From Angiostrongylus vasorum (lineage: Eukaryota > Nematoda > Chromadorea > Rhabditida > Metastrongylidae): DNA of 64,000 nucleotides. Location of the stretch: the NCBI GenBank assembly GCA_018806985.1, contig JADANN010000417.1:62001-126000 (forward strand), given 5' to 3'. The stretch's first letter is position 1. Each line of letters starts with the position of its first letter. Both the position numbers and the translations under genes were made by a program. Shown piece after piece: positions 1-64,000 of the stretch. The notes beneath the pieces are model-generated. The model ran no database searches. It was not told the origin of the DNA and worked only from the letters and a program-made list of their open reading frames with translations.

Positions 1-2160
1 ACCCCTTCTCTCACTTGCACGATACGGGATACTCCAAGCATCGCCCTTTTGACTGTGCGTTCTATAACGCAGAATGACCTTAGATCCTGATTACGTAGCC
101 ACCAGATTTCTGACGCATACATTAAGGTAAGAACAATCGTGGAGTCGAAAGGTTGGCACGGAGTCGGCTGTTCCTTTTTCTCTTGACTACATCCTCTGTG
201 CTCTTGAAAGCTCCCCAAGGCGCTCGTTTCCTTTTGCTCAACTCTGGAACAAAGTAGTTCACCACGTTGATTTCCCGACCTAGACATATGTAACTGGAGC
301 ATTCGGAGATACTCATTCCGCTGAGCTTGAACGGGAAACACGAAGCCAATCCCTTGCTCAATAATATCGTTTTGTAAGATTTAATCGAAGACCAATCTTT
401 CCGTTGGCTTTCTCAAAGACGATAAGCATTCGTTCTGCTCAGTTAATGTTTGGCTACTGGTCGCATGACGTTTTCGAGGTAAATAATTTTTGCGAAGTGG
501 CACCGCCTTACCTAACGCCTCTTTTGACGTCGACGTTCATGTCGTTATAGAATGGTGATATCTTGGTTGTGAAGTTTTTGTACAGCTCACGAGGAATTTT
601 TACATACTGAGTAGAGACGCTCTGGCTTTCTAGGGCTTCCATGACGGCCTCTATCTCAAATGAGTCAAACGCTTTCCTTAAATCGATGAAAGTGGAACAG
701 AGTGGTCTCTTGTACTCTCAGGATACCTCAATGAGCCTCTTTTCGTGTACGTGTAGTCGATTGTACTCAAACCATTGGGAAACCTGCTTGCTCACATAGT
801 CGTCCCTCGTCGTGCTCTCTTAATCTTGTTTAGAATGATTCGAGTGAAGAGTTTGTAGACGTTTATAGACGACAGATAACAAGCAGATTGGTCAATAGTT
901 GTCAATATCGTGGAGGTCACCCTTCTTGAACAATAATACGGTATTTCTGGCCTTGCACTGAATGGGAATCATGCAATCTTACAGGTGATGCGTGGATAGC
1001 CGAGCCAGTGTTTTGACAAGGACTGACGAAATGTTCTTGAGCTGTCCAAATCATATCCTGGACATGGTGTTGTTCGATTCTTCATCGACGATATAACGGG
1101 TAGTATTTCGGATGCGAGAACCGGTGAGGTGATATATCCATTCTCCCTTATTAGGTATGAGGAGAGGAGGAAATAGCTATTGAAAAGGTCCCAATAGTAA
1201 TCATGCATAATTTTTTCCACTGCCTTTCTGGGAGCTGTAGCTGTTAGGTCCTAGTGTCGGAGGGCAATCGTCTTCGTTTTGTAATTGGCGACACGTCGGT
1301 TGACTTTGCGTATGCTTTTCTCAGTCTCCGAAGCTTGGCCCATAACTGGTACTCTTCTCCTTTTAAGAGATTTTATCTCTTGTCTGCATTCTTTTGCAAG
1401 TTTGGACGTGAGTTGGCGGTCATCTACAACTTAAGTGATTCCGCGCCGACGCTTACGTGTTTCTGGAGAAAGACATCTCTTGGTGACTTTCGAATTCTCA
1501 GCTTTCATAGCGCTAACGAGAAGATGTTGAATGAGCCGATCGCATTCCTCGTCGATGTTATCGAGGACGGTATCTTCCCAATAGCCGACTAGTGAATTGA
1601 ATGATAACGTCGACACCAGCTAGGCAAAACCTTCGATTTACCAATTTACTATGATGTGATCTATTTCATTACGGTACTTTCCACTGGGAAACTCCCACAT
1701 CCACCGCTGACAGTGGGGCATCTACAACTGCGAGTTATCACGAACTCGTCATGATAAATCGACGGCCGCTCACCCTTCTCGTTCCATTCTAACTCGTAGA
1801 TCCTAATGTGACGTTCTTCAGACGCTTTTTGGATCCGATCTTAGCATTAGAATCTCCAATGATGACCTTAAAAAATGTATGGTCTTCTCTATAGAACTTC
1901 TCCTAGTCCATACAGAATGCCTCGACTTCGCCCTCGTCATAGCTTCATGTCGGTGCGTAGACGACGAAGATTGTCAAAGCCGGTATTGACCCACATCTCT
2001 TCAGCCCTAAAGTAAACGTCCGATTCAGGTCGTTAGTTGCTCGAATTAATCGATGTTCATCGCAAAACTCGTGTTGAGCGGACGCCGACCCACACTACTA
2101 AGAATTCTTGGTAGAGAATTTCCCCACATCTGCGACATGCGAAAGTGTTTGACAAATTAA
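1..2160 (-). mobile_element. RTE-type non-LTR retrotransposon remnant, truncated by window edge
   Basis: Read on the minus strand, this stretch is a decayed relative of the fuller RTE copy at 20205-23470. The minus frame at 122-361 has YICLGREINVV and WGAFKSTEDVVKRKRN, matching [11 protein letters not shown] and [16 protein letters not shown] of the plus copy. The stretch at 530-600 mirrors the bases around 22440-22500 of that copy, and 1250-1600 mirrors 21480-21820. The order runs from the RT C-terminal region at the left edge back towards the endonuclease near 2100. No long open frame survives and there are many stops and indels, so it is inactive. The 3' end lies outside the window. Confidence 0.85.
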
Positions 2161-2334
2161 TTTTATACATTGACCACTGTTGTGCGTATAAAGTGCGCAA
2201 AACACGCCAGAATTCTTACAGCTGCATAATGAATACAGTACGTTTAGGAACAAAAATCAATACTTCTGTGTCTTCGTGAAAAATCATACGAGAATGACAT
2301 TTGATGTTAGCTAATAAAAAAGAAACGTTAAACC

Positions 2335-2590
2335 TCTCGGCTTCGATCAATCCCTAAGGGATGCGTCATACATTCGACTTCATTGAGAATCGTCAGAGGT
2401 GATCTAAATGCATATCTGGCCTATACAATAACTCGTTATAGCGTACCGATGTATCGAGTCCGTGCTGCCGGACAGACACCTCTCAGACAGGTCGAGCAGC
2501 AATTTGCCAACCAAGTAAGGATGGAAAGCTTGGTGAGCCTGGAGTGCGGGATCGATCCCATGTGTATTGCAGGGCACCTCTAGCCACTAC
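2335..2590 (-). repeat. SINE-1 copy (tRNA-derived)
   Basis: Minus-oriented copy of the commonest short repeat here. Forward consensus features are a tRNA A-box-like TGGCGCAGTGG near the start, a GGATCGATCCC B-box-like palindrome about 30 bases later, a middle TCTGGGAGGATAGCAGCACT, and a 3' end GGGATTGATCAACGCCGAGA followed by CTTTATCC-type tails. Here the tail end lies at 2335 and the head near 2590. Confidence 0.8.
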
Positions 2591-3520
2591 GCTATATGCA
2601 CCTCTATATTCCGTAGTACAGAACGAAAGCACATCAAAAGTTGATAACTTTAAGTACAGGTAATGAAAGCTAACCGAGATTCTGAAGCCTTCCTATTGCC
2701 TATGTAGAATAAGCTAAATTCTACTAGAATAGATGTCTGTTTCATAAAGAGTAACTATTTTGATAAAACTGTAAGTGGCTACATGTTGGAGAAGCTCTGC
2801 TTGGAAGAAACAATGTAAAGCAAATGGGAATTATAGGAAGGACGGACGAAAACTGGAATACTGGTGAATCCAAAGCGGCGGAAGACGGCTGTAGAAGCCA
2901 AAGACGCGTTCTTGCAACAAATAATAAATTTTCTAAAGCGCAATCAAGAATGAACTAATATAGAGCTGACCAATTTAATCTCACTTCTGTAAGTGAGCTC
3001 TTTCTTCTTACTATAGCGTACGAAAGTAGACCCAAAACAATTTCAATTTCGGATCAAATTCAATTCTGATGGTGCGCCGACATACTCATACCCCACAAGC
3101 AGATTAGGTGACATCTTAAACTGAAATTTGATCTGCAAACTAATCTTTAGAGAACTGGTTACAGACTGTATGAAGGTGGGGGTAAATTTGGGAAAGCGTT
3201 AAAGAGAGGACGGGCTTAGAAAGCTATCATTGGAATGGAAGTAGTACGAGTAGCGCAATCATACGGACTCACGTTAGTTTTCCGTATTATTAATGTTATT
3301 GGTGAATAATAGACCATTATAACCGCCATATACATTTGCCACATTCGCCGTGGAGAAAATGACGTCACAGCCAACGCATATTTTGTGGCTTCGTCTAAGA
3401 CAAGCTCTATTTTACACATAGAAGTATACAGAAACTTTTCTCATATCAGTTTCTATGCTTGCATATGTACTATGCATAAGAAATATGCTTTGTAGATCTA
3501 ACGAAACTCCTCTAAATGGT
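2591..3520. other. Unassigned interval
   Basis: No gene or repeat is recognised with confidence. On the minus strand near 3330-3410 an open stretch after a TAGAG acceptor-like site reads LVLDEATKYALAVTSF and could be a further exon of the minus-strand gene at 4322-8241. The phase is right, but no clear GT donor follows, so it is not included in that model. Confidence 0.3.
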
Positions 3521-3524
3521 GTTG

Positions 3525-3665
3525 TATATGGTGTGGTGGAGAATGCATTAGCCCCCGGAAAGGGTAATAGCGCGTTCGTTCCTCATACAGACACCTGCGG
3601 TCCGGAGTTTTGCAAATATCTCAGTATCATTGAAGTCATGTTGTATGTGTTTCGAAAGCAAGATA
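3525..3665 (+). repeat. SINE-2 copy (tRNA-like)
   Basis: Partial forward copy of a second tRNA-like family. It carries GTGTGGTGGAGAATGC (A-box-like), GCGCGTTCGTTCC (B-box-like) and the family 3' block CTGCGGTCCGGAGTTTTGCA followed by ATCTCAGTATCATT. The same blocks recur near 19.2, 29.1 and 49.3-49.7 kb. Confidence 0.6.
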
Positions 3666-4321
3666 ATAGAAAAACAGAGAGGATAGGCAAGATATGAAAA
3701 ACCCATTGGCCACCTATGAAGAATACAAGAAAAAAATCGAACTACAATGCAACAAAAAGAGCAGCGTCATTTGCTGGAGAGAAAGGAGAGAGGGGAAATG
3801 TTAGAGGTACTTTGACTGAGGTGCATCACATATGATTCACCGCGAGGGTGGCCAGAAATTAGGCATCGTCTCCAGTGTGTTAAATTTAAGAATCTTTCCC
3901 TTATAACAATGCTGCGACTTTTTAAAACGTATGTTACCTAATCTACACTTTGATTTCTATCACCTGAATAGTTAGGGCTTCGCTCATAAAAGGAAAGAAC
4001 CGTCTTTTGCATTAAATCACCACAAATATTGATGGCAAATGAACAGATGTTATAAATAAAGGTGACTGGACTGGCAGCTGAGCCTAAGACATCGAACTGA
4101 CAAGAAACAAAGATCACAGGATTACCCTTGCTACATGCAAATCATCTTAGCAACTAACAAAGTGAAAGTAGTGAAGTCCAAAAGTAAAAAGAAGTACCAG
4201 GTAAGTCGAAGTCGTATATAACAGTGCTTAGTTTGAGACAGTTACACTTGGTTCTGTGGTGCACCGCGAAAAACCTTGGCATACATTTCACATTGAAATT
4301 AATTAGAAAAAAGCAACAGAC

Positions 4322-7300
4322 CTTCTCAAGTTCAGCATCACTAAGTCCCTTAATGGAATCCTTTTTTGCAATGAGAGAGGAATCTCTTCCGGATGAATTC
4401 TCAGACCACTCTCTTACTTTCCGATAACAACGATGTCTTGCCTTCAACATTTTTTTCCTGAAGGATAGAAATAAGTATGAGAAGTTGAAAAAAGCAAATA
4501 ATTTACAACAATGTATTGTACTAAGATAGTAAACACGTCTTATGACCACCTGAGATTCCCGCCACCATAGTCCTAGGAACAGGCGATGACGGAGAGCGCC
4601 AAGAACTTAAAAAAAAGATTAACACAAAACCAGCATGTACATATACATTTGACTTGAAATAAGGATAGAACAAATGTAAATCACAGTTTTCTTACTGAAC
4701 AAATGAGAGGTTGTTATTTTACCTTATTCACAAAAAAAAACAGCTTTCAGCAGATTTCGTCATCTTCAGCGCAGGAAAGGCCAAGTTGACCGCAACCCAG
4801 CCAAGCCAAACAAACCAAACAACTCCATAACCAAAACAGAAAAAAAAAACACAAAACCAAAGTTCCAACCGATTTGAAAACAGAGTAGCTACTTCGCACA
4901 CTCACCATTCTCCAACAGTGTTCCACTGAGTATTCCACTTGGAGACCAACTGCAGAAAGCTCACATGGATGGGTACACCAAGAAGCTATTTATTTTGCTC
5001 CCAATGCGACTGAAATCTTGGTCTCGTGTTTTTTTTCTGTTTAAGTTGGGGGTATGGTGTATGTTTGGCTGAATAGATTAGAATCAACCTTTCCGGGTTC
5101 TGAAGAAGACGAAATCCACTTGAACGTCAGCTTTTTTGTGATTTGAACAATATCGAGGATAGTAGAAAAACGGTCTTGGGAAATACTGAAAACAAACATA
5201 CTTTTCATTTCTCCAATCCTCGTTTCTCCGAGGTAACGTCTCACTTTCATTCACCCAAGGATTACAAGGAGGAGATTTCTAGAGGGTTTTTGTATGAAAA
5301 CACTAAGTACAGCATAAAAAACACATATGTAGAGAGATACGTACCCAAGGCTTTGGACCAGCACTCTTCCACGATCTGGAAAATGCACAGTCATCATACT
5401 AGAAGAATAGTAACATTAAAGATAAGAATGATAAAAGCAGCGATGGCGGCAGCATCAACAGTAATAACGATAATGATTTTAGTAATAACAACAGCGACAG
5501 TAAAAAAAGGTTTGATAATAAAAGCGTAATCCTTAGTAACACTGATAAACATGCATTCAGAAATCAAAAACGGTGTTAGAAATATATTAAAACACAGAAA
5601 TATAAGGCTCATCAACCTTTGATTTGTACATTTATGCAAACATGTATATGTACATGTGTATATACATGTATATATACGTACATGCATACGGACACAGACA
5701 TGTGTATATATATACATAGTATATAGCTAGCACATCTAGAGGAACGGTTAGGTGTTCTAAAAATACACACGTGGTTGTTGATACCTACTTGGATTGTCGG
5801 TCTTCACTGGTTGTGCAGGCCCCAGAATAATTTCCATCCGCCGGAGATTTGCTGGTTTAGCCATTGTGGTTTTCTGGAGTCCCAAGGACAGTCTGGTCGA
5901 AAAGTCTGCTCGAGGTCGTCACCACCACAGGTAGTCGCCGCTTTCGAGGACCAGAGAGAGATTTGCCACCATGCGACTAGTCTGATACCACGACGGTGGT
6001 GGATCCTGGTATTCGCTTATTCTCAGCTGGACTACCTGATGGAGACGCCAGATTCCTCCTCAGCTCGAGAAACCTTGCCAAGGGATGAATCCCCCCAGCT
6101 GTACATCTCAGCCCGACACATACAGCACCTCTCAGCCATGATGAGGCTGCGGTAAACCGTTGGCTCGTTGATACAATCGCACGAAATGGCTCAACAAGCC
6201 CACCATCTCTCCGGGATCCGCAAATTGTTACCAGACTGCCTGAGAGAATAACAGCACTGATTCTATACATCAGTAGGAGACTACAAGTCATTCTATAGGC
6301 CAGATACATATCTGGTGATGATGCCAGATGAAGTCAAATGCGTGGCGCATCCCTGAGGGATCAGTAAACCCCCGAACGGCCTATCTTCTAACCATATATA
6401 TGTATGTATCTAAACGTGCATATGTTTGTATATAAATAGAATAGAAAATGTGACTCACCCATGACTATTCTGCGTGGTGCGTGACGGTCGTGTAAAGTCC
6501 GATGAGCGCCAGTCTTCATCTAAACATGAGACAAATGTCATCATCACATCATAATATTTTGAACAAATTAGGAAAAAACAAAAAAAGGATAAAAAAGAAG
6601 GATAAAAACTCCCCGGTGTTCACCAACCCCTGAGGGAAGCACCATGCATTCGACTTCAACAAGGATCGTTAAAGGTGATGGAATATATACCTGGTTTATA
6701 CACTGACTTGCGGAGGCCTACCGATGCATCCAGCCAGTGCTGCTATCCTCCCAGACAGGTCTACTATCAATCTGCCGACTCCATACGGATGAAAGGATTG
6801 GTGAGTCTGGGGCACGGGATACAACCCGCACCTTTTGAAGAACACCTCTAACCACTGCGCTATACTCGCCCATCAAAACGAAACAGGAAGTAGCCAAAAA
6901 CTGAATTCACCACGGTGAGCAGAAGGATGCTGGGTGGTACGTCCTGTACACTGTTCTTCCGAAATACGGTTACCAAAACGAGTCCGCCCTGTCTAAAAAA
7001 ACTAAGTAACAGATAATTAAAAATAAAACACCTCGATAGAAAGTCATCAAAGCAAAGAAATAAAAGCTGCAGTAAGAACAAGAACAAAACGTCTTAAAGC
7101 TTTTTTTTGAAAAAGAGAAAAAAAACAAAGAGCTGGGAACGAACTCGATTCTCTTCATCGTTTCACGTTAAGAATCGTTTAGAACAAGAGAAGAGTAAAA
7201 AAATGAGTTGTAAATAGAACAGAATAGTAAATAGAAAGAATAGGCTCATAGAATTAGCAGCGGCTATAAGGTTATAACTTGAAGATGTTTTCCAAACATC

Positions 7301-8241
7301 GTGGAGCAGCCAGCCTAGTCTGAACACAGAAACACTAACAGTAAACCCTCGCAAAGGTTTACAGTGTCATCATGGCTGGGAGGTGTTCATGGGTGTGGGG
7401 CTGCGATGCACAGCGGAGGGATTCATCACCCCGTGGCAGGGTCTCTTAAGCTGAGAAGGAGCGCGGCATTTCCATCAGGAAGCCCAGACTAAGAGTAAAC
7501 CAGTACCAGAATCCACCACCGTCCTGGCATCAAACAAGTCACATGGTGGCAAATCTCCCTCTAATCCAAACCGGTATCGACTGCCTTGGTGGTGACCTGC
7601 GCAAACTTTGGCTAGGTAGACGTCGGCACTCCAGGGAACCACCACGGCACGGCTAAACCAGGAAAACTCCAAATAACTGGGAAATTATGCTGGGGGTCTG
7701 CACAACCGTTGAAGACGGGCCATCCAAGTATCCAAGTAATAACAGTGAAAGCTGGTGCAATTATCGAAGATTAACATCTCGCTCTACTAATGCCTATGAT
7801 TTGTAGTGTTTTCGCGACCATAAGATCGTTTAAGATTGGAAATCTTCATAGGAAATTGCCATCATAGGTTGTTACTTAGGAAGAAGGTTTCGAATTGAGT
7901 AGGCTGGAAACCAATTTCAAAGGGAATCTGGAAGTACAGTCGGTAGAGAGAAATATCTGCCTATCGCCCTTCCAGCCAAGAACAAACAAATGAAAACTTA
8001 ACAGAAAGCCAACCACCGGAAAAAAAACATGGAACGAAAAAATTCAAGAGAACAATACGAAATAGAAGTCATTGTACTTAACGAACCTGTCCTCGATAAG
8101 AGTTGTATTGTCGATCGTCATCTGGACCTAAATGAGCGAAAATTGCATACATAAGGAAATACTTATCAAGTAAAAATGATACTTACCGCGGTAAGAAGAA
8201 GGCATAACAAATTTCTTACAAATCGCCAGAAGGGGATCAAC
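4322..8241 (-). CDS. Arg/Ser/Gln-rich protein of unknown function, N-terminal part
   Basis: I do not recognise this protein. Five minus-strand exons join in phase: 8187-8205 (start ATG at 8203-8205, MPSSYRG), 8087-8127 (PDDDRQYNSYRGQ), 6911-6992 (TGRTRFGNRISEEQ...), 6459-6519 (DEDWRSSDFTRPSRTTQ...) and 4322-4457 (KKMLKARHRCYRKVREW...KGLSDAELEK). Each has a canonical acceptor (TTTAG or TTCAG) and a GT donor, and the phases 1-0-1-2-0 match at every junction. A CAGTTTAG site at 8241, 36 bases before the ATG, could be a trans-splice acceptor. The 113 residues visible are polar and rich in Arg, Ser, Gln and Gly, like a disordered RNA-binding tail, but that is inference. The 3' end is not found. 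The introns hold Penelope-like termini, an HP400 copy and SINE-1. The gene diverges from cct-3. Confidence 0.55.
4733..5155. mobile_element. Penelope-like terminal repeats as an inverted pair
   Basis: Two arms of about 95 bases face each other. The right arm (5055-5155, plus) has GTTTGGCTGAATAG...CTGAAGAAGACGAAATCC...GAACGTCAGC and aligns with the right terminus of the Penelope-like element at 43.7 kb. The left arm (4733-4830) is the reverse complement of the same blocks, with CTGAAGATGACGAAATC and CTGAAAGCTG. About 225 bases lie between them and show no coding potential, so this looks like a short non-autonomous or internally deleted copy. It sits in an intron of the minus-strand gene at 4322-8241. 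Confidence 0.6.
5094..5138 (+). ncRNA. Degenerate hammerhead ribozyme-like motif
   Basis: CTGAAGA (5100-5106) fits the hammerhead core CUGANGA. Downstream GAACGTCAGC (about 5122-5131) is one A short of the GAAACGTC expected. Flanking bases GTT before and AGC after can form a short helix I with a wobble. Probably inactive, but clearly related to the better copies at 51.2 and 63.8 kb. Confidence 0.4.
5636..5732. repeat. TATG/TACA alternating microsatellite
   Basis: Alternating purine-pyrimidine tract of TATATACATG-type units. Similar tracts abut the tail end of HP400 copies at 10.44 and 52.0 kb, so this may be the expanded tail of the neighbouring HP400 copy. Confidence 0.7.
5775..6165 (-). 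repeat. HP400 repeat copy
   Basis: Minus-oriented copy of a family of about 390 bp. Forward features are a head GGTTTACCGCCTCATCGTGG, a central hairpin ATACCAGGA-loop-TCCTGGTAT, and a tail GGGCCATCCAAGTATCCAAG. Here the hairpin arms at about 5989-6016 differ by one base. It is intronic to the minus-strand gene at 4322-8241. Confidence 0.8.
6600..6875 (-). repeat. SINE-1 copy
   Basis: Minus-oriented copy lying between exons at 6459-6519 and 6911-6992 of the minus-strand gene. The TAACCACTGCGC head block is near 6847-6860, and the tail, with CACCATGCATTCGACTTCA, is near 6640. Confidence 0.75.
7345..7742 (+). repeat. HP400 repeat copy
   Basis: Forward copy from GGTTTACAGTGTCATCATGG to GGGCCATCCAAGTATCCAAG. 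The hairpin region is near 7500-7530 with eroded arms. It lies in the intron between exons at 6911-6992 and 8087-8127 of the minus-strand gene. Confidence 0.8.
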
Positions 8242-9684
8242 CTAAACTGGTGCAATTTGACAGTAAAACAACAGATGTGGCGCTGATCCCGATATATGAA
8301 CATTACCGCAAATCACTACAAATAAGGAGAGGAAGGGAACTCCTTCCAAGCAAAACAAGGTTTCTGCCGTTCAATATGTGAATTGGTTCCGTTGCCTTCC
8401 GGACAACTGTCACTGACACTGGTCTCGGAATATTTGTATGAGGAGCATGAAATTGATGTCGAGTCATAAGGACGCAGTTTCCTGGAATCCTGCGTCCACT
8501 ATATCCCCAACAATTATCAAATGATTCGACTGGACGTCTACAAAGTCTTTACTCCGTCGTTCGCCACAGCTACCCTCTGGGCTCCTCGCACGAGTGGTGC
8601 GGAGAATCCCCACGATTTTGCATGAGTACTCATGGTCAGTATGCCTTACAAAGCTGTGAAAGCTAGGTGTTCCAATAGGGGCTTGTGGAATTCAAGTGAA
8701 GCAGATGTGGGAGCTATTAGCCGAGAGCAAATCAGGAGCGCCTACCAGGCATTTCCTAGTCACTGTAGGATTTCTGCCAACAGACGTGAACGGCGGAAAG
8801 GACGGAGTCTCCTGCACTCAAGCATACGACCGGAAGTGAATAGGACTACATATGGTACAATCAGTCCACCGGCTCCAAGCTAGCATATGGGTCAGGTTCA
8901 ATACCTTGTCTACTAGTTGCGAAGACCCCGCGTACCTTCCCAACTGACCGGCTCCAAATATTAGAATAAGAGGACTTCAGGAGACCAATTTATCATGCAT
9001 ACTTAGAACAACGTTACTAGAAATGATAGATTAATTAATGGTAGAATGATGCCTTTGCATGGTTTGTAGCTCTCTCGTGAAAAGATATGTCACTGGGTGT
9101 TCGACTTCAATGCACACCATGAGCTTCATCCTCGAGAAGCTGAACAGTTCTACAGCTCTATCTGAATCCCAGAGAAATGCAAACCAGCGTCAACAACTGT
9201 CACCGTCATGGAAAAACCTAATCAGTAGCGAACAGACTTTCCGAATAGTAGGAGGCTGTGAATGGGAAAACGGACAACATACTCCGGCAACACAAGTAAA
9301 GTAATGATGCAACAAAACACCACGTTAAGCTATGATAAAGAACTTGGTATTAACAAATAACGCCAATTCAAACACTTAAGCAAAACGACAACAATCAAAG
9401 AGCCACATCACGGTACCCACAGCCGAGTAACAGTTGTCGCGCCTTCATTCAAGAGATGGAGTAGGTCCCAAAATGAATGCGTTGCACGATACCACGGATT
9501 CAAATGGGAAGAATTTTCGAGCAAGACATCCTTGGTCCGGTTTTTATCGAATTGGCTTTGAAACCGTAGATGTTATCTCGCTCGTGTTTGATTCCTTTTG
9601 AAAACTACGGCGATTTGTTATAGAAGAGTGCTCCTTGTCGGCTTAGAATTTGTGGTTCTGGTTAAAACCAATATTTATGAAGCG
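8242..9684. other. Intergenic interval between divergent genes
   Basis: About 1.4 kb between the putative start of the minus-strand gene and cct-3, so it probably contains both promoters. No element is recognised. The open frames at 8632-8883 and 9059-9304 have neither splice signals nor recognisable content and are treated as chance. Confidence 0.4.
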
Positions 9685-9690
9685 TTTTAG
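9681..9690 (+). promoter_or_regulatory. Candidate trans-splice acceptor of cct-3
   Basis: AGCGTTTTAG lies 15 bases before the cct-3 ATG (9706). In nematodes a pyrimidine-AG acceptor just ahead of the first ATG, with no upstream exon, commonly marks spliced-leader addition. An ordinary cis acceptor of an untranslated exon cannot be excluded. Confidence 0.5.
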
Positions 9691-9705
9691 TTAAGGTTAG
9701 GGATA

Positions 9706-12700
9706 ATGCGAGGTGCGAGTCAGCAGCCAGTTATCGTGCTTAGCCAAGGAACGAAAAGAGAGAGTGGTCATCAGGTCCAAATAGGAAACATTATGGCTTG
9801 TAAGGTTGGTATCTGGTAGCCTCGAAACCTGTATTTAGTTCAAATTTTTTTTGGGCTACCGCCGTCAACCAGGCCCGTGATGGCCCTTCTCATGGTCCTA
9901 TTTAGACCATTGCCGATGTAATTCGTACAAGTCTTGGTCCACGCGCAATGCTGAAAATGCTGATGGATCCGATGGGAGGCATTATCATGACAAACGACGG
10001 TAACGCTATTCTGAGGTTTGGGCTTATCGGTTAGCTCTGTTTGCATTAACTGATATCTTGGTGTACTCCCTAGTAATTTTAGGGAGATAACTGTCAAGCA
10101 TCCTGCTGCTAAAAGCATGATTGAAATTGCAAGGACACAGGTTGGTAGCTTTGGGATGTGTTTCCTTGGTAATCATTCATTTTGTTTCAGTTTCTATAAA
10201 ATTATTGTTCACGGTTGAGCCAATTCATGGCAGCAAAGCAGATCTTAAGAACTTTTATCACTTACTTGCATTAAGGATGAGGAAACAGGCGATGGGACCA
10301 CATCGGTGATTGTGCTTGCTGGAGAAGTGATGGCACAAGCTGAGCCATTCCTAGAGCAGAAAGTGCATCCGACCATCATAATCCAGGTTATGCTGTGCTG
10401 TGTGCTATTTAATTAGCCTCGCATGGGTGGTATTTGGGTAAATACGTACGTGTGCGTGTATACACACATGTATATACTTGGATACTTAGATGGCCCGTCC
10501 TCACTCCCGGCATAATCTTCCCTTTTTCGGAGTTTTGCTGGTTGAGTCACTGTGTTTCCTGGAGTTTCCGAAGTCAGCCTAGCCAAAGTCTGCCCCCAGA
10601 TCGTCTCCACCACAGGCAGTCGCTGCCCTTATGGGTCAAAGGAAGATTTGCCACCATGCTGCTAGTTTGATATCATTGATATCAGGACGGTGGTGGATCC
10701 TGATATTGGTTTACTCTGGGTTTGGGCTTCCTAATGGAAACGCCGGACTCCTTTTCAGCTTGGGACACCTTGCCAGGGAATGAATCCCCCACTGTACATC
10801 GCAGTCCGACACCCAGGAACACCTCCCCGCCACGATGAGGCGGTGAACCGTTAGGGAGGATACATATATATATACGCACTGTATGTACATATATCACTGA
10901 GACCTTATGACTGCGCCACTGTGGCTTTACCAGGTCGTCTCTAAAAACAGTCATGGACCGTTGTAAATGGGAGTGTGGCTTACCACTTTGGGATCACATC
11001 ATTACTTTACGAGTAGTTCCGTTTCATGGTGAAATTGCCGAGCTTCTCCTTAGCTTTGCTACATTGATTGATGGCCTAGTATACATTGCACCTCACCATT
11101 TATGGATAGGCGGAACGGGTATTGATTAGTGTTTTTTATTTGTCTTTGCATTATGGTAATGTGTAAACGAAATGTGTTGAAATTGACACTGTTTGCTGAG
11201 AAGTGGTGCTGCCTGGAGGCAGAGTTTTGCTCATGATCTTATCGTCTATCATTACATCGAATTCCTATATTCAGGCTTATCGAGCTGCCTTGGAAGACAT
11301 AATCAACCTTGCCGAGGAAAAGTTCAGTAAGTCAGTGGACATCAACAGTGACAAAGAGGTGGTAGCTATTTTCAGCTTAGAATGTATAATTTTGTACTAC
11401 TTACTGCTACTTACTGCTTCTCTTTTATCTTTCAGATTATAAGCGTTGTAAAGTCATGCCTGGGAACAAAGATGTTGAGCAAGTGGATGGATCTTGCTGT
11501 GAAGATAGCACTGGATGCTGTCAAAACTATTAAGGTCGATAGGGGTAATATCAGTGAAATAGATATCAAGAGGTGAACTCTTTTCGAAAGCTTCTTAGGT
11601 TTCTTGCCGCAGTTTAATCTACTGTTGTCAAAATGCTTACCATAACCCTAATTTTGTTTCTGCGTGCAATCAGGTACTGTCGCATTGAAAAGATCCCTGG
11701 TGGTACAATTGAGGACACCAAAGTAATCGGTGGTGTCGTTCTTAACAAGGTTAGAAAGCATAATTGAAGCCATTTCTAACTTATTTGTTTCCACTTCAGT
11801 AAAATACCTCTGTCAACTAACATCAAAGAAATTTAGGACGTCACTCATGCTAAAATGCGACGGCGTATCGAAAGTCCTCGTATTGTTTTGCTGGATTGCA
11901 ATTTGGAGTACAAGAAAGGCGAATCGCAGACATCACTGGAGATCATGAATGAGGCGGATATCAGCAGAATCCTTGAACAAGTAAATTGGGTTCTCCTTAC
12001 ATGACGTCTTTGCGTTGATTAACAAATGGGATTTTGGTTGAAATGGGATGAAGTGTTTCAAATTTGTTTCCTACGGGGATATGTTCTAGTGATAGGGACA
12101 GTTTTGTACACCCTCGTAGTATAACCGGCCGCCTTGCCTACAAATTTTAATTTCAATTAATACGACCCTTTGTCTATGAATTCTGCAATGAAGTTCTTCT
12201 TTCATTACAATAGGACAAATCGAAGGTGATTTTGGGTCTGTGTGAGATACCCTCACTTGTGGAGTTTGTGCATTGTGTGTCACTCTTTCTAAAACGATGA
12301 CTTTGAGGAGGAGGAGTCGATTCGGAAGCAGTGTGATGATATCATCAAAGTGAAGCCTGATTTGGTGTTTACGGAGAAAGGGATTTCCGATTTGGCTCAA
12401 CACTTCTTACTTAAAGCTGGTATTACCGCAATACGGCGTTTGAAGAAGACGGATAATAACAGGCTGGCGAGGTTAGCTTCATATTTTGTGGTTGTTTTTG
12501 TTTACCCTAAAATAATTGATAAAGCTCTGCTTAACTATTATTGTTATTAATATCATTATTATTAATTATTATTATTATTGTTACTATTATTACTATTATT
12601 GTCGTCATAATTATTGTTATTACTATTAAATTGGTGTTACTGTTGCTATTGTTATTATCATTATTATTATTATTACTATTATTATATTATTATTATTGTC

Positions 12701-13464
12701 ACTAGTTGCTATTATTGTTACTATCATTATTATTATTTACTCTCCTTACTGTCGTTATTTTTGTCATTAAATAAATGAAGCTTTCGGCGTCTTGATAGGT
12801 GATTGAATGCATATCTGGCTTATACAATCACTCATGTTGGCCTATCGATGTATCGAGCCAGTGTCGTTGTCCTCTCAGACTACTCTGGTACCAATTTGCC
12901 GACCCAGGGCCCTTGAAGGATCAAAGGCCATCGAGCTTGGGGAACGGAGATCGATGTGTATTGCCGGTAGCCTCCGACCACTGCGCTCGCTAGACGCGCC
13001 CATTATTTATTATTAGTTACTTTCAACTAGTTTTTATTATCATTATTACTGCTCCTAAGGCGCGCGTGAAGCATAGTGGTTGGGGGGCGTCCTGCAATAC
13101 ACATGTGATGGATCCCCCTCGCCCCAGGGCCACCAAGCCCGTTATCCCTCCGTGTTGGGCAAACTTGCCAGACCTCTCTTTCGAGGATAGTTGCACTAAC
13201 GAAATACATTGGTAGGCCACTGTGAGTCATTGTAAAGGCCAGGTATGCACGAGTCACCACCAATGCTTAATGAAGTCGAATGCCTGGCGCATCTGTTAAG
13301 GATAGATCAACGCAGAGAGCTTTATCCTTTGTGCTTTTTGTTACCGTCATTATTGTTATGTTATATTTTTTTACTATTACTATTATCACTAAATTTTTAT
13401 CATTGTTGTTACTAATTACCACTGTTATTTTTTTGTCATTATTGCTACTATTACTATCGTCACC

Positions 13465-13510
<46 letters not shown>

Positions 13511-13563
13511 GTTACTACTATTGTCATTACTATTATTGCTCTTATTATTATTATCGTTACTGC

Positions 13564-13609
<46 letters not shown>

Positions 13610-16600
13610 GCTATTATTATTATTATTGCGTGACACGACATCTCATGTTTCACAATTTACAAATCCCAGTCTTTCTTGGCTTCGATTCGTTCCTTCGCAT
13701 CCACCATCCAAGGTCTTCGAACTTTGCATGTATCGTAGACTGCTGCTTGAGAGTTTTTTTTCATCTTCGCCAGGAATGTCGTTCAATGCTAGCTGTGTCG
13801 ATGATCCCTGGGATCCTTAGATAGCCGTACTGGAGCATGAATTAGAGGTAGTCAGCTTGTCACAGACTAATGTGGTACCAGTTTCCCGATCCCGTAGGCG
13901 TAAGAGGTTTGGATGACACAGGGCGGCGTCCAACCAGTACCTGGATAGGTTTAGCAGGCCCGGTAATGAACGAGTTCACTACCTTTTAACTTTGAAAAGA
14001 AAAAAAACGTGAAGTTACCTTATACGGCTTGTAAAGGTGGAACGTCGAATCAACACCTGTTACGTCCAGTAGGAACTAGTCATTATCTTTTCACACTTCT
14101 TATTTTTAGAGTGTGTGGTGCTCGAATCGTAAACGACACTACCGATCTGCGTGAACAAGATGTTGGCACCCAAGCGGATCTTTTTGAGGTCATCAAGATT
14201 GCCGATGAGTACGTTTTCAATTGCTATATGTTCTCTTATCTGTATCCGCATATCCATCGTTTCTGCTAAGGTGAAAGTCTGGACCTGTTTCTAGATTTAT
14301 TATCTCCTTCCTCATTGACATTCAGGTACTACACCTACGTAACATCTAAAAAGGCTACTGCCTGCACTATTGTCATACGAGGTCCTTCAAAAGACGTTAT
14401 TAACGAGGTTGAGCGGAATTTACAAGATGCAGTGCACGTTGCACGAAATATAATGTTGAACCCTCGCCTTGTTCCTGGTGGAGGAGCCCTTGAGATGGCG
14501 CTTGCACAGGTAACTGTCAATACCAGTTCGCGAATATTTAGTATTTTCAATACTATGTTAACAGTTAGTTTAGGCTATCACAGAAAAAGGAAGGTCTATG
14601 GAGGGGGTTCGTCAGTGGCCATACAAAGCTATTTCTAGGGCTCTCGAGATAAGTCCTTACTGTTTGTATTTAGGTGTAGGTGCATCTCTATCTTTTCGCA
14701 GACGATTTTCAAAGAGTTGTGGTTCAGGTTATTCCACGCACCCTCATCCAAAATTGTGGTGGTAACACAATTCGTCAATTGACGGCACTTCGTGCGAAAC
14801 ATGCACAAAATCCTGATAACTGGACGTGGGGAATCAATGGAGCAACGGGCGAATTGGTAGGCTTTTTATATCTTGATTGAATCGCTATGAATAAGCATTG
14901 GTCAGTTTGAACAGCAGTTTTGAAATGCTCTAGCTTGGCTCAAACGCGCCTTTGTTAGTCGACGTGAAATCAATTGAAATCTAAACGTTTTTCCGAATTT
15001 TTTCAAGCGATGAGTCCGAATTTGTTGATGTCCTCAGCAGAAGCTTGGTTGTTGAGGATTCCCTAATGGCGATATTGACTTGGTTGCAGTATTGTGTCCT
15101 AATTCGTTCAGCTTGAGGCATTAATTGGATAGCATATGTTGAACGTCATCGTGCAAAGTAATTGTTTGATGAATATTTTTGAATGTATTAGTTCTTTCCG
15201 TGAATTTGGTGATTTCATGACCACTTACCAGATTTGTTGGCTCGGTAGGATTCAAGACGAAGTAGATGATTCCATCTAACGGGAACGAAGAACTACTTCC
15301 AGCGGTGTTTGAATCGAGTTTAGCCCTTGGAAATGTTTGTGCACTCCACTTTGGTCCAACCACTGCTGAAATTTTGTGGCATCCACTTTTCATCGTACGT
15401 GAGGATGCGACGGGGAAAAGGATTTTTTTCAAGCGTAGAAGAAACAAAAGGTAAACTTTATAACGGGGATTTTCCTGCCACTGCTTGATTTTTATGCAAC
15501 ACTCGTCTATCGAACCTTATAATCTTACTAATGTCTTCCAATTGCGAACTATTGTTGTGTGGCTTCTGATCCCTTTCTCAAGTCCTTCGAGTAGTAAGAT
15601 CGCCTCATCGTTTAAAGCGTTGTGGTGATTGTCAGCAATTGTTATTGAGATAGAACATGCTCTTTCTACTCATCGAGACCCGTGGTTCCGATGCAGAACT
15701 TCTCGAGCAATCTGAACATTGCGTGTTCTGAAGCGCTTCTATGGCTCATGATTTGAAGTCGAGTTGTTACTGCTGCTGTTTTTCCACAGTTAACTTCGCG
15801 AGGCGAAACAGTGCGGTTTTTCGTCCTGAGAACGTCATTTCGGCCAACTCATTGAAACATGGGGAACAGGTAACGATGAAATAGGGTTTAAAATGCTACA
15901 CAACGGAAGTGAAAGCATTAAATATTGCATTACGGAAAGCGTTTATAAGATTCGTAACGGAAAACGATTTCTTACGACGCAATATGACTTGTTAATTTTC
16001 CAACATTAACTTATAACCAGTTGTATAGATAAGTGATCTCTTTTTAAACGATTTCTCACCAACCACGTGCTAACTTGATTGTAAATTAAGATCAACAATG
16101 GTTTTCAATGGCAATGCAGAACGCACATTATTTCTATGTAACGTGCCTTGTTTTAGGTCGACATGTGTCGCTTAGACATCTGGGATCCATTAAGTGTTCG
16201 TACGCAAGTGCTGAAGACCGCCATAGAAACATCGGTAGCATTTTGTAGTATTCACTATGTTTTTCTACATCTCATGAAACAGTCGCACTGAACATTCTGG
16301 CTTAAATCTCCACATGCATTTCCAACCCGAGCTGTTATCTTTACTAATAAACTAGGATATAATACAACGTATAAGCTAAAAATAAATGTTGCTGTTTTTC
16401 TTCTTGTTAGTTGTGAAGTTTTGTCCCATGTATCTACTCAATAGGACGCATGTAGCGCAGTGATAGGAGGCGCCCTGCAATATGCATGGGATCTATCCCC
16501 TCGCCCTAGGCCCACCAAGCCTTTCGTCCCTTCTGGGTCGGCAAATTGGTACGAGACTTGTCTGGGAGGATAGCAGCACTGGCTCGATACACCGATAGCC

Positions 16601-17041
16601 TCCGCGAGTCATTGTAAAGGCCAGATATGCATTCAGTCACCGCTAGCGATGGTTAATGAAGTCGACTGTATTACTCATCCCTCAGGAATAGATCAAGATT
16701 GAGAGCTTCATCCTTTATCCTTTATTTATCTACTCAGTGATTATGCTAAGTGTTATTAAATAGAAGCAAGTAAGAACTCCTTGATCTTCGCTTTTATAAT
16801 TTTCTTCTTTGGATTTCAACATGGAATTCGTTCCCATTTATCCATTTTCTCTTCGAACACCTAATGTTTTTAGTTCTTCGTGTTTTTCAATTTTTCAATT
16901 GCAAACCACTGTGGCTTCCATATATTCAAAGGAAACATGACTTTTCACGTTTAGGTTATGTTATTGCGTATCGACGACATTGTCTCTGGGACGAAAAAGT
17001 CACAGAAGGGAGATAACCAATCTCAGACAACGCCTGAGTAG
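9706..17041 (+). CDS. cct-3: T-complex protein 1 subunit gamma (CCT3), complete
   Basis: Gamma subunit of the hetero-oligomeric cytosolic chaperonin TRiC/CCT, which folds actin, tubulin and other proteins using ATP. Fifteen exons: 9706-9804, 9906-10015, 10083-10140, 10276-10386, 11275-11358, 11436-11572, 11674-11749, 11837-11980, 12308-12471, 14110-14208, 14326-14509, 14574-14648, 14728-14856, 16157-16234, 16955-17041. They total 545 codons with the stop, giving 544 residues against 545 in human CCT3. Visible family motifs are [11 protein letters not shown], the ATP-site GDGTTSV (exon 4), [16 protein letters not shown] [12 protein letters not shown] (exon 9), [11 protein letters not shown] (exon 11) and the C-terminal [10 protein letters not shown]. 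All phases match. One oddity: the donor after exon 12 is GAG|ATAAGT, with A at +1. Start chosen because [14 protein letters not shown] follows the family N-terminus. Confidence 0.97.
10477..10860 (-). repeat. HP400 repeat copy in cct-3 intron 4
   Basis: Minus-oriented copy. Its hairpin at 10679-10706 reads ATATCAGGA-loop-TCCTGATAT: both arms differ from the family ATACCAGGA/TCCTGGTAT at the paired position, so pairing is kept. A TATG-type tract precedes it at 10440-10476 on its tail side. Confidence 0.85.
12540..12775. repeat. TTA/ATT microsatellite
   Basis: Imperfect TTA trinucleotide tract in cct-3 intron 9, directly abutting the tail of a SINE-1 copy. Long chance frames encoding poly-Leu/Ile come from this and the tract at 13335-13630. 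Confidence 0.9.
12776..13005 (-). repeat. SINE-1 copy in cct-3 intron 9
   Basis: Minus-oriented copy, tail at 12776 and head near 13005. It faces the forward copy at 13060-13330 head to head with about 55 bases between them. Confidence 0.8.
13060..13330 (+). repeat. SINE-1 copy in cct-3 intron 9
   Basis: Forward copy. Its head has GAAGCATAGTGGTTGGG (A-box-like) and CCTGCAATACACATGTGATG, and the tail block is GGATAGATCAACGCAGAGAG. It forms an inverted pair with the preceding copy. Confidence 0.8.
13335..13630. repeat. TTA/ATT microsatellite
   Basis: Second TTA tract of the same intron, with perfect runs near 13466-13508 and 13563-13626. Confidence 0.9.
13640..13960 (-). repeat. SINE-3 copy, degenerate
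   Basis: Minus-oriented. It shares ordered blocks with the copy at 56710-57075: CCAAGGTCTTCGAACTTTGC, GACTGCTGCTTGAGAGT, GATCCTTAGATAGC and CCAGTTTCCCGATCCCGTAG. The tRNA-like head near 13950 is badly eroded. Confidence 0.55.
14649..14727 (+). other. Candidate AT-AG intron of cct-3
   Basis: The interval between the ...SRALE and VIPRTL coding blocks starts ATAAGT and ends GGTTCAG. The donor is consensus GTAAGT except for A at +1. No GT donor close by keeps the family sequence in frame. It is either a mutated or edited donor, a tolerated non-canonical site, or a sequence error. Confidence 0.6.
16440..16735 (+). repeat. SINE-1 copy in the last cct-3 intron
   Basis: Well-preserved forward copy with GTAGCGCAGTGATAGGAGGC (A-box-like), CATGGGATCTATCCCC (B-box-like), GTCTGGGAGGATAGCAGCAC, and a tail of CTTCATCCTTTATCCTTTAT. 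Confidence 0.85.
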
Positions 17042-17227
17042 TTGTGAAATACGCCAGCTTTTCTCATTATTTCACCACTGTTTCAAATTTGGTGGTTCTA
17101 CTCTGGATTAATTGTGAAATATTACTAGCCTTCGTTGGTTTTGCTTTTTAAGTACTCGGTTTGAGCAGGTCGAATCGCCAACGTTGTGTTTCGTAGCTCT
17201 TGTTGTTGTTTCTTTCTTTCCTTCTTT

Positions 17228-17233
17228 AATAAA
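17228..17233 (+). terminator. Candidate polyadenylation signal of cct-3
   Basis: AATAAA, 187 bases after the cct-3 stop codon and the first perfect hexamer downstream. Confidence 0.5.
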
Positions 17234-17504
17234 TGGCGTTATAAATATTGCTTCAATAGAACTTCTCTTGTATGCAGTGTTAATATCTCCGATACTTACC
17301 TTCTCCGTAGTATTTACCGTACTTTTACGACCGGTGTTCAGTGCTTTTCCCACTTTTTTCGATATCATCAGTTGACATTCAGCTGAACTGGGGATTTTTC
17401 TGTACTGGAATTGGTGACTTCATCTGCCTATGTGGACCATGGCATTAAATTGTAATGTCTACACTGGCTACTTTACTGTGATACGGTTGAATTCGTGATT
17501 CCAC

Positions 17505-17590
17505 GGAGGCGCTTTGGCGCAACTTGATCGTAGGCAAGATTCGAACCCGAGATTACCCTTACCGCTGGCTTATACGTTATTCACTGCACC
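17505..17590 (-). repeat. tRNA-like repeat head with perfect B-box
   Basis: On the minus strand GCAGCGGTGCAGTGAATAAC (A-box-like) is followed about 28 bases later by GGGTTCGAATCTTGCC, containing a perfect B-box GGTTCGAATC (complement of 17539-17548). The interior resembles the SINE-2 copy at 19.2 kb. I see no cloverleaf that would make it a working tRNA gene. Confidence 0.5.
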
Positions 17591-18185
17591 GCTGCGGGCC
17601 TTGTTTTGCCTCTCTGTTATTCATCCAGAAAAGCTGGTACAGGATGTTGGGAAAAATTGCACCATTTTTTTGCTTTTGTTTCAGAATACACATCTTGGTT
17701 CATGGTAGGTTTTATTGATCGAAGTAGAACGGCCTGGATGCAGCATCTCTATCAAATTTCGCGGCATTGTTTGCATAAAATCCCTGACTTAATGGATTTC
17801 CTTGGAGTCCTGACAATAGGTCTAGCTTTCTATTGTGATGTTTTCGCCTGTATTCAAGGAATTATGGCAGGTGATCCCATCTACTCAGCCCGAAAAGCGG
17901 CTGGAGGCTGTTCGGTGGTCCAGCTTTGTCCACAGTTGCGGGGAACTTCGGTTGCTATGCAAAAACCATTCCAGTTATATGTCACAAGATCTAAATAAGG
18001 CATAAGTCGTCAGTATGAAAAAAAGCGGATGGGCAGAATCCATGACAACTGTTTCCCTGGAATTTATTCAGTTCATGAGGCACTGTTGTGTCGTACCTTT
18101 CCAGAAATATTTCATCTACTTGAAGTCTTATTTAAGTCTTCTTGAAGTCTATGCCTAACCTTTGCGTAAGGTATTTCATAAATTT
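17591..18185. other. Unassigned interval
   Basis: A 130-codon open frame at 17606-17998 (plus) exists but starts inside the tRNA-like repeat and resembles nothing I know. It has no convincing splice signals. Treated as unassigned intergenic sequence between cct-3 and the TOG gene. Confidence 0.4.
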
Positions 18186-18189
18186 GTGG

Positions 18190-18475
18190 ATATAGGTAGC
18201 GCAGTGGTTAGAGGTATCCTGTAATACAGGTGTGGTCGTTGTTTCCATACTTCCTAGGGCTCACAAGCATTCAATCCCTCCGAGCTCGGCGAATTGGTAC
18301 CGGATGGGTCTGGGAGTTAAATACTAACTTAATACATAGGTTGGCCATCGCTCAATATACGGGCCAGATATACATTCAACTTCTCACTCTAAAGCTTTAA
18401 CTATGCTTAAGTCGAATGCTTGGCGCACCCCTCAGGGATTGATCAACGTCGGGAACGTTGTCTTTTTATCTTTTA
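18190..18475 (+). repeat. SINE-1 copy
   Basis: Forward copy between cct-3 and the TOG gene, with head GGTAGCGCAGTGGTTAGAGG (A-box-like) and tail GGGATTGATCAACGTCGGGA. Confidence 0.8.
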
Positions 18476-18764
18476 TTTCGCAAATTCACTCTAATTATTA
18501 GCCTCGACGTTTTGTTCCTTTTTTTAAGGCTATCGTCTCTGCTGCGAATCTTGAGATCAGCGTTATGTCTGATGTTCATTTTCCAGCTGACCCAATATTG
18601 CGGGCTGTTTCGGTAGATTTTTTGTCTGAGCTTTTATTTTTTGCAAACAGTGCACAAATTGGCACATTTCGTTTTCATCTCGGTAGTTCGTCTTCAGAAC
18701 AATTTGATATAAAAACAGAGGAGTAAAAAATATAGCGATAAATATGAAGGTTAAAGAAATGATA

Positions 18765-19035
18765 AAGCCCTCGGCTTCGATCAATCCTTGAGGGATCCGC
18801 CAAGCATTCGACTTCACTGAGCATCGTTGGAGGTGACTCAACGCATATCTGGCGTTTACAATGACTCGAAGTGGCCCACCGATGTGTCGAGCCAGTGCTG
18901 CTGTCCTCCCAGGCAGGTCTGGTGCCAATTTGCTGATCCCGAAGAAATGGTAGGTTCGATGAGCTTTGAGCGCCGGGATCGACCCCATGTGTGTTGCAGG
19001 GCGCCCCCGAGCACTGCGCTACATGCGTCCACTGT
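18765..19035 (-). repeat. SINE-1 copy
   Basis: Minus-oriented copy, tail to tail with the copy at 18190-18475. B-box-like CGGGATCGACCCC is near 18973. Confidence 0.8.
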
Positions 19036-19189
19036 AGGGTTGAGAGTCCAAATATCTACTTTAATCATTTCTGACACATAGAATTCAATAGGTCTTCTTC
19101 ACTTACCGCTTTTATGTTTTTCCATACCAGTGGATGTCTTAGAACTACAATTACAATGATAATGAGATATTTGCAAAACTTGGACCTCA

Positions 19190-19400
19190 GTTCAGATTCG
19201 AACAAGTGACTGCTGGTGGCACCGTTAGGCTAAAAAAACTGGCTGATAGAAAGGCAAAACAAGGGCCTTGGTGGTGCAGAGGGTAACAGGTGAGCCCCTG
19301 GAATGGGGTAGTTGCTGGTTGGAATCTGGCATGGGTTCCAAGTTTTGCAAATGTTTCAGCATCATTTTCGTTGTATTTCGTGTAATACCCTGCCGAAATA
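19190..19400 (+). repeat. SINE-2 copy
   Basis: Forward copy with TTGGTGGTGCAGAGGGTAAC (A-box-like), GGTTGGAATCTGGC (B-box-like), AAGTTTTGCAAATGTTTCAG and the 3' block ATACCCTGCCGAAATAAACA. The 3' block recurs near 49660-49685. Confidence 0.65.
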
Positions 19401-19657
19401 AACATTACAGGCAATAAACAAAATATGGAATACTTATTTATACTTATATTTATGTAAGTAGCTATTGAGGGAATTTTATGGGAAGTATTTGAAGTCGCTA
19501 AAGATCGTGGATTCCCGTAATTCAAGTCATTTATCGCTTTTCTGAGGCTCTTATTACCTATCAGTACCCCATCGACTTCTGTTGTTGTTGAAAATTACGT
19601 TCTTTTTCAGGTATTTTGGTTTTTTTTTCAGGGAAAACTCGTCCTTAGTAGAATTAA

Positions 19658-22600
19658 ATGGATGAATGGATTTTGCTGGACGAAGTTGATGTCATTGCGC
19701 TATGGCCAAAAGAACAACAGAAGAACGTGGAGTCTTCAAAGTGGCAAGAGCGAAAGGAAGCCCTAGAGGTAGCTATCGATTTGTTTTTTGATCGTTATTA
19801 TCTTCTTCTTCAAATTAGCATCCCACATTTGCCATCCGTATAGCCTCTGATACCTTTTGCGATTCTACTGCTTGTCGTTGACTATTTCGTCTCTGTACCT
19901 CAAATGACGTTTGTTTTTACACTGACCACTCTCATCACCAGGAGTATTATTTCGTACACTCGTGGCGATTCAGGATTTTAGCAAGTCTGGTGCTTTTTTG
20001 TTGTTTGTTGCGGAGCCGTTGAGGGGATGAGAACATGGCAGAGTGTTAGTTGACACTACGATCTATCGCCCGCATGGTATAAAAGACATTATGGTGTTAG
20101 TCTAATTTTTGGACTTCTTTACGTTTGGAGTTTCGAAAGGTTTTTTTCTTGGAGACGAAATCTAAGTTTTCGAGTTTTTTTTTAAACATTCGCAGCTCAC
20201 GGAAGTCACTCATATGAGGGGATCTCAAGCCGGCTAGTCGCGAGGCTACGTGGGCCGTCGCCAGTTTGCGGATAGAGGGTTAGTCGCGGACCAAAAGCGA
20301 CCATATGTTTCCCTGAGAAGCAGGTGGATCCAAGGGATGAACCCCTGTTTCTGCTCCACCGATTTGGCACATACTTTCTGTATTTACGAGGCGTATTCAT
20401 GCATGCGTGTGTAGGTGCGTTCAAGTTTACGCGGATTGTATTCTACCAGTCAATTCGTCCAAAAGCTTGAAATCAAGTGTCAGGGAAGTATATGGGAGGC
20501 GGTTAGGAGTCGCCTCCAACAAATAAGCTCCATGTCCACTCTGGGAGAGCGTGGCAAGCTACCCGTGAGTATACCCAGCCCCCCCACGTTCAGAGCCCAG
20601 CAAGCTATACGTGGGTATCAAAATGCTAAACACAGAAAAAAAAACGGGCCTCATTTCCTCGACCGAAAGAGCCCCAGTTCAGCAGCGTTGGCTAGGACGA
20701 GTACGGAGAGGATTCTAAAATCTCAGGACCAATGGAAGCTGGCTGGATTGCAAAGAACTAAGGTGGCGATCTTTACCTACAATGCACGTACACTTGCATC
20801 CGAGTCCTCGATAGAAGACTCGATCATGCAAGCGAGAAGGATAAGGTACGACTTCATCGGCCTGGCCGAGGCGAGACGATGCCACCCATTCAACGCCGTC
20901 TATAACACCGGAGAAGAACTGTTCCTTGGAACATGCGACAGCAGAGGAGTCGGCGGCGTCGGCGTTCTCGTCGATTCTCGTCAACACGAGTTAGTCCGTG
21001 AAAATCTCGACTCGAACAACTCGAATTCACTCGAACAACTAACAACTCGAATCGGACGTTTACGATTAAAAAGATATGGATCAGTATCAGCTTTGACAAT
21101 CTTCGTCGTTTACGCGCAGATATCAAACTATGACGATGAAGAAGTCGACGCGTTCTATATGGACTTGGAGAAGTTCTACAGAACCCGCACCCTCAACGAA
21201 CGTGGAAGTCTCCCAATGGAGAGTACCATAGCGATATAGACAACATCATGGTAAACCGAAGGTTTTGCCTAGCCGATGTCGCTGTTGTCCCAAAATTCCA
21301 CGCGTGATCAGACCATCGCCTTTTTTTGTGCAAGATTCCATTTCTCGCAGAAAGGAGAATAAGACGCTAAATTCAAAAAACGAAGTCCCAGAACCACCAC
21401 AAACTGGGACTTATTCAATTCATTACTCGGCTGTTGGGAAGATGCCGTTGTCGATAACATCGACGAGGAATACGATCGGCTCGTTCAACATCTTCACGTT
21501 AGCGCTATGAAAGCTGAGAGTTCGAAACTCACCAAGAGACGTCTGCCTCCAGAAACACTCGAGCTGATACGCCAGCGTGGAATCTCACGAGCTGGCAGGT
21601 AACCACGAACTGACGTCCAAACTTGCAAAACAGTGCAGACAGGCGGTAAAAGAAGATCTTAAAGAGAGAAAAGCAGCTGTAATGGTCGAAGCTGCACAGG
21701 CTGGCAAAAGCATTCGCAAAGTCCACCGAAGCTTCGCCAATTACAAGACCAGGATGATTGCACTCCGACTCCCAGACGGAACAGTTACAACGTTTAGAAA
21801 GGCAATGGAGAAAATCACTCACGACTGCTACTCAGATCACTTAAGTAGCCACGTCCTCTTTCCCTCCTGTGAAATAATGGAGGATAGACATGTTGTATCA
21901 CCGGTTCTCCCTTCCGAAATCCGACATGCCATTTCGTCGGTGAAAAACTGAACAGATCCAGGTCAGGACAGGATAACTCGTGAACACCTGAAGAACCTTC
22001 CGCCAGTCCTCATAAACACATTGGCTCGGCTCTTCACACGTTACCTGTCAGAATGCAAGGTCCCTACTTAGTGGTAGACCAGGAAGAGCGTGTTATTGTT
22101 CAAGAAGGGTGACCTACACGATATCGGCAGTTATCGCCCAATCTATTTGCTGTCTGACGTCTACAAACCCTTCACTCGAGTCATCCTAAGCAGGATTGAC
22201 AGAACACCGGATGAAGAGCACCCATGTGAGCATGCAGAGTTTCGAAAAGCATTTGGTATGATGCACCACATCCACACGATAACAAGGCTCATTGAAGTAT
22301 CGCTAGAGTACAAAAAGACCGCTCTGTCTCATTTTCATCGATTTACAGAAGGGCTTTCATTCAGCTGAGATAGAAGTAGTCATTGGAAGCCCTTGATAGT
22401 CAAGGAGTCCCTATTCAGTACACTAAGATTCTTGGTGAGCTGTACAAAATTTTCACAACCAAGATATCGCCATTCTACAACGACGTTGAGATCGACGTCA
22501 AAAAGAGGGGTTAGGCAAGGCGATACCATCACGCCAAAATTATTTACCGTCTCGCTCCAGAACGTCATGCGAACATGGGATAATATAGGAGTGAAAATCG

Positions 22601-25600
22601 ATGGTCGACAGTTATATCATCTTCGTTTTGCTGATGACATCGTCCCAAACATTAGCCAAGTGGAGCGTATGCTTGCCGACTTTGATAAAGCCTGTGGAAA
22701 GATTGGTCTCCGACTAAATCTCACGAAAACGATGTTGATGAAGAACGGATTGATCACGCATTCATGCTCAACGGAACGAATATCTCCGAATGCTCCAGTT
22801 ATGTCTATCTAGGTCGCGAAATCAACATGATGAACGACCTAGTTCCAGAGCTGAGCAGAAGGAAACGAGCGGCTTGGGGGGCTTTCAAGAACATCGAGGA
22901 TATTGCGAAGTCAACAAATAATACCCAACTCCATGCTCACTTTTTCGACCCAACGGTACTTCCTTCGTTGACGTATGCGTCAGAAACCTGGTCGCTGCGT
23001 AAACAGGATGAAAAATCACTCAGTGGTATTGAATGCGCAGCCGAAAGGACGTTGCTAGGAGTATCCCGTATCACGCAAGTAAGGGAAGGGATCCGTAGCG
23101 CCGACCTGCGTCAACGATCAAAAATCAGTGATACCGTTCTGTACACCAAACAGTCGAAGATGAGCTGGGCCGGACACGTAATGCGTATGAACGATAGCCG
23201 GTGGACAAGGCTCATTAGTGACTGAATTCCTCCAGATGTCAAACGCACTGCAGGAAAACCACGGACCCGATGGTCAGAGTTCTTCACGATAAGCCTTGAA
23301 GAAAGATATGGTGCTCAACGAGTCCTTAAAGCGAGCAGAATCCACTGGGCTACTGCGCAAAAGGGAAAAGTGGAAGATTTACCGGCATCCGCTCGAGTCA
23401 TTCGACGATCAACGGGACTACAAGTGATACAGGTGAACAATCGCAGCAGCCGTGATCGGTAGTTACATTCGGGGCCAAAATCATATCCATCTAGAGGAGA
23501 TCATCATTGTTGAATCGCTACCTCTCCTTGAAACCATTGCCCATGAAAAACCAAGAAGATAGAGATTTATGTTCTTAACCAGATATCCGTTACGTTAAGG
23601 CTGAAAGTCTTGTACATTGTTGGGGCGAATTAATGAATTTACGTCTGAACTGCGTTAATTTGAATCTGGAAGGATCAGTTACTTTTCGGCGCGCATAGGT
23701 AGGAATGAGTTCATGTTCAAATTATACTAATTGGTTTGTTTCTTGAAGTGGGTTTTGCGATTCACCTTTGTTGGTAACGAGCTGTGAGCCCATCACTCGT
23801 AACTCCCAGTGGGTGTTATGATTCGTTGTCTTTTTTGGGCGCATATTGAGGTTGTATTCTCACTAACTTTGATTTTGGAACGATTCTTCATTTTGTAGCC
23901 GTTTAGTAGGTGTATGTCGTATTCTATCGTCATATGTTTACATTGAAATGCTATCGATACCATTTTTTGAAAAAATTTTTTTACCGCTATATTTCATTTG
24001 GAATTTCTAGTGTTTCGTAAGCCTTCCAACGATTTATTGCCTCATAATGGCTGGGAGGGGTTCTAGGATATCGGACTGCGATGTACAACGGGTGGATTCA
24101 TTCCCCAACAGCGTCTCCCGTGCTCAAAAAGAGTCCGGCATTTTCGTCAAGAAGCCCAGCTAAGAGTAAACCAATACCAAGGTCCACCACCGTCCTGGTA
24201 TCTAACTAGTCGCATAGTGGCAAATCTCCCTCTTATGCACAAAGGCGACGACTGCCTGTGGTGGTGACAACCTGGCGGAGACTTTGGCTAGGCTGACCTC
24301 GGGTCTCCAGCAAAACTCCAAAAGAATGGAAATTAGGCTGGGACCCACACAACTAGTGAAGAGGGCCATCCAAGTATGTGTAAGTGTTTCGTAAGAGTTT
24401 GTAAAGGAGAAGGCTAAATTCTTGTGTACCTTACGAATTGATCTGCATATCGCCTCTAATTGGTTATGGAGTTGAGTCATTCAATCGCTTGTGAATGATT
24501 GTTTTGTCGTTTTTTTTTTCCTGCCAGTTGGCCCTCGCGTTTTTAGCAGTTTTTCAGTCTTGTTGAAATAATTGGTTGTTGCATCCTGAATTTTTTCATC
24601 CTACAGGTGTTTTTTTTTTTTGAAATGTTGTTAAGTTGTTGCATCCTGAACTTTTTCATCCTACAGGTGTTTTTTTTTTGAAATGTTGTTAAAACTCCTC
24701 AGATTTACACAGAGAAGATTTTTTTTGTTGGATTTACTGGATAAACTCTATGGTATTCTAAACATATGGCCAAGTTCTATTCTTATCTTTAATATTTTCC
24801 ATTGGAGTTTTGTGAAGAGAACTGACAATTGTACGACAAAAAGTAAATCATTAAGACTTCATTTCAAGGTCCTTGCACAGCTTATCGAAAAGCATCCTCG
24901 ATTATCAACTGTTTCAATGACGATATATGGAGAAGTCGTAGATAATCTGAAGAAGATACTCGCTCACGATAGCAACATTAATGTTGTTACTGTCGCTCTA
25001 CGTGTGCTAGGGGGACTAGCTCGTGGACTTCGGAGCCGATTCTCGTGTTTCGTATCAATGGTGATTTCGTGTTGGCTCTATTGTTTTCCTTATTTATACA
25101 CGTGTTTTGCTTTGCACCGTAGGTAGCTTTAATGTGGTCACAGATATTCAACAAAGTGTAACAGAATCTTGAAGTTATGAATGGTAGCTTTGTCTGCCAC
25201 CTCATGGTATTGTTTCTATGTGTCTAGCTACGGTGTGCAAAACAATATTCATCGCTGGCATCGTTATCCAAATCGAGAGGAGGTTACACATCTCGATTCG
25301 GAATGCTAGCGTTTGTACCACTGGTTTTCCACTTATTCCAAAGGACCTGGGAATGTTTTTTGTAAGTCCTCGTGTTAGGAAGCGAAAAGCCTTTTTAATG
25401 GGAGCAAGACCTGCTTGAGTACATTTGCATGTTCTTATCTACGACATCGGGTGGTGAGGCAACCTGTGAGAGGCGACTAAGTTTCTAAATGCAACGTTAG
25501 CAATTGGGAGTGAACCAAAACGTTGCATACAGCACAACCATGGTGGGTGTTTTTTTTTCCACCTATGCTGTCATGAAAGTGCATTTCTGAAGAAATAAAA

Positions 25601-28600
25601 ATGAAAGTTCATTGGACGTAGAGGTCGCGTAATGTTCTGACAGATACGGAAGCCAATCATTTACCCTGTTTCACTTGTGGCCACCGTTCAAGGTAAAAAG
25701 GATGAAGTTGTTGGCGTTGATCAATTTCTGAAGTATGCGCCATGCATTCGAACTCACTAAGTATCGTTCGAGGTCATTGAATGCCTATCTGACCTTTACA
25801 ATGATTCGCAGTGGCCTACCGATGTATCGAGCCAGTTCTGCTATCCTCCCAGACAACTCCGATACCAATTTGACGACCTAGCAAGGATGGAAAGCTTGGT
25901 GTGCCAGGGGCGCGGGGATCGATCCTATTTGTATTGCAGGATATCTCCGACCACTGTGCCACACGCGTCCCTTACCGTTTAAGGTGGAAGAAGCAATTCG
26001 TTTATTACGAAAATGCCTAAGTTGGAACATGTCCCCTTACTTTCTGTTCCTGTCATGCACACTGTTTACAATTTTAAAACACAAGTTTTTGCACAGCATT
26101 TTTGTTTCAATGCTTTCGTTCCAATTTTAATTTTTTTTAAATGTGGCGTATCTAAACATTGTAAGCAATTAATATTCTTCATGCAGTACGTGTAGAGCTA
26201 TTATTCAAGAAAGAAAAGAAATACAATCCCTATAGCTGGTTAATATCTGTCGTGTTAGGACCTACAGCGGAACAGTGAGAAAAATTGTAAAATTATAAAA
26301 AAAATCCAACTGATGGGTTGTCATTTTGTCCTCAGTGAATTTAATGTTCTCCTATCTGGGTGCTGCAAGATTCCCATGAGTTGAAGTCTTGGAATGTATT
26401 AATTAACAGGTTATTTGACTCTTGTGTTTTCACTTACTTAACGGACTGAGATCTCTTTAAAAAAAAGACGGAATTTCTCCTTGAAATTCCATATTGAAGG
26501 GCATGTGCAGCGCAGTGATTAGAGGCTCCCTGCAACACACATGGTTTCGATCTCGCACACAACGCTCGCTGAGCCTTTCATACCTCCTGGGTGGGCAAAT
26601 TGGCACCAGCTCTGACTTGGAGGATAATAGCATTGACTCGATACATCAGTAGGCCAGTGCGAGTAATTATATAGGCCAGATATGCATTCAACACCTCTAA
26701 AGATGCTTGATGAAATCGAATGCACAGCACATCCCACTGGGACTGATCAACACCGAGAGCATCATCCGTTAATATTAAAGTCCACTTTATAAGGGTACGA
26801 GGAGTGGACCTCTTAGGTTGGACAACATGCTTCCAGTTTCCTTCTTGGTGGAATTCTGGAACCAAATGCACTTCATTCCAACTGCAAAATACGAAGCGAT
26901 GAAAGTCGGAAGGAGCCAGATAGTACGCACATGGTTATAGTACTGAAAAAAATAGACGGGATTGATATTTGCAACCACTTTTCTACTCGCTGCACTTCCA
27001 CGTTATTAGGAAGCTATGCATTGTTGACCAGTACTTGCAGGACGTTCCATTTATCCATTTGGATTTTCAGAAATAAGCTTTCTTTTGAAAGGTGTACCTC
27101 AGTTCAATCTATGGGTCACTAATGTCTTGGACCCTTTCCAATCTTTATTCCATCCTTTATTCCTGAAACTACTTTACATATAATGTACTTCTATTGTAGG
27201 TATGGTCGGTAATGCTTGAAAAGGCGAAGGACAAAAAGCCTGCAGTTCAGAGTGCCCTTGGTATTGCTCTTGATGCGGTTTCAGATTCAGTAAGTGTATA
27301 CCACATCATTTATCAAGTGTGTCATGGCTTTTTTTAGCCGGAAATTTATAAATAAAGAAGGAATGTGAAGTGAGACTTTGCCGATCTTTGCACTTTTTTT
27401 TACTCCTTTTTCATCGTTAATAAATAATCCGTTCATATCACTATGAATGCGAAATACCTCAACGTCTTCATCACGTTTTAGACTTCGTTTGTTATATTAG
27501 CGCTAAACCTATCCTACTACAGGGACTTTGAACTTCTGTCAAAGAAATCCACTTTTACTTATCGTGTTCGCGTGGAACACACACGTGGAGTGGATCTTCG
27601 CGCCCATGACCCACCAAACCTTCTATCCTTCTGGGGTCGGCATATTGGTACCAGACTTGTTTGGTAGGATAGCAGCACTGGCTCGATGCATCGACAGGTC
27701 ATCGCGAGTCATTCTAAAGGCCAGATATGCATTTAGTCATCGAACGATGCTTGATGAAGTCAGCATGGCACATCCCTCACAGATTGATCAACGCCGAGAG
27801 CATTATCCTTATCCTCTATTTATCCTGTTCTAAACTTCAATTATTATTTTAGTGTGGAGCTGATCGTATCACAAAAGACCTTTGCGATCATCTGTCGAAA
27901 CCCAATCCGCAGTCCAAGCAATGTCTTTGTTCGTTCTTATTTCGGTATTTTATTCGACAAAATGAGCTGTCAGTGGAATTTGCGAAAGCCGTGCTCCCGA
28001 TCGTTGTTAAGGTTATCTAGGACCCTTCTTTGCTTTCTTTTTTGTCTAGTTTGTTGTGTTGCATGTTACTTATATTTCCAGCTAGTTTCGGATAGTAATC
28101 CTTCTGTTCGCGAGGCGGCATGCAGCTCACTTGGCTCCGCAAGGCGACTGCTCGGAAGAGGTTTAGACGTGTTTTTGAATCCCATTTGCAGTGAAAAGGC
28201 GAAACTAGAGAAGGTGTAGTGAAAGTTTATTTCGTATCACTTGAGTAATCTTATATTCAGAATGGGACGCGTGTTGCGCAGTAATCGGAGGTGCCCTGCA
28301 ATACACATGGGATCGATCCCGGCACGCAGGCTCACAAAGCCTTCCATCCCTCCGGAGTGGGCAAATTGGTACCCTACTTGTCTGGGAGGATAGCAGCACT
28401 GGCTCGATGCATCGACAGGTCACTGCGAGTCATTGTGAAGGCCAGATATGCATTCAATCACCTCCAAGCGGTGCTTAATGAAGTCGAATTCATGGCGTAC
28501 TCCTCAGGGATTGATCAGTGCCTAGAGCTTTGTGCTTTATCCCTTATGCTCAGGACTGAGCCATATTTTGGCAATATGTCCTGAAAATGTAAGCAACACG

Positions 28601-31600
28601 TTCATGACGAGCCGTTATCTGTATATTGTTGTGTTGAAAATACAAATCAGCATATTTTCTGAATTTTCGAGGTGGAAGAGTTTTGCTGTGAAGCAAAGAA
28701 ACTTCATGCGGAACTCCGTGCAGCTCGGCCGCAGTCAGTTCCTTTAGGCAAATTTGCATCCGGTGACCATAGTGAGGTATGGCATTATTCTAAATCTATT
28801 CTTTCATGTAATGTTTTTAATGCAGCGAACTAACGGCAGCATAGTGGTTGCAGTTTAATTTCGTCTAATGTAACTTCCTGTTTGTTAACTTTTTATTCAC
28901 TATCTACTGCAATTTTTTCACGACAAGGTATTATATGAAGTACAACCATAATGATACTGAGGCTAAAGCGTTCACTGCCGCACCATACAAGTCTTCCATT
29001 TCGCTTGTCTCTCTCTCAGAAAAAAACTACAGCCTCAGCTGAACTGGGTTCACTGCAGATTTGTGCTTCCCAGATCAATGCCGTTGACGGTTGGCTGCTG
29101 ATGGCACTGGTAGGTAGAAAACTAGCTAAAGTACAGGCGAAACGAAGGACCTGCATGGTGTGGTTTTGAACGCGTTAGTCCCCTGAAAGGATAATAGCCC
29201 GTTCGTTACCCACCGCGTACACTTGCGGTCCGTAGTTTTGCAAACACCTCAGCATCATTGTGGTAACTTCCTTTTATTTGATTTTCTTTTATATAATCTA
29301 GCCTGCAAATCTCCATCAACAGAAAGTCTATTTCTCTTTCCTATCTTTATGCTGTCTTTATGTTAAGACATTTCACAAAACGCATAGGGAGGGACATAAT
29401 TTAGACACATTCAAACGATGCGATGTATTCGGCTGAGGTGGAAGATGTTGATCCTTGGACGCTGTTGGATCCCACAGATATTGTCGGCCAGATGAGGAAA
29501 GATTTCGACGGATTGGTGTGTAGAAATCTTCGATTAGTACCAAAAGCAGCGTGCAACTATGAAATTTTCTGTGCTTTACTGCTATGTTCACCAGGTTGCA
29601 TCGAAAAAATGGCAAGAGAGAAAGGAAGCTTTTGACTGGATACTCTCCATTATGGAGTCTGCCCCTCGTGTTGCTATTTCTCCACAGCTGCAGCAGATTA
29701 TGACTACTATACTCAAAGTAGGAACTGTGTTTACCACCATGATTATTTGTTGCCCTTTCCAGTTTTTAACGTTTAGTGGTACACTTCCATTTTCTCCAGA
29801 GATATCTATATAATGTGGTGCTTTGCTTTGAGGTGATGGACAAAGATGTTAACATCAACGTTACAAGTACATGTGCTAAATCCATGACAAAACTTGCTGT
29901 GAGCATGCGAACCGATTTCGCTATAATGGTCCCCAAGGTAGGTTACGGCTATAACAACTTACTATCTGTATCTGAAGAGTGATGTCAAAAGTGGTGTACC
30001 TTGAGGTCATGACAGTCGCATTCGATAAGCTGAAGGAAAAAAAGGCAGTGTTACGGAACGAGTTAGTTGAGTTGTGTGATGCTGCTGCCACTACAGTAAG
30101 TTAATCAATTTTAACTACTTATAAGGTGAAGCAAAAAGAGGAGGTACTGTAGGTTTCTTACCAATGTTTGACATTGGTTTTCATTTTTTCCTACCTTTCT
30201 ATTGTTATTTTTTGACGTTTATTTCTTTTCAATGAATAGGTCAGAAATTTTAAAGGCTCCACTTGAATGCTACGCAGAAGCTGTTTGCGACGGGCTTGCG
30301 AAATCGAATCCGCAGTCACGAGCTCAAACTGCTCTTTTTTTGTCGCGTTTGCTGTCTCGTCATAACTCTTCGACTTTTCCAGTTGAAGCCATCAAGCAAA
30401 TCATGCCTGGTATCCTGAAGGTAGTAGGGGTTTACTATATGGTTTACGTCAGCTTTGGAGAATGCTTACGGTTAATTCAATATTCATTTATGTCATCTTT
30501 ACATTATTCAGTGCTCTTCTGATGCTGACGGTGAGGTACGTGAGGCAGCTTTCCGGGTGATGGCGGCCATTCTACGATCTGTTGGAATGCCAGCTTCCAA
30601 GAGGTTGTTTGGCGAAATAACAGAGGATAAAGTAAGAATGGTCAAGGTTAGTTTATATACTTTGATTCTATTGCCACCTCTTGATGTTTTTTTTCTTTCA
30701 TTCCGCTTGCGTGAGTCTGTAGTAATAAGTTGAGAAAGAGTTGAAATTCTAATTGGCGTTTCTCTGTTTCCTGATTTTGAATGGGATAGACCAACATTGT
30801 ATAACGCAATAAATTAAAGGTCGAGGAATACAGTGAAAAAATTCGCGCAGAATTTGGTGACAAAGCTGCTCCAGAAATTCAACGACTTCATGCCAGTATT
30901 ACTAAGAATCCAAAGGTAAGGTGGCCTCTCGTTCTGGATGTTACTAGGTAGTAACTTTCATGATAATGGTAATAACTAGTAATAGTCAGCAGTAGTAATA
31001 GTGGTAGTAAACGGTGTGTATTGAAGAGAACAAAGGACACCCGACTCCGCGCCCATCTTTTCGACTTTACGATACTTCCTGCCTTAACGTACGCGTCAGA
31101 AACCGACACTGGTCGCTGCATAAGCAGGATGAAACATACTCAGCATTATAGAAAAAGACGCAGTCGAAAGACGATGCTAGGAGCATCACAAGCATTCCAT
31201 ATGACATAAGTGAGGAACGGTATCCGAGGTTCCGGCCTACGTCAACGATCAAAAATCAGAGACACCGTTCTGTAATCCGAACTGTCGAAGATAAGGTGGG
31301 CCGGATGCATAATGCGTATGAACGACAACCGGTGGACAAGAGCAGCCAGTGACTAGTTATCTCGGAATGTCAAACGCATTGCACGAAGACCACCGACCGG
31401 ATGGTCAGAGTTCTTCACGAAAAGCATGGAAGAAAGATATGATGCTCGAGTCCCTAGAGCGAGCAGAATCTACTGGGCACTCCTGCACGCGAAAGGGAAA
31501 AGTGGAAAATTTACTGGCGTCCGTTCGATTCACTCAATAATCATGGGACCACAGGTGATACAGGAATAATAGTGAGTAGTACTAGTAATGGTAAGTAATA

Positions 31601-34600
31601 ATGAAAGGATAAAGCTCTTGGTGCTGATTAATCCCTATGCGATGCGGCATTCATTCGAATTCATCAAGCCCTAATTAGAGGTAGCTGACTACATTTCTAG
31701 CCGACAGAACAGTGACTGGCGCTGGCCTACCGACGTATAACATCGTCATTTTTTATACTCTAGGACAACTCTGCTGCTAATTTGCCGACCCTAAGAGGGG
31801 GAGAAAGCTTGGTCATCCTGGGTGCGAGATTGAAACAGCGACCACATGTGTGTTGCTGGTTACTTCTAACTACTGCTCTACACGAGCCCTGTGGTCTTAA
31901 TAATGATAATAGTGATGATGATAATGATAGTGATAATAATAATAATAGGAGTAAGGTTATTACGAATGTTAATGATAACAACAATAATAATAATATTGAT
32001 GATAATAGTATAGTGATGACGCCCACTGCGAACTAAAGTTTTATTTCTGGAGTCTCTTAATTGGTGTAGATTCCATTTTGACCTTCTATACCGTTTTGCT
32101 ACCTATGTTTGACAATTTCTGCTATTTCAACTTTGCTCTTACTGTTACTGCAATGATTTAGGAGCTCACTCAGGACTCAACCACATCGACTAAATCATCC
32201 AATGCTGTGCGCGCCACTAAGAAACAATCGTGCTCTCAACTCGGCTCAAATCGCACACAGACAGTATCAACGCAAATCCTCCCCAGAGTCGTCCCACGAA
32301 CGCCTGCACAACCACCGAACTCTCAGCGACATTTAAATGGAGGTGCAACGTCGTCAAACCGTCAGCATAGTGCATGTGAGTGTATCTTTGTATTTTTTAG
32401 TTTCATATAAGTATATAAGAGCGTGTGGCGAGGTTTCAGTGTATACTCTTGATCAATGTAGCCATTTTCAGCCCACGCACGTAGTCAACTTGATCGTCAA
32501 CGTGGTAGAATAACGGAACAACAGAAGTTGCCTGTTTCAGTAAAACCTGCGCCGACTATGTCTTGTAGGCCTATTTTTACTCCATTCCCTATTTTAATTT
32601 ACTGTTGCCTTTTTTTGAATTAGTGATCTCCTTGGTCTGAAATACTATGATTTGTCGAGTGAATTGGGCGGACATCTCAAAAATCTCCATTCATCCATGT
32701 CACAAACCGAGGCTGCTGGGCAGTATTCTCCATGCTCGAAAGGCATGAAGAGTTCCCATATATTTTCCTGTGTTACTACTATTTTGAAGTGAGGACATCA
32801 CTATTAAGCAGATCTCAAGGTTGGTAATGCACACTCAGCTCTGTTGAAGTAGACGTGGGACACAATTCTTGGGGAATATACTGAAGCACCTCCTTCACTG
32901 CAGTTGAAATAAATCACTATTTTAACAATTCCGAGATTCCCCATTTAGCTGCTACCAGTAGTTCAGCTACACCTCTGTTAAGATTAGGACACTCTATGAT
33001 AGACCTTGATAGAGCTACCGTAGACACCATCATTGTCGATATTTTCAAGGCCAAGCTCGGAAAATTTGTTTAGAACTTAACATCGTTGTCCACAGACTAA
33101 ATGATATGAAAGTGGTGAGAAACTATGTAGATACATCGTAACAACCAAGACTAACCCTAGTTACTCACGGCTCCAGAAGCGCTCCTCTCAATGTTGAACT
33201 TGTGAGTCCCTCGATGAATAGTAAAACGAAAATTGCTTTATCATCGTAGAACGAGGTTTCTGTCTAGCCGATATCGATGTTATCCCAAAGTTATGGCTGC
33301 AACATATCATTGGATTCTTTCTGCAAGATTTTTTCTTGGAAGGAGAGAGACCACATAGTCTGCAGAACGAGTTCTGAGCTATAATAAACAAGCACTTTCC
33401 AATTCCTTGCCAGTTTTTTGGGAAATATCGTTATTAATAACGTGGATGAAAAATATGACAGACTCAATTAGCACCAGAGAAACACTTATAAGATGGAATA
33501 TTTAAAAGTCGCAGAGAGACGGATGTCTCCATATTCTTCGTTGTTTACGCATTTCTTAAGAGATTAACGAGCCTAAAGCGGCAACCAACTTACGTCCGAG
33601 TTTACACAGAACCAAGGTGAGCATTTAACATGGGTCTGGATGGGATTAGACGTGATCCCACTAGTAGCCTACTCCTAATTGTTATCAATACACTGGAATG
33701 ATTGTTATTATGTCTCCTGTTCCACTCAAGGACAAAGCAGAAAGACTTCGTTGTTACACAGGGGGAAAAGGGTTCAACAGCGCCATGGCATTTTGGTGGA
33801 ATTGCTCAGCGCCACTTGATATCATGGGAACATTTAAATGGTATAATATGAGAGTAGAGATCGTTGCGCAGAAATTACCCAATATTCTCTTTGCCATTGT
33901 TAAAGCTGTTACAAAATTAAGCATTATGGAATCTAATCTTGGCTGATTTCGACTGTGCGAATGAAGAGGGGAGTTCTCAGTGAAATCTAGAGAAGAATTG
34001 GCATTTTTAAAAACAAAGATGTTCCTGTTGTTTCAGTAATGCTCATGGAAAAGGATTTTTTAGTCCTCTATAGTTATATACTTTGATTTCCAAGCAAACG
34101 CAGTGTACAAGTTAGGTCTGGAGTTTAAAAAACCGTGGTTTACAGAGCCTTTAAGCCCACGAAAGGTATAAAAAGGGCAAGTGAGACCGCGCTTTGTGCT
34201 ATAAGATGAAGGGTGATAGAGTTATCGCGGTTTGTTATGAACGGTGAGTTTGTGAGCACTATATCATGTAGGTACGGGAGGAATCAGAAGCTGTACATGT
34301 GTTGACGTGATTCCGGAGTTCGTTGCAGTGGACTGCTACCGCATATGTCGGTGCGTGGATAGTCAAGCTGTTTTGAGAAGTGGTAGTCTTAACTAAAAGT
34401 ACTGGATAAAAGCCATTAACGACCGTGTTCTAGCGGCATGTGATGCGTGCAACAAAGAACCGCGGATCTCCATGGGCAGGTTTTTTTTCACGAAGACCCT
34501 GTAACTATGGTGCTTTTCGTGTCCTTCGAGTAAAACAAACCCACTGACCATATGTGACAAACGAATGGAGGCTACCGACAACGGCTTGAGTAACCTGAAT

Positions 34601-35744
34601 ATCAACAGGAGAAAAAGGTTTACAAATAGCACCAGTACGTACTTACATTTAAATTCAGCACGATATTCTCATTCTTCTGCGAAACCGGTTTCCGCTCCGA
34701 ATGTTGTGCGAATTACGACCCAAGCTACTAAGTCATTGTCTTCAGGTCCGGTTAAACCCACAGTAAGTTTGGATTCAAATACCAACGATTTTGTTTATAT
34801 CAAAATGTCTGCACTGCCTCGATATGGTGTTTTACATATATATAAAATTTTGCTGTTCTGTCTTGTAGGCGAACTGCAATCTCATCAATGGTGAGGATTC
34901 ATCATCTAGGCTTTCTTCAGGAATTGCTACTACAAATAGTTCCACCACTCGGATTGGCTCGGGTTAGTTTTTCGTGCTACTTAATATTATCTCATTCCTC
35001 TTTCTTGGTCTCTGTTCTTATATCTCTTAGTGAACTTAATCGTGCTTTCTGGTTGGCTTGGTCCTCATATGTCGTTCACACAAAATTTTTTGAGGTAATT
35101 ACTGGTGAGCTTCATTAGAGTACAATAATGCTTCCTTCCAAAGATGAGAGAAAAGTGACTTTTCAAATGTTAGTCGGATACTTACTTAGATACTTGGATG
35201 GCCCGTCCTCACTGGTTGTGCCGGCTCCAGCATAATCTCCATTTTTTCGGAGTTTTGCTGGTTTAGTCACTGTGGTTTTCTGAAGTCCCGGATGTCAGCC
35301 TGGCCAAGGTGGGCCCCAGGTAGCGACCACCACAGGCAGTCGCAGCCTTTGTGGATCAGAGGGATATTTGCCACCATGCGACTTTGATACCAGGACGGTG
35401 GCCGTTCCTTGTATTGGTTTGCTCTTAGCTGCGTTTCCTGATGGAAAAGTCGGAGTCCTTCTAAGCTTAAGAGACCCTGCGAAGGTGATTAGTCCCCCGC
35501 TGCACATCGCAGCCCAACACCCAGGAACACCTCCCAGCCAAGATGAGGCGATAAACCGTTTGTAGAATTAGTCGGATATTAGTTTTTCATCACAGATGAT
35601 GCATATTTCGTCAATTTCAATCGTTGTTTTTCTGCATAGACTTTGAATGTAACTGCAGGTTTACGACCTCCAACAGCACTGACACGTCTCAGTACCGGAA
35701 CCGGAATTCCTCGTCTTTCACGACCTAACTCGCCTGCGAAATAA
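19658..35744 (+). CDS. zyg-9: XMAP215/ZYG-9 family microtubule polymerase, two TOG domains
   Basis: TOG proteins bind tubulin dimers and speed microtubule growth; C. elegans ZYG-9 acts at centrosomes and in the early spindle. Eighteen exons: 19658-19768, 24869-25060, 27200-27289, 27853-28011, 28082-28213, 28672-28776, 29405-29515, 29595-29717, 29800-29937, 30006-30099, 30245-30420, 30512-30646, 30820-30915, 32162-32375, 32472-32564, 34659-34762, 34869-34962, 35660-35744; about 750 residues. The junction between exons 10 and 11 is the least certain. TOG1 is residues 1-228 ([10 protein letters not shown]) and TOG2 264-554 ([14 protein letters not shown]-like helices). The 555-750 tail is Ser/Thr/Pro/Arg-rich and ends with [11 protein letters not shown], an SxIP-like EB-binding motif. 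C. elegans ZYG-9 is near 1400 residues with three TOGs, so this is short. An acceptor (TTTTTTTTCAG, ending 19631) precedes the ATG. Introns hold many repeats. The symbol rests on family membership; orthology is untested. Confidence 0.88.
20205..23470 (+). mobile_element. RTE-type non-LTR retrotransposon in zyg-9 intron 1
   Basis: Fullest copy in the window, in the same orientation as the host gene. Its 5' region (20205-20640) recurs at 39.3 and 52.6 kb. The open frame at 20415-21239 encodes an apurinic-type endonuclease ([38 protein letters not shown]). Downstream frames carry reverse transcriptase: [20 protein letters not shown] at 22103-22160, [16 protein letters not shown], and LRFADDIV (the FADD catalytic box) near 22620. 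The frame at 22764-23225 gives the C-terminal [11 protein letters not shown]...[15 protein letters not shown] region. Frameshifts and stops separate the blocks, so it is inactive as read. Confidence 0.92.
24015..24385 (+). repeat. HP400 repeat copy in zyg-9 intron 1
   Basis: Forward copy from CCTTCCAACGATTTATTGCC to GGGCCATCCAAGTATGTG. The hairpin near 24176-24204 has one mismatched pair. Confidence 0.8.
24575..24693. repeat. Tandem duplication of about 60 bp
   Basis: Two head-to-tail units, each containing GTTGTTGCATCCTGAA, TTTTTCATCCTACAGGTG, a T-tract and GAAATGTTGTTAA. They differ at one base and in T-tract length. Each unit holds a CTACAG|GT site resembling a splice acceptor. Confidence 0.9.
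25690..25970 (-). repeat. SINE-1 copy in zyg-9 intron 2
   Basis: Minus-oriented copy. On the minus strand the head reads GTGTGGCACAGTGGTCGGAG (A-box-like), followed by AGGATCGATCCCC. Confidence 0.85.
26500..26775 (+). repeat. SINE-1 copy in zyg-9 intron 2
   Basis: Forward copy with TGTGCAGCGCAGTGATTAGA at the head and GGGACTGATCAACACCGAGA at the tail. Confidence 0.85.
27560..27825 (+). repeat. SINE-1 copy in zyg-9 intron 3
   Basis: Forward copy lacking a clean A-box head. The middle (GTAGGATAGCAGCACTGGCT) and tail (AGATTGATCAACGCCGAGAG) are well kept. Confidence 0.8.
28260..28545 (+). repeat. SINE-1 copy in zyg-9 intron 5
   Basis: Well-preserved forward copy. GTGTTGCGCAGTAATCGGAG and CATGGGATCGATCCCGGC hold the A- and B-box-like elements. 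Most of the 458-base intron is this insertion. Confidence 0.85.
29020..29275 (+). repeat. SINE-2 copy in zyg-9 intron 6
   Basis: Forward copy starting CAGCCTCAGCTGAACTGGGT. It includes GCATGGTGTGGTTTTGAACG, CCCGTTCGTTACCC and the GTTTTGCAAACACCTCAGCA block. Confidence 0.7.
31015..31565 (+). mobile_element. RTE 3' fragment in zyg-9 intron 13
   Basis: Matches the C-terminal end of the RTE copy: [20 protein letters not shown], then a nucleotide match through the GTGGGCCGGATGCATAATGC region to the 3' end CCACAGGTGATACAGGAATA. Frames are broken. Confidence 0.8.
31605..31890 (-). repeat. SINE-1 copy, diverged
   Basis: Minus-oriented copy with tail AAAGCTCTTGGTGCTGATTA at 31609 and the head near 31890. 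It abuts an AT-rich tract. Confidence 0.7.
31895..32020. repeat. ATAA/TGA-rich microsatellite
   Basis: Irregular AAT/GAT repeats in zyg-9 intron 13, just beyond the head of the adjoining SINE-1 copy. Confidence 0.8.
32565..34658 (+). other. zyg-9 intron 15
   Basis: A 2.1 kb intron. Apart from an RTE fragment at 33235-33560 I see nothing recognisable. The open frame at 33698-33946 has no supporting signal. Confidence 0.5.
33235..33560 (+). mobile_element. RTE internal fragment
   Basis: Nucleotide match to 21250-21520 of the RTE copy: GGTTTCTGTCTAGCCGATAT against GGTTTTGCCTAGCCGATGTC, and TGGGAAATATCGTTATTAAT against TTGGGAAGATGCCGTTGTCG. No open frame remains. Confidence 0.65.
35186..35563 (-). 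repeat. HP400 repeat copy in the last zyg-9 intron
   Basis: Minus-oriented copy. Tail block ACTTGGATGGCCCGTCCTCA is at 35192 and head GATGAGGCGATAAACCGTTT near 35550. Confidence 0.85.
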
Positions 35745-35745
35745 A
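35740..35745 (+). terminator. Polyadenylation hexamer overlapping the zyg-9 stop codon
   Basis: AATAAA is formed by the last Lys codon and the TAA stop. If used, the 3' UTR would be only about 10-25 bases. Confidence 0.4.
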
Positions 35746-36905
35746 AGCTGTAACGAATTTGATTTGCCGAAGTTTACATATGCACTAATTATTTAGTATT
35801 GATATGCAAATATCCGCTGTCAGGGTCCAAGGTTTATGTTTTCCCATTTCTGGCTTTCTAAACTTGCATATTTCACTTAGTCCACTCTCTTTTTCATACT
35901 ACGTGTATTTCGATAATTCGCAGCTCTGAATGGCACCCATTCAATGACATCTACTTTTATGCTTCAATTGAAATTGAGTAGAAACTTTGTTGTATAAAAA
36001 TTGAATTGCCTCTAAGATTGTATTTTGGTGATTGTTGTAAACCTACTGCCCTAAAGAATAATAATTATTGCATTGCCTTCCAAGACATTACTGTATTGAT
36101 TTCCTGTATTAAATTAGTTGTTGTTTGTTGTATCACTCGCTATATTACAGAAAAAGGAAGTGGCTAGTGGCTATTGATTGCTACCATTATTATCCAGAAC
36201 GTAGGATCTATCGTTTACTCGTAAACTCTCATCCTTTAGTAGCTAACCCATGCGCAAGTACACCAAGTTTTGTGTGGCGGTGTTTTAGGAGGAGGCATAG
36301 TTTTTTGCTGGGTGCGATGTGCGATTAAAAATTCGTCCGGAAGGTTTTTTGTAAATCATTAATTGTAAAGGTTTTGGCGAGCAGAACATATTATGTTGGA
36401 TAAGCTATCAATTAAATACAGAAACTAAAGCGAATAAACTCTGTGGAGAAACAAAGCATTCGAAAATGTTATGCTTCGAGAGCACCACTTGCTCATCAAT
36501 GTATGCATTGGTGCTGATGCATGTGATCCGTTTCTATTTCGAAGGGATTGGCAATGTTTACGGGCGCAGGAGGCAACGGGTTCGCTAAATGGGAAGCAGT
36601 TGCAATGGTAGGAAGCTTTGATAATGAAGCGAATTACCATCCTTGAATTGCTGTAACGCACCCGAAATTCGTGTCCTACTTTGCTACAGGATTCGTGAGC
36701 ATTGCGTCTTTCCCCTTTTTGAAGTCAGAGAGGGCAAAAAGCTGGCAAACCTGAGGCAGGAGCATGAAGATATGAGTACGACGTGGAGGCATTTCTAGTA
36801 ACGCTCATGGTAGGGGGGATATGCTCCGGATGTGTAATTTTTTAGGTCGCTTTGAGCAATATTTGTCATATGCTGTTGTTCAGTATTTTACTTCCATCAT
36901 ATGAT
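35746..36905. other. Intergenic interval
   Basis: About 1.2 kb between the convergent zyg-9-like gene and the minus-strand gene ending at 37758. I see no repeat or exon with support. Confidence 0.4.
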
Positions 36906-36907
36906 TA

Positions 36908-37147
36908 AACCAGGATTAAACCATTACCAGGATCCACCACCGTCCTGGTATGGAAGTCGCGTAGTGGCAAATCTCCCTCTAATCCACAAGGGTGCGACTG
37001 CCTGTGGTGGTGGAGACCTGGGGGCAGACTTTGGCCTGGTTAACCTTGCGACTCCAAGGAACCACAATGGCTAGACCAGCAATTCTCCGAAAATGGTGAT
37101 TATCCTGAAGCCCGCACAACCAGTGAGGATGGTGAATCGAGGTCTTG
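36908..37147 (+). repeat. HP400 partial copy
   Basis: Forward copy truncated at its head. It begins near GATTAAACCATTACCAGGAT, keeps the hairpin (about 36935-36963) and ends GTGAGGATGGTGAATCGAGG. Confidence 0.8.
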
Positions 37148-37189
37148 TAGTCGTGGAATTATGATAATTTAAATCTAGGTATCTGTGAG

Positions 37190-37465
37190 CCACTATCTAG
37201 GTGAGAGCGCACTGGTTAGAGACGTCCTCAAGTACCCACAATATCCTTTGTTCCATCTCGTGTCCTAGCAAACTGAGCACTCCACCGCTTTGGCTCGAAG
37301 AACTGCTATTCTCTGAAAGGGTAGAAACGTTCAGCGTTATATCGATGGGCTTCCTCAAGCTACTGTGTAGACCACGTAGGTATCATCACCTCTCCAATGC
37401 CTAACGAGTCGCATTCGTGGCGCATAGCTAGGGGATTGATTAACAGCAAACGCTTCATCCCCTAG
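37190..37465 (+). repeat. SINE-1 copy, diverged
   Basis: Forward copy. GAGCGCACTGGTTAGAGACG is A-box-like, and GGGGATTGATTAACAGCAAA is the tail block. Confidence 0.6.
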
Positions 37466-37757
37466 TTTTTATTAGGGTGAGCGTATTTGTAATGAGTGTT
37501 TAGCAATCAGCTGTTCTCGTAGGTGCTAATTCTTTGTAAATCACGTAATGATAGTTGGGCACGTCGCCATGGTCGAAGGAGAGAACAGCCATGCCACCAC
37601 GCTAGAGCTCTTGTTGCGCAGACGGAACCTCCAACTATCCAACTAAGATTATGGTAGTTATGGTGCCATGCTTCTAGAATCGCAGCAAAATCCATCGTAG
37701 TGGTGTCAAATCTTTGTTTTCTTGCTTGCTGTGAAAACAAAACACTCAAGTTTATTG

Positions 37758-40700
37758 CTATCCCTTAAAAATGTCATCTTTAACGTCGGCCAGTGTCTCG
37801 TACTGCGGATCTTTGGCGTCAGCTTTTTGTACCTGAAAATAGGACAAAGCTATTGTTTGCCGTCTTCTTAAAGCACATTTTACGAGTACTTTAAAGTGCA
37901 ATCTGAATAACCTTCGCTGGTTCTTTGAACTTTTTGTTCTTGTCTCCCTTTTCCTCCGGTTTCTCATCGACGAACAGATCTTTACCGATTCCGCGCAAGG
38001 TCTGGAAACGAAGACAATGTTTAGCGAAATTTAAATTGAAGAACTTGTTTTACGCATGACTAAGTACTTAACGACGGAAAGTTCTAAGAAATGTGCCGAC
38101 CTCGAAAAACTGGTCTACCTATCGCAATATGAAAGGCTGGCTTAAAAGGTTTTTTTAAAATCGTCTAAGACTTTTCTCCCAGTTCAGAAAATCAACGAGG
38201 AGAATCTACGAATGTAAATGGTACAGTTAGGCAAAAATTAACTCTTCAATTCACTACTAACAGTTTTCTTCTGATCACAGTAACCATGAGTTCAATGTGT
38301 GCAAGGAAACTGCCGCAATCCTTGTTACCGCCCAACATACCTCACTCTCCGACGTCTCATTTGGTAGATCTGGTGGCTTTCACACAGTTCCCTTCTCCGC
38401 TAGTTGTACTTTTTTTTTGAAGTCAGTAGAATAGCAGATATGAAGGACAATGAGAAAAGATTTATGAAGAACACTTGCCTCATACTGCGGGTCCTTCGCA
38501 TCGGCTTTCGTGATGTTTGATGGGGGGTTTGAACTTCGACTTGTTTGGATTCTCTTGGCTTTCCGGTACGTCCTTAGCTTCCTGTTAACCCAAAGTAAAA
38601 GTATATTCGGTGCATATCTGATTTTGAGAAAACCCCAGACAAGTTGTTACTTGAGATTATCTACATAAGAAATTCCTTTTCATAATCGTTATCCTAATTT
38701 GTAGAATAGAAACACTCACTGAAGCCAACGAGTAGGTTTTCAACTTTGTTTTTACCCACTAAAATGATGCATGTGTAAATTTCTCCATTCACTTTCTAAC
38801 CTGTTTTCCTTTCGCAGATTTTTTGCGCTTCATTGTCAGGCTTCTCAGGCTTCGGTTGAGCTTTCTCCGCTTTCTCCTTAAAAGTGAATATTTATGATCG
38901 TAGCAATTTCTTCAGTTTCTCGTAAGGATAGCCCTTTCAGAATTAATACCTACTGGAACTATCGGCGGCTCTTCGTTTTCCTCTCCTTTACTTCGTACCT
39001 GTGGTCCTTTCTTTTTTCCCTGTTTGCCGGACTGAAAATTTGTATTCCCATCACGATAGAATATGTATAAGTCACAAGGTCTACTTATAGACGTCAATAT
39101 TACCACTTTTGCAATTAAAAAAAACAGAGGTTTTCATCTAGAACCTAGCGAACACAGAGGTGTGCCGGTGTGAGCGTCTGTGCTGTGTGCATGTACGTGT
39201 GCGTTCGTCTGCGTGTTAAAACCGTTCTTCATCGTCCTCTAATGACGAAACATAGCGAATGATGAGAAACGAAAATGAGCGGCTAAAAAAGTTCTCGAAG
39301 TATTAGTTTCCACGGATCTCCATCAGTTGAGGGATTTTAAGTTAGAGAGTAGAGTCGCTAAAAGGAGCTCTTGTGACGCATGCGGGCTAAACGCTGTGCG
39401 AAATCGTTCTTGGACTTTTCTGAAGCGCAGGTTAGTCCATGCCATTGGCTCCACGTTTCTGCTGTGCCGATTTGAAACTTGCTTTCTGTATTCACATATG
39501 TTCATGTTCATGCATGCGTGCGTGGATATGTTCTCGTTTATGCAAATTTTTATTCCACAGGTTGGGAAAAAAAATTTCTTTTTGGGAAAAATCCGTAAAT
39601 TAAGTAGCTGAGAAGCACATGGGTGATGGTTTGGAGTCTCCCATAATAAATAGACTCTATATCTAGTCTGGGAGAGGCTGGTAGGCTATCCGTGAACATA
39701 TCCAGCCCACATGCTGACACCTCGACAAGTTCAATTCTAGAATTGCTAAGGTAACGTAAGGTATGTACTCGTTATACAATCAAAACAACATCTAGATCCT
39801 ACACTGCAGATCTGATGATGCAGGCTAAAGGAGGCTGACGTCTTTTGTGATACTGGAGAAGAAATGTTCCTCGGAAAATGCGACAGCGTTGGAGTCGACG
39901 GTGTCGGCGTTCTCGTCAACATTTGTTTGGCCATGGACATTGGTTAATTCGAACAACTAACAACCCCAATCGGAGGTTTTTTTCATTACTGAAGAGATGT
40001 GAGTCAGATAGTTAACCCCCTTTACGTAGTTAACATCTTTTATGCCTTTACCAGTTTTTATCGCTCTGAATATTCTAGTGAAATATTTGTCATTTGTAAA
40101 TATAAGCAATCTTATACCCTTCCAATATACCATTCTACAAATACCTTCACAGCAAATCTCATTGTCAAAGAAGTAAGTTAATAAGAGCTAAATTTTTTTC
40201 TAACACTTTTGAAGAAAGAATGAAAGTGAATGTAAATTGAATACTTTTCCTAGGACTCAGCGGTTCTATACAGAGGAGAATTCGTTGAACTTAGCGCTGG
40301 ACAGTTCGACCGCCCATCTATATAACTATCCTAACATTGTCGTCCCACAACACGTTTCCAGTATAACGTTACGGAAATCATGCAAAATACGTGAGTCTAG
40401 GTACATATACCTGATTTCTATTATAGATTTTTCTTAACTAATTAGATCCTCTTGACGTCTTTTTTCACCTGTCAGGACTGTTCCAACATTTCCTTCATTC
40501 GATTACTTGCATTGTTGTCTTGCAACCGTCACCCTAGGAGGGTAGTCTGACTCGTCGCGTAGCTTCTTCTGCGAGTTGATGGTCCATCGTCTTCTGTATA
40601 TTGAGTGCTGGTTAAGGGTTTTTTTCCTGGAATCTCCAGTTAGCCACGCTGCAACGTCTACAGGTCTTCGTCGCTGGAACTCAGGAGATCTTGTGGATCG

Positions 40701-43700
40701 GAAGGATGTTAGCTTCTCTGCCACCAAGATTCATCAAGTGTGGAAGCGATTCCTGCTCTCAGTTAACTGACCCATTGAATATGATGTAAGGGGGCCGAAT
40801 CCAGTATGTACATACCCTACTACATCACATGTAGTCTCGTTAATCACCGAGTAAGCAGTTGCCACCTTTAGGCGCCACTCTCCCCCCATCGAACACTTGG
40901 TACATATTGTGGGCTCGTTATGCCGTTTTTTTTAAACTGGTTTTCTGAGTATGTAGTTACGAGTAAAGTGCCCTGACGAGATATCCATGTACTCTTCGCT
41001 AGGTTTCTCTGTGGAACTCTCGGACTTCTTTTCATCCTAGGAAACATCGCTTGGATATGAACTCGTTGTTGTTCACTCTTGCTTCAAATTCAAGAAGAAC
41101 CTCCAGTCATGATGTAGAGGCAAATAATTGTAAGAGAATTAGTAATACGCTATAAAAGTATAAAAGATGAAGCTCTCGGCGTTGATCATTCCCTGAGAGA
41201 CGCGCCGTGCAGTCGACTTCATTAAGCATCGTTGGAGGTAATTGAATGCATATCTGGCCTTTACAATGACTCGCGGTGACCTACCGATGTATCCAGCCAA
41301 TGTTGCTATCCTCCCAGACAAGTCTGTACCAATCTGCCCACCGCGAAGGGATGGAGGGCTTGGTGGGTCATGGGGGGCCGGATCTATTCCATGTGTGTGT
41401 TGCAAGGCCTCTCCGACCACTGCGCCACACGCGCCCTTAATGCGCTATAGCAATCAATAATTTCTGGGATGTGAAGACATTTTGTACCTTTGTGAGGAAA
41501 TGAGAGTCACCCCAATAATGTACCCTAATGCTTTTTTAAGTGTCAAACGCAGTGGTTAAGACGGTGTAAATTGTCGAATACAAGAACAGGAGAAACACAC
41601 CACTGTAAAAAGCTTCGTATTTTATGAATCAGTTACAGGACTCCAAAAATGGATCTGAATGAGGAATTCTTGTTACATAGCAATTCCCAAGACCGACTTT
41701 CTGTTAACCTCGGCATTGAGTGATAATTCGATGTTTTTCTTCATTAAGCAGACACGAGGTTGTTATTATAGAATTTATTAGGATACAACAGGTGACGTTT
41801 CGGCGGTTTCGCTTTCTTCAGAGCCTGGCAATGTCAAATCGAGATGCGATCTACTCAGCCAAACACTTTCATAACCCTAACAGATAAAACTTCACAAATA
41901 AATTTGCACTCGCATAAGAAACAGCTTCATTTAAACACCCACCGTTTATTCGTTGTAAGTATTTCAGTTAGTTGGTGGGTAGTAGCCGCACAGAGTAATA
42001 CATGGGCGAGGATTGTGCCTGTGCCAGGTCATTGGATCAGCCTGAGGTATGGGGTTAGGTCACGCCTGAAGACGAGACACTCCCTCATGCGGTTCATTTT
42101 TGAAATTTTGGAATTGATCCAAAACGCTTCAGGAGTTTTACGCGCTGATGTTTTCGATTCGTGCGTGCGGATAGTGTTCTCTTATGCGATTATGGGATAC
42201 TCCCACTTCAAAATCTTCTCCTTTTTGTTCCCGCATCCTATACGCGCCTAGTGGAGTGTTTTGTTTTAATTTAGATTTACCGACTAGGTGTTCTCTTATG
42301 CGGACGCAGAGCGGTCTACCCGTTTCGCCAACGTATTCGTCCCCGCACGCTTTACAAGAGATCAGATAGACTGTACCTGAACTCATGCAATCACCGTCTC
42401 TATCGTTAGGGCAAATTATGCAGTTTTTCGTTATACATAGGCGGTCATATAGGCGGTTGCAAACTAGGTGGTGTCTTAGAGTGTCCGGTGGTATTTCTAT
42501 CGCTCTTACGGATTTCTCTAGACCGGCACTTACTAAGCAACGTTTTATGGCTGCACTTATTTCGTTTGGAATAAAGGGTAAGAGGAACGGAGCCTTGTTT
42601 TCGCTAGAATTATCTAGAATTATCACTCTGAGGCGTGGTTTCTCCTCTGTGCCAATGCCGAGCAGCTACGGAGGTCGTAACTATTTGAAATGGCTATTTG
42701 GCGCGGCAGTTTTGAGGATTCTTCCCTCTGCTCTCCTCTCTACCCGTGCGCACGCTGGTGGCGGTTTGAAATATATTTCTTATAAGATAAGTGCCCTTTT
42801 AGGGTGTAAGGGATGAGAGGAGAGGCAATGAACCACTATATTCTTGCTGCTTGGCTTTCGATACCATTTTATGATGTAGCCGTTTTTCGGATAGGTTAAT
42901 TTGAACGTTTAGAAATGGAAGCCAGTTTTTCTTTCGGTTTCTCACGGGTGAACTTTATGTACTCCGACTGTTCGTCCAATAACTCAAAGTGTTTGTCCAT
43001 CTCCTGTTGTGTGGAGCAGATGACAAAACAATCATCTGTATACCTACAGTAGAGTAATGGCCTGAGATCGATTACTGGTGCTTCCACTTTAGACATAAAG
43101 GCAACGGCAAGGGTTGATGCCAATCGCTGTCCCATTGCCAACCCTCTAATTTGCGCGTAATATTTCTCGGACCATCTGAAGATCGAGCAGTTTAGGCAGA
43201 CCTTTAGGGAGGACCATAAGCTGCTGAATCGAAAAGCCATACGTGTTAACTGCTTCTTCGTGTTGCTCAAGAAGCTCGCGGATGGGTTGCATTGCGGAGT
43301 CGTTCGACACGTTAGTGTAAAGGGCGGTAACGTCGAACTACTCCATAACGTGCACGCTTTTGGCACGTGCGTTACGAGACGATCTAGGAACATTTGGGCG
43401 TTCGTGAGATGGGCTGGTATGTGCTTAAGCAACTGGTTGAGAATTAGATTTATAAACCAAGCAATTCTGTGCGTAGGCTCGTAATTCAAAGATGATCCGC
43501 AAGGAGTGTCTTGTCGTCACGCATGACCTGGCGCCATACCTCAGGCTGATTCAATGATCTGATACAGGCACAGTCCTCGCCCATGTATTACTCTGTGCGG
43601 CTGCTATCCGCCAACTAACTTAAATACTTACAACAAATAAACGGTAGTTGTTTAAATGAAGCCGTTTCTTATGCGAATGCAAACTTATTTGTTAAGTTTT

Positions 43701-45495
43701 ATCTGCTATGGTTGTGAAAGTGTTTGGCTGATCGCATCTCAATTTGACCTCTCCAGGCTCTGAAGAAGGCGATACCCCCCGAGACGTCAGCTATTGTGTC
43801 CTGGTAAATTCTATAATAACAACCTTGTGTCTGCTTATTCAAGAAAAACATCGAATTCTTGTTAGCTGGATTCGTTCCAAGCCGGTGCTTGGTGTCTTAG
43901 TTCTTCGAAGACATTGATTTTCCATGTTATGTGATTTTGCGCAACCTCATTTGCTGAGTTTACCACTGATATCATTTCATTTCGACTTGTAGCTGAAGCT
44001 GCTGCTTTAGTTCCCATCATTTCTTTCTCATTCTGTTGATAGAAATTAGCCAACACTTACTTGTTACTTGAATGGCCCATCCTCACTGGTTGTGCGGACC
44101 CCAGCATAATCTTCATTTTTCGAAGATTTGCTAGTTACGCCATTGTGGTTCCTTGGCATTCCGAGGTCAGCCTGGCCAAAGTCTGCCCTAGCTCTTCACC
44201 ACCACGGGCAGTCGTGGCGTTGTGGATCAGAGGCAGATTTGCCAACATGCGAGTTTGATACCAGGACGGTGGTAGATCCTGGCATTGGTTTACTCTTAGC
44301 TAGGCTTCCTGATGGAAACGCCGGACTACTCAGCCTAGGAGACCCTGCCAGGGGATGAATCTCCACTGTACATCCTAGTCCGACACCCAGTAACACCTCC
44401 CAGTCACGACGAGGCAGTAAACAGTAGTGAGGTGGAGTGGAACCTCTGAGTGCGGACGGCCGCAACAAAAGCCAACGTGCCATCAGGGAGCCACACAGCG
44501 CGAGCCAAGAGGCGACCGAAATTAGCCAATAAATATTCATAATTGAGGAAGGGAGAAGAAATTTGTTTAAACAAATTCTTACTTTATTCTCCATTGCTGA
44601 AATTTTCGGTTTATTTGGGCGAGTCATGGTCTCCCCTGTATATGTTAATTGTGGCTGAAAGGAGTTTTTTCATTATTCATAGGTAGCAGATCACATTGAT
44701 GAATATTGCGCAGTATTTGAAAAGTAAGTAAACACAAGTAAACACACATCTTTAAGCATGAGCACCGCTACATCGCGTTCAAATTCATTCACGTCCGGAT
44801 CGAAACGCAGCTGTTCAGCGCTCAGCTGCATAACGGACCCCGAGATCTGAATTTCAAGTCTCATTTGACTTTTTTGGTGAAGAAAACGAAACTGTAGATG
44901 CTTCGAGCAACCACATTTTTTTGCGCTTGCGATGGAGTAAAGAAGTGAGGCAACAATTTGTCACCTACCGAGCTATTTTCGACGAGTTTTGAAGCCGATT
45001 TCATGTTGTCATCACAATCTTTTAATCTTTCTAAAACCTGAAACGAAATCTTGGCGCTTTTTAATTTGTACATCAAAGAAAATTTAATGGAAGCGTTCAA
45101 TGTGGTTGTACAGACTAGTTGCTATGTGACCGATATGAGCATGACTACCGAGAACGAATTTCAAAATGCAATGGGTCACTGAAGCATGGTGACTCCTACA
45201 GTGACGACGAAAAATGTCATCGCATGACGAAGCGATGGCGAATTTAATTCACCTACCTCTTGGTTCTTTACCATAATACTATCAAAGTTCTTTACCATTT
45301 CATCGGACCAGAATATAAAGTCCTTCACTGGACGCCGTATGAAGAAAACTCGCAGGGCACTGGAAGCCAGCCAAACCAAGCTTAAGCGGTTCTTCGTGTG
45401 CTGACCGTTTGTAGCACAAGTGAATTCTTCTCTAGCTGGTAAGCTGGCGATTTTGTTCGCAAGATTCTTTAGACTCGCACCAGCAGCAGTTCTTG
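37758..45495 (-). CDS. Lys/Glu-rich protein with C-terminal DPQYETL modules, 5' incomplete
   Basis: Unrecognised. Eight minus-strand exons, all phase 0 at the joins: 45257-45495 (SLKNLANKIASLP...FIFWSDEMVKNFDSI), 44969-45037 (VLERLKDCDDNMKSASKL), 43946-44032 (NEKEMMGTKAAASATSRNEM), 38999-39031 (SGKQGKKKGPQ), 38801-38876 (EKAEKAQPKPEKPDNEA), 38479-38581, 37912-38001 (TLRGIGKDLFVDEKPEEK) and 37758-37832 (VQKADAKDPQYETLADV, DDIFKG, stop). The N-terminal exons look helical. The C-terminal part is charged and repeats KADAKDPQYE|TL followed by a D-[LI]-F. Exons at 38801 and 38479 each need one base fewer in a homopolymer (A6 and C6) to stay in frame. The donor at 38478-38477 is GC. The Penelope-like element and an RTE fragment sit in the 5 kb intron. 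The first exon is not found. Confidence 0.55.
39320..39980 (+). mobile_element. RTE 5' fragment in intron
   Basis: Matches the 5' region and endonuclease start of the RTE copy. GGTGTCGGCGTTCTCGTCAA near 39899 aligns with GGCGTCGGCGTTCTCGTCGA near 20953, and GATACTGGAGAAGAAATGTT with AACACCGGAGAAGAACTGTT. It is antisense to the host gene. Confidence 0.8.
40240..41155. other. Unassigned intronic sequence
   Basis: A short open frame at 40237-40437 and a stretch at 40500-40760 with TTCCTGGAATCTCC are present, but nothing I can place confidently. The latter may be a remote SINE-3-like copy. Confidence 0.3.
41160..41435 (-). repeat. SINE-1 copy
   Basis: Minus-oriented, well preserved. The minus-strand head reads GTGTGGCGCAGTGGTCGGAG. 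Confidence 0.85.
41785..41827 (-). ncRNA. Hammerhead ribozyme-like motif, left terminus
   Basis: On the minus strand CTGAAGA (complement of 41815-41821) is followed by a possible stem-loop and GAAACGTC (complement of 41794-41801). Helix I is eroded (ACC after the cleavage position instead of AGC). Confidence 0.5.
42126..42626 (-). CDS. GIY-YIG nuclease region of the Penelope-like element
   Basis: An open frame of about 160 codons. A Cys-rich linker (CITKNCIICPNDRDGDC, then VYLISCKAC) leads into the nuclease core: TVYLIS stands for the GIY box and EYVGETGRPLCVRIREHL for the YIG box with its conserved Arg. The frame ends NISA before a stop. Such nucleases nick target DNA during Penelope-like retrotransposition. 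No initiation codon is expected, as it is the C-terminal part of a larger frame. Confidence 0.85.
42896..43489 (-). CDS. Reverse transcriptase region of the Penelope-like element
   Basis: An open frame of 197 codons. GLAMGQRLASTLAVAFMSKV matches the Penelope RT block G-x-x-M-G-x-x-x-A-x-x-x-A, and LLYCRYTDDCFVIC carries the catalytic DD pair. The frame breaks at ISKRSN and the following TYPKNGYIIKWYRKP block continues in another frame, so a frameshift has occurred. The N-terminal RT part is absent or beyond recognition. Confidence 0.85.
   Translation of the reverse strand: MNYEPTHRIAWFINLILNQLLKHIPAHLTNAQMFLDRLVTHVPKACTLWSSSTLPPFTLTCRTTPQCNPSASFLSNTKKQLTRMAFRFSSLWSSLKVCLNCSIFRWSEKYYAQIRGLAMGQRLASTLAVAFMSKVEAPVIDLRPLLYCRYTDDCFVICSTQQEMDKHFELLDEQSEYIKFTREKPKEKLASISKRSN
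43754..43797 (+). ncRNA. Hammerhead ribozyme-like motif, right terminus
   Basis: GGCT, CTGAAGA (43760-43766), AGGC, then GAGACGTC (43781-43788) and AGCT. The core has GAGA in place of GAAA. Helix I (AGC with GCT) is kept. Confidence 0.45.
44057..44428 (-). repeat. HP400 repeat copy
   Basis: Minus-oriented copy about 25 bases beyond an exon of the Lys/Glu-rich gene. The hairpin at about 44259-44287 has one mismatch. Confidence 0.85.
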
Positions 45496-45879
45496 CTGTA
45501 CGCAGAATACCTTCTCATTTGCCTGCTAAACCTTGCCGTGATTGTCTGCAGATTACGAGCTAGGTCATTTTTTTTTCTTTTTTCGAGAACATAGCGAACC
45601 TTAGAACAACGGATCCGATGGAAACGAAGTCACTGGCTGACCATGATTTATCGGTTGATGTATGAAAACTAGTGCTGAATGAAAAGCCGAACAAAGAAAG
45701 CAATTACTAATGCTAACTCCTCACAGACTAAATTAACTTGGATTTATCCTAGTTTTATTTCCAAGCCGTTGAAATTAATCACGGAAATGCACCTCTCGTC
45801 ATCTGAACCATAGTAAAAAATGACCGACGCTGTTGGCTCATTCTATACTTTAACATAGCTAGGTGACTGAGATTAAAGG

Positions 45880-46135
45880 AGAAAGGATAAAGCTCTCGAC
45901 GTTGATCAGTCCCTGAGGGATGCAGCATGCATTCATCTTCATCAAGCATCGTTTGGGGGTGATTGAATGCATGTCTGGCCTTTACAATGACTCGCGTTGG
46001 CCTACCTATGTATCGAGCCAGTGCTGCTATGCCGACCTCGGAGGGATGGAAGGCTTGGTGGACCATGGACGTTGGCGATCGATTCCACGTGTGTGTGTTG
46101 CAGAGCGCCTCCGACCATTGTGCCACACGCGCCTT
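45880..46135 (-). repeat. SINE-1 copy
   Basis: Minus-oriented copy with an internal deletion. Head CGTGTGGCACAATGGTCGGA on the minus strand, tail CTCTCGACGTTGATCAGTCC at 45892. Confidence 0.8.
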
Positions 46136-46139
46136 TGGT

Positions 46140-47120
46140 GACTGAGATTATGGAACTAAATTGGCTACCCTGCACTGTTACCAGTTCCTATGGGGTGCTT
46201 GCAGAATAGCGATGAGGAAGCCCCGCGACCTTTTATCTCTTCCGCTGTCGCAGCCACACGAAAGCTATAAAGGACCTAAGCATAATTTTCACAGTTGATC
46301 ATCGCTCTTGAGTTATTGCTTGATTAGTCAGTGGATTCGCTACCAACGGAGAAAGCATTTTTGTCCTACATGAACTTGACTCGCAAGGAAATAAACCCTC
46401 CATCTGAGCCAGCAACTGACCTTGTGAAGAACTAATGACTCTGTAGCACCGTTACCTTGGTAACTTGGCGAAAGTCATGATAAAACGGCATTCAACATCT
46501 CAAGTGGCAACAGAATACGAAGAATAGATATTTCTCTTGTGTTTTATTAAATATTCGTGACTGTACGCATTGATATCATTATACTCTGTACAAAAGGAAT
46601 GAAATCGTTACAAGTCTTGTGCAAGCACCACACAAAACTAGGTATGGTGTGAGCTAATAAACGCGGTGTTCAGGAACTCTATGAAGAACGTATCAAATCT
46701 TACCCTGGTTACCTGAATGTGAATTGCCCATGCGCAACAATGGGCTAAAATTGAGAATAACATGCCAATGTTGAATATTACAATTTCTGTCACACTCATC
46801 TAAAAAACCCTAAAGTTTTTGGTTTCAAGTATTTCCATAGAATGCCGTAATCTTAATCTCGTTCAAACGAAAAGAATACCTTGAAATGGCTTAGCCGCCG
46901 CTTACCGTAAGCAAACCTTCATTGACTAGCAAACTATGTAAAATGAACCTGTCCGGATTCGATATTACGTAGTCTGGTGAGGAAGGAGCGATAGTAACAC
47001 AACGACAATGCTTTACATATCACTATGCTTATGGGGAAAGTGAGAGAGAATGTCTTCAGACCCTATTGTCATAACCGGTGGAAGCTTTTTGTAAATAAGT
47101 GTGCTATAAATAAATGTTTA
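46140..47120. other. Unassigned interval
   Basis: No exon or repeat with support. The promoter and first exons of the minus-strand Lys/Glu-rich gene may lie here. Confidence 0.35.
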
Positions 47121-47126
47121 TAGGTT

Positions 47127-47513
47127 TAAACCTTCCAACGGTTTACTGCCTCATCGTGGGTGGGAAGTGTTCCTGGGTGTCGGACTGCGATGTACAGCGG
47201 TGGGATTCGTCCCCTCCACAGGGTCTCCCAAGCTGAAGAGTCCGGCGTTTCCATCAGGAAGCCTAACTAAGAGTAAACCAATACCGCGATCCACCACCGT
47301 CTTGATATCAAAGTGGCATGGTGGTAAATCTCCCTCTGCTCCACAAGGGCTGCGTCTGCCTGTCGTGGTGACTACCTGGGGCAGACTTTCGCCAGGTTGT
47401 CCTCGGGATTTCAGGGAACCATAGTGGCTTAACCACCAAATCTCCGAAAAATAGTGATTATGCTGGGGCCCGCACAACTAGTGATGACGGACCGTTCAAG
47501 TATCAAGTAAGTA
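47127..47513 (+). repeat. HP400 repeat copy
   Basis: Forward copy from CCTTCCAACGGTTTACTGCC to ACGGACCGTTCAAGTATCAA. The hairpin arms are eroded (ATACCGCGA and TCTTGATAT). Confidence 0.85.
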
Positions 47514-47814
47514 TAAATGAATGTTCAAAAATTAAGGTTTGTAAAACAGAATACAGCAAAAATTTTTTCAAGTGTTGACTTTGATACATTCTAGTAGTGA
47601 GCACAGTAAACCACTAATGCTCTTTTTAAACCTCTTGAGCGATGAAGTCCTTAGGTTGCTTTTGGCGAGATTTCTTTTGAAATCTCGTACTAAAATTCTG
47701 GATTAGGATCGCAATACCTCTACAGACCATATTTGAAAGGTTTAGTAGCACAGTAGCAAACATTTAATTACTTTGTAGGGATTACCGATAATATAGTGCA
47801 CTACGTCTTTCGGT

Positions 47815-48090
47815 GCGTTTAGCACCGTGGATAGTGGTACAAGACAACGTGTACAATGTTCTGTTTCGATTCCGCTGCGCGGATAAACGGAACCTTCGAC
47901 CCTTCCATTGTCGCACCACCAGGCCTGCCTATGCGGAAAAAAATGGTGTTGATACTTCTTTGGATCTCTGTAATTCACTGTTTAGGTCACTGATATGGAC
48001 TCAACCATCTCCACGACATTGCGATTGGAGCTGGATGCACGGCGCATCTCCGAGGAGTTCATCAGTATCGAATGCTTTATCTCGTTAGTT
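47815..48090 (+). repeat. SINE-1-related copy, diverged
   Basis: The 3' third (GATTGGAGCTGGATGCACGG, TCATCAGTATCGAATGCTTT) aligns with the SINE-1 tail. The head carries a B-box-like TTTCGATTCCGC. Confidence 0.5.
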
Positions 48091-48473
48091 ATTTACTGTT
48101 TCGCCACAGGCTTCGGATAAATGAGAACTTCGCGATGCTGTCGCTGTGTCTTTCTGTATGGTTTAAGAAACTTTCTTCCGAATTCCTAGTAGGAACAGTT
48201 CCACAAGGCTACCATAATTTTATTGGCGCATTTTTCTGATATAATGCTAGCCAGGCTGTACAGAAAGCGTTACCAAACTTACCCTTTACCGAATAAGCTC
48301 GAAATCAGTAGATATGCACTCGGAATGAAATAATTGTAGTAATGACACATTATCACTCAAGCTTTAAACAACATGACACACCAATGAATCACAGAGCAAA
48401 CGATGATTTGGAATCATAATGATTGACTTTCGTAAGCGACAACCATGAATATTGCCAACAATTCCCACTGTTG

Positions 48474-51400
48474 TTACTTCAATCTGGCTAATCCTCGAGC
48501 TCCTCGCATCACATGTTGCCCTAATTTGCCTTGTCTTAGTTTGTCAAGCATTTTTTTCACCAGATTTTCCAAGAAGTCCTGAAAATCACGGAGAATTTTA
48601 GCCGAGTCAATGAGTTACTCTGTTAATTACTATTATGTGAAGCACATTGCAATGCAACAGTTCTTCCGTTTTCATTTTTTCTTCCCAAAAAAGGCATTAG
48701 TTAAAAGAATTTCGCTAGTTGTTCCGCGCTACAGTTTCAGCAGTCTCTGCGAAGGATTCTTGCCTTAAATCCCATATGATTCATAGTTCAAGTAGAATAT
48801 GTTCTGAGTTTAGAACCTGTAGAATAGATGAACCCTTCCAAAGGTTTACCGCCTCATCGTGGCTGGGAGGTGATCCTGGGTGTCGGATTGCGATGTACAG
48901 CAGGGGATTCGTTCCCCCCCGGCAGAGTCTCCCAAGCTGAGAAGGAGTCCGGCGTTTCTATGAGGAAGTCTAGCTAAGAGCAAACCAATACCAGGATCCA
49001 CCACTGTCCTGGTATCAAAGTCGCATGGTGGCAAATCTCCCTCTGATCACGGGGGCTACGACTGCCTGTGGTGGTGCGATCTGGGGCAGACTTTGGCCAG
49101 GCTGACCTCGGGATTCAAGGGAACCACAATAGCTTAACCAGCAAATCTCCGAAAGGTGGTCGTTATGCTGGAGCCCGCACCACCATTGAGGACGGGCCGT
49201 TCAATTATCAAGTATCAAGAAAGAATAGATGAACATATAAGGTGCTTAAACAACCATTGATAGTTTTTTAATGATGCTGAGATATTTGCAAAACTCCGGA
49301 CCGCAGGTGTCTACGGTGGGGAACGAACGAGCTATTGTCCTTTCCGAGGAGTAGCGCGCTCACCACCACACCATGCGGGTCCTTCGTTTCGCCTATCTCT
49401 CAGCTCAATTGTGATTATAACTGCAGCCTCAGCTTAACTGGGTTCGTTGCCGATTCGGGGTCCCCAGATCAATCCCGCTGACAGGTGATTGCTGACGGCA
49501 CAGATCGATAAGAACTAGCTGAGAGACAGGCGAAACGAAGGACCCGCATGGTGTGGTGGTGAGCGCGCTACTCCCCCGGAAAGGACAATACCGCGTTCGT
49601 TCCCACCGTAGACACCTGCGGTCCGAGTTTTGCAAAGATCTCAGCATCATTGAAAGTTATATTTCGCAATACATACCCTGCCGCTAAAAAAGAGTAGGCA
49701 GTAAATAATAAGTCAAAACCATTGATAGTGTCTACTTTAGAAGACCTGCCAGATATTCATGCTGTCTAGTAGTTTTTTTTCAATCACCTACCACGTAGGG
49801 CCTCTTTGAAAGCTTCGAGCGCTTTCAACTTCATACAGTTATGTTTGGTTTGATTAAGCTGTGCTGTTTTGCTAATGATTGCTTGTTCCAATGCGATGTC
49901 CAGTGTTTCTTGGCGACAGCTGAAAATTTAAGAGTTTTCAGCTGCTAATATTTCATTATTAACGCAGAATTGGGAAGATAAATGCTGAAATAAGGCACTT
50001 TGAGTCCTTTGATTCTTCAGCTTTTTCATAAGTTCCCACTATTCACTGCATTTTTTCGGGATTCTGCTTTAGGTAATCACATTTAATGTACGAAAATATT
50101 TACTAACAGATTGGAGACACTATTTATACCAATTCATACAACAATGGTTAGTGTTCTGCTTATATAAACGAACACTTCCCATAAAAAACCCGAACCACAG
50201 AGCGATAGCTTTGAGCGATAATATTGATTCCGTGGAGTGGTTTGCTGTAGGCCAAATAGAGATTTTAAGAGTGCCAACATTAATGCCATTTTGACTGATT
50301 TCAGAGAAAGCTTCAAACAGGATTGTGGATGTCGCAATGGGTCCAGGAGCACACGTACTTCTGAGATACGGTAGCTAGCGAGAATAGCTTCCAAAGTACC
50401 TTTTTTTCTATAAGATAGTTGTTGGTTTGCGTTCTTTGGTGAAGGATAGCTAATGGTCTACCTTTTTTGAAACATAGCAGCTAATCGGTTACCATTCCTG
50501 GGTTGTGGTAACAAAGGGTTATTTTCTTTGTACTAAGGAGGGTAGTAGGCTACCTTTTGCAGAGTGTGATATCTCCTAGGTTACCTTCTGCAGAGTTTAA
50601 TGAAAACTTACGTGTCAAAGTTTGGACAGCATTGGCGAAGTTTCGTGCATTTCTTCTGAATAAGATTAGCATCACGAAAACAATCTGATGATCGCTTGTA
50701 GTCTTCGCTGAGTAGTCGTATAAACGCCGAATTGAATGCCAAATTCTCTTTAGCAGAGTACGGTAGACATACAGACATCGAGTACTGAAAGTCAAAAAAC
50801 CAGAACATGTTCATTTGCGTGCGTGTGCTTTGTTCACCTACAAATAATGTATTCTTGTTATCAAGACACATTCGCCATCCATTGTTCCTCTTTATGACCA
50901 ATTCATACAGATCCTCGTACAAAGGCTGCTCATCAGGATCACAGAGCTCCTCGGGCTACAAAAAAATAATTGAAAAGTTTTTTCTTACTAGAAGTGAGAA
51001 AAAAAGGACAGCGCATTCGGTGTTGAGTAAACCTCGAGCAATGTGCTATGCATCCGACTATTCATGACATCGTAGAGGTGATCAAATGCATATTTGACAA
51101 AGTAATGGCATATGGAGCCTATCGATGTAAAAGTTGGTGCTTTTACAATTCCGGGGAAGTTTGGTAGGAGTCATCAACCTTATGCGACCATAATCAGCTG
51201 TTCTAATCTTCCTCACTGGAAGGCACGTAGAAAAGCGGCTCTGAAGAAGGCGATACTGCCGAAACGTCAGCTACTGTTGTATTGTATTGTGTTTTTCTAT
51301 GGAAGTAAATATATGTTGTTTAACAACCTCGCGATTGCTGAACAAGAAAACGAAGTTTGATAGGAGTTTGCCGACCCTGATGAGATGGAGTGCTCCTTTT

Positions 51401-54400
51401 GCCAGGATGCGCATCGAGTCAACGACGGCCTGGTTTTGTATATCAAGAGTAGCAAATTATTGAATTCCTGGCCTAATGATATTTTACAACCGCCAAAAAA
51501 GAGTTGATAAAACGGTTACCGTACTTTGGCAATCGTTACCAATCGCATGCGAATAAGGTAGTATTTAAAGGAAACCATTACTAACTTTCCTTTGGTCCTT
51601 CTATGAAGAGAAGCATGAGATTAAGTAGGGACATCACGTGAACCTAACAATTTCATCATAATCCATGAAGGAAAAACTTTTTTTATGCTTTTTTATGAAG
51701 AACCTAGTTTATTTTTTGCCTTTAACTGATAGTCGTTGCTTAGAATACTGTATCATTCAAAACTGCAAATGTCTGTGAAGAAAGTACAGGTTTTTTTCTT
51801 TTTATCTTTTCTTTCTTTTTTTTCTATTCCACCAAGTTAGTATCCGAAACTTGTGGGAGGTTAATTGCTAATTTCAAGTCTAAAGTGAAAAATCCAAGAA
51901 AATGCAAATGGAAAGATTCATTGGAAATTCCAAATTAAAAATTTTTTGACACAAAAACTGCAACTGAAAGACAATGTGTATGTATATGTGTATGTATATG
52001 TGGTTGTATATGTATGTATATATGTACATATGTATATGTATGTCTACTTGGATACTTGAACGGCCCGTCCTCACTGGTTGTGCGGGCCCCAACATATTCT
52101 TCATTTTTTCGGAGTTTTGTTGGTTTAGCCATTGTTTCCTTGGAGTCCCGAGGTCAGCATGGCAAAAGTCTGCCCCAGGTCGTCACCACCACAGGCAGTC
52201 GTCGCCCATGTGGATCAGAGAGATTTACCACCATGCAACTAGTTTGATACCAGGACGGTAGTGGATCCTAGTACTTGTTTACTGTTAGATGGGTTTCCGG
52301 ATGAAAGGCCGGACTCCTTCTCAGCTTGGGAGACGCTACCGGGAGGATGAATCCCCCCAGCTGCACATCGCACACCGACACCGAGGAACATCTCCTAGCC
52401 ACGGTTACGCATGCAAGAGCAGACCAGTGAGTTCTACTCGCTCTAGAGGTTCGTTGAGCATAATATCTTCTTCCTATGGTTTTCGTGAGGAACTCTGACC
52501 ATCTAGTCGGTGATCTTCACACAGTGCCTTTGACATTCCAAAGAATCTAGTCACTAAAGGCTACTGTGCATCGATTGTCATTCATCATTACGTATCCTGT
52601 TCTAAGCGTTGAATTCCCTTCTCTCATAGAGGGATTTCATGCTGTTTAGTCCCGAGGCAACGTGGCGCATCCAAAGGTGGAGGATAGGGGGGTCAACCTC
52701 GGAACAAAAGCGACATTTTGCTTTCCTGAGACGCAGGTGGATCTAGACGATGTGCTCCCAGTTTCTGCTCTGCCGAGATGGTATATACCTTCTGTTTTTA
52801 CGAGCACGTATTCATGAATACGTGTGGTGTGTTCTCATTTATACGGACTGTATTCTGCGACTGAATTCGGCCAAAAGCCTGGATCACGTAACAGGGAGGT
52901 ATTTGGGAGGCGGTTAGGAGTCGCTTCTAACAAACAAGCTCCATGTTCACTCTAAGAGAGACTGGCAAGCTACCCGAGACTATACCCAGCCCCCCACGTT
53001 AAGAGTCCAGCAAGCTATACGTGGGTATCAAATGCTAAGCGCAGTATTGACCCTCACCATACTCATATTAAAAGGGCTTCGACAAGGCAACACAACATGT
53101 CTAGTGTTGCACTGCAGTGGATAGTGAAATCACTCGATTGGGGGAAAAAAGGACATATGCGTATCACTGGAAATTTCCTATCAAATCTTTCTTAGATGAC
53201 ATCGTCATATTTTTGAAAAGTGCCAGTGAAATAGCAATGCCCAATAAACATAAAGAAGCGGGAAAAAAGGATTGGACTGCGCATGAATACGATGAAGGCC
53301 CAGATCATGAAGAACCCATGGTGTGAAAGCGAACAAATTGAATTGGATGGTTCAGTGATCACAGAGACCACATTTACGTTAGACGTTCAATGAACACGAT
53401 AAATAACATAAAGGAGGGATCAGACGGAAGAAGTAGAGTAGTAGGCTGCATTTGAGCCTCTCAAAAGAGGCGCCGAGTAACTAACAGATCCAGGACTCCG
53501 CGCTCATCCTTTCGATTCAACACGTACCTTCAGCGCTTTGTTATGCAGCAGAGACATGGGCTGATATTTCAACCACTTTCAAAAATCTACGCTCCACCTA
53601 CAGAACGTTTGAACGATGTTTTCCGAAATCTAACCCGCACTCACAACGTCTAGCCGGAATTCGTGGATCAGATCTTCGAAACCTTTAGCATTTTAGGGAT
53701 CCAGGAAACCATACCTAGATAGCGAAACATAAACAGGCCTGTCATATAATAACAAGAACAGATGACAGATAGACGAAAAGAAGAATGGGGTGAACTCCAA
53801 GCGAATCCAAACGTGCCACTGGAAGACCACTCAAACGATGACTGGACGTGTTCATGGCTAATATCAACTATCTGCAATCGTGGATGGAGTCGATTTTAAG
53901 AATTCGGAATAGGCCTCGCGGACGTCATCGTGCTCGAAGCAGACTACTATCTTGAACGATAACTCCGCGAGAAACAAACAAATTGAAATTATGCTGGAGT
54001 CCACATCACCACTAAAGAAGTGCCATTTAAATACCCAAGTGCTGGAAACTAAATCACCGTTGGTTCTGGCTGCAACCTCGGTGTACCAAGTGTTTTTGGA
54101 AAATCATTTTATTAACAGTAAAGCATGTTCTTAAATACAAAACTTTTTTGTAAAACTTCGCATTTTGTAGGGCAAGGTCAGTTCAATGAGTTTACCTAGT
54201 TTTCAAGTGAAGGAGACGAAGTCGATGAGGCTGCTTCGGACTCGGTTTGGCTTCTAAAGTATTATATTTCTCGCACACGAAGTCTTCAAGGTGCTTGGAG
54301 AAGTGATAGACAATAAGTAAGGAACTGGGTGAGTATAGTGGATGAGGCAGAGTTTCGTAATCCATCTCGCTCGCCCTTTCCAGCATAGCTTGTGCAACGT

Positions 54401-57400
54401 GTGGCGGCGTGTCATATTGTACCTCTTCGATTCCACGCTTTTTTTTAATGTTCCGCAACAGTTGACATGCTTACATTAACTTCTCCTGAAGGTTTTCGAA
54501 CACTTCTGCAGGCATTCGCTTGCATGAGAACCTTTTAATCGCCGTCATCAGTGGCAGAAGAATGTCCGCGATCTCCCTCTTGCTCTTTGTCGAATTCGCC
54601 ACGACGAACCCTTCCAAACTTATGTCGTACTTTGAATTGGGTAAATATTCCTTGGAATCTATGCGCATTTGTTTCGAGTACGATGGGAACGTCCTAGTTT
54701 GGATTCATAGATGTAGATTTATCGAGATTGCTGTCTTAACGTCCAAAATTCTAACCATCGAAGTATATTTTAAAACCGCCTTTCCTTTAACCTCAGCATT
54801 AATAAACAGAATACATCTTTTCACCATAGGCAACTACGAGCTTGATAAGATTTATCCGCTGACATTCCGAAGTCTTCATCCTTTTCAGAGCCTACGATTC
54901 GTGTCGGGTTGTCCAGTCGTTCGTCTTCTCGATGTAGGGTCTTCGTCGTCGTATCTAATCGAATGTTTCTAAGTGGAGCACCACTCGAATGAGGCAACCT
55001 CACCCGACGATACTCTTTTTGTGCAGAACACTTGATAATGATACTGATTACCCGCTGAAGAATAGGGGGTAGCGTACTCACAGTGATGCCGTTCATCACA
55101 AACACGGTGCTGGTCCAACCCCGCTCCAGGTTCACGAAACCTCTAATCCCTCCGGAATCGGGAAATTGGTACCATAGTTGTATGGGTCAGTTGATTTTCT
55201 TCAGTCCACCTCGGAACGCTCTAGCCCAGCTATCCCAGAACTCCAGCGAGAATGGTCTCGACCAGCATTTTGTGACATTCGTGAAAAAGACGAAGCCCTC
55301 AAGGAGCAGCCAAACACACTCGCGAAAAGTTCGAAGATCTTTGTGGATGACGGCAAAATTTAAAAAATATGATAAATCTCATTCATGCAAAACGACACTG
55401 AACAGTATGGAATGCAAGAGCATTTTTTTTCTCTTGGCTAAAAGAACTGTTTTAGTGCAAAAATCTCGTTTGAAAAAATTTCTGCCTTACTCTGCGGTTG
55501 TCATTTTTTGGTTGCAGACTTTCATTTTAGAATTTTTACAAGTTTATGTTTTCCTGATTCTCTTCAGCTCTCCGACTTCCGCCGTCAACAAACATAATCT
55601 CATCATTCTCCTTTAACATATGCATGAGGCGCTTTTGTTGAGCAGTCAAGATTCTTTGAAAGGTTTCCATGGCTCGTGAACAGATAGAAGGTATGTTTTG
55701 CGCCAAATCCTTGTGGATTAGAGGATGGAAGTTTCTAAAACTGTTGGAAATCTCCCACATACATTTACGATGACCTTAAGCCGAGGGAATTTTTTGAAAA
55801 TACCAAGACGTTGAGGGAAAAAAACACCTTATAAAAGGAGGCTTTCGGCACTTTCTGCTAAAGTGGGAAGTATTCTGCCGTTAGCGAATCGCCAAGCACA
55901 GCTGTCGACAGCAAGGTGCATCTGGTTACGACATCGCATGTACAAATCGCAAGAAGTTTCGTTTCTCTAAATAGAGAAAATGGAACGTTCGCTCCAACTT
56001 CAATTTAAGATTGCACGTCTACGAAATTCTACGTCAGTTTAATTTAAAGAGCACAAAAGTCATGAAAAAAACGAAGCGTTTCAGATCAACTTACGCCTCG
56101 GCTAGGTGATTTGATGTTATGCTTATTTTTTGTCCCTCTGCATCTCTAGTTTATAGACTTCCTTCATCCAGGTATTGTGCAGATTCTTCTGATCGCTTGA
56201 CTTAGTGGCGAACTCGTCTTTTTCAGTAGTTATTCCACCGCTGTCAACACTCATTCCCATAGTTCCACTGCTTCCAGAGAGTATCAACCTCTCCATTCCG
56301 TCTTAAAATTTCGAAGAACGTTTGAAAATGCCGAGGGATTTTTCTTATGAAATAGAAATCCTAACATCATCAAAAAATGAAATAAAAGTAGATTTTCAGG
56401 TAGAGGATTCTCAAAGCTTTGACCTATTACCACACACCATATTTCGGAGCTTTCAAACTGTGACGATAACGGTGTTTCTCAACAAAAAAAAACTGATAAA
56501 GAAACGGAATCGATCGTTATGCTCAATCAGTTGACTATTGCTCAACTTACGCGCAGATATTCGCTTGTTCGATCATTCTCCTGGACAGGGAAAATTTTTC
56601 GGAATTGAACGGTCGTCGAACATTCATCTATTCGTGAATCTACGAAAGACCAACCCATGGTATGTCTATTGAAGCTCCCAAGCAGAATATTTTTTATTTT
56701 TTTTTACTTTATTTGATCCGTCTTCACTTCTACTGTGTGGATACCAGCACTCCTCGCATTCGACTTTTTTCTTCGAATCCACTGTCCACGAAGGTCTTCC
56801 AACTTTTACGCGTGGCTTCGGTTGCTGCTTGAGGATTCCCATTTCATCTTGAATATTGTAGAATGCTAGTAGAGCAATTCTCCTTGGAGTCCTGAGATAG
56901 CTGGGCTGGAGCGTTCCCAACTGGAATGAGAGAGCTGTTTTTTTCCAGACAAGTCCGGCACCAACTTCCCGACCCCCAGAGGGATGGGAGGCTTGGTTCG
57001 CCTGGAGCGGAATCGAACTAGCACTATGCTCGTGATGATGGGCATCACTAGTACTATACTATCCGCCTCCTAAGTAGAACATTATAATAGATTAATTTCC
57101 AACGTTTTGACCCCATCTGAACTGTAATATTTCGTAACTAAGGTTGTCAGGGACTTAAGGTAGCTATTTATACCAACAATAAAGAGACTCCCTTGTCATT
57201 TTTCTGACCCTAACAAAAAAAGAAAAAAAGGGGAGAGGGACGCCGCAGTGGCTAGAGATGCCGCATCATAAACGTTTGGTTCTGATCTCGACCTTATACT
57301 GGAATTACCGGGCCTCCTAAGCGTACGTTGTCAGCAAACTGCTAACAGATGAGTCCCATTCATAGCAGCACGTCGGCGATGTCGCTGAAACGTCAGCCGT

Positions 57401-60400
57401 CGACCAACAACACCAGCAGCAACGACAACGAAAACTTATACGAACCCATGCATCAGTTCAACTAGATCAGTTCATAAGAACATATGGTACAGATTGCTTG
57501 GTAGAAGTTCCTTCTCGCTAAGGAAAGCAAACGACTATTTCGTGAAGAACTGGAAACGCTATAGCAGACTTATCCTAGCATTCTAAGAAGAAGCACGGTA
57601 ACCAGCATTCAATGACGTTTGTGAGAAAGATAGAGACCTCAAATGACATCCGAACGTGTACGCAAATTTGCGGAGCATCGCTGATGTTGAAAGTGAGACA
57701 GCGAAGAGAGTGAATGAGACGCTGGGTTCCACACGTAAGTGGTGCAAGTTTATATGAACAAATAGATAATTGGATATCACAAACACAACGGAAGCTTCGA
57801 ATTTTAAGGTTTTAGAGTCCGGATAGTGAGTGGTGATTATGAATGAATAACACTTTACCTTCAATAGCAATTTGGTCTCCATTCTCATCGATCAAGTGCG
57901 CCGCATTGGCGCGGTCAAACTTATGCTTTGCAATGGATTTCCCTGAAAAACAAAAAGGCCGATTTTTTGTGCGTCCTTCATTCTTTCCAAGAATCATCGA
58001 ACGTACACCATCAACTCGAACCTTTTTGTGACGTTTTCAACACCATTATTAGCCATCCTTTTCCCTTCCAGTGGATAACATTCTTTTGCAGAGGTCCGCA
58101 CGCCATTCTCTCCTGGTTCGGTGTTGTTGAGCGCTGAATTTTATGAACAGCGACTTTTCGAAAATCAATTGTTTAACAAGAAAAAAAAACAGTTCGGTAG
58201 ATTAGCATTCAGTATGGTGTTGTGGAGAGCGCAAGTGGCAGAGTGGTCAGAGGCACCCTGCACACAGGGGGATCGATCCCTGCTCCCGTGGCTCACCAAG
58301 CCTTCCATGCCTCAAGTGACAGCCGAAACGGGGGGAAATTGGTACCAGACCTATCTGAGAGGATAACCGCACTGGCTCGATATATCGGTAGGCCACCGCG
58401 AGTAATTGTAAGGGCCATATATGCATTCAATCGCCTCCAACGATGGTTAATGAAGTCGAATGCATGGCTCATCCCTCAGGGATTGATCGACGCCGAGAGC
58501 TTTATCCTTTTATACTTTTTTTTTGTCGAAGTTAGAGAGCATATCCGGGTCAATAACAATAGGAGCTGAATCTTTGATTCAGAATATTAGATTGATAATC
58601 ATAGACCGTTTAATTTCTTTAACAAGGATTATTCCTATATGAATTAACTAGGGCTCGTGTAGAGCACGGCTGCTTTGCTGTTACGTACATGTCGCTGGCT
58701 CGATCGCGTACCCCGTGCAAACTGAGCCCACCAGCTCTTCAAGGTGGGTGGTGAAAACTAGACTTGCGTGAGAGGACAAAAGTAACGGCGTGATTATCGA
58801 TGGGCTGATGGACGTTGTTGTATAGGTTAAACCTATTCAACACCACTCACTATGATCTGAATATATGACACGTGTATGAGAGATTGATCAGCACCGAATG
58901 CGATGAGGCTAACCTGTGTGTACACTGGAGTTGATCAGCTGCAGATTGACTTGATCGAAATGTTTAATTAACTCTGTCAACATATTGACAATCTGAAGTG
59001 AATTGTTAAAATACGAATTTGAGCACGAGTAAAAGTACTGTCAGATCGATTGAAATGACAAAATTAACAGTACGACCGCTTCGACTGAAAGAAAACAGTG
59101 ACGTAAGAGGAAGAATTTATGGGTGACAGACATGAAGTGACTGACAGTACTCAGCTGTTGCAGGTCGGAAGTTAACATCTAATGATCAATAGATATGGAA
59201 AAGAACTGTTTAAGTAATTGGTGTATAGCGTCGTGAAAAAAAAGAAATCTACCTCTAGTTTAGTGGCTTTCTCATCCTCTGAAAGCATTTTGACTTTGCT
59301 ATACCAATGACTAGTCATGTTCTTGATCTGAAGTGGAAAAAGGCTCTATCAAAAAACAGTGCAAGTAGAGTGGCTAATTGCGATTAACTAACCAAAAAAT
59401 GTAACATTTATAAAAAAAATACTTGAACGTTTAGAAGTTGTGCTAACTTGAATCATATCACTGGAATTTGTTCTTTCGCCTAATAACGAGAGGATCACTT
59501 GAAGCTTAACTGCTTGATGCTTAAAGTACTGTTCCTCACATGACGGTGTCGGTTGGAGAATCTGCAACTACCTCCTGAGGTGACTATGTTTGATACAATC
59601 TGTCATCTATGGAAAGTGACATTTCGATAAGAAGAAGAAACTTGGCCAAAGAGAACGCAAAAAGTAGTAATGATATCAATGATGACGTTGATGCCTGTCG
59701 TATCTACTAAGGCGATAGGAAAAAGCCAGAAATTTAAGAGTTGGACGAAAGTTTTGCTGAGTCAGTCAGAGTAAAATTGTCTTGAAATTCTATCGTGGTG
59801 GTGTGTGGAGGCGAGTAAAGGCAACGAATAAGATCTCATGTTCGGAAAGAGGGAAAAAAATAGCTGAATATAAGTACGAACCTCTGAATCGCTATCATTC
59901 GCAAGAATAATCACAGGAGCCGATGTTACAATTTGCGCATCACGCAGTTGGTCGTTTTCGTCTGGGAAAATATCCAGACTTCGCACTGATCCTGATGCTG
60001 TTGGCTCAGCCGGCTCAACACTCCCGACGATGAGTGATACCGGCGGAGCAACCTTTCGTGTGTCACCGATATCAGCAGCACCCTGTATTAGGAGACTAAT
60101 GAACTTTTCAACACGGAGTGAAGTGTAATTGTTATTCCAACATCTTAATGAAAAACATCGGCAAAAATGGAAATAGAATCAGAACTTTTCGGAAGGAGCA
60201 TTTCGAACCGACCTGTCTAGCTGTGAGCAAGCCATCAAGTTCCTTATGAACAGCATCGCCTGTGCTCTTCTTTTGCACTGTCTCCTTGTACCAGTTCGTA
60301 TTCTTTGGTGTTTGCTCTTCTTCATGATGTTTCACAGATTTTTCTGTCCCATGTTTCTTCGATTCGCTCTTTTTTTTGATGAGTGTTCGCCTCTAAGACA

Positions 60401-62575
60401 CTACTGTTGGCCGAAGCGCCCCTAAATAACCAGGTTCACCAGGTTTTATACGTTATGTCTAATGCCTATAGACGTTTTCTTTTTCTTTATTCGCAGTCTA
60501 TAAACAAAATGAAATACCGTGTTGGTAAATTCTTGTTTCTTTAGCTGAATCTTCTTCTACTTGTTAAGGACAGTTGTGCTGAAATGAGTAATCACATTTC
60601 CTGTACCAAGTTGGAAGTCTTTGCCGATTTTTGTTCATATTTTCTTTAATCCTTGGGGTCGAGCATACCGCAAGTCGGGTCGATACCAAGATGCTTCATG
60701 TTGGTCGACTTGATGGCACATCCGATACGTTGCCCGAAGGCGTTGGAGATCCTGATGTGGTGGGAGTACTCACTATCGTAGAGTGCGTTGAAGACAGTGT
60801 TCATGTTCAGCTGAGTGTTGAAGACAGTCTTCATGTTCGGCTGAGTATTGATGTCACCAAGAAGAACTAAGGCCATTTTCCTTCTTCTGTCTGATCTGTC
60901 CTAATCTGGGCTGGCTTAGGGGGGAGGATAGCACAATTCTGCTGATGCCGACCACCACAAGCACGGTGCTGTTTTGGTTCCGTTCCGGGCCCACCATGCC
61001 TCTCATCCTCCCGGGGTCAGAAAACTGGTACTAGACCTTTCTGGGGAAAAGTCGATCGCTGCAATCCAAGTGAGAACGTTCTAGCCCATCTGTCTCAAGA
61101 CTTCACGAAGAATCGACTCAACCTGAATTCAACGACATTTATAAGGAAAGGAAAATCTTCAATCAGCAGCCCAAGCCACACGTAAAAAGTTGGAAGACCT
61201 TCGTGGGTGATGCATACGAGGAAGAATACAAATCAAATGCGAGAAATGCGGGGATCCACGCAGTAGATGTGAACGACGAGTAGGTAAAAAATTCTTCATT
61301 ATTCCACATTCACATGGGTTTTCAATGTCACTATAGAGTTAAGAATATTTCTGGAACATTCTATAGCACGGTGAGCAAGATCAAAGGCGCAGTAATGAAT
61401 GAATTGAAATCGACGAACGGTAAATTCGAGCCACCATTCTTGCTCCCCAATGAGCGCCGAAATGATCAGCACCGCGTTTGGGCTGGAGTGCTACTGGCTA
61501 ATGGATAGTACGGTTTTAATGAGCTTTTCTTTGAGAAGTTTCGATAACGTGATAGCTCAAAATGGCATAGAATCTTCGGTAACGATTACGCCTATGTCGA
61601 GTCCTCAATTAATGAAATCCAAAATGAAAATGACATTAATACAGGCAAAACCTGCGTTCGAACTTCCTAAGTGTCTTCAACCACTAAAAAAATAATCCGC
61701 CGCCTATCATAGCAAATTTGCACGCTATCGGAAAAGTTGAGTAACATTTCCAACATAAGAAAACACAGAGATTCCAAGTTATATTTCCCACCCATTCTTT
61801 CCTGCTCATTTCCTTCTATAGCATTTAGATCATTATCTAATGTTTAAGTGGTAGTGTTCGAATTAGGACTAACCGTCGTGTCATTGTCTGGAAATGATAA
61901 TACCGATCTATTGGACAGGGTAACCAGTCCGTCCTTGCTGATGGGTTGCCTGCTCTGTTGGTCACCTTTGCGATGCGAAAGTCGTGGAAACGAATTCTGA
62001 AAGCGATTAGAACGAAGGTTATTACGTTCGGCTCGCTATCATTTCCTAAGTAGACGCTTCTAATTCTTTTGCTGATCGTTCAAAAGCAACTTTTAACTCA
62101 ACTTTACAAAATACTTTTTATACAGCCCATACAGATGTTCTTTTCCCATTGCCTAACTCAACTCTTGTTGCTAACCAATCTTGAATTGCTCACTTGCAGA
62201 CATGACAGCTACTCAATTGATTGTACAAACAAATGGTTGCACTAACTAAACAGCATTCTACGATATCCAAGATAAAAATTAAAATCCTCAAGCAGCAATC
62301 AAAGCCACACATAAAAGGTTGAAAGTTGTTCGTGGACAATGCGAGCGAATGTGAGAAGTGCTGCGATCCGCAGGGTAGATGTGAAGATGGGTTAAACAGT
62401 ACAAAATAAAAAGAAATAAACTATTTTGTTCTACAAAGGAAAAATGTTTTTACAACCTTTGCGTGGTTTTCGTGATTTCCAACAACATCATGCTGGCTTC
62501 TGGCGGATTTACTCAGACCATATTCGTCCTCTTCTTTAGTGGTGAAAGAAACCTTGGCCTGACCGTCTTCGAAGT
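48474..62575 (-). CDS. Unknown minus-strand gene(s), exon blocks
   Basis: Unrecognised; a set of minus-strand exons with good acceptors and donors. First in-phase chain: 62457-62575 ([20 protein letters not shown]), 61925-61996, 60213-60368 ([10 protein letters not shown]...[12 protein letters not shown]), 59882-60082 ([16 protein letters not shown]), 59252-59326 ([18 protein letters not shown]). Second: 57859-57942 ([20 protein letters not shown]) and about 56145-56301 ([13 protein letters not shown]), whose donor is unclear. Third: 55540-55740 ([18 protein letters not shown]) and 54475-54693 ([20 protein letters not shown]). Then about 54196-54458 ([14 protein letters not shown]), whose join is unresolved. 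Fourth: 50842-50955 ([18 protein letters not shown]), 50612-50784 ([19 protein letters not shown]), 49792-49919 ([20 protein letters not shown]). A last block, 48474-48578, ends [13 protein letters not shown] but is out of phase with 49792-49919. Up to about 690 residues. It could be more than one gene. The blocks look largely helical and charged. W-Y-[KS]-x-x-V recurs. Confidence 0.45.
48832..49216 (+). repeat. HP400 repeat copy
   Basis: Forward copy with a perfect hairpin ATACCAGGA-loop-TCCTGGTAT at about 48987-49014. Head GGTTTACCGCCTCATCGTGG, tail GGACGGGCCGTTCAATTATC. Confidence 0.9.
49262..49420 (-). repeat. SINE-2 copy (left arm of inverted pair)
   Basis: Reverse complement of 49515-49655 with few differences, for example AATGATGCTGAGATATTTGC at the left end against ATCTCAGCATCATT at the right. 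Confidence 0.85.
49421..49685 (+). repeat. SINE-2 copy (right arm of inverted pair)
   Basis: Longest SINE-2 copy. 5' block CTGCAGCCTCAGCTTAACTG, A-box-like TGGTGTGGTGGTGAGCGCG, B-box-like CGCGTTCGTTCCC, 3' block GTCCGAGTTTTGCAAAGATC, end ACATACCCTGCCGCTAAAAA. Confidence 0.85.
51005..51110 (-). repeat. SINE-1 partial copy (3' end only)
   Basis: GCATTCGGTGTTGAGTAAAC and GCTATGCATCCGACTATTCA match the reverse-complemented SINE-1 tail. The head is missing. Confidence 0.5.
51164..51360 (+). mobile_element. Solo Penelope-like terminal repeat
   Basis: Closely matches 63745-63875: GAGTCATCAACCTTATGCGA, AATCTTCCTCACTGGA, CGGCTCTGAAGAAGGCGATA, CGAAACGTCAGCTACTGTTG. No coding part is attached. The hammerhead-like block is the part it shares with the termini of the element at 41.7-43.9 kb. 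Confidence 0.7.
51234..51276 (+). ncRNA. Candidate minimal hammerhead ribozyme
   Basis: The core is complete: CTGAAGA (51241-51247, CUGANGA), stem II GGC (51249-51251) with GCC (51258-51260) around loop GATACT, GAAAC (51261-51265), and GTC (51266-51268), after which cleavage would occur. Helix I pairs GGCT before the core with AGCT after GTC (A-U, G-C, C-G, U-G). ACGT between GAAA and C is self-complementary, as in hammerheads that work as dimers with a tiny stem III. An unpaired A sits between CUGAAGA and stem II. Confidence 0.6.
51970..52040. repeat. TATG microsatellite
   Basis: TATGTATATGTG-type tract abutting the tail end of the next HP400 copy. Confidence 0.85.
52041..52420 (-). repeat. 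HP400 repeat copy
   Basis: Minus-oriented copy. Tail block ACTTGGATACTTGAACGGCC at 52045. Hairpin near 52249-52276 with eroded arms. Confidence 0.85.
52620..53110 (+). mobile_element. RTE 5' region fragment
   Basis: Aligns with 20205-20640: GGGAGGCGGTTAGGAGTCGC, AAGCTCCATGTTCACTCT and AGCAAGCTATACGTGGGTAT are shared. It lies in an intron of the minus-strand gene, antisense. Confidence 0.85.
53111..53950 (+). mobile_element. RTE reverse transcriptase remnants
   Basis: [17 protein letters not shown] stands where other copies have FADDIV. Downstream matches to the C-terminal RT region continue to about 53900 (ATGCAGCAGAGACATGGGCT for TYASETWA). Heavily decayed. The intervening RT and endonuclease parts are deleted. 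Confidence 0.7.
55060..55375 (+). repeat. SINE-3 copy
   Basis: tRNA-like head TAGCGTACTCACAGTGATGCC and GGTCCAACCCCGCTCC, then AATCCCTCCGGAATCGGGAA, CGCTCTAGCCCAGCTATCCC, CAAGGAGCAGCCAAACACAC and AAGATCTTTGTGGATGACGG. Same block order as the copies near 57 and 61 kb. Confidence 0.7.
56710..57075 (-). repeat. SINE-3 copy, best preserved
   Basis: On the minus strand the head reads GCGGATAGTATAGTACTAGT then GATGCCCATCATCACGAGCA and GCTAGTTCGATTCCGCTCC. This is an A-box and a near-perfect B-box (GTTCGATTCC) in the arrangement of a tRNA-Asp- or Gly-like gene. The body carries AACCAAGCCTCCCATCCCTC, GTCTGGAAAAAAACAGCTC and CTCAAGCAGCAACCGAAGCC. Confidence 0.75.
57235..57420 (+). repeat. Composite repeat: tRNA-like head, hammerhead-like end
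   Basis: The head GACGCCGCAGTGGCTAGAGA with GTTTGGTTCTGATCTCGACC resembles SINE-1 boxes. The 3' part has a GGCGA-TG-TCGCT stem directly followed by GAAACGTCAGCCG, as in the hammerhead-like motifs, but CUGANGA is missing in front of the stem. Confidence 0.4.
58225..58515 (+). repeat. SINE-1 copy
   Basis: Well-preserved forward copy. CGCAAGTGGCAGAGTGGTCA is A-box-like, GGGGGATCGATCCCTGC is B-box-like. Tail GGGATTGATCGACGCCGAGA then CTTTATCC and a T-tract. Confidence 0.88.
58655..58915 (+). repeat. SINE-1-related copy, diverged
   Basis: Keeps GTAGAGCACGGCTGCTTTGC at the head, GGCTCGATCGCGTACCCCGT (B-box-like) and the end AGATTGATCAGCACCGAATG. Confidence 0.5.
60930..61235 (+). repeat. SINE-3 copy
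   Basis: GATGCCGACCACCACAAGCA, TTTTGGTTCCGTTCCGGGCC (eroded B-box), CATCCTCCCGGGGTCAG, CTTCAATCAGCAGCCCAAGC, AAGACCTTCGTGGGTGATGC. Confidence 0.7.
61240..61920. other. Unassigned intronic sequence
   Basis: Open frames at 61314-61508 and 61450-61695 (plus) have no supporting signals. Presumed intron of the minus-strand gene. Confidence 0.35.
62275..62395 (+). repeat. SINE-3 3' fragment
   Basis: ATCCTCAAGCAGCAATCAAA, CACACATAAAAGGTTGAAAG and TCCGCAGGGTAGATGTGAAG match the 3' part of the 61 kb copy and its flank. Confidence 0.6.
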
Positions 62576-62579
62576 CTGA

Positions 62580-63740
62580 ACGAAACCCTCTGAATGGCGC
62601 ACGAAACAAAAAGTAGCAGAATGTTTTCGTGTTCACTTTTACTTAAGTGCTTTATAATGTTTCACTCACAAGAAGAAAGTTTTATACTTTGCTTCCAAAC
62701 CTTATCGTGTCTATCACCTACCGCTAAACATGCAAGAACTAGGGCAGGTATTAGCAAATTTTTCGTTCTTCAGCCGCTCAGTAGAAATGCTCAGCGGGCT
62801 TGGCTCGAGAAACACGAACAACAGTATAACTTGCGCAAGTACTTCTTGGCTTACGCAGTATCTCCGAAGAAATCGTTATAGGCTAGTCAGTAGAGCGCTC
62901 AAAACTAGACATGAAACTTACTTGCCGTGAAGGATAGAATTCACTTACACACTGACCCATATATAGTTAGACATTATTGTTTCAATTATTCGGAAAAAAG
63001 TCAATCTAATGCAGCAATGGTCAGCAGCTGGTCATCTCACTCCATTGTTGCGAGCACAAATCCGAGTTAATGGACAACCCATAAGCTCAGTTACTTCGGG
63101 ATATTTCCGGTCTCCTTCGATTCACTCCAACGTTCCCATTGTTCTCATATCGTCAAGTATTCTGGGAACATAATTCGATCATGCTATAATTTAAATCCCG
63201 ACATGCATTTCTCTAAATTGCAAATACAGGTCTATTCTCTAGTCAAAAAGCTACACTGTACGTCGCTAGTCTTAAAAACGGCTTCTGTACTGCTTCATCT
63301 TCTACTGAACTCCGCTTACAAGCAGTTCTGCTCGTGATTCGGTCGAAAAATATGGTCTCAACAACTCAGGATTAGTTCCTGTGTGCATTGTTCTTCTCTT
63401 TTTTACATGATTTCTCTTACTATCCATCCCTTATTTATATAGATCTTCTGATCCTAAACATCTTCATTACTTACTTTCCTTTCGAAGTAACCATTACATC
63501 GTAAATGAAACGGCGATTTTAGAAAAAATTTTTTTATCTACACAAAAGCTAAACGCTTATTCTGATTTATTACGGGACCACTTTCTGATCATTCCAACTT
63601 TAACAAGAACAATTGTTCCGATGATAGCGTTGATGATTGGAAGAGACTTTCCAGAATATTCGTAAAAAGTTTTCTAATGGGTTGGTATTTTGCACGTTAG
63701 GTTCTCCCAAATATTGTGTGGAATACACCGAATTGTAAAG
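62580..63740. other. Unassigned interval
   Basis: Lies upstream of the first recognised exon of the minus-strand gene. Further 5' exons or its promoter may be here or beyond the window. Nothing else is recognised. Confidence 0.35.
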
Positions 63741-63744
63741 ATAG

Positions 63745-63945
63745 ATGACTCAGAGTCATCAACCATATGCGACTATAATCACCTGCTCTAGTCTTCCTCA
63801 TTGGAGGCCACGTAAAAAAACGGCTCTGAAGAAGGCGATACTGTCGAAACGTCAGCTACTGTTGTATTGTATTGTAAAGACAGAGTTAAAAAATACGTCC
63901 AGTACGGTGAAATCCTTAGCTATTAAACATCAAAATGCTTCTTAA
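63745..63945 (+). mobile_element. Solo Penelope-like terminal repeat
   Basis: Second stand-alone copy, matching 51164-51300 closely, including AGTCATCAACCATATGCGAC and CAGCTACTGTTGTATTGTAT. Divergence between the two suggests separate insertions, not one duplication. Confidence 0.7.
63820..63862 (+). ncRNA. Candidate minimal hammerhead ribozyme
   Basis: CTGAAGA (63826-63832), stem II GGC with GTC (a G-U wobble where the 51.2 kb copy has G-C), GAAAC (63846-63850), GTC (63851-63853) and AGCT pairing with GGCT in helix I. The only stem II difference from the 51.2 kb copy keeps pairing. Confidence 0.6.
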
Positions 63946-64000
63946 TAAATTTTGTGTCAGTTCGAGAAAGGAGAGTTCATAAGAAAAGGCTGTCAAAATA

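What the first reader, a model, noticed from the sequence alone, without database searches (positions are those of the whole stretch)
51234..51276. Hammerhead ribozyme core in a repeat family, stem retained between copies
This copy and the one at 63820-63862 contain CUGAAGA, a 3-bp stem II, GAAAC and GUC in the correct order, and flanks that pair as helix I. Stem II is GGC/GCC here and GGC/GUC there, so the single difference keeps pairing. Hammerheads with minimal stem III are known from Penelope-like element termini in other animals. A conserved set in a nematode, including copies with no protein-coding part, would be worth reporting. The extra A before stem II is a caveat.
Basis: partly seen in the sequence, partly recalled or inferred. 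Interest (0 to 1): 0.85.

Follow-up and report, generated by a model that had tools for sequence, protein, structure and literature searches.

The report
Spliced Penelope transposon copy with hammerhead
The motif is a real minimal hammerhead-ribozyme sequence, but it belongs to Penelope-like jumping genes that are already known to carry such ribozymes; the less expected part is that this 182-base copy looks as if it was made from a spliced RNA of such an element.

Summary
Both copies carry CUGAAGA, a 3-4 bp stem II, GAAAC and GUC in order, with a short helix I. Genome-wide (279.9 Mb) the exact core occurs 8,587 times against 16 for the reversed pattern. It belongs to Penelope-like elements (PLEs). 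A broken PLE copy lies in this window (RT 42896-43516, GIY-YIG 42138-42665, minus strand), and 16 of 20 loci picked by RT similarity, the window's own among them, have the motif 0.7-1.1 kb downstream on the same strand. Minimal type I hammerheads without helix III are published for PLEs, so this is a new member of a known kind. Cleavage was not tested, no Rfam hammerhead model matches, and the "stem retained" argument carries little weight. New here: the flagged repeat (51171-51352) is one retro-insertion with a 14-bp target duplication. It equals exon 1 joined to the hammerhead exon, without a 104-120 bp GT-AG intron just upstream of the core, and stops 54 nt into the ORF, near where PLE reverse transcription starts internally. 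So sense, spliced PLE RNA probably served as template.

The parts
51157..51170 (.). left target-site duplication AAGTTTGGTAGGAG
   Evidence: 13 of 14 identical to 51353-51366; 0 of 200 shuffles as good
51171..51237 (+). exon 1 of a PLE 5' UTR (TCATCAACC...AAAAGCG); intron missing after 51237
   Evidence: alignment with intron-containing copies L012, L019, L031, L080, L085
51238..51298 (+). exon 2: GCT, hammerhead core and rest of the 5' UTR
51237..51240 (+). hammerhead helix I, 5' strand GGCU, spanning the splice junction
   Evidence: helix I pairs 1-4 formed in 83-90 of 94 copies
51241..51247 (+). catalytic core CUGAAGA (C3-A9)
51248..51248 (+). extra unpaired A before stem II
   Evidence: A in 88 of 94 copies
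51249..51260 (+). stem-loop II GGCG-AUAC-UGCC (3 bp plus G.U)
51261..51268 (+). GAAA, rudimentary helix III (AC/GU, no loop) and GUC; predicted cleavage between 51268 and 51269
   Evidence: inference from the hammerhead consensus
51269..51272 (+). hammerhead helix I, 3' strand AGCU
51299..51352 (+). first 18 codons of the inferred PLE ORF (MEVNICCLTTSRLLNKKT), ending at the insertion's 3' end
51353..51366 (.). right target-site duplication AAGTTTGATAGGAG
63756..63875 (+). second spliced copy (exon 1 - hammerhead - part of the 5' UTR); core 63826-63853
41725..43857 (-). Penelope-like element copy with inverted terminal arms 41725-42083 and 43503-43857
   Evidence: inverted repeats 86-89% complementary
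42896..43516 (-). PLE reverse transcriptase fragment (206 aa open frame)
   Evidence: PF00078 E 9.7e-8
42138..42665 (-). PLE GIY-YIG endonuclease fragment (175 aa open frame)
   Evidence: PF01541 E 0.0023, below its cut-off; 22 homologues, several named GIY-YIG
41794..41821 (-). hammerhead core downstream of the endonuclease; stem II pair 1 is A.C
43760..43787 (+). decayed hammerhead core (GAGAC) in the inverted arm

Best explanation
The motif is the minimal type I hammerhead of a Penelope-like retroelement family, sitting in the pseudo-LTR / 5' UTR three nucleotides downstream of a 3' splice site. Transcripts run exon 1 - intron - hammerhead exon - ORF (RT, GIY-YIG endonuclease). The flagged 182-bp repeat is one insertion made from a spliced sense RNA: the intron was removed, reverse transcription started inside the first ~55-105 nt of the ORF, and the cDNA was copied to the RNA's 5' end and inserted with a target duplication. 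The ribozyme is expected to cut after GUC (51268/51269), most likely only as a dimer or with protein help, because helix III is a loop-less ACGU that a second copy could pair with. Shown by sequence: anatomy, association with PLE reverse transcriptases in 16 of 20 loci, intron loss, end points, target duplication. Inferred: the template pathway and the exact ORF start. Not shown: cleavage and its role.
For: 8,587 exact cores against 16 reversed-pattern controls. 16 of 20 RT-picked loci have a core downstream on the same strand (15 exact, one with CATC; the window's own copy is one of the 16). L128 has two 241-bp direct pLTRs, 98% identical, with an exact core in the first and a core with one substitution in the second. 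This window's repeat unit aligns with those pLTRs only over the ~37-nt hammerhead. Introns of 104-120 bp (donors GTGAGT, GTGGGT, GTGAAT or GTTAGT; acceptors ending in CCAG) with a matching donor in 24 of 72 intron-type rows; 11 of 94 rows are spliced-like, in at least three lineages. Last ORF residues of copies cluster at 13-17 and about 23-38, like the PLE internal start sites and optional tail (PMC11167929; PMC3846280). Target duplication. Conserved minimal hammerheads in PLEs: PMC6155905 and PMC7761336.
Against: No Rfam hammerhead match. Monomer and computed dimer prefer other folds. Covariation is thin. The extra A departs from the textbook core. 4 of 20 RT loci lack a downstream core. Direct pLTRs were seen in 1 of 3 loci examined by self-comparison. 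48 of 72 intron-type rows showed no donor by my pattern. In the one PLE tested in vitro in the literature read, the ribozyme needed protein and its mutants did not affect insertion (PMC11167929).
Confidence: 0.8

Rival explanations
1. The motif is a conserved cis-element of PLEs (splice acceptor, translation-start context or RT/endonuclease binding site) whose hammerhead-like letters are a relic without catalysis.
For: The conserved TTCCAG|GCT 5' of the core is a splice acceptor. No Rfam match. Monomer and computed dimer folds differ. In PMC11167929 ribozyme mutants did not affect insertion.
Against: Core, helix I, stem II and GUC occur together in RT-picked loci of at least two lineages, while flanks of different lineages no longer align; copies with U or C at position 7 mostly replace a stem II G-C by A-U on both sides (19 of 24 among those with A on the 5' side). 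PLE hammerhead cleavage is reported for PAc (PMC11167929) and in the title of Lunse et al. 2017 (reference list).
Confidence: 0.15
2. The 182-bp copies are animal retrozymes: small repeats that spread through hammerhead-made circular RNAs.
For: Size about 182-230 bp, a hammerhead, almost no coding part, coexistence with PLEs; retrozyme sizes and coexistence reported in PMC7229834 (passages).
Against: Copies are dispersed or head-to-head inverted (23 of the 40 best-scoring places have an abutting opposite-strand partner), not tandem. Their ends coincide with an exon start and a PLE reverse-transcription start, not with the cleavage site.
Confidence: 0.05
3. Short copies are solo pLTRs left by recombination between the two pLTRs of full-length elements, or copies of one intron-less master locus, so that splicing was not part of each event.
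For: Solo pLTRs are known (PMC3846280). The 39 best-scoring places outside the window are 94-98% identical to the window copy, as if from few masters.
Against: Recombination does not remove an intron at GT-AG borders. Inverted partners that also contain exon 1 joined to the hammerhead (places at C455, C32, C213) need a short template. A spliced master remains possible and would still require splicing at least once in each of at least three lineages.
Confidence: 0.25

Closest known systems
Minimal type I hammerheads of Penelope-like elements (Cervera and de la Pena 2014; Lunse et al. 2017, both seen only as citations; summarised in PMC7761336 and PMC6155905, passages read)
   Same: Hammerhead core without helix III, in PLE pseudo-LTRs, thousands of dispersed copies, expected to act as dimers.
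   Different: Host is a nematode by its protein relatives; an extra A before stem II in nearly all copies sampled (whether published ones have it could not be checked); adjoins a 3' splice site here.
PAc, Poseidon of Anolis carolinensis (PMC11167929, passages and first part of the main-text section read)
   Same: RT plus GIY-YIG ORF, hammerhead near the ORF start, reverse transcription starting internally about 111-118 bp into the ORF, optional tail.
   Different: Here the inferred ORF start lies 30 nt after the cut site, not at stem II; spliced short copies are not mentioned in the passages read.
Penelope families of Adineta vaga (PMC3846280, passages read)
   Same: Direct and inverted pLTRs, optional 31-bp tail, pLTR reaching into the first 12-22 codons, solo pLTRs, introns retained.
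   Different: That paper discusses an antisense template as compatible with intron retention; here precisely spliced copies point to a sense template for at least the short copies.
Animal non-LTR retrozymes (PMC7229834, passages read)
   Same: Short, non-coding, hammerhead-bearing, coexist with PLEs.
   Different: Tandem repeats with canonical hammerheads and circular RNAs there; dispersed or inverted copies with minimal hammerheads here.

Membership tests
Minimal type I hammerhead ribozyme | Core CUGANGA ... GAAA ... UH in order | tested here: met
Minimal type I hammerhead ribozyme | Helices I and II formed, helix III reduced | tested here: met
   by complementarity: helix I 83-90 of 94 per pair (1-4), stem II 80-84 of 91 with one unpaired nucleotide; GAAAC directly followed by GUC; not the minimum free energy fold
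Minimal type I hammerhead ribozyme | Covariation in the stems | tested here: inconclusive
   A with T partner in 31 of 100 listed places (of 315) against G with T in 8 of 79; 19 of the 31 have T or C at position 7
Minimal type I hammerhead ribozyme | Self-cleavage after GUC | not testable with these tools
   needs in vitro transcription
Rfam hammerhead families | Score above the gathering cut-off | tested here: not met
   0 matches in the window; none at E<=10 in three window pieces or 18 loci
Penelope-like element (host element) | RT plus GIY-YIG endonuclease in one element | tested here: met
   the frames in the window copy are broken
Penelope-like element (host element) | Direct and inverted pseudo-LTRs, optional tail | tested here: met
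   direct pair in L128, 1 of 3 loci; inverted arms in the window and 23 of 40 places; tail in 30 of 94 copies
Penelope-like element (host element) | Target-site duplication | tested here: met
   14 bp at the flagged copy; at most 2 of 200 shuffles as good in 4 of 12 copies scanned (window, L004, L002, L006), weaker or none in the other 8
Animal retrozyme | Tandem repeats with hammerheads | tested here: not met
   dispersed or inverted copies in the loci seen; a genome-wide close-tandem search did not complete
Animal retrozyme | Circular RNA intermediates | not testable with these tools
   no RNA data

The most novel reading that the evidence does not exclude
PLE mobilisation in this nematode uses sense mRNA that is cis-spliced and spliced-leader trans-spliced. 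The ribozyme core abuts the 3' splice site, so that splicing and self-cleavage act on the same RNA region, and internal reverse-transcription starts at the ORF give rise to a large population of intron-less 5'-UTR mini-copies. The constant GAG in front of TCATC would then be the end of the spliced leader.
Probability: 0.2. Interest if true: 0.6.

Novelty: new member of a known kind. Interest (0 to 1): 0.35.

Why it matters
The hammerhead itself extends a known association (PLE plus minimal hammerhead) to a nematode genome that holds 8,587 exact cores. The by-product may matter more. Whether PLEs copy a sense or an antisense RNA is left open in PMC3846280, where intron retention is discussed as compatible with an antisense template. 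Precisely spliced copies that end near the known internal start sites give genomic evidence for a sense, spliced template and make the question testable with junction reads and in vitro insertion assays.

Tried and rejected
A 'leader versus repeat' model, in which the part upstream of the hammerhead was a 5' leader unique to one end, was dropped when alignment showed it to be exon 1 of the same RNA with the intron removed. L126 and L127 were first read as PLEs with this repeat as their 5' pLTR; the sequence after the repeat did not support that, so they are not used for it. L128 was first noted as having a hammerhead in both pLTRs; reading it showed one substitution in the second core.

Helix III variation as a test of dimer pairing gave nothing: ACGU dominates the listed places, and 7 of the 12 departures I count are CpG transitions. 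Stem II base U at pair 2 has A as partner in only 2 of 30.

The spliced-leader idea for the constant GAG: 26 of 44 junctions read have GAG before TCATC, against CAG in 6 of 6 intron-containing rows of the alignment. The 44 include L160 and L161, which were fetched because they match TTTGAG, and two rows with the same flank (L126, L134). The longest match to the nematode SL1 end (recalled sequence) is 7 nt. At the flagged copy the GAG also lies inside the target duplication. Left unresolved.

Genome-wide counts of spliced against intron-type copies, a genome search with the Rfam hammerhead model and a close-tandem pattern search were requested but did not complete. Papers of Cervera 2014, Lunse 2017 and Craig 2021 are not held.

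Full report
What is there. The flagged sequence reads GGCU-CUGAAGA-A-GGCG-AUAC-UGCC-GAAAC-GUC-AGCU, and the copy at 63826 differs in stem II by one C-to-U. The strict core pattern occurs three times in the window, at 51241(+), 63826(+) and 41821(-); with two mismatches there are four hits against 0.32 expected. Another, decayed copy lies at about 43760(+). In the whole genome (279,923,027 bases in 468 contigs) the pattern CTGANGA-N(8-22)-GAAACGTCA has 4,283 + 4,304 exact matches, the reversed pattern 10 + 6. Repeat copy number inflates the first figure, so it shows abundance and not selection.

Structure in a sample. All of the first 100 places listed were taken with flanks (30 loci delivered and 67 regions fetched; neighbouring places share loci). 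Rows identical over the core and 40 bases on either side were counted once, leaving 94. Helix I pairs 1-4 can form in 90, 87, 83 and 86 of 94; further pairs are not conserved. Stem II pairs 1-4 can form in 84, 83, 80 and 81 of 91 rows (three rows with a 12-nt stretch set aside) if one nucleotide is left unpaired after CUGANGA. Without it only one of four positions pairs. The first nucleotide after CUGANGA is A in 88 of 94; of the three 12-nt rows one, L045, lacks the extra nucleotide.

How good is the evidence for the stem? In single copies it is poor: over stem II pairs 1-3, single transitions that keep the pair number 22 and those that break it 14, which neutral decay can give. Copies with A at the second stem II position have U as partner in 31 of the 100 places listed (of 315), against 8 of 79 for copies with G in the sample. 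Of those 31, 19 have U or C at position 7 (19 of 24 such places); outside that group the figure is 12 of 76. This looks like one compensatory replacement in one lineage, although the lineage is defined here only by position 7 and not by a tree. For U at that position the partner is A in 2 of 30. Helix III letters vary little. The minimum free energy fold is not the hammerhead in any of four copies tried, nor is the computed two-molecule fold a double hammerhead. No Rfam hammerhead family matches the window, three window pieces or 18 loci. Core conservation in this sample cannot be used as evidence, since the sample was drawn by the core.

Non-circular evidence. A broken PLE copy lies in the window: an RT fragment (PF00078), a GIY-YIG fragment (PF01541, E 0.0023, below its cut-off) whose homologues include nematode proteins named GIY-YIG, inverted arms, an exact core in one arm and a decayed one in the other. 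Searching the genome with the RT fragment gave 150 scored matches of 9,396 candidates. Of the 20 loci fetched (the window's own copy is one), 16 have a hammerhead core on the same strand 0.7-1.1 kb downstream of the RT match (15 exact, one with CATC); L107, L113, L115 and L118 do not. Locus L128 has pLTR - ORF - pLTR with 241-bp repeats 98% identical; the first holds an exact core, the second a core with one substitution. The repeat unit of this window aligns with those pLTRs only over about 37 nt, the hammerhead. L128 is 1 of 3 loci examined in that way.

The 182-bp repeat is a spliced copy. Against intron-type copies (L012, L019, L031, L080, L085) the flagged repeat and L003, L006, L038 lack exactly the segment that runs from a donor (GTGAGT in four, GTGAGG in L085) to CTTCCAG or CCTCCAG, just before GCTCTGAAG. 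In the 94-row sample, sorted by simple patterns, 11 rows are spliced-like, 72 end like the intron and 11 fit neither. 24 of the 72 have a matching donor 104-120 bp upstream; the other 48 do not by that pattern. Spliced and intron forms both occur in at least three lineages, judged by their downstream sequence. The two nucleotides in front of the three that precede the core are AG in 68 and CG in 14 of 94. The hammerhead core starts three nucleotides into the exon, and because exon 1 ends in G the helix I strand GGCU is the same before and after splicing.

Ends. The flagged insertion is 51171-51352 with a 14-bp duplication, 13 of 14 identical. The ATG at 51299 opens MEVNICCLTTSRLLNKKT and is taken here as the ORF start. 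In L038 the two common end points of this family lie 59 and 102 nt from that ATG. Compared with ORF starts of L128, L119 and L024, 39 of 83 other rows and 9 of 11 spliced rows show a match. In the 39, the last residue matched is 13-17 in 11, 23-35 in 22, 37 in one and beyond 37 in five; in the 9 spliced rows it is 14-16 in two and 24-38 in seven. The tail motif is found in 30 of 94 rows, 77-78 or 101-107 nt after the core. This agrees with the two internal reverse-transcription starts and optional tail in PMC11167929 (passages and the first part of the main-text section) and with the pLTR reaching 12-22 codons into the ORF in PMC3846280 (passages).

Mechanism, marked. Shown by sequence: PLE association, intron loss, end points, target duplication, inverted partners (23 of the 40 places scored, out of 1,923 candidates). 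Inferred: a sense, spliced RNA was the template; reverse transcription began inside the ORF start of that RNA and ran to its 5' end. Inferred from published PLE work: the hammerhead cuts after GUC as a dimer or with protein help; in PAc it needed protein and its mutation did not affect insertion. Its biological role is reported as unknown, and nothing here decides it.

Known or new. PMC6155905 (passages) states that all PLE sequences then available carry hammerhead motifs, usually without helix III. PMC7761336 (passages) says that PLEs show conserved minimal type I motifs and cites the dimer work. The literature search joining hammerhead ribozyme, Penelope and nematode returned 4 papers, none of which by title and start of abstract is about nematode PLE hammerheads; the two key papers are not held, so priority in nematodes cannot be claimed. 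Introns in PLEs are known (title of Arkhipova 2003 in the reference lists). I saw no paper on spliced short PLE copies in the listings (the last shows 15 of 30) or in the passages read; that is not proof of absence. The verdict is a new member of a known kind, with a useful side observation.

Changes after checking: the second core of L128 is not exact, the count of copies without the extra nucleotide fell from three to one, and the computed dimer fold is now reported as not supporting a double hammerhead; confidence was lowered from 0.82 to 0.80 for the last.

Noticed in passing
51168-51170 and L002-L008, L129-L161: Spliced copies mostly begin with GAG before TCATC (26 of 44 junctions) where intron-type copies have CAG; GAG also appears between an inverted partner and the copy. 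Possible spliced-leader remnant or master-copy start; unresolved.
   Followed up: partly
genome-wide; L003, L007, L008, L160: Head-to-head inverted partial copies abut 23 of the 40 places scored, as described for rotifer Penelope elements.
   Followed up: partly
L071, L094 and places listed: Copies with CUGAUGA or CUGACGA and stem II GACG/CGUC, closer to the textbook core but still with the extra A.
   Followed up: partly
window 20415-23225: Fragments of another retroelement, RT domain PF00078 at 22369-22812.
   Followed up: no
places listed: Of 12 departures from ACGU that I count in the list, 7 are C-to-T or G-to-A at the CpG, which may point to raised CpG decay in this genome.
   Followed up: no
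63730-63760: The 63.8-kb copy has a 10-nt TGACTCAGAG stretch before TCATC, containing a tiny inverted piece of its own start, and by eye a possible duplication ATTGTAAAGAYAGA on both sides (flanks printed).
   Followed up: partly
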